Positions 1 through 64,000 of a stretch of 64,000 nt of DNA are shown here, in pieces. The position numbers and the translations under genes are program-made. The notes under the pieces are model-generated. The model ran no database searches. It saw only the letters and a program-made list of their open reading frames with translations, and had not been told where the DNA came from. Every line of letters begins with the position of its first letter. Positions within the stretch are counted from its first letter, which is position 1. The stretch is taken from assembly GCF_002160865.1 (NCBI RefSeq), contig NZ_NFLJ01000009.1, forward strand, positions 1 through 64,000. Reading direction: 5' to 3'. Origin of the DNA: Massiliimicrobium timonense. GTDB taxonomy: Bacteria; Bacillota_I; Bacilli_A; Erysipelotrichales; Coprobacillaceae.

Positions 1-623
1 GATGAAGTCCCTATACGTGATGCTCCAGCATTAACCATTGCTTCCATATCTTCAAATGTTTTGACACCACCACTGGCTTTAACTTCACAGTGATCACCAA
101 CAGTTTGTTTCATTAAAGCTACATCATGAACTGTTGCTCCTCCTGTTGAAAAACCTGTTGATGTTTTTACAAACGTTGCTTTGGCTTTCATAGCCTGTTG
201 ACATGCTAAAACTTTTTCTTCATCCGTTAATAAACATGTTTCAATAATCACTTTTACACAATGTCCTTGACTGGCATCCACAACTGCTTGAATATCTTGA
301 TAAACTGTATCCATATCTCCAGCTTTTAAAGCACCGATATTGATGACCATATCCACTTCATCTGCTCCTTCTTCAATTGCCATTTTGGTTTCATAAGCTT
401 TCACCTTGGAAGTATTCGCTCCTAGTGGAAATCCAATCACTGTACAAACACGAACATCACTTTCTTTAAGATATTCAGCACAGTATGATACCCATACTGG
501 ATTCACACAAACAGATGCAAAGTCATATTGCATTGCCTCATCACATAACTTTGTAATATCAGTTTTTGAAGCATTTGCTTTTAATAATGTGTGATCAATC
601 AATTTGTTCCATTTCTTTTCCAT
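1..623 (-). CDS. deoC: Deoxyribose-phosphate aldolase, 3' end cut by window edge
   Basis: DeoC reversibly cleaves 2-deoxyribose 5-phosphate to glyceraldehyde 3-phosphate and acetaldehyde in deoxynucleoside catabolism. I translated 207 residues. The class I aldolase signature residues are visible: D92 in DMVINIG, the Schiff-base lysine K153 in KTSTG, and K182 in KASGG. The protein is nearly complete; only the last few residues lie beyond base 1. I chose ATG at 621-623 because AAAGGAG sits eight bases upstream and the protein then begins [16 protein letters not shown], as the family does. The start lies inside the 3' end of the MurE-like gene (29-base overlap), so it is the last visible gene of the rsmE operon and is probably translationally coupled. 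Confidence 0.95.
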
Positions 624-2076
624 TGTCTTCTTCTCCTTTAAAAATTTTATTGATTGCTTCTAAAGCAACATATTTATCTCCAGGATAAGGATCATTACCA
701 ATAGCCGAAGCCATAAACTGTTCATGTCCTTTCCCAAGAATCAAAATAATATCATGTCGATTGGCAATTTCAATAGCCTGTTCAATAGCGATGCGACGAT
801 CTTCAATAATCACACTGACAGGTTTTTCGATATATTTTTGTATATCCAGACAAATATCTTGAATATCTTCGTCACGATTATCCTCAGCTGTCAAAATCAC
901 TTGATCGCAGTATTGATTTGCAAGTTTTCCAATCTTTTGACGCTTATTATAATTCTTCTTTCCCGGTGCTCCAAAGACTGCAATAATACGTCCGTCTTTT
1001 TTAACTTGCTGAGCAAACTGAAACACTTTTTCATAACTTTTGACATGTTGACAGTAATCCACAATAACATGAAATGGATAAGGATGTTGTAAAAGCTCCA
1101 TACGTCCATCTACACCGGAAATATGTTCAACCCTATCAATCACTTGGGAAAGAGGCATTTCTAAAGCCAATAAAGCCGTCATGACAGCTAAAACATTAGA
1201 AATATTAAAACGCCCCAAAACACCTACTGATACATGTTTTAATTCATCATGCACCTGTACATCAAACTCACTATGATCAATAAAAACTTCAATGTTTCTC
1301 GCCATGATATCCGCTTTATGTTCAATACCATAAGTCAAAATATGACATTTAATCTGATCTTTAACCAGATTATAAAAACGGACTTCATCAGTATTTAATA
1401 TGGCATAACCTTTTTCATCAATCAATGAAAACAGTTTTGCTTTAGATGCCATTAAATTTTCCATTGTTCCATGAAAATCAAGATGTTCTTCATAAACATT
1501 GGTAAAAATACCAATATCAAAATGAACACTATCCACTCTTTTTAAAGCCAATCCATGACTGGATACTTCCAATGTGACACCTTTGACATCTTTTTTAACC
1601 ATATCACTTAAATGTCTTTGTAAAAAAATTGTTTCCGGTGTTGTATAAGGACATTGTTCAATAATCCCGGCATATTCAATATTATTCGTTCCAATATAAC
1701 CCATTTTTAAAAACTGTGACAAAGCATTTTTAATCATTAAAGCTACAATTGTTTTACCACTTGAACCCGTGACACCAATCACAGTCATCTTATAGCTAGG
1801 ATGATCATAAAATAAATCTGCCACTCGATTCAATTCATCTAAGACATTATCAACCTTAATATATAAAACATCTTTATGCTTAAAAGTCAAAGGTTTAGAA
1901 TAAACGATACATTTTGCACCCTGAAAAATAGCATCTTCAATATATTTATGTCCATCAACACTTAATCCATCAATGCAAAAGAAAATAGAATCTTTTCCAA
2001 CATATCGTGAATCACTATGAATAGATTGAACTTTAAAATCCTCATCAACAGGAAATAATTCATTAATTTTTTTCAC
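595..2076 (-). CDS. MurE-like Mur ligase (UDP-MurNAc-tripeptide synthetase family), divergent
   Basis: This 493-residue protein has the three-domain Mur ligase layout. MurE adds the third amino acid of the peptidoglycan stem peptide. Visible matches are DSR near residue 22, the P-loop GVTGSSGKT at 101-109 (usually GTNGKTT), TTPE at 145-148, EVSSHGL at 170-176, a probable carbamylated lysine K212, GRFNISN at 288-294 and GKGHEQ at 448-453. Several usual motifs are altered: DYAH is DYCQ at 340-343, and the amino-acid-selecting DNPR region is EDNR at 398-401, so lysine or diaminopimelate specificity cannot be read with confidence. The start is GTG at 2074-2076 behind AGGAAG and overlaps mtaB by 14 bases. 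It may be a second, specialised MurE paralogue. Membership of the Mur ligase family is certain; the exact substrate is not. Confidence 0.8.
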
Positions 2077-3370
2077 TTACAACACTTCCTATCAATATCG
2101 TATCTTGACATTCTTCAATCAATACATGATATATATGCCCTACAGAATTTAAAGGCAAGTTTGTTTTAACCTTTAAATAATTAGAAGCATGTCCAATCAT
2201 ACTTTCACCATCTGGTTCTTCAATTAAAACCTCTAAAGTTTTTCCAATTTGACTCAAGGCAAATTCATGTTGTAATTGATGGGATAAATCCATCAATGCC
2301 TTAACTCTTTGATGTTTTGTTGGACCATTAATCTGATCTTTCATTTTAGCAGCTGGAGTCCCTCGACGAGGAGAATAAGGAAAGACATGCAATTGATTAA
2401 AATGCATCTTTTGAATCCATTGATATGTCGTTTGAAAATCTTCTTCTGTTTCACCCGGAAAACCAACAATCACATCTGTAGTAATCGAAAGTGTTGGTAA
2501 TTTTTCTTTCAGTTCTTGAAGTTTTTGAGCAAATTCATCAGTTGTATAATGACGATTCATTTTCTTAAGGATTTTATCACATCCAGATTGAATAGGAATA
2601 TGTAAATGATCAACAATAACAGGTGAAGTTGCTATTAAATCAATGATTTCATGTGTAATCTGACTCATTTCAATAGATGAAATACGTAATCTTTTTAATC
2701 CTTTAACTTGGGTTGTTAAATCAACTAATAAATCATAAAAGCTATAATCTTCAAAATCTTGACCATACCCAGCTGTATGAATACCTGTTAAGACAATTTC
2801 AACAAAACCATGATCAACTAATTTTTGAGCCTGTTGTAAAACACTATCCTTATCTCTTGAACGAATCCTTCCTCTGGCATAAGGAATAATACAATAAGTA
2901 CAAAAATTATTGCAGCCATCTTGAATCTTTAAAAAAGCACGTGTATTTCTTGTGAATTCATCAATATCCAAATCTTCAAAACGAGATAATGTCATGACAT
3001 CTTCAACATGGATGACTGTTTGATGAGAGCGTTGATATTCTTCTACAAACTCAACAATACGATTTCTAAACTGTGTTCCTAAAATGACTCCTACACCTTC
3101 AATTTGAGCCACTTCCTCACTGGCTACTTGACTATAGCAGCCAACAACACAAACTATTGCCTGAGGATTTTGACGGATGGCTTTACGAATCATCTGGCGT
3201 GATTTCGAATCACCAGTATTCGTTACAGTGCAGGTATTAATCACATAAACATCTGCCTTGTCTTTAAAATCAACATTTTCATATCCAGCTTCATGAAACA
3301 GCTTTAACATCGCTTCTGATTCATAAGTATTGACTTTACATCCAAGTGTTAAAAAAGCAACTTTTTTCAT
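2063..3370 (-). CDS. mtaB: tRNA t6A37 methylthiotransferase MtaB
   Basis: MtaB is a radical-SAM enzyme that converts t6A37 to ms2t6A37 in tRNAs reading ANN codons. The 435-residue product begins MKKVAFLTLGCKVNTYESEA, typical of the MtaB/YqeV branch. It has the N-terminal UPF0004 cysteines (GCKVN, NTCTVT, GCYSQ), then the radical-SAM CxxxCxxC in GCNNFCTYC, and a C-terminal TRAM-like region. ATG at 3370 follows AAAGGATATTT. It lies 11 bases behind the unknown gene and overlaps the MurE-like gene by 14 bases, so these genes form one operon. In other Bacillota mtaB also commonly follows rsmE, which supports the call. Confidence 0.93.
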   Translation of the reverse strand: MKKVAFLTLGCKVNTYESEAMLKLFHEAGYENVDFKDKADVYVINTCTVTNTGDSKSRQMIRKAIRQNPQAIVCVVGCYSQVASEEVAQIEGVGVILGTQFRNRIVEFVEEYQRSHQTVIHVEDVMTLSRFEDLDIDEFTRNTRAFLKIQDGCNNFCTYCIIPYARGRIRSRDKDSVLQQAQKLVDHGFVEIVLTGIHTAGYGQDFEDYSFYDLLVDLTTQVKGLKRLRISSIEMSQITHEIIDLIATSPVIVDHLHIPIQSGCDKILKKMNRHYTTDEFAQKLQELKEKLPTLSITTDVIVGFPGETEEDFQTTYQWIQKMHFNQLHVFPYSPRRGTPAAKMKDQINGPTKHQRVKALMDLSHQLQHEFALSQIGKTLEVLIEEPDGESMIGHASNYLKVKTNLPLNSVGHIYHVLIEECQDTILIGSVVSEKN

Positions 3371-3381
3371 AAATATCCTTT

Positions 3382-4152
3382 CTATTTATATTTTTTTATA
3401 ATTTTCTTATAATTCTTTAAAGAAATATATTCTAAATCTTTGAGTATTTCCAGACAGTCACGATATTGATAATTTTCAATAGCATCTGCAATCTTTTTAA
3501 CATCTTCTAAATGAGCATCTTTATGAGCATGTTCATCTTGAATAATGACTTTATTCATCAATTCATGATTATCTTTTTTAAAGATATAAATGGTTTTCAA
3601 TGGGTCAAAATATAAACAAATGTGACGTTGATCTTCATAGACATTTTGTAAAGATGTAAATGCTGTACGAAAAATATGATAACCATACATATCTATCGGT
3701 GTTTGTAGATTAACTTGAAAATTTTGAATATATTCACGATGCTGTTTTAAAAGCAACATCTGATAATCATGCGTATAGCGTTGATTCACAAATGGTTCAA
3801 GATAAGGAATATAAATCGTCACCTGACTTTGTGAGTCAACAAAATGTGGTGCTTCTTTTAAAACATCAGCAATATCATTATTAAACATCTTCTGTTTTTC
3901 ATCATAGTTTAAATAATCCAACAAATCATAATGCTGATTTAAAAAAGCTTCATAAATATTTTCAATTTTATTTTTTGTGAGTAACCCACGATAAATAATC
4001 TCATATGAAAACAAATCAAAGTCTGTTTTGATCTTTGATGATAATCCCATCTTTTCTAAAAACGAACGATGGTTTTCAATATCTTGATATAATTGAGTCT
4101 GTGAAAGAGGAATATGAACTCCAATCTTATTTAAACTTTCTATAAATCCCAT
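3382..4152 (-). CDS. Unrecognised 256-residue cytosolic protein in rsmE-mtaB operon
   Basis: I do not recognise a family. The 256-residue product has no signal peptide or obvious membrane segment. It is rich in Lys, Asp, Glu, Tyr and Gln, with a lysine-rich C-terminus. The start ATG at 4152 follows GGGAGTT and overlaps rsmE by 13 bases, while mtaB begins 11 bases downstream. Intact overlap on the coding strand and codon use like its neighbours argue that it is a real gene. Position between two RNA-modification genes hints at a link to RNA or translation, but nothing in the sequence demonstrates one. Confidence 0.7.
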   Translation of the reverse strand: MGFIESLNKIGVHIPLSQTQLYQDIENHRSFLEKMGLSSKIKTDFDLFSYEIIYRGLLTKNKIENIYEAFLNQHYDLLDYLNYDEKQKMFNNDIADVLKEAPHFVDSQSQVTIYIPYLEPFVNQRYTHDYQMLLLKQHREYIQNFQVNLQTPIDMYGYHIFRTAFTSLQNVYEDQRHICLYFDPLKTIYIFKKDNHELMNKVIIQDEHAHKDAHLEDVKKIADAIENYQYRDCLEILKDLEYISLKNYKKIIKKYK

Positions 4153-4886
4153 GACGACATCAACTCCCTACTAAAACCAATCACACTTAACATATACAAT
4201 GGTGCTGTTTCACTACGTAAAATTCTTTTCCCTAAGGCACATGTTTCAAATCCAGCCGCTTTCATCACAGCAATCTCACTTTCATCAAAACCACCCTCCG
4301 GTCCAACAACAATCGTCAATGTCTGATAATCTTTTTGTAGTGCTTTTGCAAATGTTTGATGTTCTCCTTGACGACTTTCTTCTTCATAAGCCACCAGATT
4401 GATGTCACTAACATAATCTTGTAAATGAGATAATGTTATTAATGAAGTCAATTCTGGTATTTTTTGACGACAGGACTGCTCACTGGCTTCTTTTAAAATA
4501 CGTAAATAACGTTCTCTTTTTTTATCAAAAGTTTTCGCATCCGTTTTAATAATACTGCGTTTAGATAAAAAAGGAACAATTCTTGTAACTCCTAATTCAG
4601 TCGCTTTTTGTAGTACCCATTCAAATTTATCATTTTTTGGTAATCCATAAATTAAAGTCACTTGAACATCCAGTTCATTATTCTCCAGCAATTCTTCTTT
4701 TTGCTGAAGAATTCCTTTATCCATATCCACAATTTCATATATGTAAACATGTTGATCTGGTAAAATACAAATCACCTGATCACCTGAACGATAACGCATC
4801 ACACGTTGCATATGTTTATGATTATAAGAGTCAATATGTATATATGACCCCTCTATGTTTTTGGCATCTATAAAATATCTTTGCAT
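4140..4886 (-). CDS. rsmE: 16S rRNA (uracil1498-N3)-methyltransferase RsmE
   Basis: RsmE methylates N3 of U1498 in 16S rRNA. The 248-residue protein has an N-terminal PUA-like domain and a C-terminal SPOUT domain with the trefoil-knot motifs: KATELGV, EASEQSCR, VVGPEGGF and LGKRILRSETA. ATG at 4886 follows AAAGGAGG. A possible -10 box (TAGAAT, minus strand, plus coordinates 4904-4909) lies upstream, just after the clpB terminator, so this gene probably opens the operon rsmE - unknown - mtaB - MurE-like - deoC. In many Bacillota rsmE follows prmA and dnaJ; here it follows clpB. Confidence 0.94.
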   Translation of the reverse strand: MQRYFIDAKNIEGSYIHIDSYNHKHMQRVMRYRSGDQVICILPDQHVYIYEIVDMDKGILQQKEELLENNELDVQVTLIYGLPKNDKFEWVLQKATELGVTRIVPFLSKRSIIKTDAKTFDKKRERYLRILKEASEQSCRQKIPELTSLITLSHLQDYVSDINLVAYEEESRQGEHQTFAKALQKDYQTLTIVVGPEGGFDESEIAVMKAAGFETCALGKRILRSETAPLYMLSVIGFSRELMSSWDL

Positions 4887-4929
4887 AACTTCCTCCTTTC
4901 GCTATTCTAACACATTTTATTGAATATAA

Positions 4930-4968
4930 AAAGAAAAAAAGATTAGTAAAGTCAATCCTCTACTAACC
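4930..4968 (-). terminator. Rho-independent terminator of clpB
   Basis: On the minus strand GGTTAGTA pairs with TACTAATC around a 12-base loop, and a long T-rich run follows (TTTTTTTCTTTTT). It lies just after the clpB stop and before the rsmE promoter region. Confidence 0.8.
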
Positions 4969-4976
4969 TTTCAATC

Positions 4977-7547
4977 TTATGACTTTCTAATAATAAATTG
5001 TTGATTTTGATAATCAATGACAATATGATCATCTTTTTGAATCGTTCCTTTAATCATTTCTTTAGCAACTAATGTTTCAATATGCCCCTGAATGAAACGT
5101 TTAAGTGGTCTGGCTCCAAAAGTAGGATCAAAACCTTCTCTTGCAATTTCTTCTTTAGCCCCGTCACTCACTTGAACTGATATATTCTGTTGTTCTAGAC
5201 GTGTAGAAAGCTGAGCAATAAATTTATCAATAATCTTATAAACAACTTGATTATCTAATGAATTAAACATGATAATTTCATCAATACGATTCAAGAATTC
5301 TGGTTTAAAATGAGCTTTTAACTCCATTTCAACTTCATGTCTTGTTTCTTCATTATTACCTTGTAATAAATATTGTGAGCCAATATTAGATGTCATAATA
5401 ATGATTGTATTTTTGAAGCTAACAACATTACCTTTAGAATCTGTAATACGACCATCATCTAAGACTTGTAATAACACATTAAAGACTTCTGGATGGGCTT
5501 TTTCAATTTCATCTAATAAAACAATACTGTATGGTGCACGTCTAACAGCCTCTGTTAATTGTCCACCTTCTTCATATCCAACATAACCTGGAGGAGCTCC
5601 TAATAAACGAGAAACACTAAACTTCTCCATATATTCACTCATGTCAATACGGACAATATTCTTTTCACTATCGAATAATTGTTCTGCTAAACTTTTGGCA
5701 ACTTCTGTTTTTCCTACTCCAGTTGGACCCAAGAACATAAACGAACCAATTGGACGGTTTTCATCATTGATTCCAGCACGTGATCTTAAAATAGCATCAC
5801 AGATCTTTTCAATCGCTTCATCTTGTCCAATGACTCTTTTTCTTAAAGTATCATCAAGATGTAATAATTTTTCTCTTTCAGATTCCATCAATTTATGAAT
5901 AGGAATACCTGTCCATCTGGCAATAACTTCACTGACTGTATCAACTGTTACCTTTTCCTGTAATAAGGCATCATCAGATTCTTGTGATTGATAATCAGCA
6001 ATTTCTTTATTAATACGAGGTAATGTTTCATACTTGATTTTTGAAGCTTCTTCTAAATTACCTTCAGTTTCATATTTATCTTTAAGTGCTTCATATCTCA
6101 CTTTTTGATCTTTTAATTCTTTAATATGATCTAAAGCCTTCTTTTCTTCTTTCCATTTGTCTGTTAAACCTGTGACTTGTTCATCTAAAGAAGCGATACG
6201 ACTTTTGATTTCATTTAAACGTTTTTCATTATCTGCATTTTTATCTTCTTTTTCAATAGAAATACGTTCCATTTCCAAACGATTCTTTTCTCTTGTGATA
6301 ACATCTAATTCTTCTGGTAAAGAATCAATTTCCATACGCACAGATGCACAAGCTTCATCAATTAAATCAATAGCCTTATCTGGCAAGAAACGATCGGTAA
6401 TATAACGTTCACTCATATTCACAGCTGCCACAATAGCACTATCAGTAATTTGTACACCATGATGAGATTCGAAGCTATCTTTTAAACCACGTAAAATCGC
6501 AATTGTATCGTCACTATCTGGTTCATCAACCTGAACTTTTTGGAAACGTCTTTCTAAGGCAGCATCTTTTTCAATGTACATACGATACTCATCTAGCGTT
6601 GTTGCTCCAATACAATGAAGTTCCCCACGTGCTAACATTGGTTTCAATAAGTTAGCTGCATCCATAGCTCCATCTGTTTTTCCAGCACCTACAAGCTGAT
6701 GAATCTCATCAATGAATAAAATGATATTTCCTTCAGATTTTTTAATTTCATTTAAAACAGCTTTCAATCTTTCTTCAAATTCACCACGATATTTAGCACC
6801 TGCTACCAAAGCTCCTAAATCAAGTTCATAAAGCGTCTTATTTTGTAAGCTGACAGGCACGTCATTTTTAAAAATACGCCATGCCAATCCTTCCACAATA
6901 GCCGTTTTCCCAACACCAGGTTCACCTATCAAAATAGGATTATTTTTTGTTTTACGTGATAAGATTTGAATCACACGTCTAATTTCTTCATCACGACCAA
7001 TAACAGGATCTAATTTTCCATCCTTAACATCTTGAATAAGATCTCTACCATATTTTGTTAAAACTTCATATTGATTTTCTGGTTGAGGATTATTAACCAT
7101 ATTTCCACCTCGCATTTCTTTAATAATTTTTTCTAATTCTTTTTTATTTAAATGATACTGTCTAATGATTTCTTGAATAAAAGTAGATTGCACTTCAAAC
7201 ATAGCCATAATCAAATGTTCTACACTGGTATATTCATCTTTATAATCATTCATTACTTTTTGAGCTTTTATCAGTAATTGATTTAGATCATAAGAAATTC
7301 TCATTTGACTTTCATCAATACCACCAACTCTTGGTTTTTGTTGTTGTTTATTTCTTAAAAATGTTGTCAATTGTTGAATATCTACATGAGCCTTAGAAAG
7401 AACACGATATAAAATACCACTTGTATCCTCTAATAAAGCCAATAGAAAATCTTCTACATCCACAACTTGACAAGACATATCTAAAGCTTGTTGCATGGCT
7501 TTTTGCATCGCTTCCTGCATGGCTGTCGTCCATTTTTCAATATTCAT
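4977..7547 (-). CDS. clpB: ATP-dependent disaggregase ClpB
   Basis: ClpB is a hexameric AAA+ chaperone that extracts polypeptides from aggregates together with DnaK. The 856-residue protein has the N-domain, a first AAA+ module with Walker A GEPGVGKT, the long coiled-coil M domain, and a second AAA+ module with GPTGVGKT, followed by the D2 small domain. The M domain distinguishes it from ClpC. I chose ATG at 7547 ([14 protein letters not shown]) because AGGAG lies eight bases upstream. A longer in-frame reading from 7580 would run through the CIRCE operator and lacks a ribosome site. It is monocistronic: own promoter with two CIRCE elements, own terminator. HrcA control of clpB is therefore strongly indicated; no CtsR-type heptad repeat is seen. 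Confidence 0.97.
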
Positions 7548-7560
7548 ATCTATCACTCCT

Positions 7561-7587
7561 TTAGCACTCATATATCCCAAGTGCTAA
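7561..7587. promoter_or_regulatory. CIRCE operator 1 (HrcA site) before clpB
   Basis: The half-sites TTAGCACTC and AAGTGCTAA are separated by exactly nine bases. This matches the HrcA consensus TTAGCACTC-N9-GAGTGCTAA with one mismatch. It sits in the clpB leader, immediately before the Shine-Dalgarno. Confidence 0.95.
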
Positions 7588-7591
7588 CTAT

Positions 7592-7619
7592 AGTATATCA
7601 CGTTTTTTAGCACTGTCAA
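7592..7619 (-). promoter_or_regulatory. clpB: Sigma-A promoter of clpB, embedded between CIRCE elements
   Basis: On the minus strand TTGACA (7614-7619) and TATACT (7592-7597) are separated by 16 bases. The -35 lies inside the upstream CIRCE element and the expected start point falls at the downstream one, so HrcA bound at either site would block RNA polymerase. Confidence 0.85.
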
Positions 7620-7633
7620 CACCGAAGTGCTAA
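7607..7633. promoter_or_regulatory. CIRCE operator 2 (HrcA site) before clpB
   Basis: TTAGCACTG and AAGTGCTAA are separated by nine bases, two mismatches from consensus. The centre lies 46 bases from that of the first element, and the site contains the clpB -35 box. Confidence 0.9.
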
Positions 7634-7640
7634 AATATGA

Positions 7641-7673
7641 ATAAAAAAATCTTTAGGAATCATTCCTAAAGAT
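7641..7673 (-). terminator. Terminator of the priA-degV operon
   Basis: ATCTTTAGGAAT pairs with ATTCCTAAAGAT (7649-7673) and is followed on the minus strand by seven T residues. The stem includes the degV stop codon. It separates the housekeeping operon from the clpB promoter. Confidence 0.88.
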
Positions 7674-8562
7674 CATATTTCTTTAAAATACCTACACCAA
7701 TAGGATAAGGTCCTGTATGAACACCAATGGTTGCGCCAATTTGTTGAATCATAATCGGTTCATGAAAATCCGGAAAAGCTTGAATCAGACTTTCCTGAAG
7801 TTTGTCCTTAAAATCTTCTCCTTCTTTTTGGTCATAGCCATAACCTACACAGAAGCGATATTCATGGGGTGATAAATGCTGTTCTTGAAAATACTGAATT
7901 GTTTTTTCAATAACTTTCTTTTTTGATTTCTCTCTCCCACGTGTCACTCCCATAGCGAAAATTTCACCATCATGTAAAACAATCAAAGGACGAATGCCTA
8001 ATGTTTTAGCAGCAACTCCAGCGACTTTTCCAATTCTTCCACCATGAATTAAATATTCAAAATTCCCTACTGTAAAGAAAATACGTCCTGAAGATTTAAT
8101 ATCTTCAATTTTTTGAACAACTTCGTCATATGACAATCCTGCCATTTGCATTTGAGCTGCTTCAATAACTAGCAATCCCTGTAATACCGTATTAACAGTC
8201 GCATCAATGATTGTGATACGTTGATTAGGATATTGTTCTTCCAGCATCATTTTAGCATTCATTGCACTGTTGTAAGAACCAGAAAACTTTGTTGTAATAC
8301 AAATACATATAATATCTTTTTGTTGATCTAATATTTTCGTAAATGTCTGTATATAGTCTTCAATAGAAGGCATGGATGTTTTTGGAAACACATCTTTGTG
8401 ATCAACCATATACTGATAAAACTCATGAACTTTAATGTCTTCTTTTTCTTTTTGATGATGAACACCATCAATCGTTATATAAAATGGAACGACTTCTAAA
8501 TGATATTGATCAACAAGTGATTGTTCTAAATCACATGAACCATCTGTGACAATCTGATACAT
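7666..8562 (-). CDS. DegV family fatty-acid-binding protein
   Basis: DegV-family proteins bind a fatty acid between two alpha/beta domains; some (FakB) present it to the fatty-acid kinase FakA for phospholipid synthesis. The 298-residue product shows the family signatures TDGSCDL near the N-terminus, KTSMPS, SGSYNSA and the GGRIGK block. I chose ATG at 8562 because AAAGGAGGGG precedes it; the upstream in-frame codons overlap the thiN 3' end. It is the last gene of the long housekeeping operon, and its stop codon is within the terminator stem. Which DegV subclass it is cannot be told from sequence alone. Confidence 0.9.
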   Translation of the reverse strand: MYQIVTDGSCDLEQSLVDQYHLEVVPFYITIDGVHHQKEKEDIKVHEFYQYMVDHKDVFPKTSMPSIEDYIQTFTKILDQQKDIICICITTKFSGSYNSAMNAKMMLEEQYPNQRITIIDATVNTVLQGLLVIEAAQMQMAGLSYDEVVQKIEDIKSSGRIFFTVGNFEYLIHGGRIGKVAGVAAKTLGIRPLIVLHDGEIFAMGVTRGREKSKKKVIEKTIQYFQEQHLSPHEYRFCVGYGYDQKEGEDFKDKLQESLIQAFPDFHEPIMIQQIGATIGVHTGPYPIGVGILKKYDL

Positions 8563-8576
8563 ACTCACCCCTCCTT

Positions 8577-9170
8577 TTATGATTGTGATTGAATACAAAG
8601 TATTGTTTGACTATTTTCAATAACAGCATATTCTCCATCCATTTGATTAGAAACACATAGTGGATCATTTCTTTTTAAATGATATTGATTTAATGGATAA
8701 TAGCAATGAGATAAAGTGATAATACTTTCATCAAAAGCAAATAATGAAAAATAATGATAATATTCCTTAAAAATATAATGCTGTCCCGGTTTTAAAACAT
8801 AGATTTTATTCCATTCATCATAGATTGTTATCGCATACTCCTGATATTTTTCTAATAAACATAAAACAGCCATAAAATGATCCATTCTTTGATGTGTTAC
8901 ACCATATAAGTCAATCGTATGATAACCATGATCAATTGCATACTGCAAAGCCAAAGCTGTATCCGTATCATCTTTAATAGAAGAATAACGCTGAATCTTT
9001 AATTGATCCAAAAGTTGTTCATTATCAAGAGAATCCATATCACCGATTGCGATAATCGGTGTAATCCCTTGATGATAAAGATGTTCAACGCCACGATCCA
9101 CAGCAATATAATCAATAGTGCGATCATGAACAGGACCTACATCAATACTTCCATAAATACCTATTTTCAT
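8577..9170 (-). CDS. thiN: Thiamine pyrophosphokinase
   Basis: ThiN transfers pyrophosphate from ATP to thiamine, giving thiamine pyrophosphate. The 197-residue length fits the family. Motifs visible are GDMDSL (usually GDFDS), KDDTDTALAL and the GVTHQRMDH block, which form the active site of this fold. The gene overlaps rpe by four bases (ATGA) and its stop lies in the degV leader, consistent with operon translation. The same order rsgA-rpe-thiN is found in Bacillus subtilis. TPP made here is needed by the PFOR encoded at 57649-61167. Confidence 0.92.
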   Translation of the reverse strand: MKIGIYGSIDVGPVHDRTIDYIAVDRGVEHLYHQGITPIIAIGDMDSLDNEQLLDQLKIQRYSSIKDDTDTALALQYAIDHGYHTIDLYGVTHQRMDHFMAVLCLLEKYQEYAITIYDEWNKIYVLKPGQHYIFKEYYHYFSLFAFDESIITLSHCYYPLNQYHLKRNDPLCVSNQMDGEYAVIENSQTILCIQSQS

Positions 9171-9811
9171 TTGAGTGATTCAATAGCTTCCTTTCTATTT
9201 TCAGCTTGAAAAACATAACTTCCCGCAACCAGAACATCTGCACCAGCTTGACGACATAACATTCCTGTTGTGGCATTAATTCCACCATCAACTTCAATCA
9301 AATAAGAACGCTCTTGACGCAACTGGTCAAGCTGTTCAATTTTTGAAATAGCCTGTTCCTGAAATTTCTGTCCACCAAAACCTGGTTCAACACTCATTAC
9401 CAAAACAAGATCCAAATCATCTAAATAAGGTATCAATGTATCAACAGGTGTTGCTGGTTTGATACTTAATCCCACATTGACTCCATGATGATGAACATGT
9501 TGAATGAAAGCACGAATATCTTGTTCATTAGAAAATGCTTCTATATGAGCAGTAATTGATGAAGCATGAGCTTTGATAAATTCATCTACATATTTCATGG
9601 GATTTTCAATCATCAAATGAACATCAAGATACAAATCTGTTACTTGAGAAATATCATTTAAAATACTATAACCAAAAGAAATATTAGGAACAAAATGTCC
9701 ATCCATGACATCATAATGAATCCAATCAGCTCCACAATTCTTGATGGAATCCAAATCTTTTTTTAATTCAGCAAAATCAGCTGATAAAACCGAAGGTGCA
9801 ACCTTAACCAT
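9167..9811 (-). CDS. rpe: Ribulose-phosphate 3-epimerase
   Basis: Rpe interconverts ribulose 5-phosphate and xylulose 5-phosphate in the pentose phosphate pathway. The 214-residue TIM barrel has the expected blocks: APSVLSADF at the start, HYDVMDGHFVPN, DVHLMIENP, MSVEPGFGGQKF and VDGGIN. The two metal-binding His/Asp pairs are present (H and D of HYDVMDG; H of DVHLM; D of VDGG). It overlaps rsgA by eight bases and thiN by four. Confidence 0.97.
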   Translation of the reverse strand: MVKVAPSVLSADFAELKKDLDSIKNCGADWIHYDVMDGHFVPNISFGYSILNDISQVTDLYLDVHLMIENPMKYVDEFIKAHASSITAHIEAFSNEQDIRAFIQHVHHHGVNVGLSIKPATPVDTLIPYLDDLDLVLVMSVEPGFGGQKFQEQAISKIEQLDQLRQERSYLIEVDGGINATTGMLCRQAGADVLVAGSYVFQAENRKEAIESLK

Positions 9812-10682
9812 ATTTTTTCTCCTTTAATAATTTACTCTCTTTTAAAAATGTTAAATAATGTTCATAACGAAGTGAAGAAATTGTCCCCGCTTCAACAGCT
9901 TCTTTGATGGCACAATGAGGTTCACTTTCATGTAGACAACCTCTAAATTTACATTGCTTAGAAAGTTGTTCAAAATCATGATAACTATGTGCCAGATCAA
10001 CTGGATCAATTTGTAATTCCAATGATGAAAATCCCGGTGTATCAGCCACATAACCACCATACATAGAAATCAGTTCTACGTGTCTTGTCGTATGTTTACC
10101 ACGTCCCAATGCTTTAGAAATTTCATTGGTATCAATCTGTAAATGAATATCCAAAGCATTCAATAAACTAGATTTTCCAACACCACTTTGCCCTGTAACA
10201 ACTGTTATGCGATCTTTAAAAATCTTTTTCACTATTTCAATACCCTGTTCCTGTTTTGAACTCACATAAATGACTTGATATCCAGCATCTTCATAAGGTT
10301 TCAATAATTCATGAATATGTTTTTCATCAGCCAAATCCATCTTTGAAATACAAATGACAGGATGAATATGCAAATGCTCAATCAAGATCAAAAAGCGATC
10401 CAGCAACAAAAGATTCATATCAGGTTCTTTGGCTGAAAAAACAAGTAAAGCCTGATCAACATTACTGATAGGTGGTCTAATCAAACTATTGTGTCGTGGC
10501 AATAATTTTAAAATATATCCTTCAACCTCATTTTCAATAGAAAACTCACAATAATCACCAACTAATGGTTTTAAAGCATCCTTTCTAAACTTCCCACGTG
10601 CCTTACATTGATAAATCTGTCCTTGAGATTGTACATAATAGAATCCAGCAAGTGCCTTAATGATTTGTCCTTTTTGCATCAT
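9804..10682 (-). CDS. rsgA: Ribosome small-subunit GTPase RsgA
   Basis: RsgA is a circularly permuted GTPase that checks 30S subunit maturation. The 292-residue protein has an N-terminal OB fold, SKMDL (G4) before the P-loop GQSGVGKSSLLN (G1) and DTPGFSSL (G3), and the C-terminal zinc-binding Cys/His cluster in FRGCLHESEPHC. The permuted order G4-G1-G3 is the family hallmark. It starts with ATG ATG shortly after GAGG, six bases beyond prkC. Known PrkC substrates in B. subtilis include RsgA, so the linkage may be functional. Confidence 0.96.
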   Translation of the reverse strand: MMQKGQIIKALAGFYYVQSQGQIYQCKARGKFRKDALKPLVGDYCEFSIENEVEGYILKLLPRHNSLIRPPISNVDQALLVFSAKEPDMNLLLLDRFLILIEHLHIHPVICISKMDLADEKHIHELLKPYEDAGYQVIYVSSKQEQGIEIVKKIFKDRITVVTGQSGVGKSSLLNALDIHLQIDTNEISKALGRGKHTTRHVELISMYGGYVADTPGFSSLELQIDPVDLAHSYHDFEQLSKQCKFRGCLHESEPHCAIKEAVEAGTISSLRYEHYLTFLKESKLLKEKKYG

Positions 10683-10688
10683 TCAACC

Positions 10689-12488
10689 TCACTGATTTGT
10701 TATGGTTTGATTCTCACTTGGTTGTGAAGTGGCAGGAGTATTGGTTTCTGGTGTTGTTGGCGTGTTTTCAGCTGGTGTTTCAGGAATCTCTGGTTTGGTA
10801 TTATAATAATCCAATGTAATTTTTTCTCCTTTTTTATAAACTGTTGTAAAAGCATCTAAAGATTGTTTTTCAACAACATTGATTTTCATTGTTTTTATTT
10901 CTTCAACAGAAGTTGGTGGATCTAAAACATTTAATTCCACAACAAATCCTGCTTCTTCTAAAATACTTTTGGCTTTTTGAATATCTTGACCATAAACATT
11001 AGGAACAACCGCACTATATCCTTGAGATACAGTCAAAGTAATAGATTTATCATCACTGTTAGGATCTATTTTTTTACCAACTTCTAAAGATTGTTCCAAA
11101 ATTGTTCCTTTGGACTTCTCATCAATCTTTTCTTCTTTTTTCACATCAAAGCCTAAATCCTCTAATTGTGAAGCAACACTATCATAGTCTTTTCCAACAT
11201 AATTTTCTATGACAATATATTGTCCTGATGATACAACAAGACTGACTTCATCTCCTTTTTTAACCTGTGTTCTTGCGACAGGATCACTGGAAATAACCTT
11301 TCCTTCTTCAACATCATCACTCAATTCATAAGTAATATTGTCTGATACTTTCAAATCTTTTTCTTCCAACAAAGTCACAGCTTCATCTTTATTTAAATTC
11401 AACACATCAGGCATTTCAAATGATTGAGATGGTTTCATCACAAAGAAGTAAAGAGCCATCAAAATAACCAAAACAGCAACCACACTGGCCCCTATAATCA
11501 TGACCATTTTCTTATGTGAACGTGAAGATGGTTTCTCCTCTTTTTCTTCCTCAATCGGTAAATGTGTATGTGTTTGTGTAAAGAAGTCTTTATCATCAGC
11601 AACAATAGTCGCTAAATCTTCATCTTCCTGATAATCAAAAGTTATTTTTTCATCATTCATATGTTCAGCTTCAAGACAATGATTTAAATCATCCAACATA
11701 TCTGAAGCACTCAAATAACGATCTTTTATATTTTTTGCTGTGGCTTTCATGATGATATTTTCAACAGATTGAGGTATTGACGGATTAAAAGCACGAACAG
11801 AAGGAATTTCATCACGCATATGCTTTAAAGCAATATTGACAGGTGATTCACCATTAAAAGGAACTTCCCCTCTTAACAATTCATAAAAAACAATACCTAA
11901 AGCATAAATATCACTTTGAGCTGTTGCCTTTTCTCCTCTTGCAATTTCTGGAGCCAGATAATGCAACGAACCCATAATGGTATCAGTCTGTGTTACCTGT
12001 GACAATGACTGAATAGAAGCAATTCCAAAATCACCAATTTTTACAACACCACTATCTGTAACCATAATATTCTGTGGTTTCAAATCACGATGAATAATCC
12101 CAATCGCATGTGCTTTGGCTGTTGCACTGACAACTTGTTTCATAATATCAACAGCTTCTACATAATGCAATGCTCCACGTTTATGAATCAATTCTTTTAA
12201 TGTCTGTCCCGGTACATATTCCATGACAATATAATAGTCATCTTTTTCATCACCGACATCATATATTTCCACAATGTTTTTATGTGACAAAGCAGCTGCA
12301 GCACTGGCTTCACGATGAAAACGTGTCACATAAACAGGATCTCCCGTTAATGAAGAACGCATGATTTTGACAGCGACTGTTCGCCCCAAAATCAAGTCTT
12401 CAGCTTCATAGACATCCGCCATACCACCCTGTCCAATGAGTCTTTTTAATTGATAACGTCCAGCTATTGTCTTATTGACTAAACTCAT
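10689..12488 (-). CDS. prkC: PASTA-domain serine/threonine protein kinase PrkC
   Basis: This membrane kinase senses muropeptides or lipid II and phosphorylates cell-wall, division and translation proteins. The 599-residue protein has a kinase domain at about 10-270, with ATP lysine K41, HRD at 133-135 and DFG at 153-155. An acidic juxtamembrane stretch is followed by one transmembrane helix at about 328-350, and then three extracellular PASTA repeats at about 357-422, 423-489 and 491-562. A Pro/Thr-rich tail (563-599) follows; many orthologues instead end in a further PASTA or Ig-like domain. It overlaps the phosphatase gene prpC by four bases, the usual kinase/phosphatase pair. Confidence 0.96.
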   Translation of the reverse strand: MSLVNKTIAGRYQLKRLIGQGGMADVYEAEDLILGRTVAVKIMRSSLTGDPVYVTRFHREASAAAALSHKNIVEIYDVGDEKDDYYIVMEYVPGQTLKELIHKRGALHYVEAVDIMKQVVSATAKAHAIGIIHRDLKPQNIMVTDSGVVKIGDFGIASIQSLSQVTQTDTIMGSLHYLAPEIARGEKATAQSDIYALGIVFYELLRGEVPFNGESPVNIALKHMRDEIPSVRAFNPSIPQSVENIIMKATAKNIKDRYLSASDMLDDLNHCLEAEHMNDEKITFDYQEDEDLATIVADDKDFFTQTHTHLPIEEEKEEKPSSRSHKKMVMIIGASVVAVLVILMALYFFVMKPSQSFEMPDVLNLNKDEAVTLLEEKDLKVSDNITYELSDDVEEGKVISSDPVARTQVKKGDEVSLVVSSGQYIVIENYVGKDYDSVASQLEDLGFDVKKEEKIDEKSKGTILEQSLEVGKKIDPNSDDKSITLTVSQGYSAVVPNVYGQDIQKAKSILEEAGFVVELNVLDPPTSVEEIKTMKINVVEKQSLDAFTTVYKKGEKITLDYYNTKPEIPETPAENTPTTPETNTPATSQPSENQTITNQ

Positions 12489-13225
12489 AAATCAACAACT
12501 CCTTTTGTGATAATAAGTGCAAAACTGATATTGTCTTGTCCACCATATGTATTGGCTGTATCAATCAATTGACACGCTCTTTCATCCATATCTTTGGATG
12601 AATGTAATATATTTAAGATTTGTTCATCACTCAAAGAATTATATAAACCATCAGAACAAACCAATATCATACCATCATTCAGCTGTGTCTGGATAAAAGA
12701 AGGATTCAAAGCATCACTGACTCCTACAGCCTGTAATAAGATATTCTTTTGCGGATGAATTTTTGCTTCTGCTTGAGAAATTGTTCCCGAATCAACCAGA
12801 ACATTCACCAAAGTATCATCTTTTGTCAACTGTTTTAATTCATCACAGACATAATAAACACGGGAATCTCCAACATGAGAAATATAAACTTGATGATTCA
12901 CATATAAAACAAGAGCAATCGTTGTTCCCATACCTTCATATTCTTGGGCTTCATGACTTTTATCTTCCACTATTTGATGTGCATGTAAAATTGCTGAAAG
13001 CATCCAATCATGAATACTTTTTTCATCTTTTAAAGTCCCTTGATTTTGATAATTTTCAATAATATCATCACAAACCATCTTTGAAGCAATTTCTCCAGCA
13101 TTATGTCCACCCATGCCATCGCAAAGAACTACCAGACATTCATTTTCATTTTTCTGATAAAAACGAACATCATCCTGATTCACTTTTCTCACACGTCCTA
13201 TATCACTTTTCACTATGATTTGCAT
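12485..13225 (-). CDS. prpC: PP2C-type protein phosphatase PrpC/Stp
   Basis: PrpC removes phosphate from PrkC and its targets. The 246-residue product has the PPM metal-binding motifs: VRKVNQDD at the start, CDGMGGHNAGE, SHVGDSRVY and GGQDNIS near the end, which carry the aspartates that hold two Mn/Mg ions. ATG at 13225 follows AGGTGAAC and overlaps rlmN by 13 bases; its stop overlaps the start of prkC. The order rlmN-prpC-prkC is conserved in Bacillota. Confidence 0.95.
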   Translation of the reverse strand: MQIIVKSDIGRVRKVNQDDVRFYQKNENECLVVLCDGMGGHNAGEIASKMVCDDIIENYQNQGTLKDEKSIHDWMLSAILHAHQIVEDKSHEAQEYEGMGTTIALVLYVNHQVYISHVGDSRVYYVCDELKQLTKDDTLVNVLVDSGTISQAEAKIHPQKNILLQAVGVSDALNPSFIQTQLNDGMILVCSDGLYNSLSDEQILNILHSSKDMDERACQLIDTANTYGGQDNISFALIITKGVVDL

Positions 13226-14253
13226 GATTGTTCACCTACTTTCATGGCACGTAACTGTCCACATGCCCCATCTATATCTCGTCCATGTTCTTTACGCAAT
13301 GTCACATTGATTTTTAATCGTAACAGTTCACTTTTAAAAGCTTCTACATCCTGTGGTAATGATTGCTGATAACCATGCTCATCCACCGCATTATAAGGAA
13401 TTAAATTAACATAAGCATTAAGCCCTTTAATATAATGTGCCAGTTGTCTGGCATGTTTCAATTCATCATTAACCCCTCTTAAAAGAATATATTCAAAAGT
13501 CACACGACGATTCGTCTTTTGAATATAATCAACAATAGATTGTCTTAAAACATCCATTGGATAACGTTTATTAATAGGCATCAGCTGATTTCTTAATTCA
13601 TCATTTGGTGCATGTAAAGAAATAGCCAGATTGGTTTGAATACCTTCATGACTATAACGTTCAATCGCATCACATAAACCACATGTAGAAATGGTGATAT
13701 GTCTAGCTCCGATTGCTAAACCTTTAGGATGATTGATAATACGTACAAAGTCCATCACCGCATCATAATTATCAAAAGGCTCTCCTGTCCCCATCACCAC
13801 AACATGACTGATTCTTTCTTGAGTATCATTCATGACCGTTAAAACTTGGTTAACCATCTCACCAGCTGTTAAATTTCTTTGTTTCTTCAATAAACCACTG
13901 GCACAAAAACGACACCCCATATTACATCCTAATTGGCTTGTCACACAAAGGCTTCTGCCATAATCATGAACCATTAATACTGTTTCAATAAAACCACCAT
14001 CAGATAATTGCAAAAGATATTTAATAGTTCCATCCTGTGAAACCTGTTTTTCTTCTATCTTTAAAGGTCCTATACGATAAGTTAAAGAGAGTTTTTCTCT
14101 TAAACTTAATGATAGATTATTCATTTGTTCAAATGATTGCACATTTTGACGATATAACCATTCAAAGACTTGTGTCGCTCTAAATTTCTTTTCTCCAAGT
14201 TCTAAAAATTCTTCAATCATTTGGTCTTGCGTATAATCATAAATTAATTTCAT
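13213..14253 (-). CDS. rlmN: Dual-specificity rRNA/tRNA methyltransferase RlmN
   Basis: RlmN is a radical-SAM enzyme that makes m2A2503 in 23S rRNA and m2A37 in some tRNAs. The 346-residue product carries the radical-SAM cysteines in CNMGCRFC, preceded by LCVTSQLG. A C-terminal cysteine in DGACGQL corresponds to the methyl-carrying residue. ATG at 14253 follows AAAGGAATG. It sits four bases after rsmB and overlaps prpC. Confidence 0.96.
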   Translation of the reverse strand: MKLIYDYTQDQMIEEFLELGEKKFRATQVFEWLYRQNVQSFEQMNNLSLSLREKLSLTYRIGPLKIEEKQVSQDGTIKYLLQLSDGGFIETVLMVHDYGRSLCVTSQLGCNMGCRFCASGLLKKQRNLTAGEMVNQVLTVMNDTQERISHVVVMGTGEPFDNYDAVMDFVRIINHPKGLAIGARHITISTCGLCDAIERYSHEGIQTNLAISLHAPNDELRNQLMPINKRYPMDVLRQSIVDYIQKTNRRVTFEYILLRGVNDELKHARQLAHYIKGLNAYVNLIPYNAVDEHGYQQSLPQDVEAFKSELLRLKINVTLRKEHGRDIDGACGQLRAMKVGEQSCKS

Positions 14254-14257
14254 ATTT

Positions 14258-15505
14258 TCATTCCTTTTCTAATAGACACATATAAAAACCATCACTATGA
14301 TACTGATATGGTAAAATGGTCACTTCTTTTCTTTTTTTCATATCAGGATACTTCGTTATGAATTTTTCTATTTGTTTTTCATTTTCTTTTTTATTGATTG
14401 TACAGGTACTATATACAATATTACCACCTTTTTTCAATAAAAAATATGCATTTTCTAACAATTTTTCTTGAATCACCATAATTTCATCCATAGATGAACT
14501 GTCATGATACTTGATTTCTGGTTTTCTTGCTAAAACGCCTAAACCACTGCATGGTGCATCACATAAAATCTTGTCAAATGTTTCTTGAGGATACACCTGC
14601 ATTAAAGTGGTTGAATCTCCCACATGCGTTTGTACATTTTGAACATGTAAACGTGTCAGCTGTTTTTCTACCAGATGAATTTTATGTTCATATAAATCAT
14701 ATGCTTCAATACATCCCTGATTGTTCATTAACATCGCTAGATGCGTTGTTTTACTGCCCGGTGCACAGCACATATCCAAAACATAATCTTGTTTTGAAGG
14801 ATTCAATAATCGTGCCACAAGCTGACTGGATTCATCTTGAACTGTGACATAACCTTTTTGGAAAGCCTCGCTGGAGGCAATATGATGTCCTGTATAATAA
14901 AGACCATCTGGTGATAAGTCAGCTTTTTGCCAATGATTATCTTTCAACAATTCCTCACGTGAAATCAAAAGGGTATTCACTCTGGCACAGTGGCGAGGAA
15001 CTTCTAAAAAAGCATGGCAGATGCGCTTTGTTTCTTTATCACCATATTGCTTATTCAACATTTTAACAAGCCATAAAGGATGACTTGTTTCTATAGATAG
15101 TCTTTCTAATGGTGGTAAATCATCAAGCTGATAGGAAGATTGAAACACATTTTGTAAAACACCATGAATAAAACGTGATGTTTTCATCCCCTTTTTCTTT
15201 TTAGCCAATTCTACAGCTTCATTGATAATAGCATAATCTGGAATAGCATCCATCATTTCATGTTGATAAAGACTCATCAATAAAAGCATTTTTTCAAATG
15301 TCTTAACACGCATATGTAAATGAGGCTTTAAGATATATTCCAACAACAACATATTTTGAACCGTTCCATAAACAATACGTGTAATGAAATCTTTTTGTTG
15401 TCTTGTTAATGTATAACGTTGAAAATAATGATTAATCGTTAAATTCAAATAACTTTGTTCCTGTTTGAATTTCAATAGTATTTCTAATGCTAATTGTCTT
15501 TCCAT
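14258..15505 (-). CDS. rsmB: 16S rRNA (cytosine967-C5)-methyltransferase RsmB
   Basis: RsmB (Sun) methylates C967 of 16S rRNA. The 415-residue protein has a NusB-like RNA-binding N-terminal domain, then a Rossmann methyltransferase domain with CCAPGSKTTHLA for SAM, the catalytic cysteine in DAPCSGLG, and the second cysteine in STCTI. The start ATG lies two bases after the priA stop and has no clear Shine-Dalgarno, so translation is probably coupled to priA. In Bacillus, def and fmt lie between priA and rsmB; they are absent here. Confidence 0.95.
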   Translation of the reverse strand: MERQLALEILLKFKQEQSYLNLTINHYFQRYTLTRQQKDFITRIVYGTVQNMLLLEYILKPHLHMRVKTFEKMLLLMSLYQHEMMDAIPDYAIINEAVELAKKKKGMKTSRFIHGVLQNVFQSSYQLDDLPPLERLSIETSHPLWLVKMLNKQYGDKETKRICHAFLEVPRHCARVNTLLISREELLKDNHWQKADLSPDGLYYTGHHIASSEAFQKGYVTVQDESSQLVARLLNPSKQDYVLDMCCAPGSKTTHLAMLMNNQGCIEAYDLYEHKIHLVEKQLTRLHVQNVQTHVGDSTTLMQVYPQETFDKILCDAPCSGLGVLARKPEIKYHDSSSMDEIMVIQEKLLENAYFLLKKGGNIVYSTCTINKKENEKQIEKFITKYPDMKKRKEVTILPYQYHSDGFYMCLLEKE

Positions 15506-15507
15506 AA

Positions 15508-17694
15508 TTATATCTGTGAATACGGATTAAAATCACAGACAATTCTCACCTTTCCTTTTTGTTGTTTATTATAATAATCATTGATATTATTTAATGCTTC
15601 ATAGATATCTTTTGAGTTTAAAAACTTCACTAAAATACGTTCACGATAAATATCCTGCATTTTATAAATTGTACTTTTAGCGGGACCCAATATGATGGTT
15701 TGATGACTATGCGTCTGTAAATAATTTTTCACATCCATAGCCACTTGATGAATCCACTTTTCTTGTTTAGATTGAATCAATATACTGACCATATGACAAT
15801 ATGGTGGATATTTAGCCACTTGACGATATTTCATTTCTTGATGAAAAAAAGACACATAGTCATGCTTCGCTGCACAAGTGATCGCATAATGATCAGGATT
15901 ATAAGTTTGAATAATCACATGTCCCTGTTTCTGGCCTCGTCCACTACGTCCAGATACCTGACATAACAGTTGAAAAGTACGTTCACTGGCACGAAAATCT
16001 GGAACATTTAAACTCAAATCTGCATTCAAAACACCAACAAATGTCACATCTTCAAAGTCTAATCCTTTCGCAATCATTTGAGTACCTAACAAAATATTGG
16101 CTTCCTTATTTCTAAATTTTTCCAATAATTTCAAATGTCCATTTTTTTGACGAGTTGTATCTACATCATAACGTAAAACTTTCGCTCCATGAAATAACTT
16201 TTCTATTTCTTCTTCAATCTTTTGCGTTCCATATCCTATACTTTTAAAATGAGTTGATCCACAATGAGGACATACACGAGGATAATCTATCATGTATTCA
16301 CAATAATGACATTTTAATTTATGTTCACTACGATGATCTGTTAATGTAACATCACAATGCGGACATTTCAAAACCTCACCACAATCTTGACATTGTACAT
16401 ATGTAGCATAGCCTCTTTTATTTAATAAAAGAATCACCTGTTCTCCTTTATCAATGGTTGTTTGAATACTTTGTTTCATTGGAATAGAAAACAAAGAATA
16501 ATTGTGTTGACGTGTCTGTTGAATCATATCCACAATTTCAACATGGGGTAAAGGTTTTTGATTAATACGATCAGGTAATTCATATAAATCATAAATTCCT
16601 TTTAAAGCTCTGGCATAGCTTTCTAATGAAGGTGTCGCACTTCCCAGTACGACACTGGCATGATGTGTTTTCGCACGTATTTTCGCTATCTGGGAAGTTA
16701 AATAACGTGGCTTACTTTCCTGTTTATAACTTGGATCATGTTCTTCATCCAAGATAATAATACCAATATTTTCTAATGGCGCAAACACAGCTGATCTTGC
16801 TCCTACAACAATCTTGACTTCCTGACGTTTAATACGACGATATTCATCATATTTCTCTCCTTGAGAAAGGCGTGAATGCAAAATAGCCACTTGGTCACCA
16901 AAACGTTCTCGAAAAACTTCGACCATCATCGGTGTTAAAGAAATTTCTGGAACGAGCATCATCACTGCTTGATTATTTTTTAAATAATGTGCCGCCAGTG
17001 TTAAATAAACCTCTGTCTTTCCAGAACCCGTCACACCATGTAATAAAGCTACCCTTCCTTGATGAGAAAGAATACCATCAACAACTTTTTGTTGTTGAAC
17101 AGTCAATTGAATATGTTTAGCCTGATGTGTCATAGAAAAAGGTTGACGATAAACTTCTTTTTCAATGATTTGTATACAACCCTGTTTTTCTAAATTCTTT
17201 AATAAAGCACGACTATAGGGAACCTCTTTTAAAGGAATGTCAGGATGTTTCTTTAAAAAAGAAAGACATTCCTGCTGTTTTACTGTTTTTGCTGATTGAT
17301 CCATTATAACTTCAACACATAACTGTGTCTTCATTCCAACAGCTTGATGTGATGCCGGTTTTAATTGAGTAGGCAACATCGCCTGTAAACATGAAATACG
17401 TGGTGATAAGGTCATACGAGAAAGCTGATTGGCTAAATCTTGAAGTTCTTCATTTAATAACGGTTCTTCATCAATAACATCTATGATATACTGATAATGA
17501 AACCCTACCTGTTTTTCAAGTTCCTCTTGAGAAAGCACTGTTTCCTCGATACTTTCAACATACCCTATGATTTTTTGATAACCAAAACGAATCCATACAC
17601 GAATACCTTTTAACAATGGTTCATGACTCAAATAATCAAATGTCGTATCTAAAGAATGAACAGGATGTTCAACCAATACTTTTACAATATACAT
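15508..17694 (-). CDS. priA: Primosomal replication restart helicase PriA
   Basis: PriA reloads the replisome at stalled forks and D-loops. The 728-residue product has the N-terminal 3'-DNA-binding domain, a winged helix, and helicase motifs with Walker A GVTGSGKTEVY and DEEHD box. A cysteine-rich zinc region follows (CQDCGEVLKCPHCD, CHYCEY, CPHCGS), inserted between the two helicase lobes. ATG at 17694 follows AGGTGGTGAG. It opens the operon priA-rsmB-rlmN-prpC-prkC-rsgA-rpe-thiN-degV. Confidence 0.96.
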   Translation of the reverse strand: MYIVKVLVEHPVHSLDTTFDYLSHEPLLKGIRVWIRFGYQKIIGYVESIEETVLSQEELEKQVGFHYQYIIDVIDEEPLLNEELQDLANQLSRMTLSPRISCLQAMLPTQLKPASHQAVGMKTQLCVEVIMDQSAKTVKQQECLSFLKKHPDIPLKEVPYSRALLKNLEKQGCIQIIEKEVYRQPFSMTHQAKHIQLTVQQQKVVDGILSHQGRVALLHGVTGSGKTEVYLTLAAHYLKNNQAVMMLVPEISLTPMMVEVFRERFGDQVAILHSRLSQGEKYDEYRRIKRQEVKIVVGARSAVFAPLENIGIIILDEEHDPSYKQESKPRYLTSQIAKIRAKTHHASVVLGSATPSLESYARALKGIYDLYELPDRINQKPLPHVEIVDMIQQTRQHNYSLFSIPMKQSIQTTIDKGEQVILLLNKRGYATYVQCQDCGEVLKCPHCDVTLTDHRSEHKLKCHYCEYMIDYPRVCPHCGSTHFKSIGYGTQKIEEEIEKLFHGAKVLRYDVDTTRQKNGHLKLLEKFRNKEANILLGTQMIAKGLDFEDVTFVGVLNADLSLNVPDFRASERTFQLLCQVSGRSGRGQKQGHVIIQTYNPDHYAITCAAKHDYVSFFHQEMKYRQVAKYPPYCHMVSILIQSKQEKWIHQVAMDVKNYLQTHSHQTIILGPAKSTIYKMQDIYRERILVKFLNSKDIYEALNNINDYYNKQQKGKVRIVCDFNPYSQI

Positions 17695-17715
17695 AGACTC
17701 ACCACCTATTGCATT

Positions 17716-17744
17716 ATTCTACCATAAATACATTCCTTTTTAAA
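17716..17744 (-). promoter_or_regulatory. priA: Probable sigma-A promoter of the priA operon
   Basis: On the minus strand TTTAAA (17739-17744) and TAGAAT (17716-17721) are separated by 17 bases, about 22 bases before the priA start. The -35 is weak (4 of 6). Confidence 0.5.
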
Positions 17745-17763
17745 AGAGTTCCTTGTGATTTCA

Positions 17764-17787
17764 ATAAAAAAACAGACAAATGTCTGC
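17764..17787 (-). terminator. Terminator of the gmk-cdd gene group
   Basis: On the minus strand GCAGACA pairs with TGTCTG through a short loop and is followed by seven T residues, directly behind the cdd stop. Confidence 0.8.
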
Positions 17788-17788
17788 T

Positions 17789-18220
17789 TTATGACTTCTG
17801 TTCTTGATAACGTTCTTCACCCCACCATAAAGGTAAAAGTTCTTTTAATGTGACAATTTCACGTGTTTGATAATCCACCATAATTTCCATGTCTTGATTC
17901 TTTTCATTAAGCTGCATAAAAAACTCACGACAAGCTCCACATGGCATTCCACTCCCTTTACCAAAAGGAGGCTGATCACGAAAGGCTATCATTCTTTTGA
18001 CAACAGTCTGTTGACTTTGAATATACATATTTAACGCCGCAACTCTTTCAGCACATAAATCCATCACACCGGCACAACTTTCTATACAAAAGCCGGTATA
18101 AATCTCACCATTTTCACTTTCTAATGCACAAACGACATGATGAGCGTAAATAAAAGGTGAAACCTCTTGAGGATGATATTGTTCTTTAGCTTTTTGATAT
18201 AACTTTTCCCATATATCCAT
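17789..18220 (-). CDS. cdd: Cytidine deaminase-like protein
   Basis: The product (143 residues) belongs to the zinc-dependent cytidine deaminase fold, which deaminates cytidine or deoxycytidine for pyrimidine salvage. CAERVA carries the zinc cysteine and catalytic glutamate, and PCGACREF carries the other two zinc cysteines. It diverges from standard Cdd in the substrate loop (ESCAGVMDLCAER instead of the usual N-ENASY-G), so a blasticidin-deaminase-like relative with another substrate is possible. GGAGGAAT precedes the ATG. It lies three bases after the zinc-ribbon gene. Confidence 0.82.
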   Translation of the reverse strand: MDIWEKLYQKAKEQYHPQEVSPFIYAHHVVCALESENGEIYTGFCIESCAGVMDLCAERVAALNMYIQSQQTVVKRMIAFRDQPPFGKGSGMPCGACREFFMQLNEKNQDMEIMVDYQTREIVTLKELLPLWWGEERYQEQKS

Positions 18221-18222
18221 TT

Positions 18223-18426
18223 CTATAATTCCTCCATCTTTTTGAGATGATCTTCACAGATATATGATTCTACATAACCACATGTTTTACAAATATATTG
18301 TTCAACTTTAAGCTTATGATAATCAACAATAATATCTTGATAAGCATTACGCCTGTAAATACCTTTTGCGGGAACATAAAGTATATCATGATGACCGCAT
18401 TTTGGACAACAACCACTTTTTTTCAT
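18223..18426 (-). CDS. Small zinc-ribbon protein of unknown function
   Basis: The 67-residue protein has two CxxC knuckles, CPKC near residue 7 and CKTC near residue 46, which probably bind one zinc ion. Between them is a basic and aromatic stretch. No other domain is present. The start overlaps the rhomboid gene by four bases and follows AAAGGAG. Such mini zinc ribbons are common in Bacillota genomes as unannotated proteins; I cannot assign a role. Confidence 0.7.
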   Translation of the reverse strand: MKKSGCCPKCGHHDILYVPAKGIYRRNAYQDIIVDYHKLKVEQYICKTCGYVESYICEDHLKKMEEL

Positions 18427-18977
18427 AACTTTACTCCTTTGAATTGACGATAAAGATATGCCAGAAGCATTCCAATAATAAAACTAATGAAATGAATAAC
18501 AAATGTTGATATATTGTTTGAAAAGAAAGGAATTTGTGCAAATATCACATAAACAATAATCCATTTTCCATAAAGAGAACGAAAATGAAATTTTGGTAAA
18601 ATAGAACGCATTATCAAAATGAACCCTAACAAACTAAAGATAACAGGTGACCCTCCAACACTGGTACTTTCTGGATAAATCAAACTAAAAATAATGTGAG
18701 CAATTGTCCCTCCAAGCAAAGATATAAAAAATAAAGTTCCTGCTTTTATACGCTGGTCAATATAGATATCAAGATATGAAATCGCTAGAGCATTCACAGC
18801 AAAATGTAAAAGATTCACATGTAAAAATAACCCTGTTATCAAACGATAATATTCATGATGAATGATTTGAAAACCTTTGTTGCTTAAAGCATCAAACCAT
18901 GATGTCTGCATACCAACAATCAAAAAGATAAGCCATATGCCTATCCATAAATAACTCATTTTCCATCTCATCATCAT
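18423..18977 (-). CDS. Rhomboid-family intramembrane serine protease
   Basis: Rhomboid proteases cleave transmembrane substrates within the membrane. The 184-residue protein has about six hydrophobic segments. It carries the catalytic residues: H53, H58 and N62 in HVNLLHFAVN, Ser110 in GGSPVIF (family GxSx) and H162 in the last helix. It is thus a minimal six-helix type, expected to be active. Three consecutive in-frame ATG codons start the gene; AGGAG is best spaced for the third (18971). It follows the gmk terminator, so its expression probably depends on readthrough from gmk. Confidence 0.87.
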   Translation of the reverse strand: MMMRWKMSYLWIGIWLIFLIVGMQTSWFDALSNKGFQIIHHEYYRLITGLFLHVNLLHFAVNALAISYLDIYIDQRIKAGTLFFISLLGGTIAHIIFSLIYPESTSVGGSPVIFSLLGFILIMRSILPKFHFRSLYGKWIIVYVIFAQIPFFSNNISTFVIHFISFIIGMLLAYLYRQFKGVKL

Positions 18978-18983
18978 AACTCC

Positions 18984-19006
18984 TAAAAAAACACCCTAAG
19001 GTGCTT
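18984..19006 (-). terminator. Terminator or attenuator after gmk
   Basis: On the minus strand AAGCACC pairs with GGGTGTT around TTA and is followed by a run of seven T residues. The T run is directly followed by the rhomboid Shine-Dalgarno AGGAG, so some readthrough is expected. Confidence 0.7.
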
Positions 19007-19565
19007 ACAGATTGTCTTGGATGATTTGAGCAATCTTTTTCTTAGCTGCAACAACATCATCATTTTCTACAACATATTTATATTCATTTTGTGTTGCTAT
19101 TTCTTTTCTTGCTTTAGCAAGTCGTTCCTGTACAATACTTTCTTCTTCTGTACGACGACCACGAATACGACGTTCCAGTTCTTCCATTGATGGGGGTACT
19201 AAAAAAATCGTTAATGCATGAGGACATTTAGCCATGACCTGCAAAGCCCCTTGAACTTCAATTTCCAATACAACATTCTTACCTTCACCTAATAACTTTT
19301 CAACATAAAATTGAGGTGTTCCATAATAATTACCTACAAACTGGGCATACTCCAACAATTCACCTTTTTCAATTTTATCCTTAAATTCTGCTTCACTGAC
19401 AAAGAAATAATCAACACCTTCTTTTTCAGTTGGACGAGGTTTTCTTGTTGTCATAGAAATAGAATAAGCCAAATTCAAACTTTCATCTTTAAAAAGCTCT
19501 TGACGAACTGTTCCTTTCCCTACACCACTTGGTCCACTTAAAATAATTAAAAGTCCCTTCTTCAA
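19005..19565 (-). CDS. gmk: Guanylate kinase
   Basis: Gmk phosphorylates GMP to GDP. The 186-residue reading has the P-loop SGPSGVGKGTV near the N-terminus, the GMP-binding TTRKPRP...GVDYFFV region, and the RGRRTEE lid. I chose the TTG at 19563-19565 because AAAGGTGGT lies seven bases upstream and the protein then begins at KKGLLIILSG, as the family does. A longer reading from 19616 would begin inside the -35 box of the promoter. Some neighbouring Gmk genes in Bacillota precede rpoZ and coaBC-priA; those are absent here. Confidence 0.93.
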   Translation of the reverse strand: MKKGLLIILSGPSGVGKGTVRQELFKDESLNLAYSISMTTRKPRPTEKEGVDYFFVSEAEFKDKIEKGELLEYAQFVGNYYGTPQFYVEKLLGEGKNVVLEIEVQGALQVMAKCPHALTIFLVPPSMEELERRIRGRRTEEESIVQERLAKARKEIATQNEYKYVVENDDVVAAKKKIAQIIQDNL

Positions 19566-19587
19566 TCTCTCCACCACCTTTGAAACA

Positions 19588-19616
19588 ATACTACATGAAT
19601 GTAACTTTAATGTCAA
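19588..19616 (-). promoter_or_regulatory. gmk: Sigma-A promoter of gmk, back-to-back with the rqcH promoter
   Basis: On the minus strand TTGACA (19611-19616) and TAGTAT (19588-19593) are separated by 17 bases. The divergent rqcH gene has a candidate -10 TATACT at 19634-19639 on the plus strand, so the two promoters share little more than 50 bases. Confidence 0.7.
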
Positions 19617-19657
19617 TTCTTTTTGAAATATGTTATACTATTTAACGGTGATGAAAA

Positions 19658-21298
19658 ATGGCTTATGACGGAATTATGTTATCTCGTGTTGTAGAACAGC
19701 TACAAAATCAAATCACACGAGGAAGAATTAATAAAATATATCAAATTTCACAATATGAACTTTTGTTTCATATTCGTGCTCAAAGAGAGAATTACAAATT
19801 ACTCATTTCAATACATCCTGTTTATGCGAGAATGCAATTGACACAGTTAAGTTATCCAACTCCTGCATCTCCTAATGCTTTAACGATGTTATTAAGAAAG
19901 CATCTGGAAGGGGCATATATTGAAAAAATAACACAAATGCAGCTAGATCGTATTGTTGATATTGAAATAATTGGTGTCAATGAATTAAAGGATACAGTAA
20001 AATATCACATTTATTTAGAAATCATGGGAAAACACTCAAATGCTATTTTAACATATCACAACAATAAAATTATTGATTGTTTAAAACGTGTTTCCCCTTC
20101 TATGAGTGCTCGTATTTTACAACCCGGTGCAATATATCAAAAACCACCTTTAATTGAAAAATACAACCCTTATACAACAGATTGGATAGAAACAGATAAT
20201 TTAACCAAAACATATCAGGGATTCTCTCCAGAATTATCTAAAGAAGTTTTATATCGCATGGATCATGGAGAAGCATTCCATGATATTATCACGTTACTCC
20301 ATCATTCCACAACATTGTATATTCATAAAAAAGAAGATAAGGAATATTTCCATGTTATTCCTCTTACACATTTACATCAGGAGTATACGGCTTATCCGCT
20401 TTTTGATGGCTTAGATCAACATTATGATTTAATCGATGAAAAAGATCGTATTAAACAACAAACATCGGATTTAGCTAAATTCATTCAAAATGAATATCAA
20501 AGAAATGTTCATAAATTAAACAAACTACAACAGACATTATTTGAATCCCAAAATAGTGATGATTTACGTATTAAAGGAGATTTGTTGTTTGCTAATTTAC
20601 ATTTATTAAAAAAAGGACAAAAAGAAATCACTGTAGAAAATTATTATGATGGTACAATGATGACGATTCCTTTAGATGAAAGATATGATGGAAAGACAAA
20701 TGCCAATAAATATTACGCTAAATATCAAAAAGCAAAAAAAGCATTATCCCATCTTCAAGAACAAATTCAAATTACAGAAAATGAAATTCATTATTTTGAT
20801 ACTTTAATCACAATGATGGATAACGCTTCTTATTATGATGCTTTAGAGATTAAAGAAGAATTAGAGAATTTAGGTTATCTCAAAAAGAAAAAAACAAAAC
20901 AGGTGCATAGACCTCAAAAACTTCATATAGAAACCTATATAACTAAAGATCAGATTCCTATTTATGTAGGTAAGAATAATCTGCAAAATGATTACCTTAC
21001 CTTTAAGATGGCTGCCAAAAATGATATGTGGTTTCATGTCAAAGACATGCCTGGAAGCCATGTTGTTGTGCATAGTCAGAATTTAGATGAATATACCATT
21101 CGTCTTGCCAGTCAATTAGCCGCCTATTTTTCTAAAGGAAAGCACAGTTCGTCCGTACCTGTAAATTATACATTAGTCAAAACATTGAAAAAGCCACAAG
21201 GTGGTAAACCTGGTCAGGTGATATTATCTCATTATTCAACCATTTACATTGATCCTGATGAAAGTCTTTTTAACGATATCCATAAGGTGAATTCATAG
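19658..21298 (+). CDS. rqcH: Ribosome-associated quality-control factor RqcH (NFACT family)
   Basis: RqcH binds 50S subunits carrying a stalled peptidyl-tRNA and recruits tRNA-Ala to add a C-terminal alanine tail that marks the chain for ClpXP degradation. The 546-residue protein has the NFACT-N domain starting MAYDGIMLSRVVEQL, the conserved Asp97-Arg98 pair (QLDRIV) known to be needed for tailing, a helix-hairpin and coiled-coil middle, and the C-terminal NFACT-R domain with NDMWFHVKDMPGSH. GGTGA precedes the ATG. The 3' end overlaps the convergent coat-like gene by 29 bases, and no terminator follows, so the transcript probably continues towards pgeF. Confidence 0.95.
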   Translation: MAYDGIMLSRVVEQLQNQITRGRINKIYQISQYELLFHIRAQRENYKLLISIHPVYARMQLTQLSYPTPASPNALTMLLRKHLEGAYIEKITQMQLDRIVDIEIIGVNELKDTVKYHIYLEIMGKHSNAILTYHNNKIIDCLKRVSPSMSARILQPGAIYQKPPLIEKYNPYTTDWIETDNLTKTYQGFSPELSKEVLYRMDHGEAFHDIITLLHHSTTLYIHKKEDKEYFHVIPLTHLHQEYTAYPLFDGLDQHYDLIDEKDRIKQQTSDLAKFIQNEYQRNVHKLNKLQQTLFESQNSDDLRIKGDLLFANLHLLKKGQKEITVENYYDGTMMTIPLDERYDGKTNANKYYAKYQKAKKALSHLQEQIQITENEIHYFDTLITMMDNASYYDALEIKEELENLGYLKKKKTKQVHRPQKLHIETYITKDQIPIYVGKNNLQNDYLTFKMAAKNDMWFHVKDMPGSHVVVHSQNLDEYTIRLASQLAAYFSKGKHSSSVPVNYTLVKTLKKPQGGKPGQVILSHYSTIYIDPDESLFNDIHKVNS

Positions 21299-21548
21299 AA
21301 GCATTGACAAATGTTTGTTCATAAGCAGGATAAAAGACTGGGTAATACATACAATGGTTAACACGACGACATTCAATAGGACAAATCACAGGTTGCGGAA
21401 CAGGTGTAATTTGATTTGTTACACAAACTTTTTTAGGAGCTACTAAAGGTTGTGGTCGTGGACAACCATTCATATATCCATTATTCATTTGTTGAGCCTG
21501 ACATGAACATGAGTTCATGTTTTGGCAACCACAAGATTGTTGAAACAT
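21270..21548 (-). CDS. CotD-like cysteine-rich spore coat protein, antisense between rqcH and pgeF
   Basis: The 92-residue protein is rich in Cys, Pro, Asn, Gln, Met and Tyr. Eight cysteines lie in the first half and at CPIEC. The region TPVPQPVICPIECRRVNHC followed by YYPVFYP resembles the IVPHIHP...NH...HYFP pattern of CotD-type coat proteins. No signal peptide is present, as expected for a coat protein made in the mother cell. GAAGGAGGG lies seven bases before the ATG, and a possible sporulation-sigma -10 box lies upstream. Its 3' end overlaps rqcH by 29 bases tail to tail. Family assignment rests on composition and pattern only. Confidence 0.62.
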   Translation of the reverse strand: MFQQSCGCQNMNSCSCQAQQMNNGYMNGCPRPQPLVAPKKVCVTNQITPVPQPVICPIECRRVNHCMYYPVFYPAYEQTFVNASMNSPYGYR

Positions 21549-21570
21549 TATTCATCCCTCCTTCACTATT

Positions 21571-21579
21571 TAATGTATG
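21571..21579 (-). promoter_or_regulatory. Possible sigma-E/sigma-K -10 element of the coat-like gene
   Basis: CATACATTA on the minus strand fits both the sigma-E -10 consensus CATACAnT and the sigma-K -10 consensus CATAnnnTA. It lies 22 bases before the start codon. I see no convincing -35, so the call rests on the -10 and on the nature of the gene. Confidence 0.4.
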
Positions 21580-21620
21580 TCAAAACATCAAAAGAGGCAG
21601 GGCTTTTGAAAGGAGTCATT

Positions 21621-22376
21621 ATGAAATTAATAGAATGGAATTGTTTTAATGAAATAGAAGCTTATACAACTTGTCGCGAAGATCATGGACGCATCATGAA
21701 TATGAGCTTTAATGGCATTGATGATCAGCAAGTTTTAGAAAATCGTCAACGCTTAGCCAAAACACTTCATAGCGATCTTTCTCAAATGGTCGCCACTTTA
21801 CAACAACACACTACACGTTTTATTGAAGTCCATCATAGTGATGGTGGTAGAGGAATGTGGAGTCGTGATGATGCTTTGATTGGTTATGATGCGATGTATA
21901 CAAGAGATCGTCATTTATGGTTATGGACTTTTCATGCTGATTGTTGTCCTGTTTTATTGTATTGTCGAGATCAAAAAATTGTGGCTGCCATTCATTCAGG
22001 ATGGAAAGGAACAGTAGGTGAAATCGTTAAAAAAGTAACACAGCATTTAATTGAAAATGAAGGATGTCAGCCACAACATATTTATGCTTATATTGGTCCT
22101 TCCATTGAACAACGTCATTTTGAAGCCAAAGATGATATTATTGATTTAGTCAAGAAAATGTCTTTTGATACAAGTCGCTTTTATATTCAAAAAGAAGATG
22201 GAGCTTATCTTTTAGACAGTAAAGGATTAATTCAACAACAATTATTAGAATTACACGTTCCACAAAGTCATATTACAGTTTCTCCTTATTGTACAATAGA
22301 AAATGAGGACCTCTTTTTCTCCTATCGTCGAGATAAAAGTCCTCATCGTCATATTACACTGATTTCTCTAAAGTAA
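21621..22376 (+). CDS. pgeF: Peptidoglycan editing factor PgeF (YlmD/YfiH, DUF152)
   Basis: PgeF-family proteins are copper/zinc oxidoreductase-like enzymes; in E. coli PgeF prevents wrong amino acids (L-Ser for L-Ala) in the stem peptide, and homologues act as multi-copper laccases or purine nucleosidases. The 251-residue protein has the three conserved metal ligands H71, C108 (HADCCPVLL) and H125 (HSGWKGT). The ATG at 21621 follows AAAGGAG; longer in-frame readings have no ribosome site and would cross the divergent coat-gene start. In B. subtilis ylmD lies in the sigG-divIVA cluster; here it has moved next to rqcH. Confidence 0.93.
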   Translation: MKLIEWNCFNEIEAYTTCREDHGRIMNMSFNGIDDQQVLENRQRLAKTLHSDLSQMVATLQQHTTRFIEVHHSDGGRGMWSRDDALIGYDAMYTRDRHLWLWTFHADCCPVLLYCRDQKIVAAIHSGWKGTVGEIVKKVTQHLIENEGCQPQHIYAYIGPSIEQRHFEAKDDIIDLVKKMSFDTSRFYIQKEDGAYLLDSKGLIQQQLLELHVPQSHITVSPYCTIENEDLFFSYRRDKSPHRHITLISLK

Positions 22377-23856
22377 CCTTCGGGTTACTTTTTATCATCT
22401 CATCCATCACTTCTGGTAAGTGTTCAATGAGGCGTGATGGCAGCACTGTATAAGCTTTTTTGGCTAATTGTTCACCAGTATACCCATGTATGAAAACACC
22501 TAATAAAGCTGCCTGTATGGCTTGATAACCTTGTCCTAAAAAACTTGTAATGATACCTGCTAAAACATCTCCCATACCCCCTGTCGCCATTGCTTTATGA
22601 CCTGCCATAACACGATATGATTCATATCCATTCGTCACTATTGTATATGGTCCTTTTAAAACCAATGTCACATGATATGTTTTCGCAAAATTTTGTGCTA
22701 TTTCCAGCATATCATCATCATCTTGAAAAGGACATAAACGCTGAAATTCCCCTAAATGGGGCGTTAAGATAATATCACGCTTTTGATTTTTTAATAAATC
22801 AACATGAGCCGATAAAATTGTTAAAGCATCCCCATCAATAACCAGTGGCTGATGTGTTTTTTCCAATAAGTCAATAACATAACGATAGCTATCTAAGCTT
22901 TGTCCTAAGCCACATCCAATCAATAATGCATCATATTTCACAAAATCATCTTTTTGTAAAACAGGTGGTCTTAAAACAGCTGTTGCCTCTGGACAAAACT
23001 GTGTCAAAGCATTAATAACACTTTCATCGCTCATAACAGTCGTAATCCCACTTCCACTATAGACACAACTTTTAGCACTCAGTAAAGCCGCACCTTTATA
23101 CTCCTGACATCCTGTAATCAGACAAGTATATCCATATGTTCCTTTATAACCATCAAAGACTCTTTCTTTTAATAATGGAATGATCATCTTTGCATTGCCC
23201 ATTTGATACAAACCAGCTGCCTCTCCAACATCTCTTGCATCAAGCATTTCAACAATGACTTCTCCCGTAAAAAAGCGACTATCGGGATTCAAAAAACCAT
23301 TTTTTATCGCACTCAAAGTTATTGTCTTCGTTGCATAAACAACACTTTGATAAGGCTTCCCTGTATTACATTGTAACCCTGTTGGAATATCCACAGCAAT
23401 CACTTCATGATCATATAACTGATTTATTTCTTCAATGACACTTTGATAAATTCCTCTTGGACAACTGTTTAACCCAAACCCAAAAATTGCATCCACAATG
23501 GTTTCACATGAATCCATACATTGAATCAGTGCATCTAAATTATCCTGTTGAAATAAAGAAACAGGGATAGATAAATCATAACATTGTTGTAGATAATATA
23601 AATTGGCTTGAGAAAGATGTTCGCCATTATCAAAGATAAAAACATGAACTTCTTTTTTTTGTTGAAAGAGCTTGATAGCAAGAGATAAACCATCCGCCCC
23701 ATTATTGCCTGGTCCACAGACAATTGCAAAAGAATGACCTGACATATGTTTATACAAACAATCACTTGCTTTATCCACCAGTTCTTCAATAGTATATCCC
23801 TGTTCTAATAAACAGGCATCATATCTTTTCATCAAAGCCTGACTTCCAATATACAT
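22354..23856 (-). CDS. nnr: Bifunctional NAD(P)HX epimerase / ADP-dependent NAD(P)HX dehydratase
   Basis: This fused enzyme repairs hydrated NADH and NADPH. The 500-residue protein has an N-terminal YjeF_N epimerase domain (CGPGNNGADGLSLAIKL, AVDIPTGL) and a C-terminal ribokinase-like dehydratase domain (LTPHLGEF, VIDGDALTIL, GGMGDVLAGIITS). I chose ATG at 23856 because GAGGTGATAG precedes it; the in-frame ATG at 23880 has no ribosome site. The 3' end overlaps pgeF by 23 bases, tail to tail, and contains the pgeF terminator hairpin. Confidence 0.95.
   Translation of the reverse strand: MYIGSQALMKRYDACLLEQGYTIEELVDKASDCLYKHMSGHSFAIVCGPGNNGADGLSLAIKLFQQKKEVHVFIFDNGEHLSQANLYYLQQCYDLSIPVSLFQQDNLDALIQCMDSCETIVDAIFGFGLNSCPRGIYQSVIEEINQLYDHEVIAVDIPTGLQCNTGKPYQSVVYATKTITLSAIKNGFLNPDSRFFTGEVIVEMLDARDVGEAAGLYQMGNAKMIIPLLKERVFDGYKGTYGYTCLITGCQEYKGAALLSAKSCVYSGSGITTVMSDESVINALTQFCPEATAVLRPPVLQKDDFVKYDALLIGCGLGQSLDSYRYVIDLLEKTHQPLVIDGDALTILSAHVDLLKNQKRDIILTPHLGEFQRLCPFQDDDDMLEIAQNFAKTYHVTLVLKGPYTIVTNGYESYRVMAGHKAMATGGMGDVLAGIITSFLGQGYQAIQAALLGVFIHGYTGEQLAKKAYTVLPSRLIEHLPEVMDEMIKSNPKVTLEKSV
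22371..22395 (+). terminator. Terminator of pgeF inside the nnr coding end
   Basis: AAGTAACC and GGTTACTT form a perfect eight-pair stem around a TTCG loop (22371-22390), followed by T residues. The stem contains the pgeF stop codon and encodes the last residues of nnr on the other strand. Confidence 0.8.
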
Positions 23857-23891
23857 TTCTATCACCTCATTTTCTTTCATTATACCAAAAT

Positions 23892-23925
23892 AAAAACTGT
23901 AATGAAATCAATTCATTACAGTTTT
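23892..23925. terminator. Terminator behind the NlpC/P60 gene, possibly two-way
   Basis: AAAACTGTAATGAA pairs with TTCATTACAGTTTT around a six-base loop; T residues follow on both strands. It ends the NlpC/P60 transcript on the minus strand before nnr begins. Confidence 0.88.
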
Positions 23926-23931
23926 TGATCA

Positions 23932-25356
23932 TTAATATCTTACACCACAAGTAAATCCACTTAGACTTGTGTAGCTAACAACAGCCCCACTATGTGGAGA
24001 GTGAATAACTCTACCACCACCTACGTAGATTCCTACATGACCTGGACGCCAAACAATATCACCTGGTTTTACTTTAGATAGAGAAATTGTTCTTCCTCCA
24101 CTCTTTTGTGCACTAGATGTACGCGGGATACTCTTACCGTTTTTACGATATACCCATTGAGTAAATCCTGAACAGTCAAATGAACTTGGTCCAGTCGCAC
24201 CCCATTTGTATGGGCATCCTAATCGTGATTTTGCAGTAGCTACCATTCCTTTATTAGGAGCAATATCATCTGGATTAACAACTGTGACTTTCAAAGATTT
24301 AGAAGTTGAATTTCCAGCTTTATCTGACACACTGTATGTGACTGTATACTTACCAGCTTTTTTTGTGTTAACAGAACTACTGATTTTGACTTTAGAAGTC
24401 AGATTTCCATCTTTGTTGTCAGTTGCACTCTCTAGATATTTCTTAGCACTAAAGCTCTTACCTTTTGTAATTTCAACTGAAGATTTAGATAAACTAATCT
24501 TCGGTGCACTTAAGTCACCAACATTTACTGTTAATGATTTTTCAGATGTATTTCCAGAAGAATCTTTAGCAGTAATTTTTAAAGTTGTTTTACCATCCTT
24601 TTTCGTATTTACTGTTCCATCTACATCAATAGATTTAACAGTCTTATCAAAGTTATCTGAAACTTTGACATAATCTGAATAGTCAAACTGAGAACCATAG
24701 TCTACTGTAACTGTAGATCCCTTCTTGTAACTAATCGTAGGTGCAGTTGTATCTGAAACATAGAATTCAAATGTTTGTTGTGTTGTATTTCCGGCATTAT
24801 CAGAAACACTCAATTCAATCATTTGTGATCCTAATTTTGAAGTATCAAGTTTCTTATTTGTTTCAATGAATGGTGTGACATCACCATCAACATTGTCTGA
24901 AGCATTGACATATTGTGCCACATCTTTACTTCCATTCGCTTCCACATTAATAACATAACCTTGACTTCCACCTACTGGCTTCAATTCAGGAGCTGTTTTA
25001 TCAACAACTTCTACTTGAACAACCTTTGTACTTATATTTGAGAACATATCGGTTGCAGTTACTTCGACGTTATATATACCTAATTGATATGCATCATATG
25101 ATGTATCATCAATCTTTACATCCATAGCGTCTAGGGAATCACGATTATCAGAAATAGCGAACATCGTCTTATCTAGCTTTGTTCCATAAAGAACTTCAAT
25201 CTTATTAGCTTCGATTGTTGGTTTTTCTTTATCAACAGCTGCATAACCAACCAAACCAAATGTTGAAATACATAACATCGGAATGAACATGGCTTTACGT
25301 TTTAAAACATGTTCTTGCATCATTTCTAATAAATTCGTCTTAATATTACTATCCAT
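23932..25356 (-). CDS. Exported NlpC/P60 peptidoglycan endopeptidase with four Ig-like repeats
   Basis: This 474-residue protein has a membrane-spanning signal segment at about 23-41, four immunoglobulin-like (bacterial Ig, HYR-type) repeats with recurring SDN..D and D.AGN.S patterns at about 43-366, and a C-terminal NlpC/P60 domain at about 371-474. The catalytic Cys395 (FDCSGF) and His440 (RPGHVGIYVG) are present, with a third polar residue near H452. Such enzymes cut gamma-D-Glu-diamino-acid bonds in stem peptides. ATG at 25356 follows AAAGGAGGC. It has its own promoter and terminator. It could act in daughter-cell separation; the repeats probably space the enzyme from the membrane. Confidence 0.92.
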   Translation of the reverse strand: MDSNIKTNLLEMMQEHVLKRKAMFIPMLCISTFGLVGYAAVDKEKPTIEANKIEVLYGTKLDKTMFAISDNRDSLDAMDVKIDDTSYDAYQLGIYNVEVTATDMFSNISTKVVQVEVVDKTAPELKPVGGSQGYVINVEANGSKDVAQYVNASDNVDGDVTPFIETNKKLDTSKLGSQMIELSVSDNAGNTTQQTFEFYVSDTTAPTISYKKGSTVTVDYGSQFDYSDYVKVSDNFDKTVKSIDVDGTVNTKKDGKTTLKITAKDSSGNTSEKSLTVNVGDLSAPKISLSKSSVEITKGKSFSAKKYLESATDNKDGNLTSKVKISSSVNTKKAGKYTVTYSVSDKAGNSTSKSLKVTVVNPDDIAPNKGMVATAKSRLGCPYKWGATGPSSFDCSGFTQWVYRKNGKSIPRTSSAQKSGGRTISLSKVKPGDIVWRPGHVGIYVGGGRVIHSPHSGAVVSYTSLSGFTCGVRY

Positions 25357-25390
25357 TCGTTGCCTCCTTTCAATAATATACCCAATTAGA

Positions 25391-25445
25391 ATTATAAAAC
25401 AACGTTCACAAAAAGTCCACAACTTTCTTAAGAAATTCTTAAGAA
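25391..25445 (-). promoter_or_regulatory. Promoter of the NlpC/P60 gene with two tandem palindromes
   Basis: On the minus strand TATAAT (25391-25396) has a weak -35 (TGGACT) 17 bases upstream. Two copies of the palindrome TTCTTAAGAA, at 25425-25434 and 25436-25445, lie just upstream and are spaced 11 bases centre to centre, one helical turn. They could be a regulator operator. Confidence 0.5.
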
Positions 25446-25594
25446 ATTGAAATTATATTGATTAAATCAATGTTTTTTTAATTAACTTTTTTTGAATTTA
25501 TAACTATTTTCATACAAATTATGAACTCATTTGTCCATATTTAATCATATTTTGACAGTTTTTTCATAAAATAAAATACAAAAAGGAGAATGTT

Positions 25595-26101
25595 ATGATT
25601 ATTGTCTATTTTTCAATTTATTGTTTTTTAGGATATTGGCTTGAGTCTTTTTATGTTTCATTATTTCAAAAAAAATGGTGTTCCTCTGGATTATTGAAAG
25701 GTCCATATATTCCCTTATATGGTTTTGGTGCCTGTATCCTCATTCTTTGTCAGCCTGTTTTGATAACTTTACCCGTTGTTTTTACTTGTCTTATAGGTGG
25801 TATCTTGATGACACTTTTAGAACTTGTAAGCAGTTATTATATCGAAAAATGTTTTCATACACGTTGTTGGGATTATTCACATCATCACTTGCATTATCAA
25901 GGAAGGATATGTTTATCATACTTTTTATTATGGTGTGTTTTAAGTGGTGTATTTCTTTATCATATACATCCTTTCATCACTTCATTATCCCTATCACATG
26001 ATGCCTGTTATCTTTGCAGTCTGATATATATTTCTTTTATTTTAAAAGCCTATGGTGAACGCCTTTTTCCCTCTCAAAAAAAGGGTATTAAAATTCATTA
26101 A
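25595..26101 (+). CDS. Integral membrane protein, putative ABC transporter permease family (PF06541-like)
   Basis: The 168-residue protein has four or five hydrophobic helices. It carries the pattern of the CmpB/DUF1113 family: an early GYWLES, GPYIPLYGFGA, a central glutamate-containing helix ending in Y-E-C-F, and W-DYS followed by G-I-LSYF. The family is called putative ABC permease in databases, but no transport function is established. GGAGAATGTT precedes the ATG. It diverges from the NlpC/P60 gene and stands alone, ending in a shared terminator with the convergent liv operon. Confidence 0.75.
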   Translation: MIIVYFSIYCFLGYWLESFYVSLFQKKWCSSGLLKGPYIPLYGFGACILILCQPVLITLPVVFTCLIGGILMTLLELVSSYYIEKCFHTRCWDYSHHHLHYQGRICLSYFLLWCVLSGVFLYHIHPFITSLSLSHDACYLCSLIYISFILKAYGERLFPSQKKGIKIH

Positions 26102-26127
26102 AAAAGAAGATCATTCCAATCTTCTTT
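26098..26127. terminator. Two-way terminator between membrane gene and livF
   Basis: AAAGAAGAT pairs with ATCTTCTTT (26103-26127) around a seven-base loop. The A run on the left gives a T tract to the minus-strand liv transcript; the plus side is weaker. Confidence 0.8.
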
Positions 26128-26824
26128 AACCAAGATAAGCTTCTCTTACCTTTGGATTATTTGCCACTTCATTGGCTTTCCCTGACACAATCACATTTCC
26201 AGTTTCAAGGACATAAGCACGATCAGCAATTGAAAGTGCTTTATTTGCGTTTTGTTCAACTAATAACACCGTTACTCCATCTTTATTAATACTTTTAATA
26301 ATGTCAAAAATTTCATTAACCAAAATAGGTGATAACCCCATTGATGGTTCATCTAACAATAATAGCGTTGGTTTTGACATTAATGCGCGCCCCATTGCTA
26401 ACATCTGCTGTTCTCCACCTGACAGTGTTCCAGCCAATTGATTTCTACGTTCCTTTAAACGTGGAAATCTTTGATAAACCTTTTCTAAATCTTGTCCTAT
26501 TTTATTATCCGTACGTAAATAAGCACCCATTTCCAAATTATCTTGAACCGTTAATTGAGCAAAAATACGTCTACCCTCAGGAACTTGAGCTAAATTTTTG
26601 GCAATAATTTTATGTGCAGGAAGTTTTGTAATCTCATCCCCCATAAAAGATATCGTACCACTTTTAGGTTTTACCAATCCACTAATAGCATGCATGATAG
26701 ATGTCTTTCCAGCCCCATTAGCTCCAATCAAAGCCACAATCTCACCTTGATTCACTTCAAAACTTACATTTTTAATAGCATGAATCACACCATAATAAAC
26801 ATTTAAATGATCAACTTTTAACAT
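26126..26824 (-). CDS. livF: Branched-chain amino-acid ABC transporter ATPase LivF
   Basis: LivF is one of two ATPases powering a HAAT-type importer for branched-chain or related amino acids. The 232-residue protein has Walker A GANGAGKTS, the signature LSGGEQQ, Walker B LLLLDEPSMGL and the H-loop region (here VLLVEQN), typical of LivF. I chose ATG at 26824 because AGGGGG lies six bases before it. It is the last gene of livKHMGF and begins 11 bases after livG. Confidence 0.95.
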   Translation of the reverse strand: MLKVDHLNVYYGVIHAIKNVSFEVNQGEIVALIGANGAGKTSIMHAISGLVKPKSGTISFMGDEITKLPAHKIIAKNLAQVPEGRRIFAQLTVQDNLEMGAYLRTDNKIGQDLEKVYQRFPRLKERRNQLAGTLSGGEQQMLAMGRALMSKPTLLLLDEPSMGLSPILVNEIFDIIKSINKDGVTVLLVEQNANKALSIADRAYVLETGNVIVSGKANEVANNPKVREAYLG

Positions 26825-26834
26825 GGTCATCCCC

Positions 26835-27599
26835 CTATTCTTCATTTCCTAAATATGCTGCAACCACATCAGGATTATTTTTAATTTCATCTGGAGTTCC
26901 AAACGCTAAGACTGTACCAAAATTTAAGACTGCAATTTTTTCACAGATCCCCATAACAAGTTTCATATCATGTTCAATCAATAAAATCGCAATAGAAAAT
27001 TTTTCTCTTACAATCTTTATCGTTTCCATTAATTCTTCTGTTTCAATAGGATTCATCCCAGCTGCAGGTTCATCTAATAAAAGAAGTTTAGGTGCCGTTG
27101 CAAGTGCTCTTGCTATTTCGAGTTTACGTTGTTTTCCATATGGTAAATTTCCAGCTTTGACATCAGCATATTTTTCTAAATCAAAAACACGAAGTAAGCT
27201 CATAGCCATTTCCTGCATAGCTTCTTCACCTTTAAAATAACTTGGAAGATGAAGAATAGATGATAATAATGAATAATTTTGAGAATGATGCAATCCAACC
27301 TTAACATTATCAATAACACTCATCTTTTTGAACAATCGAATATTTTGAAATGTTCTTGCAATCCCTAATTGTGTAATTTGCGTAGGTGTCATCTTTAAAA
27401 GTGACTTCCCATCAAAAAGTATTTGTCCACTCGTTGGTTTATAAACACCTGTCAACAAATTAAATACAGTGGTTTTTCCAGCTCCATTTGGTCCAATCAA
27501 ACCATATAATTGATCTTTATCCATTTCAAAATTAAACTCATCAACAGCTTTTAAACCACCAAATTGGATTCCTAATCCCTCTGCTTTTAACAAACTCAT
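26835..27599 (-). CDS. livG: Branched-chain amino-acid ABC transporter ATPase LivG
   Basis: LivG is the partner ATPase of LivF. The 254-residue protein shows Walker A GPNGAGKTT, Q-loop, signature NLPYGKQRKLEIARAL (the degenerate signature typical of LivG), Walker B LLLLDEPAAGMN and the H-loop LLIEHDM. GGAGGTGG precedes the ATG. Its first base overlaps the last base of livM. Confidence 0.95.
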   Translation of the reverse strand: MSLLKAEGLGIQFGGLKAVDEFNFEMDKDQLYGLIGPNGAGKTTVFNLLTGVYKPTSGQILFDGKSLLKMTPTQITQLGIARTFQNIRLFKKMSVIDNVKVGLHHSQNYSLLSSILHLPSYFKGEEAMQEMAMSLLRVFDLEKYADVKAGNLPYGKQRKLEIARALATAPKLLLLDEPAAGMNPIETEELMETIKIVREKFSIAILLIEHDMKLVMGICEKIAVLNFGTVLAFGTPDEIKNNPDVVAAYLGNEE

Positions 27600-28543
27600 C
27601 AGTCATCCACCTCCACAGTCTTATTCTTAAAAAATTTAGCTTTAATACGAGGCACTAAATTTTTTTCTTTGATAATCATTGCAGCAATTAAAACAATTGC
27701 ATAAAGTAACATACGATAATCTGCAAATGCTCTTAAATACTCTGGCAATATCGTCATGATAATAGCTGCTATAATAGAACCTTTTAAATTTCCTAATCCA
27801 CCTAATACAACCATAACTAAAATTTCTACTGATTTATTATAATCAAATGTAGAAGGAACCAGCATTCCCATATATTGAGCATATAATCCTCCTGCAATCC
27901 CTGCAAAAAAAGCTGAAATAGCAAAAGCTAAGATCTTATAATATGATGTAGGAATACCAGACAACTCACTGGCTGTTTCATCTTCACAAATAGAAATAAT
28001 GGCACGCCCATGACGTGATTTAACAATACAGTAAATGACATAGATTGTAATCACAGCACTTAAAAAATAGACAGAAAAATCAATATTCATTGCTTGAAAT
28101 CCCATCAATCCTTTGGCACCATTTGTAATACTTAAATTAAGCATAATAACACGTATGATTTCATTAAATGCTAAAGTAATGATACAAAGATAATCACCTT
28201 TTAATCTTAATGTTGGTATACCAATAACAACGCCAATCAGGCAGGCAGCAATAGCACCAATCAATAAGCTTAATAAAAATGGGAAATGAAGATATAAACT
28301 ACATAAAGCAGATGTATAAGCTCCTACGGACATAAATCCAGCATGTCCTAAAGTTAACTGTCCTAAATAACCACTCGCTAAATTCAAGCTTGTTGCTAAA
28401 ATAACATTGATACAAGCCATAATGAGAATTCCTGACCAATAATAGTCAACAATTCCAGCACTCATTAAAAACATAATGATTCCATAAATAATCAGCGCCA
28501 TGATAAAGGATATAATCAAATCTTTTATTTGTTTCTTTTTCAT
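27599..28543 (-). CDS. livM: Branched-chain amino-acid ABC transporter permease LivM
   Basis: LivM forms half of the transmembrane channel. The 314-residue protein has eight or nine hydrophobic helices, the family blocks GQLTLGHAGFM, LTLRLKGDYLCIITLAFNE-like region and the VMVVLGGLGNLKGSI EAA loop that contacts the ATPases. I chose ATG at 28543, behind AGGTGATAG; a GTG three codons upstream lies inside the ribosome site. It sits between livH and livG. Confidence 0.95.
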   Translation of the reverse strand: MKKKQIKDLIISFIMALIIYGIIMFLMSAGIVDYYWSGILIMACINVILATSLNLASGYLGQLTLGHAGFMSVGAYTSALCSLYLHFPFLLSLLIGAIAACLIGVVIGIPTLRLKGDYLCIITLAFNEIIRVIMLNLSITNGAKGLMGFQAMNIDFSVYFLSAVITIYVIYCIVKSRHGRAIISICEDETASELSGIPTSYYKILAFAISAFFAGIAGGLYAQYMGMLVPSTFDYNKSVEILVMVVLGGLGNLKGSIIAAIIMTILPEYLRAFADYRMLLYAIVLIAAMIIKEKNLVPRIKAKFFKNKTVEVDD

Positions 28544-28552
28544 CCCTATCAC

Positions 28553-29428
28553 CTACACTTTCTCTCTCATATTCTGACCAAACAATCCTGCTGGTTTAAC
28601 TAATAAAATAAAGATTAAAATACCAAAAACAACTGCATCTGAAAAAGCAGATGAAATATATGAAATTGTAAATGCTTCAGCAACACCAATAATCAATCCA
28701 CCTACCATTGCTCCTGGAATGCTTCCAATTCCACCAAGAACAGCTGCTATAAAAGCTTTGATACCTAACATGGCACCTAAATATGGATTAATCAAAGAAT
28801 AACTCATACCATAAATAATACCTGCAATAGCTCCTAAACCAGAACCAATGGCGAATGTTAGAGAAATGGTTGTATTCACATTGATTCCCATTAATTCTGC
28901 AGCTCCTCGATCTTCACTGACAGCACGCATTGCTTTTCCCAATTTTGTTTTGTTTATAAACAAAAGCAATGATCCAGTACAAATAAAAGTTAAGATAAGT
29001 GAAAGCAAAGCGACATACGTAATATGAGCTCCAAAAAAAGATACTGTACCACTAGGCATATATTGAGGAAAAGTTCTGGCAGCAGAGCCAAATAAAATCA
29101 AAAATAAGTTCTGTAACAGATAACTGACACCAATAGCAGTAATTAAAACAGCTAAACTCCCACTATTTCTAAGGGGCTTATAAGCCACTTTTTCTGTCAC
29201 AACACCTAATAAAGCACATCCAGCAATTGCTACTAAAACACTGACAATAATGGGTGTCTGCACCATAGTTGTCATCACATAAGCCAGATATGCACCAACC
29301 ATAATAATTTCACCATGAGCAAAATTGATCATTTTAGCAATCCCATATACCATTGTATAACCAATGGCAACAAGTGCATACATTCCACCCGTACTCAATC
29401 CATTGATGATTTGTGTTAAAAATTCCAT
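28553..29428 (-). CDS. livH: Branched-chain amino-acid ABC transporter permease LivH
   Basis: LivH is the second channel subunit. The 291-residue protein starts near the expected GLSTGGMYALVAIGYTMVYG and has MINFAHGEI and the conserved FIAAVLGGIGSIPGAMVGG loop. It has about eight helices. AGGAGG precedes the ATG. A terminator-like hairpin separates it from livK, so the permease genes are probably transcribed less than the binding-protein gene. Confidence 0.95.
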   Translation of the reverse strand: MEFLTQIINGLSTGGMYALVAIGYTMVYGIAKMINFAHGEIIMVGAYLAYVMTTMVQTPIIVSVLVAIAGCALLGVVTEKVAYKPLRNSGSLAVLITAIGVSYLLQNLFLILFGSAARTFPQYMPSGTVSFFGAHITYVALLSLILTFICTGSLLLFINKTKLGKAMRAVSEDRGAAELMGINVNTTISLTFAIGSGLGAIAGIIYGMSYSLINPYLGAMLGIKAFIAAVLGGIGSIPGAMVGGLIIGVAEAFTISYISSAFSDAVVFGILIFILLVKPAGLFGQNMREKV

Positions 29429-29440
29429 TTGTAAACCTCC

Positions 29441-29478
29441 TGACTTAAAAAAATAAAGGAGAAAAATCTCCTTTATTT
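29441..29478 (-). terminator. Leaky terminator between livK and livH
   Basis: AAATAAAGGAGA pairs with TCTCCTTTATTT (29451-29478) around AAAA and is followed on the minus strand by seven T residues. Since livH to livF have no other obvious promoter, partial readthrough is likely. Confidence 0.8.
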
Positions 29479-29483
29479 TTCTT

Positions 29484-30635
29484 CTAATCTAAATAACTAT
29501 ATTCACCATTTTTAATAGTTTTAACAACCAATTCTTTTGTTGGATTATGTTGATCATCAAATTCAAAATGACCTGTAATACCATCATAATTTGTCTTTTC
29601 TAACTGTTCACAAATTTTAGCATAATCAGTTGTTCCAGCAGCTTCAACGGCTTTTAATAATACCCAAGTTGCATCATAAGCCATTGTTCCAAACATGTTT
29701 GTATCACTGTTATATTTTTCTTTATATTTAGCTACATAATTTTGTACATCTTCTACACGGTCATCGAATGTATTTGTATAATAAGCTCCATTGAAAATAG
29801 ATTTATCAACATCTTTAACTGATAAAACGCCATCCCAACCATCAGTTCCTAAGAATGTACCGTTGTAACCAGCATTTTTAAATTGACCAACCATAGTTGC
29901 AATCATTTCATAATAATCTGGAATATAAACAGCATCTGCACCTGATTGTTTTACTTTTGTAATATAGCTTCCAAAATCTTTTGTATCCTTTGGATATTTT
30001 TCTTGTAATACAATTTGTGTACCATCTTTATTTGCCTGAGCAACAAATGAATCTGTACATCCCTGACTATAATCACTACCACTATTTGTTAAAATAGCAA
30101 CCTTCTTAACATTAATACGACCATCACCAATAGCTGTCGCAATTGTCTGACCACCCATTGAGTCATTAGAGCATGTTCTAAAATAATTGCTTCTTGTACT
30201 TCCATCATTATTTAAAGTAATACTATCACCAGAAGTACTTGGTGAAACAATTGGTGTTCCATCAGCTTTAGATGCCTCTCCTAAAGCTAAACCTTCAGCC
30301 GTAATAACCGGACCAACAATTCCAACAACCTTTTCACCAACTAATTTTTTATAAGCATTTACAGCATCTGTTTCCTTACCTTGAGAATCTTCAGCTAGTA
30401 ATTCTACTTTATATTTTGCATCATCAGAATTATTATAATCTTCTATGGCAAGTTCAATAGTATTTTTAACTGGAATTCCATAAGTTGATGTTTCTCCAGT
30501 TAATGGACCAACAAATCCAATTTTAATTGTATCCCCATCTTTTAATTCTGTAGCCGAAGAACCACCAGTTCCTCCACCACAAGCAACCAACATACTTGAC
30601 ACAGCCATTAAAGACATAACTTTTTTTATATTCAT
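29484..30635 (-). CDS. livK: Branched-chain amino-acid-binding lipoprotein LivK
   Basis: This is the extracellular substrate-binding component of the liv importer, anchored as a lipoprotein. The 383-residue precursor has a signal peptide with lipobox LVAC (Cys19), then a periplasmic-binding type I fold: IKIGFVGPLTGETSTYG, VGIVGPVITAEG, SPSTSGDS and the DAVYIPDYYE region. GGGGAGAG precedes the ATG. It opens the operon and has its own promoter. The exact amino acid bound cannot be read from the sequence. Confidence 0.93.
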   Translation of the reverse strand: MNIKKVMSLMAVSSMLVACGGGTGGSSATELKDGDTIKIGFVGPLTGETSTYGIPVKNTIELAIEDYNNSDDAKYKVELLAEDSQGKETDAVNAYKKLVGEKVVGIVGPVITAEGLALGEASKADGTPIVSPSTSGDSITLNNDGSTRSNYFRTCSNDSMGGQTIATAIGDGRINVKKVAILTNSGSDYSQGCTDSFVAQANKDGTQIVLQEKYPKDTKDFGSYITKVKQSGADAVYIPDYYEMIATMVGQFKNAGYNGTFLGTDGWDGVLSVKDVDKSIFNGAYYTNTFDDRVEDVQNYVAKYKEKYNSDTNMFGTMAYDATWVLLKAVEAAGTTDYAKICEQLEKTNYDGITGHFEFDDQHNPTKELVVKTIKNGEYSYLD

Positions 30636-30667
30636 ATATCTCTCCCCTTTTTTTAAATATATTCATT

Positions 30668-30695
30668 ATTATACTTATCATTTGATACAAGTCAA
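30668..30695 (-). promoter_or_regulatory. livK: Sigma-A promoter of the liv operon
   Basis: On the minus strand TTGACT (30690-30695) and TATAAT (30668-30673) are separated by 16 bases, 33 bases before the livK start. The upstream stretch is almost pure A and T (30696-30780), which could serve as an UP element. Confidence 0.75.
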
Positions 30696-30769
30696 TAAAA
30701 AATAATATTATTTTTTAAATATTCTAAAAATAATAAAAATATTTATTTATTTAATAAAAAATATATTAT

Positions 30770-30801
30770 TTTATAAAACAAGGAGTGGATGATTCCACTC
30801 C
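30770..30801 (-). terminator. Terminator behind the FtsX-type permease gene
   Basis: GGAGTGG pairs with CCACTCC (30782-30801) around a six-base loop, followed on the minus strand by TTGTTTTAT. It lies directly after the permease stop. Confidence 0.7.
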
Positions 30802-33800
30802 CTATTCAATACTCTTTAAAGATTCCACCATATCAACCTTATTTAAAACATGTCGCATTGTGAAATTAATAAAATAAGTAAAACCTAAAGTCATAATAAT
30901 AGCATATATATAACTACTGATATTTAATTGTCTAACAAACATTGTCATATCCAATTCCACCGTCAAAATAATAAACTTGTGAAGGAAATAACCAAAAATC
31001 ATTCCCAGTAAAGAACCAATCACTGATAAAAGAACATTTTCTCTAAAGATATAGTCATAAACTTCTTTACGTCTAAAACCTAAAACTTTAATCGTTGCAA
31101 TCTCACTTTTACGTTCTTGAATATTAATATTTGTCAAGTTATAAAGGACAATGAAATTTAAAGCTCCTGCACAGACAATCAAAATAACAACAACCAGATT
31201 TACACTTTGAACCTGTTTATCAAATTCTTCACCAATTGATGATACATTGGTTAAATTTCCATAACCTTTGTCCTGCATATAAGCTTCCAGTGTTTTTTGA
31301 CTCGAAGCACGATCATCCTGTAAAATCAAGAACGCATTATTCACTTCCAGATCCTGTAATGTCAATGATTCATATAAAGTCTGGGACATATAAATATAAT
31401 TCATAAAATAGTTTTCTGTGATACCTGAAACCTTTACACTATACTTTGTTTCATTGAGTTCAATATCAATTGTATCATTATCTTCCACACCAAGCAATTC
31501 AGCTGCTTTTGCGGTTAAAATAACACCTTCATCATCAAGAACTAAATCTTTATATGTCTGATAATTTCTAAACTGAACAAAGTTTTTCATATTATCCATT
31601 GATTGATAAACAATTAATGAACCATATAAATCTTCTTTATCTTTTAAGATATTAATACTCTTATTTAAAACATATTCCACATTTGCAACTTCGCTACGAT
31701 TCAATAAATCTTTTTGATAATTCTGTGCTGTTTTGGTTGAAACACTATCTTCTAAACGAACAAGATAATCATATGTAAAAACATCTTGATATTGTTTATC
31801 AACAACCTGTGATACAGAAGATTTAACACCAAAGCCGGTAATAATTAAAGCTGTACATCCAGCAATCCCAATCACAGACATAAAGAAGCGTTTCTTATAT
31901 CTAAAAATATTACGCATTGTTACTTTCTGATTGAAAGACAAACGACGCCATAACCAATGAATTCTTTCCAAAAGAATACGTTTTCCAACTTTTGGTGCTT
32001 TAGGTCGCATTAAGACCGCTGGCATCAAATTCAATTCACTCATACAAACAAAGAGTGTGACTGCCAAAATAACAAATACCGATATAAAAACTGTTTCCAG
32101 CAAAACCCATGTACTGGCATAAATCGAAATAGGTGCATCCACTTGAAATAACATTAAATTATATAAATAATAAATAATACGTGGGAAAAATTGTGTTCCA
32201 GAAACAATTCCTAAAATACAGGCAAAAAAGGTTGCAAAAATAACATATATGATATATTGCTTCATGACATCCCATTTAGAATAACCTAAAGCACGTAATG
32301 TTCCACTTTGACTTCTTTGTTCTTCCACCATTCTCGTCATTGTTGTTAATGAAACCAAAGCTGATACAAGGAAGAACATTAATGGGAAAATATCTGCAAT
32401 AGAAGAAATAGAATCCTTATTAGAATCAAAATTCACAAGTCCTGAATTTTCATGACGTGTTAAAGTATAAAGCCTTCCTTTAGGAATCTGATCCACTTGA
32501 TCTCTGGCTTCATCTAACTGCGATTTTGCCTGATCTAATTTGTCTTGAGCTTTTTCTAATTCATTATTTGTTTTCAGTTCTTCTAAAGTCAATTGATTTT
32601 CTTGTTGTTGAATTTCAAGCTTAGCCTTTTCAATCGCAATAGAAGCTTCATTCAATTGCGTCAATCCATCTAATGAGGAAGATGCATTTTTAAGAATATC
32701 TCCCATTTTTTCTAAACTAGCTATTGATTTTTGCACTTCTGGAGAAATATTTTCAGTATTTTCATTTTGATAATTCTCAAGTTCTTTTTGTAAACTTTCT
32801 AAATTTCCTTTTAACTCCTCACTCGTACTTTCAATTGTTTCTAACATGTCTTGAATTTGTGAAGATGCTGTTGATTGAGCTTTTAAATATTCAGCTTCTT
32901 TTGTAGCCAATGTGATTTTCGCATTCGTTAATTGAATTTTAGCCTCTAATATCTTTTCATCAAACAAATCTTTAGAATCACTATATGTCTGATAACCTTC
33001 ATCATATTCTTTTTGGGCTTCATCTAATTTTGTTTTGGCATCACTTGTCAAATCTTCATACAAGCGACTCATTTTTAATGATAAAGTACTTTTTATTTTT
33101 GTATTCACATCTTCAATATAATCATCATATGCCTCACTGAAAACATTATATTCTTTAGCTCCCTTTACACAGACAGAAATCTGATTATATAAAATATCTT
33201 CATCACGTAATTCATAAAGATCTTCTGGCATAGCTAAAAAATCATTGTTTTCATTTAAAATTTCAATATATCCAGCATTCGTTCCATCACCCAAAGTATT
33301 CGTTCCACGATCCGTAATAGCAATATAACGAACATCATTCACAACACCAACGATTTTAAAAGTCTTTTCACCTTGATCATTATGAATAGAAATCTCGTCA
33401 CCAATCTGATAATCTTCTGCCAGCATTTCTTCATCAATGACACATTCATTGTCTTTTTGAGGATAACGCCCATCAACCAGATAAGGTTGATTAAGCATAT
33501 CTTGATCATATTGTTCACTGGCGTAAACAGTAACTCCTGCCAGTGAATCATTATGATGAATCAAAGCATCAAATTGATAACCATATTGAATATCTTCAAT
33601 ACCCGATATATTTTGAATTTCACTAATATCATCTTTGGAAAAACCTAATGATGCCATATATGTTAAATCAGCATAATGGTGTTTGTCCAAGTAATGATCC
33701 ATTGATTGAGTCATTGTTCCCGGTGTATTTCTTAACCCTGCAAAAAAAGCCGCACCTAAAAATACAATCGCAAAAATGGAAAAAAATCTTGCTTTAGATG

Positions 33801-33855
33801 TTAAAATTGTTTTTCTGAGATTTTTCCAATAAGCTTTTTTCTTTCTTTTTACCAT
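30802..33855 (-). CDS. FtsX-type ABC transporter permease with large extracellular coiled-coil
   Basis: The 1017-residue protein has an N-terminal helix (about 24-44), a first extracellular MacB-like domain, and a long Glu/Gln/Leu-rich coiled-coil at about 265-460. A block of three helices (about 485-615) follows, with a further helix near 658-676, a second MacB-like extracellular domain, and three C-terminal helices. This is the duplicated FtsX architecture of exporters or mechanotransducers. GAGGAAATTGA precedes the ATG, which overlaps the ATPase gene by seven bases. The family includes peptide-sensing and antimicrobial-resistance transporters as well as lipoprotein-handling ones, so the cargo is open. 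No two-component system lies nearby. Confidence 0.85.
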   Translation of the reverse strand: MVKRKKKAYWKNLRKTILTSKARFFSIFAIVFLGAAFFAGLRNTPGTMTQSMDHYLDKHHYADLTYMASLGFSKDDISEIQNISGIEDIQYGYQFDALIHHNDSLAGVTVYASEQYDQDMLNQPYLVDGRYPQKDNECVIDEEMLAEDYQIGDEISIHNDQGEKTFKIVGVVNDVRYIAITDRGTNTLGDGTNAGYIEILNENNDFLAMPEDLYELRDEDILYNQISVCVKGAKEYNVFSEAYDDYIEDVNTKIKSTLSLKMSRLYEDLTSDAKTKLDEAQKEYDEGYQTYSDSKDLFDEKILEAKIQLTNAKITLATKEAEYLKAQSTASSQIQDMLETIESTSEELKGNLESLQKELENYQNENTENISPEVQKSIASLEKMGDILKNASSSLDGLTQLNEASIAIEKAKLEIQQQENQLTLEELKTNNELEKAQDKLDQAKSQLDEARDQVDQIPKGRLYTLTRHENSGLVNFDSNKDSISSIADIFPLMFFLVSALVSLTTMTRMVEEQRSQSGTLRALGYSKWDVMKQYIIYVIFATFFACILGIVSGTQFFPRIIYYLYNLMLFQVDAPISIYASTWVLLETVFISVFVILAVTLFVCMSELNLMPAVLMRPKAPKVGKRILLERIHWLWRRLSFNQKVTMRNIFRYKKRFFMSVIGIAGCTALIITGFGVKSSVSQVVDKQYQDVFTYDYLVRLEDSVSTKTAQNYQKDLLNRSEVANVEYVLNKSINILKDKEDLYGSLIVYQSMDNMKNFVQFRNYQTYKDLVLDDEGVILTAKAAELLGVEDNDTIDIELNETKYSVKVSGITENYFMNYIYMSQTLYESLTLQDLEVNNAFLILQDDRASSQKTLEAYMQDKGYGNLTNVSSIGEEFDKQVQSVNLVVVILIVCAGALNFIVLYNLTNINIQERKSEIATIKVLGFRRKEVYDYIFRENVLLSVIGSLLGMIFGYFLHKFIILTVELDMTMFVRQLNISSYIYAIIMTLGFTYFINFTMRHVLNKVDMVESLKSIE

Positions 33856-34553
33856 TCAATTTCCTCGATTGGTTGTGGGTTTTCATTGATTTCAACCCCA
33901 TTGACCTTTCCATTTTTTAAATGAATCACACGATCTGCCATCGGTGCTAAAGCAGAGTTATGAGTAATCACAATGACTGTCATCTGATAAGTATCACACA
34001 TTTCCCTTAATAAAGATAAAATTGCCTTCCCCGTCTGATAATCCAATGCTCCAGTTGGTTCATCACATAACAAAAGTTTTGGATTTTTAGCAATCGCTCT
34101 TGCTATGGCAACACGTTGTTGTTCCCCACCAGATAATTGTGCAGGAAAGTTCATCATTCGATCAGCTAAACCAACACGCTCTAAAACATTTCTGGCATCC
34201 AAAGGTTTTTGAGAAATCTGTGATGCTAATTCGACATTTTCTAAAGCCGTTAAGTTTTGTACAAGGTTATAAAACTGAAATACAAACCCTATATCATTAC
34301 GGCGATATTCTGTTAATTTCTTTTCATCATATAAAGCAATATTTTCGCCATCAACAAGAATAGAACCACTGGTTGGTGAATCCATTCCTCCCAGTAAATT
34401 TAAAATAGTCGTCTTTCCAGCTCCAGAAGCCCCAACAATGACGACAAATTCCCCTCTATTCACAATAAAATTAACCCCATCACTGGCATTGATCGTTATA
34501 TCCCCCATCGTATAACTTTTAACAATATTTTTAAATTCAATTAAAGCACTCAT
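33849..34553 (-). CDS. ABC transporter ATPase of the MacB/LolD type
   Basis: The 234-residue ATPase powers the adjacent FtsX-type permease. It has Walker [10 protein letters not shown], signature [15 protein letters not shown], Walker [13 protein letters not shown] (the EPTGALD form is typical of MacB/LolD ATPases) and the VITHN H-loop. I chose ATG at 34553 with AAAGGGTGGT upstream; longer in-frame codons lack a ribosome site. It overlaps the permease gene by seven bases, so the two subunits are made together. Confidence 0.93.
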
Positions 34554-34629
34554 ATTGATACCACCCTTTTTATAAGTGTAACATATTTTCATCTAAAAAA
34601 AAACAATGTCATCACAATAACAAAAATTT

Positions 34630-34661
34630 ACATAATAAAAAGGAATTAAAGACAATTCCTT
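34630..34661 (-). terminator. Terminator behind the flavoprotein pair
   Basis: AAGGAATT (34640-34647) pairs with AATTCCTT (34654-34661), followed on the minus strand by TTTTATTATG. It is just after the stop of the FAD-dependent dehydrogenase gene. Confidence 0.7.
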
Positions 34662-34662
34662 C

Positions 34663-36213
34663 CTATTTTTTTAAAATCTGTTCTGCACACATGATTCCAT
34701 CAATAGCTGATGACATAATTCCTCCAGCATATCCAGCTCCTTCTCCTATTGGATATAAACCTTCCCATGATTGATAAGAAGCATCTCTTAAAATACGAAC
34801 AGGTGCACTACTTCTGGCTTCAATACCTGTGATGATTGTATCTTCATCTATAAATCCATGCATTTTTTGATTCATTTGAATAAGACCATCATGCAGTGCC
34901 TGATTGATAAAATCAGGGAACAGTTCATTCAAATCACATACACGATAACCCGGACGATAAGTTGGATTAATTTGACCTAAGGGATTCACTTCATGATGTA
35001 AATAATCCTGCACTCTTTGTACTGGTGCAAAGTTATTGCTCCCACCCAATTCAAAAGCCTTATGTTCAAGTTCTCTTTGAAAGGCAATACCAGCTAATGG
35101 ATGGGAACTTTCAAAATCATCCGTTGATACTGTAACCAGAATGGCACTATTGGCATTTTGACCATCTCTGGCATAATAACTCATCCCATTGACACAAAGT
35201 GTCTGTTCTTCATGATGTGATGGTACAACAACACCACCGGGACACATACAAAATGTATAAACACCTCTTTTTCCACTTTGCACAGCCAACTTATAACTGG
35301 CCGCCTTTAAATATGGTGATGAGGCACTTTTCTTGTATTGAATCTGATTGATTTTCTGTTGCGATTGTTCAATACGAACTCCTACAGCAAAAGGCTTTTG
35401 TTGGAGAGGGATACCTTTTTGATATAGCATTTCATATGTATCTCTGGCACTATGTCCAATGGCTAAAACAAGTAAATCACTATTCAAAATCTTCTTTTGA
35501 TAATTTTGTAAAACTGTTATCTGATAACCACTTTCTGTTTTTTGAAAATCAATCATTTTTGTTTCAAATAAGAAAGTGACACCTTTCGACACTAAAAACT
35601 TACGCATATTTTGAACAACCTGTCGTAAATAATCTGTTCCAATATGTGGCTTATGCAGATATAAAATATCCTCTGGTGCTCCAAACTTTACAAATGTTTC
35701 TAAAATATAGCGAATACGCTTATTTTTTACACCTGTTGTCAATTTCCCGTCTGAAAAAGTTCCTGCACCACCTTCTCCAAAAGCAATATTGCTTTCACTA
35801 TGTAATAGACCATGTTCAAGCAAATCTTGAACCGCTTTTTCACGTTTTTCAATTTCCTGTCCTCTTTCTATCACTGTAACCTTTTGACCACTCATAGCCA
35901 AAACATAGGCACAAAACAGTCCGGCTGGACCACTACCGACAATCATGACTTTTTGATCATTTGATGGTAAATACTGATATTGATAAGGTTGTACTTTTTG
36001 AAGCTGAGGAAATCTTTTTAAAAACTGTTCTTCATTGGAAACAGTAAAATCAAAACTACAAATCCAATGGACATTTTGTCTTCTGGCATCCAAAGATTGT
36101 TTGACAAGCGAAACATTTTGAATTTCTTTTTCACGAACATTTAAACTTTGAGAAATGATTTTTGCATAACGTTTTTCACCAAGCTTAACTTTTAAATTAT
36201 GAATTCTTAACAT
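34663..36213 (-). CDS. NAD(P)/FAD-dependent dehydrogenase, COG2509 type
   Basis: The 516-residue flavoprotein has an N-terminal alpha/beta extension of about 85 residues, then the dinucleotide-binding motif VMIVGSGPAGLFCAYVLA with VIERG. AFGEGGAGTFSDGKL, the CPGGVVV block and a C-terminal GEGAGYAGGIMSSAIDG FAD-binding motif follow. This combination marks the uncharacterised FAD-dependent dehydrogenase family found in many Bacillota. The second ATG (36213) has AAAGGA at good spacing; the first (36217-36219) is too close. It overlaps the upstream HI0933-type gene. The substrate is unknown. Confidence 0.85.
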   Translation of the reverse strand: MLRIHNLKVKLGEKRYAKIISQSLNVREKEIQNVSLVKQSLDARRQNVHWICSFDFTVSNEEQFLKRFPQLQKVQPYQYQYLPSNDQKVMIVGSGPAGLFCAYVLAMSGQKVTVIERGQEIEKREKAVQDLLEHGLLHSESNIAFGEGGAGTFSDGKLTTGVKNKRIRYILETFVKFGAPEDILYLHKPHIGTDYLRQVVQNMRKFLVSKGVTFLFETKMIDFQKTESGYQITVLQNYQKKILNSDLLVLAIGHSARDTYEMLYQKGIPLQQKPFAVGVRIEQSQQKINQIQYKKSASSPYLKAASYKLAVQSGKRGVYTFCMCPGGVVVPSHHEEQTLCVNGMSYYARDGQNANSAILVTVSTDDFESSHPLAGIAFQRELEHKAFELGGSNNFAPVQRVQDYLHHEVNPLGQINPTYRPGYRVCDLNELFPDFINQALHDGLIQMNQKMHGFIDEDTIITGIEARSSAPVRILRDASYQSWEGLYPIGEGAGYAGGIMSSAIDGIMCAEQILKK

Positions 36214-37354
36214 AGACATTCCTTTCTATTGCTTTTGCAACACGATAAGCACTAGCAAAAGCAAAATGTAAATTATAACCCCCACACATCCCTGCAACAT
36301 TCAAAATTTCTCCCATTGCATAAATACATGGATATTGTTTCAATTCCAAATCTTCTGTTACTTCCTTTAAAGATAGACCTCCTTTCATAACTTGGGCATA
36401 AGAAGCTTCTCTGATTCCTTTGATTTCTAATGGATAATGCTTCAATAATGATACAAGCTGGTCTATTGAAAGATACTGATATTTTTGAAATGCTTTGGCA
36501 ATCTTATGATTCATCAATCCTTCTAAAAATAAAGAAGATTGTTTAGACAATAATTGACATAACTGATTGTGACTTAATTCATCAAAAAAATCAATATATA
36601 ATTGATAATGATGATGCTTTTGATAAAAAGATGATAATTGCATCACTGCAATTCCACTAACACCATAATCAGTAAATAATAATTCTCCTTTTTCCTGATG
36701 GATACATTTTTCATTTTCAACTAACGAAAATGTTCCTTTAACTCTTACACCTTTTAAAGATTTCAAGACAGGAGATGTATAAAATTGCACAAGCGAAGGC
36801 ACTGGTTCAACTACTTTTAAATGCATTTGTTTTAAAATCTCATAACGTGATGTATTCATTCCAGAAAGTTTCCCTGCTTCACTTCCCATCGCCAATACAA
36901 TAACATCAGCGATAATATTTTGAGAATTTGTTTTGATGAGATATTGATGCTTTTGTCGTTGAATTTGTAAAACTTCCTGTTCATATTGAAAGACAACCCC
37001 AGCTTCTTCACTACGCTGCATGAAAACGTTTCTCACAGACAATGCCTGTTCACTTTTAGGATAAAGCAAATCACCTTGATAAACACAATAGAGTCCTATT
37101 TTTTGCATTTGTTCAACCATATCAAAATCTTGAATAATTGATTGAACCATTTTGAGTTGATCGCTTTGATAATATTGTGAATGCATCTTTCTATTGGATA
37201 GATTACATCTTCCATTTCCTGTAGCTAATAATTTTTTTAATGGGGATTTATTTTGTTCTAAAACTATGATTTGATTTTGGGGCATTTGTTGTTTTAATAA
37301 AAGTGATAAATAAACACCAGATGCTCCTGCTCCAACAATAACAATTTTTTTCAC
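36197..37354 (-). CDS. HI0933-type NAD(P)/FAD-dependent oxidoreductase (BaiN-like)
   Basis: The 385-residue flavoprotein starts with the FAD-binding VIVGAGASGVYLSLLL, then KLLATGNGRCNLSN, which is the HI0933 family signature, and ends with GEILNVAGMCGGYNLHFAF and a conserved Ala/Ser. The family includes BaiN, a flavoprotein linked to bile-acid dehydroxylation in gut clostridia, but most members are uncharacterised housekeeping-like proteins. The start is GTG at 37352-37354 behind AAAGGAG. It overlaps the next flavoprotein gene, forming a two-gene operon. Confidence 0.87.
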   Translation of the reverse strand: MKKIVIVGAGASGVYLSLLLKQQMPQNQIIVLEQNKSPLKKLLATGNGRCNLSNRKMHSQYYQSDQLKMVQSIIQDFDMVEQMQKIGLYCVYQGDLLYPKSEQALSVRNVFMQRSEEAGVVFQYEQEVLQIQRQKHQYLIKTNSQNIIADVIVLAMGSEAGKLSGMNTSRYEILKQMHLKVVEPVPSLVQFYTSPVLKSLKGVRVKGTFSLVENEKCIHQEKGELLFTDYGVSGIAVMQLSSFYQKHHHYQLYIDFFDELSHNQLCQLLSKQSSLFLEGLMNHKIAKAFQKYQYLSIDQLVSLLKHYPLEIKGIREASYAQVMKGGLSLKEVTEDLELKQYPCIYAMGEILNVAGMCGGYNLHFAFASAYRVAKAIERNVYVKNS

Positions 37355-37411
37355 GGCAGACTCCTTTCTTTAATCTCTCATGATGAAATATAGTGATTAT
37401 ACCATTTTTTA

Positions 37412-37440
37412 TTGAAAAATCACTAAAAAATGTTTATAAT
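37412..37440 (+). promoter_or_regulatory. Sigma-A promoter of the YebC-like gene
   Basis: TTGAAA (37412-37417) and TATAAT (37435-37440) are separated by 17 bases, and the ribosome site AAAGGAGGC follows. Confidence 0.82.
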
Positions 37441-37472
37441 ACTAAAGGAATTTTTAAAGGAGGCGTTTAATC

Positions 37473-38213
37473 ATGGGTAGAGCACATGAAGTGCGTAAAG
37501 TTGCAATGGCAAAAACAGCTGCCAAAAAAGCAAAATTATATTCACGATATGGAAAAGAAATTTATTTAACAGCGAAAGCTGGTGGACCAGAATTAGATGG
37601 AAATTTAGCATTAAGACGTTTAGTAGACAAAGCAAAAAAAGAACAAGTTCCTGCTGATGTTATTAAACGTGCTATTGATAAAGTCAAAAGTGGTGTGACT
37701 GAAAATTATGAACCTATTCAATTTGAAGGTTTTGGTCCAGGTAATTCTACATTAATCGTGAAATGTTTAACAGATAATATCAATCGTACAATATCACAAG
37801 TTCGTCCAGCATTTACAAAAGCAAAATCTAAATTAGGAGCTGAAGGTTCTGTTGCTTATTTATATAATGTTGAAAGTACAGTTATTTTAAGTGGTATGAG
37901 TGAAGATGAAGTATTAGAAGCATTAGTGATGGGAGATGTTGATGCTAAAGACATTACAACATTAGAAGATGGACGTATTAAAATCACTGGTGAACCAACA
38001 GATTTAAATAAAATTAAAACTGCTATTGAAGCTGTTAAAGAAGATATTGAATTTGATGTAGATGATATTACAACAACACCTCAAGAATATGTTGAACTTG
38101 AAGGTGATGATATGATGTTATTTGATAGATTAATGGGATTATTAAATGATTGTGATGATGTTGATGAAGTTTATCACAATGTTTCAAATTATGATGACGG
38201 AGAAGAAGAATAA
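37473..38213 (+). CDS. yebC: YebC/PmpR family protein, YebC2 (YeeN-like) subtype
   Basis: The 246-residue protein begins MGRAHEVRKVAMAKTAAKK, the sequence of the YeeN/YebC2 branch, and shows GPGNSTLIVKCLTDN in the middle domain. YebC proteins were named transcription factors; recent work places them, or YebC2 at least, as ribosome-associated factors that help at proline-rich stalls, as the human homologue TACO1 does in mitochondria. The gene has its own promoter and terminator. With rqcH and clpB in the same window it adds to the translation-quality theme, though that is only proximity. Confidence 0.9.
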   Translation: MGRAHEVRKVAMAKTAAKKAKLYSRYGKEIYLTAKAGGPELDGNLALRRLVDKAKKEQVPADVIKRAIDKVKSGVTENYEPIQFEGFGPGNSTLIVKCLTDNINRTISQVRPAFTKAKSKLGAEGSVAYLYNVESTVILSGMSEDEVLEALVMGDVDAKDITTLEDGRIKITGEPTDLNKIKTAIEAVKEDIEFDVDDITTTPQEYVELEGDDMMLFDRLMGLLNDCDDVDEVYHNVSNYDDGEEE

Positions 38214-38237
38214 CATGTTTGCATGTTATCTTTTTTT
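38210..38237 (+). terminator. Terminator of the YebC-like gene, abutting the next start codon
   Basis: ATAACATG pairs with CATGTTAT around TTTG (38210-38229) and is followed by CTTTTTTTAT. The next gene's ATG (38240) lies directly after the T run. Confidence 0.75.
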
Positions 38238-38239
38238 AT

Positions 38240-38908
38240 ATGAAAGTTACACATTTATATCATAGTGGTTGTTTAGTCGAGTTAGACAATCATTTGCTTT
38301 TATTTGATTATTATCAAGGTGAACTTCACCTTAATCAAGAGAAACCTCTTTATGTTTTTGTTTCTCATCGTCATTATGATCATTATAATCCCAATATTTT
38401 TAAAATTCATCATCCTCAAATCACTTATATTTTATCCAATACACTGCGTCATAAATATGATGCATATTATGTAGATATACATCAAACTTATCAAATAGAT
38501 GATTTATCTATTTCCACACTGCTTTCTACTGATGAAGGATGTGCTTTTCTTGTCCATGTGGAAAATCAGACAATATATCATGCTGGTGATCTTCATTGGT
38601 GGCATTGGGAAGGTGAACCAGAACAAGACAATATATATCAAAAACAGACTTACCTCCAAGAAATCTGTTCTATCAAAGAACCAGTTGACCTTGCTTGTGT
38701 TGTTGTGGATATCCGTCAAGAAAAAGACTATTTATTAGGCTTAAATGCTTTTTTAAAACAAGTTCCTACAAAATACATTTTACCAATTCACTATTTTGGA
38801 CATTACGAAACAACAAAACTTCTCTTACAAGAACATTTAAATAATCCCTATCATGCTCAAATCCTGCCTGTTACCCATCAAAATCAGACATTTGAAATTC
38901 TCGTATAA
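38240..38908 (+). CDS. MBL-fold metallo-hydrolase, UlaG-like
   Basis: The 222-residue protein begins MKVTHLYHSGCLVEL and has the metallo-beta-lactamase fold metal ligands: HRHYDH (HxHxDH), HAGD later, and a C-terminal PIHYFGHYE histidine. The family hydrolyses lactones, phosphodiesters or thioesters; UlaG-like members cleave ascorbate 6-phosphate lactone, but no sugar genes are near. I chose ATG at 38240 because the family starts there; a TTG at 38219 would begin inside the terminator stem. The chosen start has no Shine-Dalgarno and follows a T run, which is unusual for this genome. Confidence 0.8.
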   Translation: MKVTHLYHSGCLVELDNHLLLFDYYQGELHLNQEKPLYVFVSHRHYDHYNPNIFKIHHPQITYILSNTLRHKYDAYYVDIHQTYQIDDLSISTLLSTDEGCAFLVHVENQTIYHAGDLHWWHWEGEPEQDNIYQKQTYLQEICSIKEPVDLACVVVDIRQEKDYLLGLNAFLKQVPTKYILPIHYFGHYETTKLLLQEHLNNPYHAQILPVTHQNQTFEILV

Positions 38909-38936
38909 AAAGAACCTTTTGCACAAAGGTTCTTTG
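38909..38936. terminator. Two-way terminator between convergent genes
   Basis: AAAGAACCTTT (38909-38919) pairs with AAAGGTTCTTT (38925-38935) around TGCAC, with A-rich and T-rich flanks. It serves the MBL gene on the plus strand and the glyoxalase-fold gene on the minus strand. Confidence 0.82.
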
Positions 38937-38937
38937 C

Positions 38938-39306
38938 TCATTTTTGTGGTACAATTTCCAGCCAGTAATCATCAGGATCATGAATAAAATAAAGTCCCAT
39001 TGCTTCATTTTCAAAACATATGCATCCCATGTCTTGATGCAATTGATGATATGCTTCATAATCATCAACAACAAAACAAATATGACTTTCATTTTCACCT
39101 AATTCATAAGCCTGTGGATGATCTTTTAGCCATGTCAATTCTAATTGAAAAGAGGCTTCACAATCAGTCAGATAAACAAGTTTAAAACTTCCATCCGATG
39201 CTTCCTTTTCTCTGACAACAGTAAGTCCTAATGCTTTTTGATAAAATGTGATACTTTTTTCTAAGTTTGTAACATTAATATTACAATGATTAAATACAGC
39301 TTTCAT
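38938..39306 (-). CDS. VOC-superfamily protein, lactoylglutathione lyase-like
   Basis: The 122-residue protein has the paired beta-alpha-beta-beta-beta folds of glyoxalase I. Candidate metal ligands are H7 in NHCNINV, a glutamate in FQLELTW, H75 in ESHICFVV and E117 in YWLEIVP, which is the H-E-H-E set of active glyoxalase I. It starts MKAVFNHCNINV with AGGAGG upstream. It might detoxify methylglyoxal or act on another thiol adduct. It sits ten bases after a small DUF6440-like gene in the same direction, so they are probably cotranscribed. Confidence 0.82.
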   Translation of the reverse strand: MKAVFNHCNINVTNLEKSITFYQKALGLTVVREKEASDGSFKLVYLTDCEASFQLELTWLKDHPQAYELGENESHICFVVDDYEAYHQLHQDMGCICFENEAMGLYFIHDPDDYWLEIVPQK

Positions 39307-39315
39307 GTCGTCCTC

Positions 39316-39510
39316 CTATTCTTCATCTGGAAATACCGTTGTAATAATAGGTCTTCCTTCTCTATCAACTAATACTGTCAGTCCTGCACCAACGGAATTA
39401 CTATGAAAAAGATAATTCACACCTGTTTCTTTATCAACCCATATTTCAGAAGTTTGAAGTATTTTTTCTGAACTATAAGTTTTTATAAATCTCTCATATT
39501 TTTTTGCCAT
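39316..39510 (-). CDS. Small DUF6440-like protein
   Basis: The 64-residue protein has the pattern KRF/KYERF... VDKETGVNYLFHS ... AGLTVLVDREGRPI, which I recognise as the DUF6440 family of short Bacillota proteins. No catalytic residues or membrane segment are evident. GGAGAAG precedes the ATG. It is followed by the glyoxalase-fold gene. It diverges from groES, with the CIRCE-containing promoter region between them. Function unknown. Confidence 0.72.
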   Translation of the reverse strand: MAKKYERFIKTYSSEKILQTSEIWVDKETGVNYLFHSNSVGAGLTVLVDREGRPIITTVFPDEE

Positions 39511-39584
39511 AATCTTCTCCTTTTTTTAAATTATAACAAAAGAGAAGTCTAAATAAAAATATTATTTCATATATTTTAAGGATT

Positions 39585-39611
39585 TTAGCACTTTTAAAAT
39601 CATAGTGCTAA
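39585..39611. promoter_or_regulatory. CIRCE operator 1 upstream of groES
   Basis: TTAGCACTT and TAGTGCTAA are separated by nine bases, two mismatches from the HrcA consensus. It lies upstream of the -35 region. Confidence 0.88.
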
Positions 39612-39614
39612 AAG

Positions 39615-39645
39615 TTCATATTCAGTTCATATATCATGCTATAAT
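39615..39645 (+). promoter_or_regulatory. groES: Promoter of groES-groEL
   Basis: The -10 TATAAT (39640-39645) is perfect. The best -35, TTCATA (39615-39620), is weak and 19 bases away. The promoter lies between the two CIRCE elements. Confidence 0.6.
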
Positions 39646-39653
39646 AATAGTTG

Positions 39654-39680
39654 TTAGCAAACAAGATATATGAGTGCTAA
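39654..39680. promoter_or_regulatory. CIRCE operator 2 upstream of groES
   Basis: TTAGCAAAC and GAGTGCTAA are separated by nine bases. The right half-site is perfect; the left has two mismatches. It covers the transcription-start region and lies four bases before AAGGAGG. Confidence 0.9.
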
Positions 39681-39696
39681 ATAAGGAGGAATACAA

Positions 39697-41586
<1,890 letters not shown>

Positions 41587-41588
<2 letters not shown>

Positions 41589-41614
41589 AAAACTGGCAAA
41601 TGCCAGTTTTTTTT
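41587..41614 (+). terminator. Terminator of groES-groEL
   Basis: AAAACTGGCA pairs with TGCCAGTTTT around AA, followed by a further four T residues, directly after the groEL stop. Confidence 0.9.
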
Positions 41615-42146
41615 ACGTCTTTTCTTTTTTTGCATATGCAATCAAAGTCAAGATTAATAATACGACAATCACAATATAAAATAATGTGATGATAATTTGA
41701 ACATACTGTATAAAAACCCAACGAGCAGGAAACGATACGAATGTTACAGAAATCACATTCATTGTTCTTAATATGTTTAAACGCTTGGATTCCTTTTCAA
41801 AATGGTGCGATAAAGCAATATTTGAAATATTCGTTAATAACTGAAACTGTATATAAATGGAAATAATATTCATAAATAGTTGTAACATATCAAAGCTCTC
41901 TATAGAAACATTTATGATCATTAAAATCCATACGATTCCATTATACACTCCTAAAATCACAATCAATGGTCTTAATAATTTTGTACTTTCCTCATATTCT
42001 CCAATCACATCAATAGCCTTATAAAAAAGATAATAACCAATCCAATCTGGAAGAAACTGAATGGTTTGAATACGAATATCAAAAACAATGAAAATAAAAC
42101 CAAATATAATTTGATATAATGCACCAACATATGATTTAGCTTTCAT
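41613..42146 (-). CDS. Multi-pass membrane protein of the BlaI/M56 operon
   Basis: The 177-residue protein has five hydrophobic segments (near 9-25, 34-46, 62-78, 85-105 and 145-170) and a basic C-terminus. I recognise no family. The start ATG at 42146 lies within the 3' end of the M56-peptidase gene (11-base overlap) and follows GGTGAATGG, so it is translated with that gene. As the third gene of a BlaI-type regulatory operon it may be the regulated effector or part of the sensor; the sequence does not decide. Confidence 0.7.
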   Translation of the reverse strand: MKAKSYVGALYQIIFGFIFIVFDIRIQTIQFLPDWIGYYLFYKAIDVIGEYEESTKLLRPLIVILGVYNGIVWILMIINVSIESFDMLQLFMNIISIYIQFQLLTNISNIALSHHFEKESKRLNILRTMNVISVTFVSFPARWVFIQYVQIIITLFYIVIVVLLILTLIAYAKKEKT

Positions 42147-44094
42147 ACCATTCACCATCTTCCATGTTTATTTTGATCAGTTCTGTTGTTCCATTGATAT
42201 CTATTTGTAAAGCATAAGTTTCTGGTAAACGAATGCTATTGGCCTCTTGATAATAAGATATATGTTGAAAACGATATTCTTTATCTAATGTATGATTCTC
42301 TACTTTTGCAAAAAAGAATGTTTCTTCATTTGATGAAGACTGATAATATAGCCCATAATCAGAAAAATTATCATGTTTTTCAAAATGAACATCTTCGTCT
42401 TGATTATTTAGATTTTTTAAATTCATAGAAATATATTCTATTTCATCTTGATGATGTAAAGATTGATGATTTTGATATATGACTTCTAAATACTGGTAAC
42501 CACTATTGAATCTGGCTTGTGGTCTTAATTCAAAAGCATGGAGAGATGGTGTATTCATAATATCATTGCCAAAAACCTGATAACCGTTTCTGACAATCAC
42601 AGTCACTTTACCACTTTGACAAGGCAATGATATAATTTTATAGATCGGAATATCATAAATTTCACTATTCATAAATGTTCTAAGATGTGTAGCATCCCCT
42701 GTTAATACTTGACCATTTTGTCTGACTTTCCAGCCACGCTCTTTTTTGATTTGTATTGGAATGATGTTATAATGTGCTATCACTCGATTATTTTCAACAT
42801 CAATATTTTCATTTTGATTATAGAAACATAATTTTGCATGATATTCATGATCGTTGATTTTTTCTAAATGTATCACATCATATAAATAATAAGTAAGAGT
42901 AGATACAACTGAATCAGGTCTTTGACTGAGTACAGATCGAAAATCATGATAATCCTGTTGTGGTAAAACTGATAATAAAAACTGTTCATCATTGGAAACA
43001 ATACCTTTTGCATATGTATCAATAGCACCAGCTATTGTTGGATATTCCATCATTCTTGCAGAAGCTAAAGAAAGCTGATAAGAAAAACTTTCATGCTCAT
43101 AAGGATTACCTATTAAAGTATAAGAATGGAAATATCCAATTGATAAAGGAGCCAATAAAAGACATATACACAAAGAAACAATCATCATACCTTGTGGATA
43201 TTTTTTAAATCTAACAATAGCTTCAATACGTTTTTTTATATTCTTTGCCCCATTGGAAAGAGAAGTTGTTCCAAAAGCATAAGGATATTTTTCATTGGTC
43301 ATATTCAACAAGATTCTTCCATAATCTCTCCTTTGCTCCCCATCCAGCTTTTCCAATACTCTTTGATCACATAGACTTTCCATATCATTATGAATTTGGT
43401 CAAAGACATATTGTAGAAAAGGATTACACCAGTGAATACATCTCAAACAAGACCATATGACACATTGTAAAGAATCTTTATATTGAAGATGTAGTAACTC
43501 ATGCAAAATAATTTTTTCATCTAATGTATCTTGTTTTGGTAAGACAAAAACTGGTTTGAATAGACCAAACACAAAAGCTGAAGGTATACCTTCTAAAACA
43601 AGGGCTTGACAAGATGGAAAATGATATTTTGTTTCGATTTGTTGAATTTTTTGAAAAAGTTCATCACTTGGTTTTTGACCATAAATAAAGATAATTTTTT
43701 TCAATTGGATATATTGATGCATATATCGTATCAGATGATATAAAACACCTAAAACATAGAAAACAAATAGAAAATCTGTTACGCTATGAGGAATACCAGT
43801 CACCAATGGAAAAGATGTGATATTTTTAATAGGAAGATAAATATCTATGTAAGATGAATGAAGTGATTGTTCAATGATTGTTTTCACCGCTTCGAGCAAG
43901 ACATGTAACGAAGGAAAAAGAGCAAAAGGAAAGAATCCTACTGGTATTATCAAAGAGAGAAAAAGAACACTCCAGACTCCATATTGCCATCTTGGTGATA
44001 ATTTATCTTGAAATATTTTCTTCAATAACAGTAATATCAAAGCAACAATAGAGATTTCTATTGTCTGCATTAAAAATCCCCAAATATTAGTCAT
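42136..44094 (-). CDS. BlaR1/MecR1-type M56 metalloprotease sensor with atypical sensor domain
   Basis: The 652-residue protein has three to four N-terminal helices and a cytoplasmic gluzincin protease domain with HELLH (H198, E199, H202) and the downstream E239 in ESLCDQRVL. A further transmembrane helix at about 301-321 and a C-terminal extracytoplasmic part of about 330 residues follow. In BlaR1 that part is a penicillin-binding domain with SxxK; I find no SxxK-SxN-KTG set here, so the signal is probably not a beta-lactam. On activation the protease is expected to cleave, or lead to cleavage of, the BlaI-type repressor encoded upstream. It starts two bases after the repressor gene. Confidence 0.88.
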   Translation of the reverse strand: MTNIWGFLMQTIEISIVALILLLLKKIFQDKLSPRWQYGVWSVLFLSLIIPVGFFPFALFPSLHVLLEAVKTIIEQSLHSSYIDIYLPIKNITSFPLVTGIPHSVTDFLFVFYVLGVLYHLIRYMHQYIQLKKIIFIYGQKPSDELFQKIQQIETKYHFPSCQALVLEGIPSAFVFGLFKPVFVLPKQDTLDEKIILHELLHLQYKDSLQCVIWSCLRCIHWCNPFLQYVFDQIHNDMESLCDQRVLEKLDGEQRRDYGRILLNMTNEKYPYAFGTTSLSNGAKNIKKRIEAIVRFKKYPQGMMIVSLCICLLLAPLSIGYFHSYTLIGNPYEHESFSYQLSLASARMMEYPTIAGAIDTYAKGIVSNDEQFLLSVLPQQDYHDFRSVLSQRPDSVVSTLTYYLYDVIHLEKINDHEYHAKLCFYNQNENIDVENNRVIAHYNIIPIQIKKERGWKVRQNGQVLTGDATHLRTFMNSEIYDIPIYKIISLPCQSGKVTVIVRNGYQVFGNDIMNTPSLHAFELRPQARFNSGYQYLEVIYQNHQSLHHQDEIEYISMNLKNLNNQDEDVHFEKHDNFSDYGLYYQSSSNEETFFFAKVENHTLDKEYRFQHISYYQEANSIRLPETYALQIDINGTTELIKINMEDGEWYES

Positions 44095-44096
44095 AC

Positions 44097-44471
44097 CTAA
44101 ACCTCCATTTCATCAAGAATTTGATTGAGTTTAGCTTTTTCTTCTGGTGTTATTTTTGAATCCTTTAAAAATGCACTCATTAAATCAGTCACAGATCCTT
44201 GATAAACCATATTTAATAAACGATTTCTTTCCCATTGCAGATATTCATTTCTTGATAAAACATAACAATAACGATGTGGTTCATGCGTTCTATCAATTTT
44301 AACCAGATTCTTCTTTTCCATTCTTGTTAAATAGGTATGAACTGTGTTGCGACTCCAATGTTTTTTTATCTTGAGTGCTTCTACAACTTCTCCTAGTAGA
44401 AATGTCTGACCACCCCATAAAACTTCCATAATTAATAGTTCTGCATCTGATAAACTTTTCATTTTCATCAC
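44097..44471 (-). CDS. BlaI/MecI/CopY-family transcriptional repressor
   Basis: The 124-residue protein has an N-terminal winged helix (LSDAELLIMEVLWG, SRNTVHTYLTRMEKKNLV) and a C-terminal dimerisation region (LLNMVYQGSVTDLMSAFL), as in BlaI and MecI. There is no C-terminal metal-binding cysteine pattern, which argues against a CopY copper repressor. GGAGGTG precedes the ATG. Two perfect TACA-N2-TGTA palindromes in its promoter imply that it represses its own operon, including the M56 sensor and the membrane protein. Confidence 0.92.
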   Translation of the reverse strand: MMKMKSLSDAELLIMEVLWGGQTFLLGEVVEALKIKKHWSRNTVHTYLTRMEKKNLVKIDRTHEPHRYCYVLSRNEYLQWERNRLLNMVYQGSVTDLMSAFLKDSKITPEEKAKLNQILDEMEV

Positions 44472-44474
44472 CTC

Positions 44475-44486
44475 CTACAATTGTAG
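44475..44486. promoter_or_regulatory. BlaI-type operator O1, in the leader
   Basis: CTACAATTGTAG is a perfect 12-base palindrome containing the BlaI/MecI core TACA-N2-TGTA. It lies between the transcription start and the repressor's Shine-Dalgarno. Confidence 0.85.
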
Positions 44487-44499
44487 TCCTTCTACTATT

Positions 44500-44528
44500 A
44501 TACTACAACTGTAGTTATAGCCTGTCAA
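44500..44528 (-). promoter_or_regulatory. Sigma-A promoter of the BlaI/M56 operon
   Basis: On the minus strand TTGACA (44523-44528) has TAGTAT (44500-44505) 17 bases away; an alternative TATAAT (44497-44502) would be 20 bases away. The -35 directly follows the malic enzyme terminator. Confidence 0.78.
44503..44514. promoter_or_regulatory. BlaI-type operator O2, in the promoter spacer
   Basis: CTACAACTGTAG matches the core TACA-N2-TGTA and is identical to O1 apart from one central base. It sits between -35 and -10, with its centre 28 bases from that of O1. Confidence 0.85.
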
Positions 44529-44566
44529 TAAAATAAAAACATAGAGAAAAATCTTTTCCTCTATGT
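44529..44566 (-). terminator. Terminator of the malic enzyme gene
   Basis: ACATAGAG pairs with CTCTATGT (44539-44566), with further A/T pairing inside. On the minus strand it is followed by TTTTTATTTTA, next to the BlaI-operon -35 box. Confidence 0.85.
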
Positions 44567-44584
44567 CCTATAAACAATATGTAC

Positions 44585-45760
44585 TTATCTTGCAAGTCCT
44601 TCTTCAATAGCTTTTTTGGCTACTGCTTTAGCCACAACATCACTGACACGTGGGTCTAATGCATTAGGAATGACATATGTTGGCGATAATTCAGTTTCAT
44701 CAACAAGAGAAGCCAAACCATAAGCTGCTGCCAATTTCATTCCTTCACTGATTTTTCTGGCCTTAACATCCAATGCCCCTCTAAATAATCCTGGAAACGC
44801 CAAAACATTATTAATCTGATTTGGATAATCAGAACGTCCAGTTCCCATCACTGCAACTCCTGCATCAATAGCTTCTTGATAAGGAATTTCTGGTTCTGGA
44901 TTGGCCATTGCAAAAACAATTGGATGATCTTTCATACTTTTCACCATTTCTGGTGTTAAAACTCCTGGTGCAGATACCCCAATAAAAACATCAGCTTCTT
45001 TCATAGCTTCAGCCATTGTCATACGTTTAGATTGAGAATTAGTGATTTCTGTTAATTCCTGTGTTAAAAAATCATATTGATCATAATCCTCTTTTGTAAC
45101 AATTCCATTGATATTAAAACCATAGATTTCTTTCACACCCAGTGCATGAATCATTTTAATGATAGAACTTCCTGCTGCCCCTGTTCCACTCACAACAACA
45201 GTGATATCTTCTATTTTTTTATGAACAACCTTCAATGCATTTAATAAACCTGCCGTTACAACAATAGCTGTTCCATGTTGATCATCGTGGAATACAGGAA
45301 TATCTAATTCCTTAATCAGTGTTCTTTCAATTTCGACACATCTAGGAGCACTAATATCTTCTAAATTAATACCTCCAAAAGATGGAGCAATCGCTTTAAC
45401 AATACGAATAATGTCTTGAGGATCTTTGGTATCTAAGCAAATAGGTACAGCATCAATATGACCAAATTTCTTAAATAAAATAGATTTTCCTTCCATGACA
45501 GGCATAGCTGCTTCTGGTCCAATATCACCTAGTCCAAGTACAGCTGTCCCATCGCTCACGACTGCAACACTGTTTTGTTTCCAAGTGTATTTATACACAT
45601 CTTCTTTATTTTTTGCAATTTCTCGACATGGCTGAGCAACACCAGGTGTATAAGCCAATGATAAATCATGACTTTCATTTAATGGAACTTTCAGTTGTAC
45701 TTCCAGTTTTCCTTTAACTTTTTCATGCATTTCTAATGCTTCTTGATATATATCTTTCAT
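44585..45760 (-). CDS. NAD(P)-dependent malic enzyme
   Basis: Malic enzyme decarboxylates malate to pyruvate and reduces NAD(P). The 391-residue protein is the short bacterial form without a phosphotransacetylase tail. It has [36 protein letters not shown], a [19 protein letters not shown] block, and the Rossmann [12 protein letters not shown] chose ATG at 45760 behind GAGGGAAA; upstream codons add unrelated sequence. Pyruvate made here can feed the PFOR at 57649-61167. NAD or NADP preference cannot be settled by eye. Confidence 0.93.
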
Positions 45761-45801
45761 CTTTTTCCCTCTTTTCTTTTTTATTATGCCATAATTAAAA
45801 A

Positions 45802-45830
45802 CAAATGAAAAGCAGATGTTTTCCATCTGC
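45802..45830 (-). terminator. Terminator behind manA
   Basis: GCAGATG (45812-45818) pairs with CATCTGC (45824-45830) around five bases and is followed on the minus strand by TTTTCATTTG. Confidence 0.7.
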
Positions 45831-45837
45831 CTCATAT

Positions 45838-46773
45838 TTATAATGTTGTTATCATGACTGTCATTTTTCCATCATAAGTCACTTCTTTTTGATCACTACA
45901 GATAATAAAATGATCACCCATTTTAACATCCATACCTTCCAATGTTCCTTCACCTTCTAGAACACTAACCAATTGGAATGGCTTATCATTCATAACAGTA
46001 TTTTCTCCATCCATTCTATAACAATCCACTGTAAAGAATTCACTTTCCACATATCTTGTTTTTGAACCATGATCCAAATGACTATTTGTAAAAAGCTTAT
46101 TTGTTTCTAAATCAGCAGGAACATTTGTGACATCGATAGATTGTTGAACATGTAATTGTCTTTCATTACCATCTTTATCTTTACGGTGATAATCATAAAC
46201 ACGATAAGTAATATCTGATGATTGTTGTGCTTCATAAATCAATGAACCACTACAAATAGCATGTAAAGTTCCAGAAGGAATATAGAAGAAATCTCCTTTA
46301 TTAATTTCAAAAGAATTCAATAATTGATCATAATCATCATTTTCAATAGCTTTTATAAATTCTTCCTTCGTTTTGGCATGATGTCCCATAACCATTTTTG
46401 TTCCCTCATCAGCCTGTAATACATACCAGCATTCTGTTTTTCCTAATGAATTTTCATGTTTAGCAGCATATTCATCATTAGGATGAACTTGAACAGATAA
46501 ATCATCTTTCGCATCAATAATTTTGACTAAAAGTGGAAACTGTTGACCTTCGACATTTCCAAAAAGTTCACGGTGATTTTGCCATAACCATGACACTGTT
46601 TTTCCCTGATATTCTCCATCAGCAATCATACAATCCCCATTAGGATGACCAGAAATAGCCCAGCATTCTCCTGTTTGATCACTAGGAATATCATAGTTAT
46701 AAACATCTCTTAGCTTATGACCTCCCCAAATCATTTCTTTAAATACTGGTTGAATCTTTAAAATATGTCCCAT
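45838..46773 (-). CDS. manA: Mannose-6-phosphate isomerase, class I
   Basis: ManA interconverts mannose 6-phosphate and fructose 6-phosphate. The 311-residue cupin-type protein has KPVFKEMIWGG-like start, SVQVHPND, GKTECWYVL and IPSGTLHAI, which supply the zinc ligands. The ATG at 46773 is spaced six bases from AAAGGAAG. It overlaps the DUF523 gene by 35 bases, an unusually long head-to-tail overlap. It ends the gph - DUF523 - manA group. Confidence 0.93.
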   Translation of the reverse strand: MGHILKIQPVFKEMIWGGHKLRDVYNYDIPSDQTGECWAISGHPNGDCMIADGEYQGKTVSWLWQNHRELFGNVEGQQFPLLVKIIDAKDDLSVQVHPNDEYAAKHENSLGKTECWYVLQADEGTKMVMGHHAKTKEEFIKAIENDDYDQLLNSFEINKGDFFYIPSGTLHAICSGSLIYEAQQSSDITYRVYDYHRKDKDGNERQLHVQQSIDVTNVPADLETNKLFTNSHLDHGSKTRYVESEFFTVDCYRMDGENTVMNDKPFQLVSVLEGEGTLEGMDVKMGDHFIICSDQKEVTYDGKMTVMITTL

Positions 46774-47233
46774 AATCATCTTCCTTTCCAATATATTTTA
46801 AGAATTCCTCAATTTCATTTTCATGAAAAAGCATAATACCATGTTCTTGGCACATCTTTGCAAAAACACCTTGCCCATCAATCAACTGATGTTGAAAAGT
46901 GCCATCATAAATGCCATCACATCCACAACTTGGACTTCTATATTTCAATAAAGCCACCTGAATATCATTTTGTATAAAAATATCTAAAGCTTTTTTTGCT
47001 CCTAACACATATTCCTTTGTGACATCTTGATGATATCTCGTTTCCACAACAAGAGGATTCATAGACTGAATTTCAGCTGGATCACGAGGGATAGGAAGTC
47101 CACCCAGAACTTCTGGACAGACAGGTACAACTTGATGTTTTTCATTCATCTTGATAATGACTTCCACTGGATGACTTTTGCCATTATATGTACAACAAAC
47201 ACCTAACAGACATTGACTGACACCAATGTTCAT
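46739..47233 (-). CDS. DUF523 family protein (TudS-like [4Fe-4S] protein)
   Basis: The 164-residue protein has the DUF523 blocks CLLGVCCTYNG, PVCPEVLGGLPIPRDP and YRSPSCGCDGIYDGTF. The three conserved cysteines C8, C39 and C103 match the residues that hold a [4Fe-4S] cluster in TudS, a thiouracil desulfurase of this family. A role in desulfurising thiolated bases or in sulfur handling is therefore possible but not shown. GGAG precedes the ATG, which overlaps gph by four bases; the gene's end overlaps manA. Confidence 0.85.
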   Translation of the reverse strand: MNIGVSQCLLGVCCTYNGKSHPVEVIIKMNEKHQVVPVCPEVLGGLPIPRDPAEIQSMNPLVVETRYHQDVTKEYVLGAKKALDIFIQNDIQVALLKYRSPSCGCDGIYDGTFQHQLIDGQGVFAKMCQEHGIMLFHENEIEEFLKYIGKEDDYGTYFKDSTSI

Positions 47234-47874
47234 CTTTGAATAATCTCCATAATTTGAGCTGGATTGTCAACAATATCATTGGCCCCAGCTTCTGTTAATT
47301 CCTGTCGACCACGAAATCCCCATGTCACTCCAACAGAATCTATTTCTGCATTATATCCTGTATCGATATCAACTTGACTATCTCCAATAAATAAACAGTC
47401 TTTTTTATCTAGTTTCATAGCCATTAAAGCCAGATAGGTAGATTGTGGATCAGGTTTGACTGGATAAAGATCTTGTTGCCCGTAAATAGCTACAAAAGTA
47501 TCAGGAAACAACGTTTCAACAATCTTAATCGCTAATGCATGTGGTTTATTTGTAACTACAGACATTTTGATTCCTTTTGCTTTGAGATCATCAATCAGCT
47601 CTTTAATCCCTTGATAAGGAAGTGTATGATCTAAACAATGTTGACGATAAATCTTTTGAAAATCATTTAAACATTCATCTAATAAATCTATATGTTCCTG
47701 TCCTAATGCTCTTTCCATTAATTTTTTCACACCATTACCAACAAATAAACGATATTGTGAAATATCATAGGTTGGTAAATCATGAAGTTTTAAGACTTCA
47801 TTTGTTGATATAGCTAAATCTTCTATGGAATTGACTAAAGTTCCATCTAAATCAAATAAACATCCTTTTTTCAT
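47230..47874 (-). CDS. gph: HAD-family phosphoglycolate phosphatase-like hydrolase
   Basis: The 214-residue protein has HAD motif I FDLDGTLVNS, motif II SVVTNKP, the conserved lysine near VKPDP, and motif III FIGDSQVDIDTG, with the helical cap of the Gph/PpaX subgroup. It probably dephosphorylates a small phosphate ester such as phosphoglycolate; HAD specificity cannot be read reliably. AAAGGAGG precedes the ATG. A -10 TATAAT on the minus strand (47891-47896) supplies a likely promoter, back to back with that of the small membrane gene. Confidence 0.85.
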   Translation of the reverse strand: MKKGCLFDLDGTLVNSIEDLAISTNEVLKLHDLPTYDISQYRLFVGNGVKKLMERALGQEHIDLLDECLNDFQKIYRQHCLDHTLPYQGIKELIDDLKAKGIKMSVVTNKPHALAIKIVETLFPDTFVAIYGQQDLYPVKPDPQSTYLALMAMKLDKKDCLFIGDSQVDIDTGYNAEIDSVGVTWGFRGRQELTEAGANDIVDNPAQIMEIIQR

Positions 47875-47902
47875 AGAAACCTCCTTTGATATTATAACAG
47901 TA

Positions 47903-47930
47903 TTGAAAAAATAATGAAAGATGTTATAAT
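47903..47930 (+). promoter_or_regulatory. Sigma-A promoter of the small membrane protein gene
   Basis: TTGAAA (47903-47908) and TATAAT (47925-47930) are separated by 16 bases, divergent from the gph promoter. Confidence 0.75.
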
Positions 47931-47956
47931 AACTTTATATTAAATGGGGTGAATTT

Positions 47957-48154
47957 ATGCAAAATAATCAATCAAGAAAATATACAGATATTTTTACATT
48001 TATTGGATATACTATTGGTTTTTTATGTATTATCTGGTATTTTGTAGCTGGTGGTAATCCTTTTCTTCCAATCATTGGTGTGATTATCGTTTTTATTGGA
48101 CGTTTCATTGGATATGGTATTGATCGTATAATGGATTTAAAACAGGAAAAATAA
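47957..48154 (+). CDS. Small two-helix membrane protein
   Basis: The 65-residue protein has a charged N-terminus, two hydrophobic segments (about 12-30 and 36-52) separated by a GGNP turn, and a basic end. I do not recognise a family. It has its own promoter, a GGGGTGA ribosome site and a shared terminator, so it is expressed alone. It diverges from gph and converges on dacA. Confidence 0.72.
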   Translation: MQNNQSRKYTDIFTFIGYTIGFLCIIWYFVAGGNPFLPIIGVIIVFIGRFIGYGIDRIMDLKQEK

Positions 48155-48187
48155 AGTGATAGATTCTTTTTGATCCTATCACTTTTT
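48153..48187. terminator. Two-way terminator between small membrane gene and dacA
   Basis: AAAGTGATAG (48153-48162) pairs with CTATCACTTT (48176-48185), with T residues beyond on both strands. Confidence 0.8.
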
Positions 48188-48188
48188 A

Positions 48189-49397
48189 TTAATGACTCAC
48201 TTTTCTTTTGATAACAATAACAACAATAACCACACCACTTATCAAAGCAATAATGATTCCATAATAAGCGACTCTTTCAAACATTGTAAAAGATAAATCA
48301 TCAGATAAAACCATATCGTATGAATAAAGACATTGTTCTTGATTATAGACCATAAGAGTGCCAATCTGTTCTCCTTTTTCCATTGGGGCTACAAGATAAG
48401 CATTTGTATCTATTTGAAACTGTAAATCATCACTCGTCAAATCTTGGGGCACAATAATAGAAATCGTTTGCGGTGCTTTATATTTATAACGGAATTGAAA
48501 AGACTGTAAAACCCAATAATCCGCAATATCTTCATCTTTTTTATAGAGAATAACTTCATGATAATGATTGTGTAAATATTGACATACTGTAATGGCATCA
48601 CGAACATGATTTTGAGTGTATTGTCCTTTAGCGTAGGCTGTCACTAAAATAAACTGATGTCCTTCTAATGTCATTGTACTCGCTAATGTGAGTTGTGCTT
48701 CATCTGTAAAACCACTTTTAGCTCCATCAATCTGTGAAATATCTAAGTTAAAGGCGTTCTTTCCTCTTTGCAAAGAAGAAGACCAAGTATGATTTTTCAT
48801 GGAACTCGTATATGTTCGAGCATTAAAAATTTCTTCAAAAAGTGGATTTTGTAAAGCATGATGTAAAATCAAAGCCATATCATATGGTGTTGTATAATGT
48901 TGATTATCGTGTAAACCTGTCACATTTGTAAAATGAGAATGTTGAAGCTGTAATTGTTCAACCAGTTGATTCATGGCTGATACAAGTCCGTCTGTTGAAC
49001 CATAAGTTAAACGTGATAAAGCATTACAGGCATCAGCTCCAGATGGTAATAAAGCTCCATACAATAAATCTTCGTATGTAACCAGTTCTCCTGCATAAAA
49101 ACCAGCTACAGAAGCTCCTGCTTCATACAAACCTTTTAAATCTTCGTCAGTGACTCGTACATTTTCATGAATATCTTCAATTTTATCCAATGCCAAGCTG
49201 ACTGTTAAAATTTTTGTCATACTGGCAGGATAGATTTTTTCTCGACTGCCTTGATCCAAATAAACCATACTCGTCTGTTGATCATATAAATAAGCATATT
49301 GTGAATGCAGTGTGACTTGGAATGAATCACTGGCAGATACAGGAATAATCTGTAGACAAAGAATAAATGTTATCAAGATGGCTATGACTTTTTTCAT
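48189..49397 (-). CDS. dacA: D-alanyl-D-alanine carboxypeptidase (low-molecular-mass PBP, DacA-type)
   Basis: The enzyme trims the terminal D-Ala of stem peptides. The 402-residue precursor has a signal peptide cleaved near SAS, a serine-peptidase S11 domain with SMTK (SxxK) and KSGFT (KTG-like), a C-terminal beta domain, and a C-terminal membrane helix (about 370-395) for anchoring. The middle motif reads PSGADACN, so the usual SxN asparagine is an alanine in the simple alignment. AAAGGAG precedes the ATG. The gene overlaps the EamA transporter by four bases. Confidence 0.93.
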   Translation of the reverse strand: MKKVIAILITFILCLQIIPVSASDSFQVTLHSQYAYLYDQQTSMVYLDQGSREKIYPASMTKILTVSLALDKIEDIHENVRVTDEDLKGLYEAGASVAGFYAGELVTYEDLLYGALLPSGADACNALSRLTYGSTDGLVSAMNQLVEQLQLQHSHFTNVTGLHDNQHYTTPYDMALILHHALQNPLFEEIFNARTYTSSMKNHTWSSSLQRGKNAFNLDISQIDGAKSGFTDEAQLTLASTMTLEGHQFILVTAYAKGQYTQNHVRDAITVCQYLHNHYHEVILYKKDEDIADYWVLQSFQFRYKYKAPQTISIIVPQDLTSDDLQFQIDTNAYLVAPMEKGEQIGTLMVYNQEQCLYSYDMVLSDDLSFTMFERVAYYGIIIALISGVVIVVIVIKRKVSH

Positions 49398-50275
49398 TGG
49401 GTTGCTCCTTTCTTTAGAAAAGATAACTTGGTTTCTGAAATAATAACTGCAATAAAGATTAAAACAAATCCTAACAAGACTTTTAATGTTAAAACTTCAC
49501 CATAAAATGCGATTGAAAATGCTACACCAAATACAGATTCTAAAGAAAGAATTAAAGAAGCTCGACATTCACTTGTATATTTTTGACCAGTTGTCTGACA
49601 AAACATTGTGAGTGCTGTCGCAAAAATAACAAGATAAAGAATCTGTAAATAGATTGATGATTGAATTTGAGTCATGATGGATAAATCTTCTGTTACCAAC
49701 GCTAATATCAAAGCCACTAAAGCGCCACCAATAAATTGAAGAGAAGTAAAAGCACCACCATCAATGCCTTGAGAATATTTTTTAATCAAGAGAATATGAC
49801 CAGCATATAAAAAACCGCCACATAGTGTTAAAAAATCTCCAATATTCATTGTTAAATTTCCATCTAGGGACACACATCCAATTCCTAATATACAGATCAA
49901 TGCAGCGATAAAATGATAAATATCTGGTCTTTTACGATAAAATAACCACACCAGAAATGGCACAATAGCACAATAAACAGCTGTTAAAAAGGCGTTTTTC
50001 CCCGGTGTTGTATAATTCAATCCCCATGTCTGTACATAATAAGCACCGAACAGACAACTTCCGGTGATAAGTCCTCCTTTAATCTGCTGGAAATTTAATA
50101 TTTTTATTTTTTTGAAAAAAAGAAGTGATAATAAAAGAGCAGCTAAAGAAAATCTCAAAAAAAGCAAAACAGCGGGTGTTAAAAAATCAACTGCACTTTT
50201 CATAACAATAAATGAACTTCCCCAAATTAAAGCAGCAATAAACAATAATATGCTTCCTTCTATATCTTTTTTCAT
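49394..50275 (-). CDS. EamA-family (DMT superfamily) transporter
   Basis: The 293-residue protein has ten hydrophobic helices in two EamA repeats, with the family start ALIWGSSFIVMKSA and the second repeat ending GEVLTLKVLLGFVLIFIAV. It is a drug/metabolite exporter type with unknown substrate. AAAGGGG precedes the ATG. Its start follows the ileS terminator and it is cotranscribed with dacA through a four-base overlap. Confidence 0.88.
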   Translation of the reverse strand: MKKDIEGSILLFIAALIWGSSFIVMKSAVDFLTPAVLLFLRFSLAALLLSLLFFKKIKILNFQQIKGGLITGSCLFGAYYVQTWGLNYTTPGKNAFLTAVYCAIVPFLVWLFYRKRPDIYHFIAALICILGIGCVSLDGNLTMNIGDFLTLCGGFLYAGHILLIKKYSQGIDGGAFTSLQFIGGALVALILALVTEDLSIMTQIQSSIYLQILYLVIFATALTMFCQTTGQKYTSECRASLILSLESVFGVAFSIAFYGEVLTLKVLLGFVLIFIAVIISETKLSFLKKGATQ

Positions 50276-50289
50276 TTCAATCCCCTTTC

Positions 50290-50317
50290 AAAAAGAAATG
50301 GTACGAATCGTACCATT
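50290..50317 (-). terminator. Terminator of ileS
   Basis: AATGGTACG and CGTACCATT form a nine-pair stem around AAT (50297-50317), with TTTCTTTTTG following on the minus strand. Confidence 0.85.
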
Positions 50318-50322
50318 CTTTA

Positions 50323-53055
50323 TTAATCATTAATCACATCATGGCAGCGATGACACAATTCGCCTTCCATTTCAGATTCATCATAATAGTTCCAACATCT
50401 AGGACATTGAACACCATTGAATTTTTCACTATGGATATAAGCTGTTTCATATTCTTCAAGATTTGTAGAATCATCAACAAGCTCAACTTTTGCCACAATA
50501 AACAATTGTTTTAAGACATCTTTTAAAGTTGACATATTTTGGTATGCATCTTTTAAACAAAGAGTCACTTTTGCTTCCATATTTGATTTAATAACTTTTG
50601 CATTTCTTAATTCTTCTAATGATTTTAAAACATCTTTTCTTAATAATAAGAAGTGTTGATAGAAGTCTTTAATTTCAGCTTCATGATCAATTGTTAATAA
50701 TTCTGGTTTGGCTTCTAAGAAGATTGATTCAGCTTTATCATCATCACAATGGAAATGATCATGTAATTCTTCACATGTAAAGACAAGAATTGGTGATAAT
50801 AATTTCATCATTGTTTTGGCATAATGATATAACACTGTTTGAACTTGTCTTCTTCTTAAGCTATCAGCTTTTTCAATATAAAGAATATCTTTTGTAAAGT
50901 CCATATAGAAAGCACTCAATGTATTTGTAAAGCAATTTAAAATCAATTGATTGGCTTCAGAAAAATCATAACGATCCATTGCATCAGTATATGCTCTCAT
51001 TAAATCATTAAGTTCTACAAGCATATATTGATCAACACCTTCAAGTTTTGAAACTTCAACAAGATCCTTTGCTTTAAAATCAGCTAAATTTCCTAAAACA
51101 AAACGCATTGTATTTCTAATCTTACGATAGTTTTCAGCAATTTGTTTCATAATTTCATCAGAAATACGGACATCTGACTGATAAGCAACTGAAGTTGCCC
51201 ATAACCTTAAGATATCTGCACCATATTGATTGACAAGTTTAATTGGATCAACAGTATTTCCTAATGATTTAGACATTTTATTTCCTTTACCATCTAAAAC
51301 AAAGCCATGTGATAAAACTGTCTTATAAGGTGCTTGACCATAAACAGCTGTTCCAATGATCAATGATGAGTTGAACCATCCACGATACTGATCACTACCT
51401 TCAAAGTATAAATCAACTGGATAACGATATCCTCTTTCTTTCATACATCCTGTATGAGAAGATCCTGAATCAAACCACACATCCATGATATCTTTTTCTT
51501 TTTTAAAGATACCATTTGGTGAATGTTCATTTGTATATCCTTCTGGTAACAAGAATTTTTCATCTTTTTCAAACCAGATATTAGAACCATATTGTCTAAA
51601 TAAGTCAGAAATATGTTTGAAAACTTCTTCTTCCATGATTGGTGTTCCATCTTCACAATAAATAATAGGAATTGGAACTCCCCAGCTTCTTTGACGAGAA
51701 ATACACCAGTCACCACGATCTTTAATCATGTTGTAGATTCTAATATGACCCCATTCATTGAGCCATTCCACATGATCAATTTCATCTAATAATTTTTCTC
51801 TAATCTTATCAATTGAACAGAACCATTGGTCAGTTGCTCTAAAGATAATTGGTTTTTTTGTACGCCAGTCATGAGGGTAACTATGTGTAATGAATTCAAG
51901 CTTTAATAACACTCCTAATTCATCAAGTTTTAAAGTGACTGTTTTATTCGCATCATCAACATATTGACCAGCTAACCATTCACCACAGTCTTCCATCATG
52001 CAACCGTGTTCATCTACGTTACAATAAATATCTAAACCATATTTTTGACCAACAATAAAGTCATCCATACCAAATCCAGGAGCAGTATGAACACATCCTG
52101 TACCTGCTTCAGCCGTAACATGATCTCCTAAGATAACTAATGATTCACGGTCATATAATGGATGTTGACAAGTAATCATTTCTAATTCTTGTCCCTTAAA
52201 TGTTTTTAAAATCTGTTTTTCTTTTAATTCAAATTTTTCCCATAAAGAATCAACCAATTCTTCTAAGACAATCAATTTTCCTTTTTCACTCTGAACAAGT
52301 GCATACGTATAATCGGCATTTAAACAAATTGCAAGATTGGCAGGAATTGTCCAAGGTGTTGTTGTCCAAATGACAAAGCTTGTATCTGTATCTAAAATAC
52401 CTTTGCCATCTTTAACCTGGAATTTCACAAAAATAGTTGGACTTTTGACATCATGATATTCCACTTCTGCTTCAGCTAAAGCAGATTCACTTGATGGTGA
52501 CCAATAGACTGGTTTTAATCCTTTATAAATTAAACCATCCATCGCCATCTTTGCGAAAACATCAATTTGATTGGCTTCAAATTCTGGTAATAATGTTAAA
52601 TAGGGATGATCATAATCAGCAAATGTTCCGACACGAATACATTGTTCTTTTTGAATGTCAACTTGTTTTAAAGCATATTCATAACATTTTTTTCTAAATT
52701 CAGCTGTACTTAATTCTTTACGATTGACACCTAATTTTTGAATAGCATTTTCAATTGGTAAACCATGAGTATCCCATCCAGGAATATAGGGTGTATACAA
52801 TCCTAACATGTTTTTATAACGACAAATCACGTCTTTAATAATTTTATTTAACATATGTCCTGTATGCATATTTCCATTGGCATATGGAGGACCATCATGG
52901 AAAACAAAGTCATCGTGTCCTTCATTTTGTTTGATGACTTTTTCATACATTTTGTTTTCTTGCCATCTTTGAACATAACCTGGTTCCTTTTTAGGAAGAT
53001 TTCCACGCATTTCAAAGTCTGTTTTAGGCATCAATAATGTGTCTTTATAATTCAT
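50323..53055 (-). CDS. ileS: Isoleucyl-tRNA synthetase
   Basis: IleS charges tRNA-Ile. The 910-residue class I synthetase has the HIGH motif as HTGH in GPPYANGNMHTGHMLNK, the editing CP1 domain, KMSKS (KMSKSLGNT) and a C-terminal zinc-finger (CPRCW...CHRCH). This form, with a Zn finger and without the extended mupirocin-resistant tail, is the usual bacterial type. I chose ATG at 53055 behind AAAGGAAGG; the longer reading runs into the T-box terminator. It is controlled by the T-box directly upstream and is the last gene of the division/sporulation cluster. Confidence 0.97.
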   Translation of the reverse strand: MNYKDTLLMPKTDFEMRGNLPKKEPGYVQRWQENKMYEKVIKQNEGHDDFVFHDGPPYANGNMHTGHMLNKIIKDVICRYKNMLGLYTPYIPGWDTHGLPIENAIQKLGVNRKELSTAEFRKKCYEYALKQVDIQKEQCIRVGTFADYDHPYLTLLPEFEANQIDVFAKMAMDGLIYKGLKPVYWSPSSESALAEAEVEYHDVKSPTIFVKFQVKDGKGILDTDTSFVIWTTTPWTIPANLAICLNADYTYALVQSEKGKLIVLEELVDSLWEKFELKEKQILKTFKGQELEMITCQHPLYDRESLVILGDHVTAEAGTGCVHTAPGFGMDDFIVGQKYGLDIYCNVDEHGCMMEDCGEWLAGQYVDDANKTVTLKLDELGVLLKLEFITHSYPHDWRTKKPIIFRATDQWFCSIDKIREKLLDEIDHVEWLNEWGHIRIYNMIKDRGDWCISRQRSWGVPIPIIYCEDGTPIMEEEVFKHISDLFRQYGSNIWFEKDEKFLLPEGYTNEHSPNGIFKKEKDIMDVWFDSGSSHTGCMKERGYRYPVDLYFEGSDQYRGWFNSSLIIGTAVYGQAPYKTVLSHGFVLDGKGNKMSKSLGNTVDPIKLVNQYGADILRLWATSVAYQSDVRISDEIMKQIAENYRKIRNTMRFVLGNLADFKAKDLVEVSKLEGVDQYMLVELNDLMRAYTDAMDRYDFSEANQLILNCFTNTLSAFYMDFTKDILYIEKADSLRRRQVQTVLYHYAKTMMKLLSPILVFTCEELHDHFHCDDDKAESIFLEAKPELLTIDHEAEIKDFYQHFLLLRKDVLKSLEELRNAKVIKSNMEAKVTLCLKDAYQNMSTLKDVLKQLFIVAKVELVDDSTNLEEYETAYIHSEKFNGVQCPRCWNYYDESEMEGELCHRCHDVIND

Positions 53056-53073
53056 TTTATTCCTTCCTTTCTC

Positions 53074-53262
53074 AAATAAAAAACGTCCTGTTAAAGGACG
53101 TGATGACGCGGTACCACCTTTATTCATATCATAAAGATATGCTCTCTATATCTTAACGCGATGAACGTCTTATCCTACTTGATTTCAGATAAGCTACTCT
53201 CAGGCCGATTCATTATAAGTTCCCCTTATTTGCTTTTCACCAACCGCAAACTCTCTGTAAGC
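53074..53262 (-). promoter_or_regulatory. T-box leader of ileS
   Basis: On the minus strand the T-box core AAGGTGGTACCGCGT (53106-53120) pairs with uncharged tRNA-Ile and forms the antiterminator. It is followed by a terminator with the seven-pair stem ACGTCCT/AGGACGT (53083-53101) and TTTTTTATTT. Stem I at the 5' side carries GGTGAAAAGC and pairs AAGCTTAC with GTAGCTT near its base. An ATC specifier (53207-53209) sits in GAATCGG, reading isoleucine. The leader begins just after the divIVA stop; I see no clear own promoter. Confidence 0.93.
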
Positions 53263-53267
53263 TTTCC

Positions 53268-53720
53268 TTATAAACTGTCCTTGTCATTGTATTTGTTTTC
53301 TTGTTCTTCTTTAATTAAACTGAAAATTTCTGATTTGTCAATAGTTTCTAACATTTCTTTGCTCATTTTTACAACATTTGCTCTAAAATCAATAGCTTCC
53401 TGCTTAAATGTATCCATATCCTTAGACAAACCACGCACATATTCCATTGATTCTTTTAAAATCATATTGGCATTTCGTTTGGCTTTTTCAATCAGTTCAC
53501 TAGCCTCTTTTAAAGCTAGTCTGGCAATTTCTTCATTCGTCTTTTCATGAACTGATATCTTTTTCATAAGTAAAGTGTTTTGTTCTTTTAAATCAGTCAT
53601 TTCTTCTTCCATAGACTGAATGACTTCTTTTTGTTTTTCAATTTCCTGCTTTAATTCTTGAATACGGTCATTCACCTCAACAATATTATAACCACGAAAT
53701 TGCTTATCAAATTGTTCCAA
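53268..53720 (-). CDS. divIVA: Cell-division initiation protein DivIVA
   Basis: DivIVA is a coiled-coil protein that senses membrane curvature at the septum and poles. The protein begins near MEQFDKQFRGYNIVEVND, the short lipid-binding N-terminal domain. A long coiled-coil rich in Glu and Lys follows (about 20-140) and then a polar tail. I chose TTG at 53718-53720 because GAGGTGG precedes it and the protein then has the expected start (150 residues). The gene lies ten bases after ylmH and directly before the ileS T-box, the usual order in Bacillota. Confidence 0.9.
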   Translation of the reverse strand: MEQFDKQFRGYNIVEVNDRIQELKQEIEKQKEVIQSMEEEMTDLKEQNTLLMKKISVHEKTNEEIARLALKEASELIEKAKRNANMILKESMEYVRGLSKDMDTFKQEAIDFRANVVKMSKEMLETIDKSEIFSLIKEEQENKYNDKDSL

Positions 53721-53730
53721 TCTTTCCACC

Positions 53731-54480
53731 TCACTTATAAAAGTATCCACTTACAACATGATTTCCCTGTCTAGTTTGTTTATTTTCATCGACAATCTTA
53801 ACACGACCATGATGTTTAAAAGATACCATATCACTATTATGACACAAATAACTTACTTCTTCAACAATTTTATAATTGACTTTAACATGTCCGCTACGAA
53901 TCGCCTCACTAGCCAATTGACGAGAAACCTTAAACATTGCAGACACCACTTTATCTAAACGCATACTTGATAAAATAAAAGAACGTGATATATAATCATG
54001 AACAATTTCAATATCTTCATAACATTCCTGTAAACGCACTTTTGCTTTTTTTATCTGTTTTAATGTTTGAGCAATATAGGGATAAGTTTGTTTTGTACAA
54101 GCAAAAAAGCAACGTTGACCATCATCAATATCCCCAATACATTCACGTTTAATACCTAAATTCATCAATGCCCCTAATATATCTTTGTGATGTATTTTTC
54201 CAAACTGTTGATGATAAAGAATTTCTACCAGCTGTATTTCAAAATCATCTTTATCAATCATATAGTAATCAGGACAGATAATCATACGCTGATTTTCAGC
54301 ATTGAGAAAACCACCAAAGCTTTCAATTTTTAATTCTTTACCAATAACACTTTTAACAATTTCTCTTTCATGTGGATTATAGAAAGGTGTTAAAATCATA
54401 CGTTGATGCTGTAAAGCTTGAAATTGATAATCTAAAATTTTCTTAACAAAAACTTCGTCACCTTTAAAATGTTCTAACAT
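53731..54480 (-). CDS. ylmH: YlmH-type S4-domain RNA-binding protein
   Basis: YlmH binds tRNA-occupied 50S particles and has been linked to ribosome rescue in Bacillus. The 249-residue protein has the N-terminal region LEHFKGDEVFVKK and a C-terminal S4 domain (RLDKVVSAMFKVSRQ, GHVKVN). The ATG at 54480 is clear from family alignment, but no Shine-Dalgarno precedes it: the start follows directly on the T-rich tail of the sepF terminator. In the usual cluster it lies between sepF/ylmG and divIVA; ylmG is absent here. Confidence 0.9.
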   Translation of the reverse strand: MLEHFKGDEVFVKKILDYQFQALQHQRMILTPFYNPHEREIVKSVIGKELKIESFGGFLNAENQRMIICPDYYMIDKDDFEIQLVEILYHQQFGKIHHKDILGALMNLGIKRECIGDIDDGQRCFFACTKQTYPYIAQTLKQIKKAKVRLQECYEDIEIVHDYISRSFILSSMRLDKVVSAMFKVSRQLASEAIRSGHVKVNYKIVEEVSYLCHNSDMVSFKHHGRVKIVDENKQTRQGNHVVSGYFYK

Positions 54481-54482
54481 CA

Positions 54483-54523
54483 ATCAAAAAGAAAGTATTA
54501 GTAAGCAAAGCTTACTAATACTT
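54483..54523 (-). terminator. Strong terminator after sepF, abutting the ylmH start
   Basis: AAGTATTAGTAAG (54493-54505) pairs perfectly with CTTACTAATACTT (54511-54523), followed by TTTCTTTTTGATTG on the minus strand. The ylmH ATG comes directly after. Confidence 0.87.
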
Positions 54524-54525
54524 GT

Positions 54526-54960
54526 TTATTCTTCTTTTTCAGACTCATCCATTGTAATATTGCCAGATACGCCAATATTTTTAGGAGTACATAAGAAAAT
54601 TTTAGGTCCAATTTGTTGAATATCACCTTCAATTGCAAAAATAACACCACTTAAGAAATCAATCACACGTTTTGACTGTTCTTTTTGTAAACGATGTAAA
54701 TTCACAACTGCTGCTCTTTTTTGTTTTAAATACGTCGCAATTTCCTGTGTTTCTTTATATGCACGTGGTTCAAACAAAATCAAATGACTATCTTTATTTG
54801 CACTTAATGCTTTCATTGCATCAGTTGTTTTTGTAGATTTTGCTTTTTCAAACAAACTTGTTTTTCCATTGTCTTCTTCCTGATCTATTTCTTGATTTTC
54901 ATAAACATCATCATCGTCTTCTTCAAAAAACCATTTCTTTACTTTTTCACCGTATCCCAT
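54526..54960 (-). CDS. sepF: Cell-division protein SepF
   Basis: SepF anchors FtsZ to the membrane and shapes the septum. The 144-residue protein has the N-terminal membrane-targeting helix MGYGEKVKKWFF, an acidic Asp/Glu linker, and the C-terminal SepF domain with ILFEPRAYKETQEIA, AVVNLHRLQKEQSKRVIDFLSG-type block and IFLCTP. AAGGAGG precedes the ATG. A -10 TATAAT is seen at 54988-54993 (minus strand), so it may have its own promoter. Confidence 0.95.
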   Translation of the reverse strand: MGYGEKVKKWFFEEDDDDVYENQEIDQEEDNGKTSLFEKAKSTKTTDAMKALSANKDSHLILFEPRAYKETQEIATYLKQKRAAVVNLHRLQKEQSKRVIDFLSGVIFAIEGDIQQIGPKIFLCTPKNIGVSGNITMDESEKEE

Positions 54961-55053
54961 GAGGTAACCTCCTTACATCTATACATCATTATATCATATA
55001 ATATGTATGAAAAAAAGAGGAAAATACGGGAAATATTACATCACTTAAAGGAT

Positions 55054-55296
55054 TTAAGAACATTCTACATGAACAAGAATAACATCTTCTCCAATCGTTA
55101 TAATATGCTCGATAGGAATAACAATGGCTGGTGGCCCTTTAAAAAAACAAATAAACTTAAAAGCTGAAAAACGTTCAACAATCAAAGCCTGTATACATTG
55201 ACAAAGCGGATCTATTTCTAAATCAACAACATATCCTATTTTACATCCCGTTGAAGCATCAATAACATCCTTGCTTTGTAAAGCTAAAAAACGCAT
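55054..55296 (-). CDS. ylmC: PRC-barrel sporulation-associated protein YlmC/YmxH
   Basis: The 80-residue protein is a single PRC-barrel: it starts MRFLALQSKDVIDASTGCKIG and has the VPIEHIITIG-like region. This small family is sporulation-associated in Bacillota; a precise role is unknown. It lies 25 bases after sigG, as in B. subtilis, where ylmC follows sigG. GGGGTGATAG precedes the ATG. Confidence 0.9.
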   Translation of the reverse strand: MRFLALQSKDVIDASTGCKIGYVVDLEIDPLCQCIQALIVERFSAFKFICFFKGPPAIVIPIEHIITIGEDVILVHVECS

Positions 55297-55321
55297 TCTA
55301 TCACCCCTATAATATATGCCA

Positions 55322-56104
55322 TTATCTGGTCATATATTTCTTTAAATGGGATAAAGCCTGTTTTTCTATGCGTGAAACCTGTGCCTGTGAAATCATTAAG
55401 TCCTTAGCAATTTCACTTTGTGTAAAGCCTTCAAAATAACGTTCTTTGATAATGCGTAATTCTTTTTGATCGAGATGATGCATAGCTTTTTGTAAATCAA
55501 TCGATCTTTGCATATCATCCATAGCGTTATGATGGTCAGGAATTTGACTTTCTAAATCAATCGGACCATTTCCATCATTTTGAACTTCCTGAGATAAAGA
55601 AGATACATTATGTGTCGATGACAGAGCTTCAACAAGCGTATATTCGTCTATTTTCAATAAACGGGACAGTTCTTGAAAAGAAGCTTCACGATGATGTTTT
55701 TTCAAATAATCTTCATTCATCACTAAAGCCTTATAAGCAATATCTCGTAAAGAACGTGGAATACGCATAGGTGAACTTTCTCGTAAGTAGCGTTTCATTT
55801 CTCCTAATATCAAAGGAACCGCATAGGTAGAAAATCGAACTTCTAAAGACGTATCAAAATGATCGATAGCTTTGATTAACCCAATGACACCAACTTGAAA
55901 TAAATCATCTAAATTACTCACACGCTGTTGATATTTTTGAACAAGAGATAAAACCAGTTTTAAATTAGAAAGAACAAGTTTTTCTTTTATCTGTGGGTCT
56001 TGATTTTGTTGATATAATTTCAACAATTCCATTGTTTGATGATATGATAACTGTTCAAATCGTTCAACATCATTTCCATTCAAATCAACTTTATATCTTG
56101 ACAT
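55322..56104 (-). CDS. sigG: Forespore RNA-polymerase sigma factor sigma-G
   Basis: Sigma-G drives late forespore genes. The 260-residue protein starts MSRYKVDLNG and has region 2 (LVLSNLKLVLSLVQKYQQR, DDLFQVGVIGLIKAIDHFD, RFSTYAVPLILGEMKRYLRE), region 3 (PRSLRDIAYKAL) and region 4 with the helix-turn-helix SEIAKDLMISQAQVSRIEKQA. The start and ILGEMKRYLRESSPMRIPRSL block identify sigma-G rather than sigma-F. It follows sigE by 44 bases, the classic order. The start ATG has GAGGAG upstream. A weak hairpin can pair AACTC with GAGTT over the ribosome site. Confidence 0.95.
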   Translation of the reverse strand: MSRYKVDLNGNDVERFEQLSYHQTMELLKLYQQNQDPQIKEKLVLSNLKLVLSLVQKYQQRVSNLDDLFQVGVIGLIKAIDHFDTSLEVRFSTYAVPLILGEMKRYLRESSPMRIPRSLRDIAYKALVMNEDYLKKHHREASFQELSRLLKIDEYTLVEALSSTHNVSSLSQEVQNDGNGPIDLESQIPDHHNAMDDMQRSIDLQKAMHHLDQKELRIIKERYFEGFTQSEIAKDLMISQAQVSRIEKQALSHLKKYMTR

Positions 56105-56148
56105 GGATTCAACTCCTCATAACAGAGTTTCTCCATTTTTATTTGACA

Positions 56149-56841
56149 TTATTCATCATCTTTCAATTTATTTCTTAATTTTTTTATAATTTTTTTCTCC
56201 AGTCTTGAAATATATGATTGAGAAATTCCCAATATTTCAGCCACATCTTTTTGTGTTAATTCTTCATGCCCTATCAAACCATAACGCATCATTAAAATTT
56301 GTTGTTCTCTAGGATTTAAATAATGCAAAGCATGATAAAATTTTTCCTTTTGATCATTATGTTCAATCTCATCTTGAACAATATCTTTATCCGTACCAAT
56401 AATATCTGATAATAAGAGTTCATTTCCATCATAATCAACATTTAATGGTTCATCTAAAGAGATTTCTTGTCTTAATTTATTATTTTTTCTTAAAAACATG
56501 AGAATTTCATTTTCAATACAACGTGAAGCATATGTCGCCAATTTAATATTTTTATCCATATTAAAAGTATTCACTGCTTTAACCAGCCCAATCGTTCCAA
56601 TACTAATTAAATCCTCAATATTTCCATTTTGCATAGAATCATACTTTTTAGCTACATAGACAACTAACCTTAAGTTATGTTCAATCAGTAAATCTTTAGC
56701 ATCTTCATCACCATTTTGTAGTTTTAATAAGGCTTCCTTTTCTTCTTTTCCCTTTAAAGGTGCTTTTAATACATCATGTCTACCAATATAAAACAGTGAT
56801 TTCTTTTTAGTAAACCATTCCTTTAACAACAGTAAAATCAT
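56149..56841 (-). CDS. sigE: Mother-cell RNA-polymerase sigma factor sigma-E (pro-form)
   Basis: Sigma-E directs early mother-cell transcription after cleavage of an N-terminal pro-sequence by SpoIIGA. The 230-residue protein has region 2 ([53 protein letters not shown]), the acidic SLDEPLN segment and region 4 ([22 protein letters not shown]), all close to sigma-E. The pro-region is short: [20 protein letters not shown], with FYIG at 17-20 aligning to the VYYIGG at the B. subtilis cleavage site. GGGAGGG precedes the ATG. It overlaps spoIIGA by four bases. Confidence 0.95.
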
Positions 56842-57557
56842 AATAACCCTCCCATTAATTGTTGATTTAAAATACAGTCATACTGCGATGATGATATAAT
56901 CCCAGCATAAACATTGTGCAGTTTTTGATTATGAATCGTAATATCCGACAATAGAATTAAATCAATCCGTTCTTGTTGACTGGCTGTTTCAATCCATATT
57001 TGATCAATCACTGAATAATTGCCGACTATCTCACGATTCAAAAAAATAACTGGACTGCCTCGATATGTGACTTGATTCCCATTATCAATAAACCCTTCAT
57101 AGATTTTTCCTTGTAAACAGACTTTAACGCTTTGATGATGAATGCGTTGACGCGATAAATACACATAAAAATAACTGATAATGATCACTATCAAAGCAAT
57201 AACAAATAAATATGAAAATTGACATTCTTCAATAAGAAGCACACCTTGAAATATAATCGATGATGGTAGAAGCCATTGAACAAATGAAAGAATAGAAAAA
57301 TAAATAAATAAGTAAACTGGATAATAAATATAAATCAACCGTCTAAAATAAAAAAACGTTAATATAAAATCATAAACCAGTAAAAAACCTGTAAACAAAT
57401 CTACAAATAAAAAAACAATAGAGATATTATATGTGAAAACATATAAGCAAAGTTTTTTGATTGTTATTTGAATATTTAACAAAAAAGATAATATTTCAAA
57501 ACATAATAATATAAGAATTGCATTCATGAAATATGTGACTTCTATATAAACATTCAT
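56838..57557 (-). CDS. spoIIGA: Sigma-E factor processing peptidase SpoIIGA
   Basis: SpoIIGA is a membrane aspartic protease that activates pro-sigma-E. The 239-residue protein has five N-terminal transmembrane helices (residues 5-140) and a C-terminal protease domain with the active-site motif FIDNGN (D158; usually DSGN or DTGN), then [10 protein letters not shown]. It is shorter than B. subtilis SpoIIGA (309 residues). The ATG at 57557 follows GAGGGTGATC. It overlaps sigE by four bases, the universal arrangement. Confidence 0.9.
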
Positions 57558-57574
57558 CTTGATCACCCTCTTTC

Positions 57575-57608
57575 ATTATAGAGAAATCAAGATAAAAATG
57601 ATGTCAAA
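57575..57608 (-). promoter_or_regulatory. spoIIGA: spoIIG-type Spo0A-dependent promoter
   Basis: On the minus strand TTGACA (57602-57607) and TATAAT (57575-57580) are separated by 21 bases, too far for a normal sigma-A promoter. Both hexamers are perfect matches. TTTGACA (57602-57608) differs by one base from the 0A-box TTCGACA. The B. subtilis spoIIG promoter has the same over-long spacing (22 bases) and Spo0A sites at the -35. Confidence 0.72.
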
Positions 57609-57640
57609 AAAAGATTGAAAGTATAATCACTTTCAATCTT
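57602..57640 (-). terminator. Terminator of nifJ
   Basis: AAGATTGAAAGT (57611-57622) pairs with ACTTTCAATCTT (57629-57640). Seven T residues follow on the minus strand and merge into the spoIIG -35 box. Confidence 0.9.
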
Positions 57641-57648
57641 TCATATCA

Positions 57649-60600
57649 CTATTCATTAGCCATAACATCTAAACGATGACGACGTTTCATAGCATCTTTT
57701 TCACATTTATCCATTAATCCTTCGGCATGTTCTGGATTGACTTTAGATAATTGAGCGAATCTGTTTTCACTTAATAAGAAATCTTTGAATTTTGTGAAAT
57801 CAGGTTCTTTAGAATCTAACTGTAATGGATTCTTTCCTTGTTCTTCTAAACGAGGATCATATCTTAATAAGTTGAAGTATCCACATTCAACAGCACGTTT
57901 TTGTTGTTGTTGATGATTTGCTAAACCACCTTTAATACCATGTTCCATACATGGAGAATAAGCAATAATTAATGATGGTCCATCATAAGCTTCTGCTTCT
58001 TTGAAAGCTTTAATTGTCTGCATTGGATTTGCTCCCATAGCCACTTGTGCTACATAAACATGTCCATATGCCATAGCAATTTGTGCTAAATCTTTTTTGG
58101 CAACTGTTTTTCCACCAGCAGTAAATTTAGCGATAGATCCAGCTTGTGAAGATTTAGAAGATTGTCCACCAGTATTTGAATAAACTTCTGTATCAAGAAC
58201 TAAGATATTAACATTTTGATCATTAGCAAGAACATGGTCTAATCCACCATAACCGATGTCATAAGCCCATCCATCTCCACCAATAATCCATTGAGATTTT
58301 GTAACAAGTTCACCTTTCATATCTAATAATTCTTTGATACCTTCACATTTTGAAGCTTCAACTAAAGATACTAATTGATCATAGAGTTTTCTTTCTTCAA
58401 CTCTTTGACCTTTAACACTTGCATATTGATCTAATACAGTTTGAAGTTCTGGTTCACATTCAGCTTTATTTCCTTCAATGATTTCTAAGATACGTTTAGC
58501 CATATAATTTTCAGCTAATTTCATACCAAATCCATATTCAGCATTATCTTCAAATAATGAGTTAGCCCATGCAGGTCCTTGTCCATTTTCATCAATTGTA
58601 CAAGGTGTTGAAGGTGTAGAACCACTATAGATTGAACTACATCCAGTTGCATTCGCAATTCTCATATCAGCTCCAAATAACTGAGAAGCCAGACGATAAT
58701 ATGGTGTTTCACCACATCCACCACAAGCACCAGATACTTCAAAGTATGGACGCATGAATCCCACACCTTTGACTGTTGTTGTTGGGTAGCGATCAGCTTT
58801 ATATGTCACTTTTGAATAAATATGATCAGCTAAAGAAGCATGTGGTAATTCTTCTTTTACTGGCACCATAGATAAAGCTTTCTTTCCAGCTTTACCTGGA
58901 CATTCAGTCACACATAATCCACAACCAACACAGTTATCTGGAGAAACTTGGATACGATAAACTAATCCATCAACATTTCTACCAATTGGTTTTAAAACAT
59001 CATTTGAAATATCTTCTGGCATAGCTTTCATTTCATCTTCATCAATTAAGAAAGCACGAATTGTTGCATGAGGACAAACCATAACACAGTTATTACATTG
59101 GATACAGTTTTCTTTTTCCCAACGTGGTACATCAATAGCAATCGCACGTTTTTCTTTAATCGCAACACCAGATTTCATTGAACCATCTAATTTATCCATA
59201 AATGCTGAAACAGGTAAATCATAACCATCTAAGGCATTGATTGGTGCAACGAAGTTATCAAAGTAATCGTCACCAGTTCTTGTTCTTGTAGAAGTCACTG
59301 TTAAATCAGACCAGCTGGTATCAACAGGTACTTCAACAATCGCATCTTTTCCAGCATCAATAGCTTTATAGTTCATTTCAACAATAGCGTCACCTTTTTT
59401 ACCATATGTTTTTTTAGCCATAGCTTTCATATATTCAACAGCTTTATCAACTGGTAAAATCTGTGGATTTAATGCAAAGAATGCAGATTGAAGAATTGTA
59501 TTTGTATGTCTTCCCATACCAATTTCACTAGCAATCTTTGTAGCATTAATGATATAGAATTTCGCATTCTTATCAGCTAATTGTTTCTTTAATTTATTTG
59601 GTAAATAATCAACAATTTCTTTTTCATCAAATTCTGTATTTAATAAGAATGTTCCACCATTCTTTAAGTTTTTCAACATATCATATTTCAATACATAGTT
59701 ATCTAATGAACATGAAATAAAGTCAGCATTATTGACATAATATGTTGCACGAATTGGTGTATGACCAAATCTTAAGTTAGAACGAGTTGCTCCACCTGCT
59801 TTTTTACTATCATATGCAAAATAAGCCTGTGAATATAAATCTGTATGATCACCAATAATCTTAATAGAAGATTTATTTGCTGACACTGTTCCATCTGATC
59901 CTAAACCATAGAATAAACAAGATGTATAATCTGCATCAACATGGAAGTTTTCATCTTCTTTTAATGATAGATGAGTTACATCATCATTAATACCAATTGT
60001 AAATGATGTAAATGGATTTTCATCTAATAAATGATCGTAAACAGCTTTGATTTGACGTGGTGTTGTATCTTTAGAACCCATACCATAACGTCCACCAATC
60101 ACTTTGATCTTTGTATCTTTTAAAACTGAACATACATCTAAGTATAATGGTTCACCAGTTGCTCCCATTTCTTTTGTACGATCTAATACAGCAACTTTTT
60201 CTACAGTTTCTGGTAAAACACTTAATAAATATTTTGGTGAGAATGGACGATAGAGATGAACTTTAACTAATCCAACACGATCTCCACGTTTATTCATTTC
60301 ATCAATTGTTTCTTTAATTGTTTCAGTCACAGAACCCATTGCAATAATAACACGTGATGCATCTTTTGCTCCATAATATGTAAATGGTGCATATTCACGA
60401 CCAGTGATTTCTGAAATCTTTTTCATGTAGTCAGCAACAACTTCCACAACAGCTTCATAATGTTTATTTTGTGCTTCTCTACCTTGGAAATAAATATCAT
60501 CGTTTTCTGCTCCACCACGTTCAATTGGATTTGTATGTGGATTTAATGCTTGAGCTTTAAATTTCTTTAATGCTTCTTTATCTAATAAACTTTCTAAAAC

Positions 60601-61167
60601 ATCATAATCCATGACTTCTACTTTTTGAATTTCATGAGAAGTTCTAAATCCATCAAAGAAATGAATCACAGGAACACTCGCTTTAATTGCAGTTAAATGT
60701 GCAATACCTCCTAAATCCATAACTTCCTGAACGCTATGAGAACAAATCATAGGAACACCAATTTGACGACATGCATAAATATCTTGATGATCCCCAAAAA
60801 TATTTAAAGCACGTGTTGCTAAAGCTCTGGCAGCCACGTGGAATACACCAGGCAATAATTCACCTTGAATTTTATACAAGTTTGGTATCATCAATAATAA
60901 ACCTTGAGATGCCGTAAATGTAGTTGCTAACGCACCACCTTGCAATGCTCCATGTACAGCTCCAGCAGCTCCAGCTTCTGACTGCATTTCGATAACATTA
61001 ACTGCTGAACCAAAAATATTTTTCTTTCCTTGAGCAGCCCATGTTTCCGCATTTTCAGCCATTGGAGAAGATGGTGTAATTGGATAAATACTAGCAACTT
61101 CACTAAATGCATATGCGACATGTGCAGCAGCAGTATTTCCATCCATTGATAAATACTTTTTAGACAT
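57649..61167 (-). CDS. nifJ: Pyruvate:ferredoxin/flavodoxin oxidoreductase
   Basis: This single-chain enzyme turns pyruvate and CoA into acetyl-CoA and CO2, reducing ferredoxin or flavodoxin; it is a hallmark of anaerobic metabolism. The 1172-residue protein has the N-terminal pyruvate-binding domain (AYPITPSSPMAE-type start), the CoA/gamma domains, two 4Fe-4S clusters in the ferredoxin part (CIQCNNCVMVCPHA and CVGCGLCVTECPG), and the C-terminal TPP domain (GGDGWAYDIGYGGLDHV, EVYSNTGGQSSKSS). AGGAGG precedes the ATG. A -10 TATACT lies upstream. It is monocistronic with a strong terminator. Confidence 0.97.
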   Translation of the reverse strand: MSKKYLSMDGNTAAAHVAYAFSEVASIYPITPSSPMAENAETWAAQGKKNIFGSAVNVIEMQSEAGAAGAVHGALQGGALATTFTASQGLLLMIPNLYKIQGELLPGVFHVAARALATRALNIFGDHQDIYACRQIGVPMICSHSVQEVMDLGGIAHLTAIKASVPVIHFFDGFRTSHEIQKVEVMDYDVLESLLDKEALKKFKAQALNPHTNPIERGGAENDDIYFQGREAQNKHYEAVVEVVADYMKKISEITGREYAPFTYYGAKDASRVIIAMGSVTETIKETIDEMNKRGDRVGLVKVHLYRPFSPKYLLSVLPETVEKVAVLDRTKEMGATGEPLYLDVCSVLKDTKIKVIGGRYGMGSKDTTPRQIKAVYDHLLDENPFTSFTIGINDDVTHLSLKEDENFHVDADYTSCLFYGLGSDGTVSANKSSIKIIGDHTDLYSQAYFAYDSKKAGGATRSNLRFGHTPIRATYYVNNADFISCSLDNYVLKYDMLKNLKNGGTFLLNTEFDEKEIVDYLPNKLKKQLADKNAKFYIINATKIASEIGMGRHTNTILQSAFFALNPQILPVDKAVEYMKAMAKKTYGKKGDAIVEMNYKAIDAGKDAIVEVPVDTSWSDLTVTSTRTRTGDDYFDNFVAPINALDGYDLPVSAFMDKLDGSMKSGVAIKEKRAIAIDVPRWEKENCIQCNNCVMVCPHATIRAFLIDEDEMKAMPEDISNDVLKPIGRNVDGLVYRIQVSPDNCVGCGLCVTECPGKAGKKALSMVPVKEELPHASLADHIYSKVTYKADRYPTTTVKGVGFMRPYFEVSGACGGCGETPYYRLASQLFGADMRIANATGCSSIYSGSTPSTPCTIDENGQGPAWANSLFEDNAEYGFGMKLAENYMAKRILEIIEGNKAECEPELQTVLDQYASVKGQRVEERKLYDQLVSLVEASKCEGIKELLDMKGELVTKSQWIIGGDGWAYDIGYGGLDHVLANDQNVNILVLDTEVYSNTGGQSSKSSQAGSIAKFTAGGKTVAKKDLAQIAMAYGHVYVAQVAMGANPMQTIKAFKEAEAYDGPSLIIAYSPCMEHGIKGGLANHQQQQKRAVECGYFNLLRYDPRLEEQGKNPLQLDSKEPDFTKFKDFLLSENRFAQLSKVNPEHAEGLMDKCEKDAMKRRHRLDVMANE

Positions 61168-61345
61168 AATTTTCTTTCCTCCTATACCCTATAGTATACT
61201 CTTATTGATAAGAAATTTCCATAAGAAAACTTTATTTTCATCATAAACTCATAAAAATCTCAATATTTTCTATTTCTTGTCAAATCCACTTTTTTTATCA
61301 ATCAAAAAATGATAGAATAATGGCGAAAAATGAAAGGAGTCACGC

Positions 61346-62587
61346 ATGAAAAAAAGAAACTGTTTTATTGGACAATCCGGTGGTCCAACTGTCGCAATTA
61401 ATGCCTCACTTGCCGGAATCATCCATGCCTGTAAAGAAAGTCAACAATTTGAACATGTCTATGGAATGGTTAATGGTATCATGGGATTATTGGAAAGTCG
61501 TTACATAGATTTACTGGAACTCTTTGATAATCAGGAACATTTAGATCAACTGATGCATTCCCCAGCTATGTATCTAGGATCATGTCGCTATAAATTACCT
61601 CATTTTCAAGATGATCCTCAAACTTACGAGAGATTATTCCATACTTTTCAACAATTAAATATTACTGATTTCTATTACATTGGTGGCAATGATTCAATGG
61701 ATACAGTGGCTAAATTATCAGCATATGCCAATACTATTCAATCTTCTATTCGTTTTGTTGGTATTCCTAAAACGATTGATAATGATTTAATGGGAACAGA
61801 CCATACACCCGGTTTTGGATCAGCCGCAAAATATGTTGCGACTTCTATGTTGGAAATTGCTTATGACAGTTCCATTTACAAATTGGATGCTGTAACCATT
61901 GTAGAAATCATGGGAAGAAATGCAGGTTGGCTGACAGCTGCCAGTGCTCTTGCCAGAACTCAATGCAATGAAGCCCCTGATTTGATTTATCTTCCTGAAG
62001 TTCCTTTTTCTACAGAAAAATTTTTAGATGATATTCGTGAAGTGTTCCGTCACAAAAAGAATATTATTATAGCTGTAAGTGAAGGAATCAAAAATGAAAA
62101 TGGTGAATATTTGGATTCTGATTCTAAATATACAAAACGTGATGCTTTTGGTCATGTTCTTCATTCCGGGACAGGAAAAGTTTTAGAATCACTTGTCTAC
62201 CAGGAATTTAAATGTAAAGTCCGCAGCATTGAGCTTAATGTTTTACAAAGATGTGCTATGCATATTGCTTCAAAGGTTGACTTAGAAGAATCTTTCCAGA
62301 TTGGCGAGGCTGCTGTTCAAGCATCTATGGCAGGTCAAACAGGCATCATGATGACTTTTGAACGTCTACAAAATCAACCTTATCAAATCAAATGTAGTTA
62401 TCAGGATGTTTTAAAAATTGCAAATTTAGAACAACGTATACCTGTAGAATGGATCAATGATGCTCATAATGACATTACACCTGAACTCTACAATTATCTT
62501 ATTCCTTTAATTCAAGGTGAAGTCACTGTTCAATTTGAAAATGGTATTCCATGTTATAGTAATATTTCTCATTTACGTTATAAATAA
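61346..62587 (+). CDS. Phosphofructokinase family protein with PPi-type motif
   Basis: The 413-residue enzyme belongs to the PFK family that phosphorylates fructose 6-phosphate. It has FIGQSGGPTVAINASL, GGNDSMDT (113-120), GIPKTIDNDLMGTDHTPGFG and MGRNAGWLTA. ATP-dependent enzymes have GGDGS; an Asp in place of the second Gly (as in GGDDS or GGNDS) blocks ATP and favours pyrophosphate. The length also fits the clostridial PPi-PFK group. So PPi-dependent activity is the better guess. AAAGGAG precedes the ATG. The gene stands alone, divergent from nifJ. Confidence 0.88.
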   Translation: MKKRNCFIGQSGGPTVAINASLAGIIHACKESQQFEHVYGMVNGIMGLLESRYIDLLELFDNQEHLDQLMHSPAMYLGSCRYKLPHFQDDPQTYERLFHTFQQLNITDFYYIGGNDSMDTVAKLSAYANTIQSSIRFVGIPKTIDNDLMGTDHTPGFGSAAKYVATSMLEIAYDSSIYKLDAVTIVEIMGRNAGWLTAASALARTQCNEAPDLIYLPEVPFSTEKFLDDIREVFRHKKNIIIAVSEGIKNENGEYLDSDSKYTKRDAFGHVLHSGTGKVLESLVYQEFKCKVRSIELNVLQRCAMHIASKVDLEESFQIGEAAVQASMAGQTGIMMTFERLQNQPYQIKCSYQDVLKIANLEQRIPVEWINDAHNDITPELYNYLIPLIQGEVTVQFENGIPCYSNISHLRYK

Positions 62588-62615
62588 AAACCACGTTTTG
62601 GCGTGGTTTTTATTT
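62582..62615. terminator. Two-way terminator between PFK and transglutaminase genes
   Basis: AAATAAAAACCACG (62582-62595) pairs perfectly with CGTGGTTTTTATTT (62602-62615) around TTTTGG. It overlaps both stop codons and serves both convergent genes. Confidence 0.9.
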
Positions 62616-64000
62616 ATAACCTTTCAAATATCTAAAAATGAGTTTTTGATACCATTTTAAGGATTGATCATATTGAATGATCCATTGTTGATATAAATGA
62701 TAAAAATGTTGCCATTCTTCATGAGTTAAAACATGTGAAGAATACTTAGCTTTATAAGCAATTGACTTTAAATCACTGTCATTTATAAAATGATGCGGAC
62801 TCAACTTCAATAAAGTTTTATAATAAATCAAAACTTTTTTGTTTGTGTTCATATGCCTTGTTTTCATTTTTAACCAATGTGTTGAAAGATAGCGATACAT
62901 CAAAATGAAAACAACGATACCCGCTATAACGACAAACATATAAACATAAGTATAAGATGATGATTGTGATGTTGTTGGTGTATCAACAGTTTCATTTTGG
63001 ACTGGTTCATCTTCTGGTTGTGTTGTTGTAGGATTATTTGTATTGGTATTGGTCTGATTCTGTTGAGCATTTTCATCAAGAATCTGACTAATCCCTTCAA
63101 TATGACCAGATGGTGTCATTTCATAAGGAATCCAGCCTTTTTGACTCTCATAAACCTCTATCCATGCATGCGAACGATATTCAGGAATTTTTGCCTCCCC
63201 ATTATGAAAATCACTTTCTTGCATAGTATATCCACGTACAAAACGTGTAGGGATATTCATTTCTCTTAATAATAATGCTCCTGCAGTCGCAAAATGAGTG
63301 CAGCTGCCTTTATGATTTTCAAAGAGGAAATATTCTACAAAATCCTGATTGGAAGGCAATGTTCCGGCATTTAAATCATATTCTGCTTGACGAGATAAAA
63401 GCTCTCGAACTTGTTCAACAATAAAAGGAATATCCGTAGATGAAGAATCAATATCATTTTCTTCTAACAGATTTGTAAGTGACTCATCAAGTTCTTCGGG
63501 AACATCCAAATATTGTTGATAAACATATTCTTCATAAGTTTCGTCAAAATTATCTGGAACAAAGAACACTCCTTCCTCTAACTCCATTTGAGAATCATCT
63601 TCATAACTATAAACAGAATAAAACTGTTCATCTGTTTTTTCTATATAGGAATCATAATATACAGTATGTTGTTGATATTGATCGATGAAATAATAAGGAA
63701 TAAATTGAAAATCATAATCTTTTTGAGGTGTAATTTGAAGAGAGGTAATGCTTGGAATGGAATTAGCCATGAGCCATTCACTATACATTGTTAATGAGGG
63801 ACTATTTTCAAAGTTTTCTGACACCTCATGCCATTCATTATCACTATAATTGGCAAGTGAATAAGCTCTTAAATAAGATGAAAAAGGAATTTCTGAATGC
63901 ACAGTCAAAGCCAGACTATCATCAAGACGAATATTGCCTGAAGGTAATGATCCATCAATATCTTGACTCATACCCGTTTGATTAAACACGTTCAGTGGAT
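62610..64000 (-). CDS. Transglutaminase-like (TgpA-type) membrane protein, 5' end beyond the window
   Basis: The visible 463-residue C-terminal part has a beta-rich TgpA middle domain, then a transglutaminase core with Cys in KGSCTHFATAGALLLRE, His in SHAWIEVY and Glu in WIPYEMTP. An Asn/Thr/Pro/Gln-rich linker, one transmembrane helix (about residues 340-365 of the visible part) and a cytoplasmic C-terminal tail complete it. This is the TgpA family layout, which normally begins with several transmembrane helices. A GTG at 63987-63989 is not the true start because the frame stays open to the window edge. The physiological substrate of this family in Bacillota is not established. Confidence 0.85.
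   Translation of the reverse strand, partial: PLNVFNQTGMSQDIDGSLPSGNIRLDDSLALTVHSEIPFSSYLRAYSLANYSDNEWHEVSENFENSPSLTMYSEWLMANSIPSITSLQITPQKDYDFQFIPYYFIDQYQQHTVYYDSYIEKTDEQFYSVYSYEDDSQMELEEGVFFVPDNFDETYEEYVYQQYLDVPEELDESLTNLLEENDIDSSSTDIPFIVEQVRELLSRQAEYDLNAGTLPSNQDFVEYFLFENHKGSCTHFATAGALLLREMNIPTRFVRGYTMQESDFHNGEAKIPEYRSHAWIEVYESQKGWIPYEMTPSGHIEGISQILDENAQQNQTNTNTNNPTTTQPEDEPVQNETVDTPTTSQSSSYTYVYMFVVIAGIVVFILMYRYLSTHWLKMKTRHMNTNKKVLIYYKTLLKLSPHHFINDSDLKSIAYKAKYSSHVLTHEEWQHFYHLYQQWIIQYDQSLKWYQKLIFRYLKGYK

Follow-up and report, generated by a model that had tools for sequence, protein, structure and literature searches.

rqcH-(cot)-pgeF, a predicted non-contiguous operon enclosing a coat gene with a putative SigK-type promoter

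What happens to the transcripts of a small coat-like gene that is placed antisense between two co-oriented genes, rqcH and pgeF? The locus was analyzed within a window of 64,000 nt, i.e. the whole stretch of DNA under study. The upstream gene, rqcH (19658-21298, plus strand), encodes an NFACT family protein, i.e. an RqcH-type ribosome quality-control protein (PF05833, E 2.8e-121, and PF05670). The downstream gene, pgeF (21621-22376, plus strand, start ATG at 21621), encodes the peptidoglycan editing factor of 251 aa (PF02578, E 3.8e-58; TIGR00726, 160.7 bits versus a cut-off of 141.15) and is preceded by the ribosome-binding site AAAGGAG (21609-21615). The gene in between, here denoted cot (21270-21548, minus strand, 92 aa), is head-to-head with pgeF, with a 72-nt gap between the two starts, and tail-to-tail with rqcH, so that both reading frames share 29 nt (21270-21298). 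Its ribosome-binding site AAGGAGGG (21563-21556, minus strand) is near-ideal and conserved in relatives; the antisense gene of 92 codons, its overlap and its ribosome site, as described in an earlier note on this DNA, were thus all recovered. The overlap alone is nothing unusual, as pgeF likewise shares 23 nt with the next gene of the window, 22354-23880 on the minus strand. The latter gene encodes an NAD(P)H-hydrate dehydratase, the tail-to-tail overlap spans 22354-22376, and the pgeF terminator begins at its end. Near the locus, 23932-25422 (minus strand) encodes a protein with Ig-like repeats and an NlpC/P60 peptidase domain at its C-terminus. At the other side, overlapping divergent SigA-like promoters for rqcH (plus) and gmk (minus) are located at 19588-19639 (ATGTCA-18-TATACT with an extended -10, and TTGACA-17-TAGTAT).

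The window genome has its near relatives in Massilimicrobiota, Stoquefichus, Longibaculum, and [Clostridium] spiroforme-like genomes. The gene is present in 32 of the 43 family genomes analyzed. In each of the 32, cot runs antisense and ends tail-to-tail with rqcH; wherever pgeF is on the same contig (31 genomes), cot and pgeF are head-to-head (in the remaining genome, G024, the locus is split over two contigs). The two start codons are separated by 67-84 nt where measured. For ten pairs of cot genes, dN/dS values of 0.07-0.19 were obtained. These values, together with the unchanged position and orientation of cot in 32 family genomes, show by sequence comparison that cot is a genuine gene and that its placement goes beyond chance; the earlier note had named a lack of conservation as an argument against the gene, and the opposite was found. 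A spurious reading frame that mirrors conserved sequence of the other strand would be in line with single-sequence searches of the window protein against Pfam and NCBIfam, which gave no match, but most of cot sits in the gap between rqcH and pgeF, over no gene, its ribosome-binding site and -10 element are conserved, and its presence tracks sporulation genes, so that, given also the dN/dS values, we rejected this reading as having a negligible probability.

Upstream of cot, the box CATANNNTA was found at 27 of 28 loci, compared to 0.7 expected in shuffled sequences (maximum 4). The box precedes the start codon by 28 ± 1.8 nt across the loci; in the window its instance is CATACATTA (21579-21571, minus strand), at 31 nt. 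The pattern, i.e. four fixed first letters, three free middle letters, and a fixed TA, appears to fit the SigK consensus better than that of SigE, which also fits. The possible sigma-E/K -10 box that had been proposed for the gene therefore gained weight, and the motif suggests a mother-cell promoter that is SigK-like rather than SigE-like. Comparison of the loci also delineated a conserved -35 region, GCCCTGCCTC in the window (21594-21603, minus strand). In 14 loci, the dinucleotide AC is found 15-17 nt upstream of the box. Most relatives in the clade that shares the rqcH/cot overlap have the -35 region GCCCTNAC, with AC 16-17 nt upstream of CATA, and the window has GC for AC. In all 27 box-bearing loci, a short block rich in C, mostly GCCC or GTCC and with one C invariant, is located about 22 nt upstream of CATANNNTA. 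This is the expected -35 position (21594-21603 in the window), and the block is possibly a family-specific -35 element or an activator site.

The phylogenetic distribution of cot follows that of sporulation genes. SpoIVA scored above the cut-off in 24 of 26 cot-containing versus none of 10 cot-less family genomes (Fisher p = 2.6e-7). Factors of the SigE/SigK type were strong in the cot-containing genomes, except for the draft genome G034, and the cot-less genomes yielded only a sigma-70-like background in this search. The two cot-containing genomes without SpoIVA and the one without strong SigE/SigK hits are perhaps incomplete draft genomes. The window itself contains sigma factor genes matching the SigK model (55745-56793, minus strand): 56164-56793 has the pattern expected of sigE, and one more sporulation sigma factor gene lies beside it.

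The protein has a Cys/Pro/Asn-rich N-terminus and the core QP.VAP..VC......V.QPVICPIECR.VN...YYP.YYP.YEQT. The earlier note had called it CotD-like and had proposed a profile search against coat families. At the gathering cut-off of PF11122 (CotD), the window protein has no match, the best of 19 relatives reached E 0.15, and no genome of the family contains a protein above the Pfam cut-off; a PDB profile search also gave no match. An alignment of the 19 cot relatives, A1, aligns with the PF11122 protein alignment in hhalign (probability 81%, E 1.2e-5, 47 gapless columns). In addition, the A1 profile searched against 395 genomes of the class retrieved proteins (E 4.5e-8, 2.3e-7, and 3.7e-7) that are themselves above the Pfam CotD cut-off. 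Because of the profile-profile match and these bridging proteins, cot is, as judged by remote homology, a divergent CotD relative, without formal PF11122 membership. The CotD-like label thus stands at the level of profile comparison, and not at that of direct Pfam or NCBIfam matches. CotD-type coat proteins are hereby extended to a gut family in which they are missed by curated models. As a side observation, small genomes of relatives (1.1-1.5 Mb, family f12; loci L120-L122) encode proteins that score above the CotD cut-off of Pfam, so that genes of the spore-coat type may occur in genomes of unexpectedly small size.

Next to the rqcH stop codon, transcription termination is the critical point. 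The packaged terminator scanner misses A-tract hairpins, as it consumes A-tract/T-tract stems, and thereby missed the clear intrinsic terminator of pgeF, AAGTAACC-TTCG-GGTTACTT-TTTAT (22371-22390, plus strand). Therefore, a custom scan was written, which has a background of 1-2% and detects terminators at four of the six convergent gene pairs in the window. With these positive controls, no intrinsic terminator was found on either strand of the rqcH/cot junction, and the packaged scanner gave the same result, in agreement with the earlier observation that no terminator follows rqcH. The convergent pair 25595-26101/26126-26845 likewise has no visible terminator. From rqcH onward, the plus strand contains only two candidates. 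The first is an imperfect 13-bp hairpin over the cot start (21518-21547, in a -12 kcal/mol region), which has no real T-run and is restricted to the window species and its nearest relative. The second is the pgeF terminator, the first strong one on the path of a transcript from rqcH. In the opposite direction, the first good terminator for an unstopped cot transcript is located at 17769-17790 (minus strand), with a weaker one at 18926-18946 (minus strand) in between. A search with TIGR00767 did not find Rho in the window genome; matches were obtained in two of 42 genomes and in eight of 14 controls. Rho is apparently missing from 40 of the 42 genomes searched, most of which belong to the same family and order, and occurs sporadically in G010 and G015. 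Our literature search yielded nothing useful on Rho loss in Erysipelotrichia or on sporulation in Massilimicrobiota. In B. subtilis, Rho suppresses antisense read-through of this kind and affects sporulation (PMC5540618). With neither a hairpin nor Rho, read-through from rqcH to pgeF is the default expectation.

The best overall explanation, which we regard as reasonably probable, is a coat gene of the SigK type that is enclosed in a predicted non-contiguous operon, rqcH-(cot)-pgeF. RNA polymerase leaving rqcH would continue antisense over all of cot into pgeF and stop at 22371-22390, so that during growth cot would be covered by an untranslated, antisense part of the rqcH-pgeF mRNA. Late in the mother cell, a SigK-type promoter in the 72 nt between cot and pgeF would switch on cot, and the cot transcript would run back antisense over rqcH. 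Unstopped until 18946-18926 (weak) or 17790-17769, it would enter gmk in sense direction. Co-transcription of rqcH and pgeF by read-through is itself predicted with somewhat more confidence than doubt. Of the features of a non-contiguous operon, an inverted gene between co-oriented genes is present, and the absence of a terminator between the flanking genes was found in the 15 genomes of the overlap clade and not in the 17 of the terminator clade.

These two groups represent two states of the rqcH/cot junction. In 17 family genomes, a bidirectional hairpin terminator, typically AAAAAAATAGATGC..GCATCTATTTTT, lies at a gap of 8-22 nt (for G013, the hairpin score refers to the cot strand only). 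In 15 genomes, including that of the window, the two genes overlap by 14-35 nt without a conserved hairpin (in G001, an earlier cot stop gives an overlap of about 20 nt). In a tree of rqcH plus pgeF, the genomes with the hairpin are basal, and those with the overlap form one clade (UFBoot 95). The sister of the overlap clade is a cot-less group of seven genomes (joint support 97), and two more cot-less lineages, G008 and G017, branch separately (support for the G017 placement, 79). In all nine cot-less genomes that have both genes, rqcH and pgeF abut or overlap, with spacings from an overlap of about 14 nt to a gap of 8 nt, suggesting that after the loss of cot the two genes function as a simple operon. 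This lends indirect support to the predicted co-transcription of rqcH and pgeF across cot.

Beyond the family, the tail-to-tail rqcH/cot pair was also found in G330, from another family of the same order, and in G381, from a different family of the class; in both, a hairpin lies between the two genes and the CATANNNTA box is present. Both have a YlbJ-like gene at the place that pgeF takes in the family. At L115:4108-7597 and L116:3557-6907, from two other families, cot is tail-to-tail with rqcH and its divergent neighbour is a YlbJ-like sporulation membrane gene, next to coaD or rsmD. The outgroup loci imply that the rqcH/cot pair is older than its pgeF neighbour, that the absence of cot within the family represents loss, and that the hairpin is the older state. 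Judged from these comparisons, the tail-to-tail rqcH/cot pair is ancient, and the YlbJ-flanked locus is apparently the older one, which pgeF entered later. In the clade of the window, the hairpin terminator was lost and replaced by the overlap of the frames, and in three asporogenous lineages cot was lost and rqcH-pgeF closed up. A conserved regulatory role of the antisense layout was rejected at this point, and as a conserved function the opposed transcription in growth and sporulation that the earlier note had envisaged is not supported. A bidirectional terminator between the two genes is found in the basal family members as well as in the two outgroups that have the pair, and mutual antisense transcription is thus at most a derived trait of one clade.

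Do the three genes need to be connected at all? They might be ordinary convergent neighbours: the rqcH and cot transcripts would end at most a few tens of bases apart, through ill-defined termination or because the polymerases collide, pgeF would have a promoter of its own inside the 5' end of cot, and the antisense RNA would be incidental noise. The pgeF overlap of 23 nt shows that such convergent overlaps are routine here, and the terminator of the basal relatives indicates that insulation was the older state. The earlier note had seen no clear pgeF promoter. The sole SigA-like match in the window, in the 5' end of cot, is indeed weak (TTGGCA-N18-CATTAT, 21522-21551, plus strand, 9 of 12), but it is a candidate, and some sister species have the stronger TTGACA-N18-CATAAT at this site. 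The latter could be a real pgeF promoter, and a weak independent pgeF promoter inside cot is possible. The SigA promoter scores for pgeF do not differ between the clades (means 6.9 versus 7.8, p = 0.36). A clear promoter is missing also in the terminator clade, where the hairpin would be expected to isolate pgeF from rqcH, so that its absence is no proof of a dependence on rqcH, and we dropped this argument. However, this SigA-like site is not conserved throughout the overlap clade and consists of codons of cot together with the start codon, neither a hairpin nor Rho is left to end the rqcH transcripts, and the next strong plus-strand terminator follows only after pgeF. We therefore regard independent neighbours as a serious but less probable alternative.

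A stronger version of the read-through model is a selected antisense switch (an excludon), in which the growth-phase rqcH-pgeF RNA silences leaky cot expression and the late cot RNA silences rqcH. The architecture fits known non-contiguous operons, in which the mRNA of the inverted gene is also an antisense RNA (PMC7154746), the loss of the terminator is fixed in 15 of 15 genomes of the clade, and in B. anthracis spore genes are reported to have dominant antisense reads in growing cells (PMC3425587). However, in the older state a terminator insulated the genes, so that a switch was not the cause of the gene adjacency, and a stringent sporulation promoter of cot would make silencing during growth redundant. 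Selection for such a switch thus appears unlikely. That either transcript measurably represses the other is speculative and rather doubtful, because cot has a stage-specific promoter and because convergent genes that lack termination also occur where this has no known function, as in Rickettsia (PMC3027695). It is a tentative suggestion, and no stronger, that the growth-phase rqcH-pgeF RNA and the late mother-cell coat RNA exclude each other, i.e. that the loss of a terminator in the absence of Rho created a sporulation-stage, cell-type-specific non-contiguous operon. The family keeps the steps from insulated to overlapping, and in the other three lineages the deletion of cot down to a plain operon. 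Functional antisense overlap is mostly claimed from a single genome; in the present family, every step is retained in some relatives, and Rho is missing. The sister genera allow a direct test of whether terminator loss leads to a regulatory antisense pair or to harmless read-through.

The favoured reading, a SigK-type coat gene within a predicted non-contiguous operon, can be compared with three known systems. The cot protein shares with CotD (PF11122) a core of P-x-V-x-P, followed by V-P-x-I-C-P, V-N-H, and Y-x-P-x-Y; a mother-cell promoter is predicted for cot, and within the family the gene is confined to spore formers. In contrast to CotD, the histidines are mostly replaced by Cys, Tyr, and Arg, the N-terminus has CGC-type repeats, and the score is below the Pfam cut-off. 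The S. aureus operon menE-menC-MW1733-ytkD-MW1731 is a non-contiguous operon for which co-transcription and reciprocal repression were measured (PMC7154746). As in that operon, an opposite gene lies between co-oriented genes and a polycistronic RNA would run antisense across the entire inner gene, whereas for rqcH-cot-pgeF co-transcription and repression are predictions and cot is a sporulation gene with a predicted stage-specific sigma promoter. In B. subtilis, comK lies inside the non-contiguous operon yhxD-yhzC (PMC11633097). There, too, a developmental gene is tail-to-tail with the upstream gene, read-through covers the inner gene and reaches the co-oriented gene (as predicted for cot), and an alternative sigma factor drives one side. 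However, the outer operon yhxD-yhzC uses SigB and its inner gene encodes a regulator, whereas in the cot locus it is the inner gene that is predicted to depend on an alternative sigma factor, and a terminator separated rqcH from cot in the older form. The arrangement is therefore of a known kind, and its evolutionary series is unusually complete.
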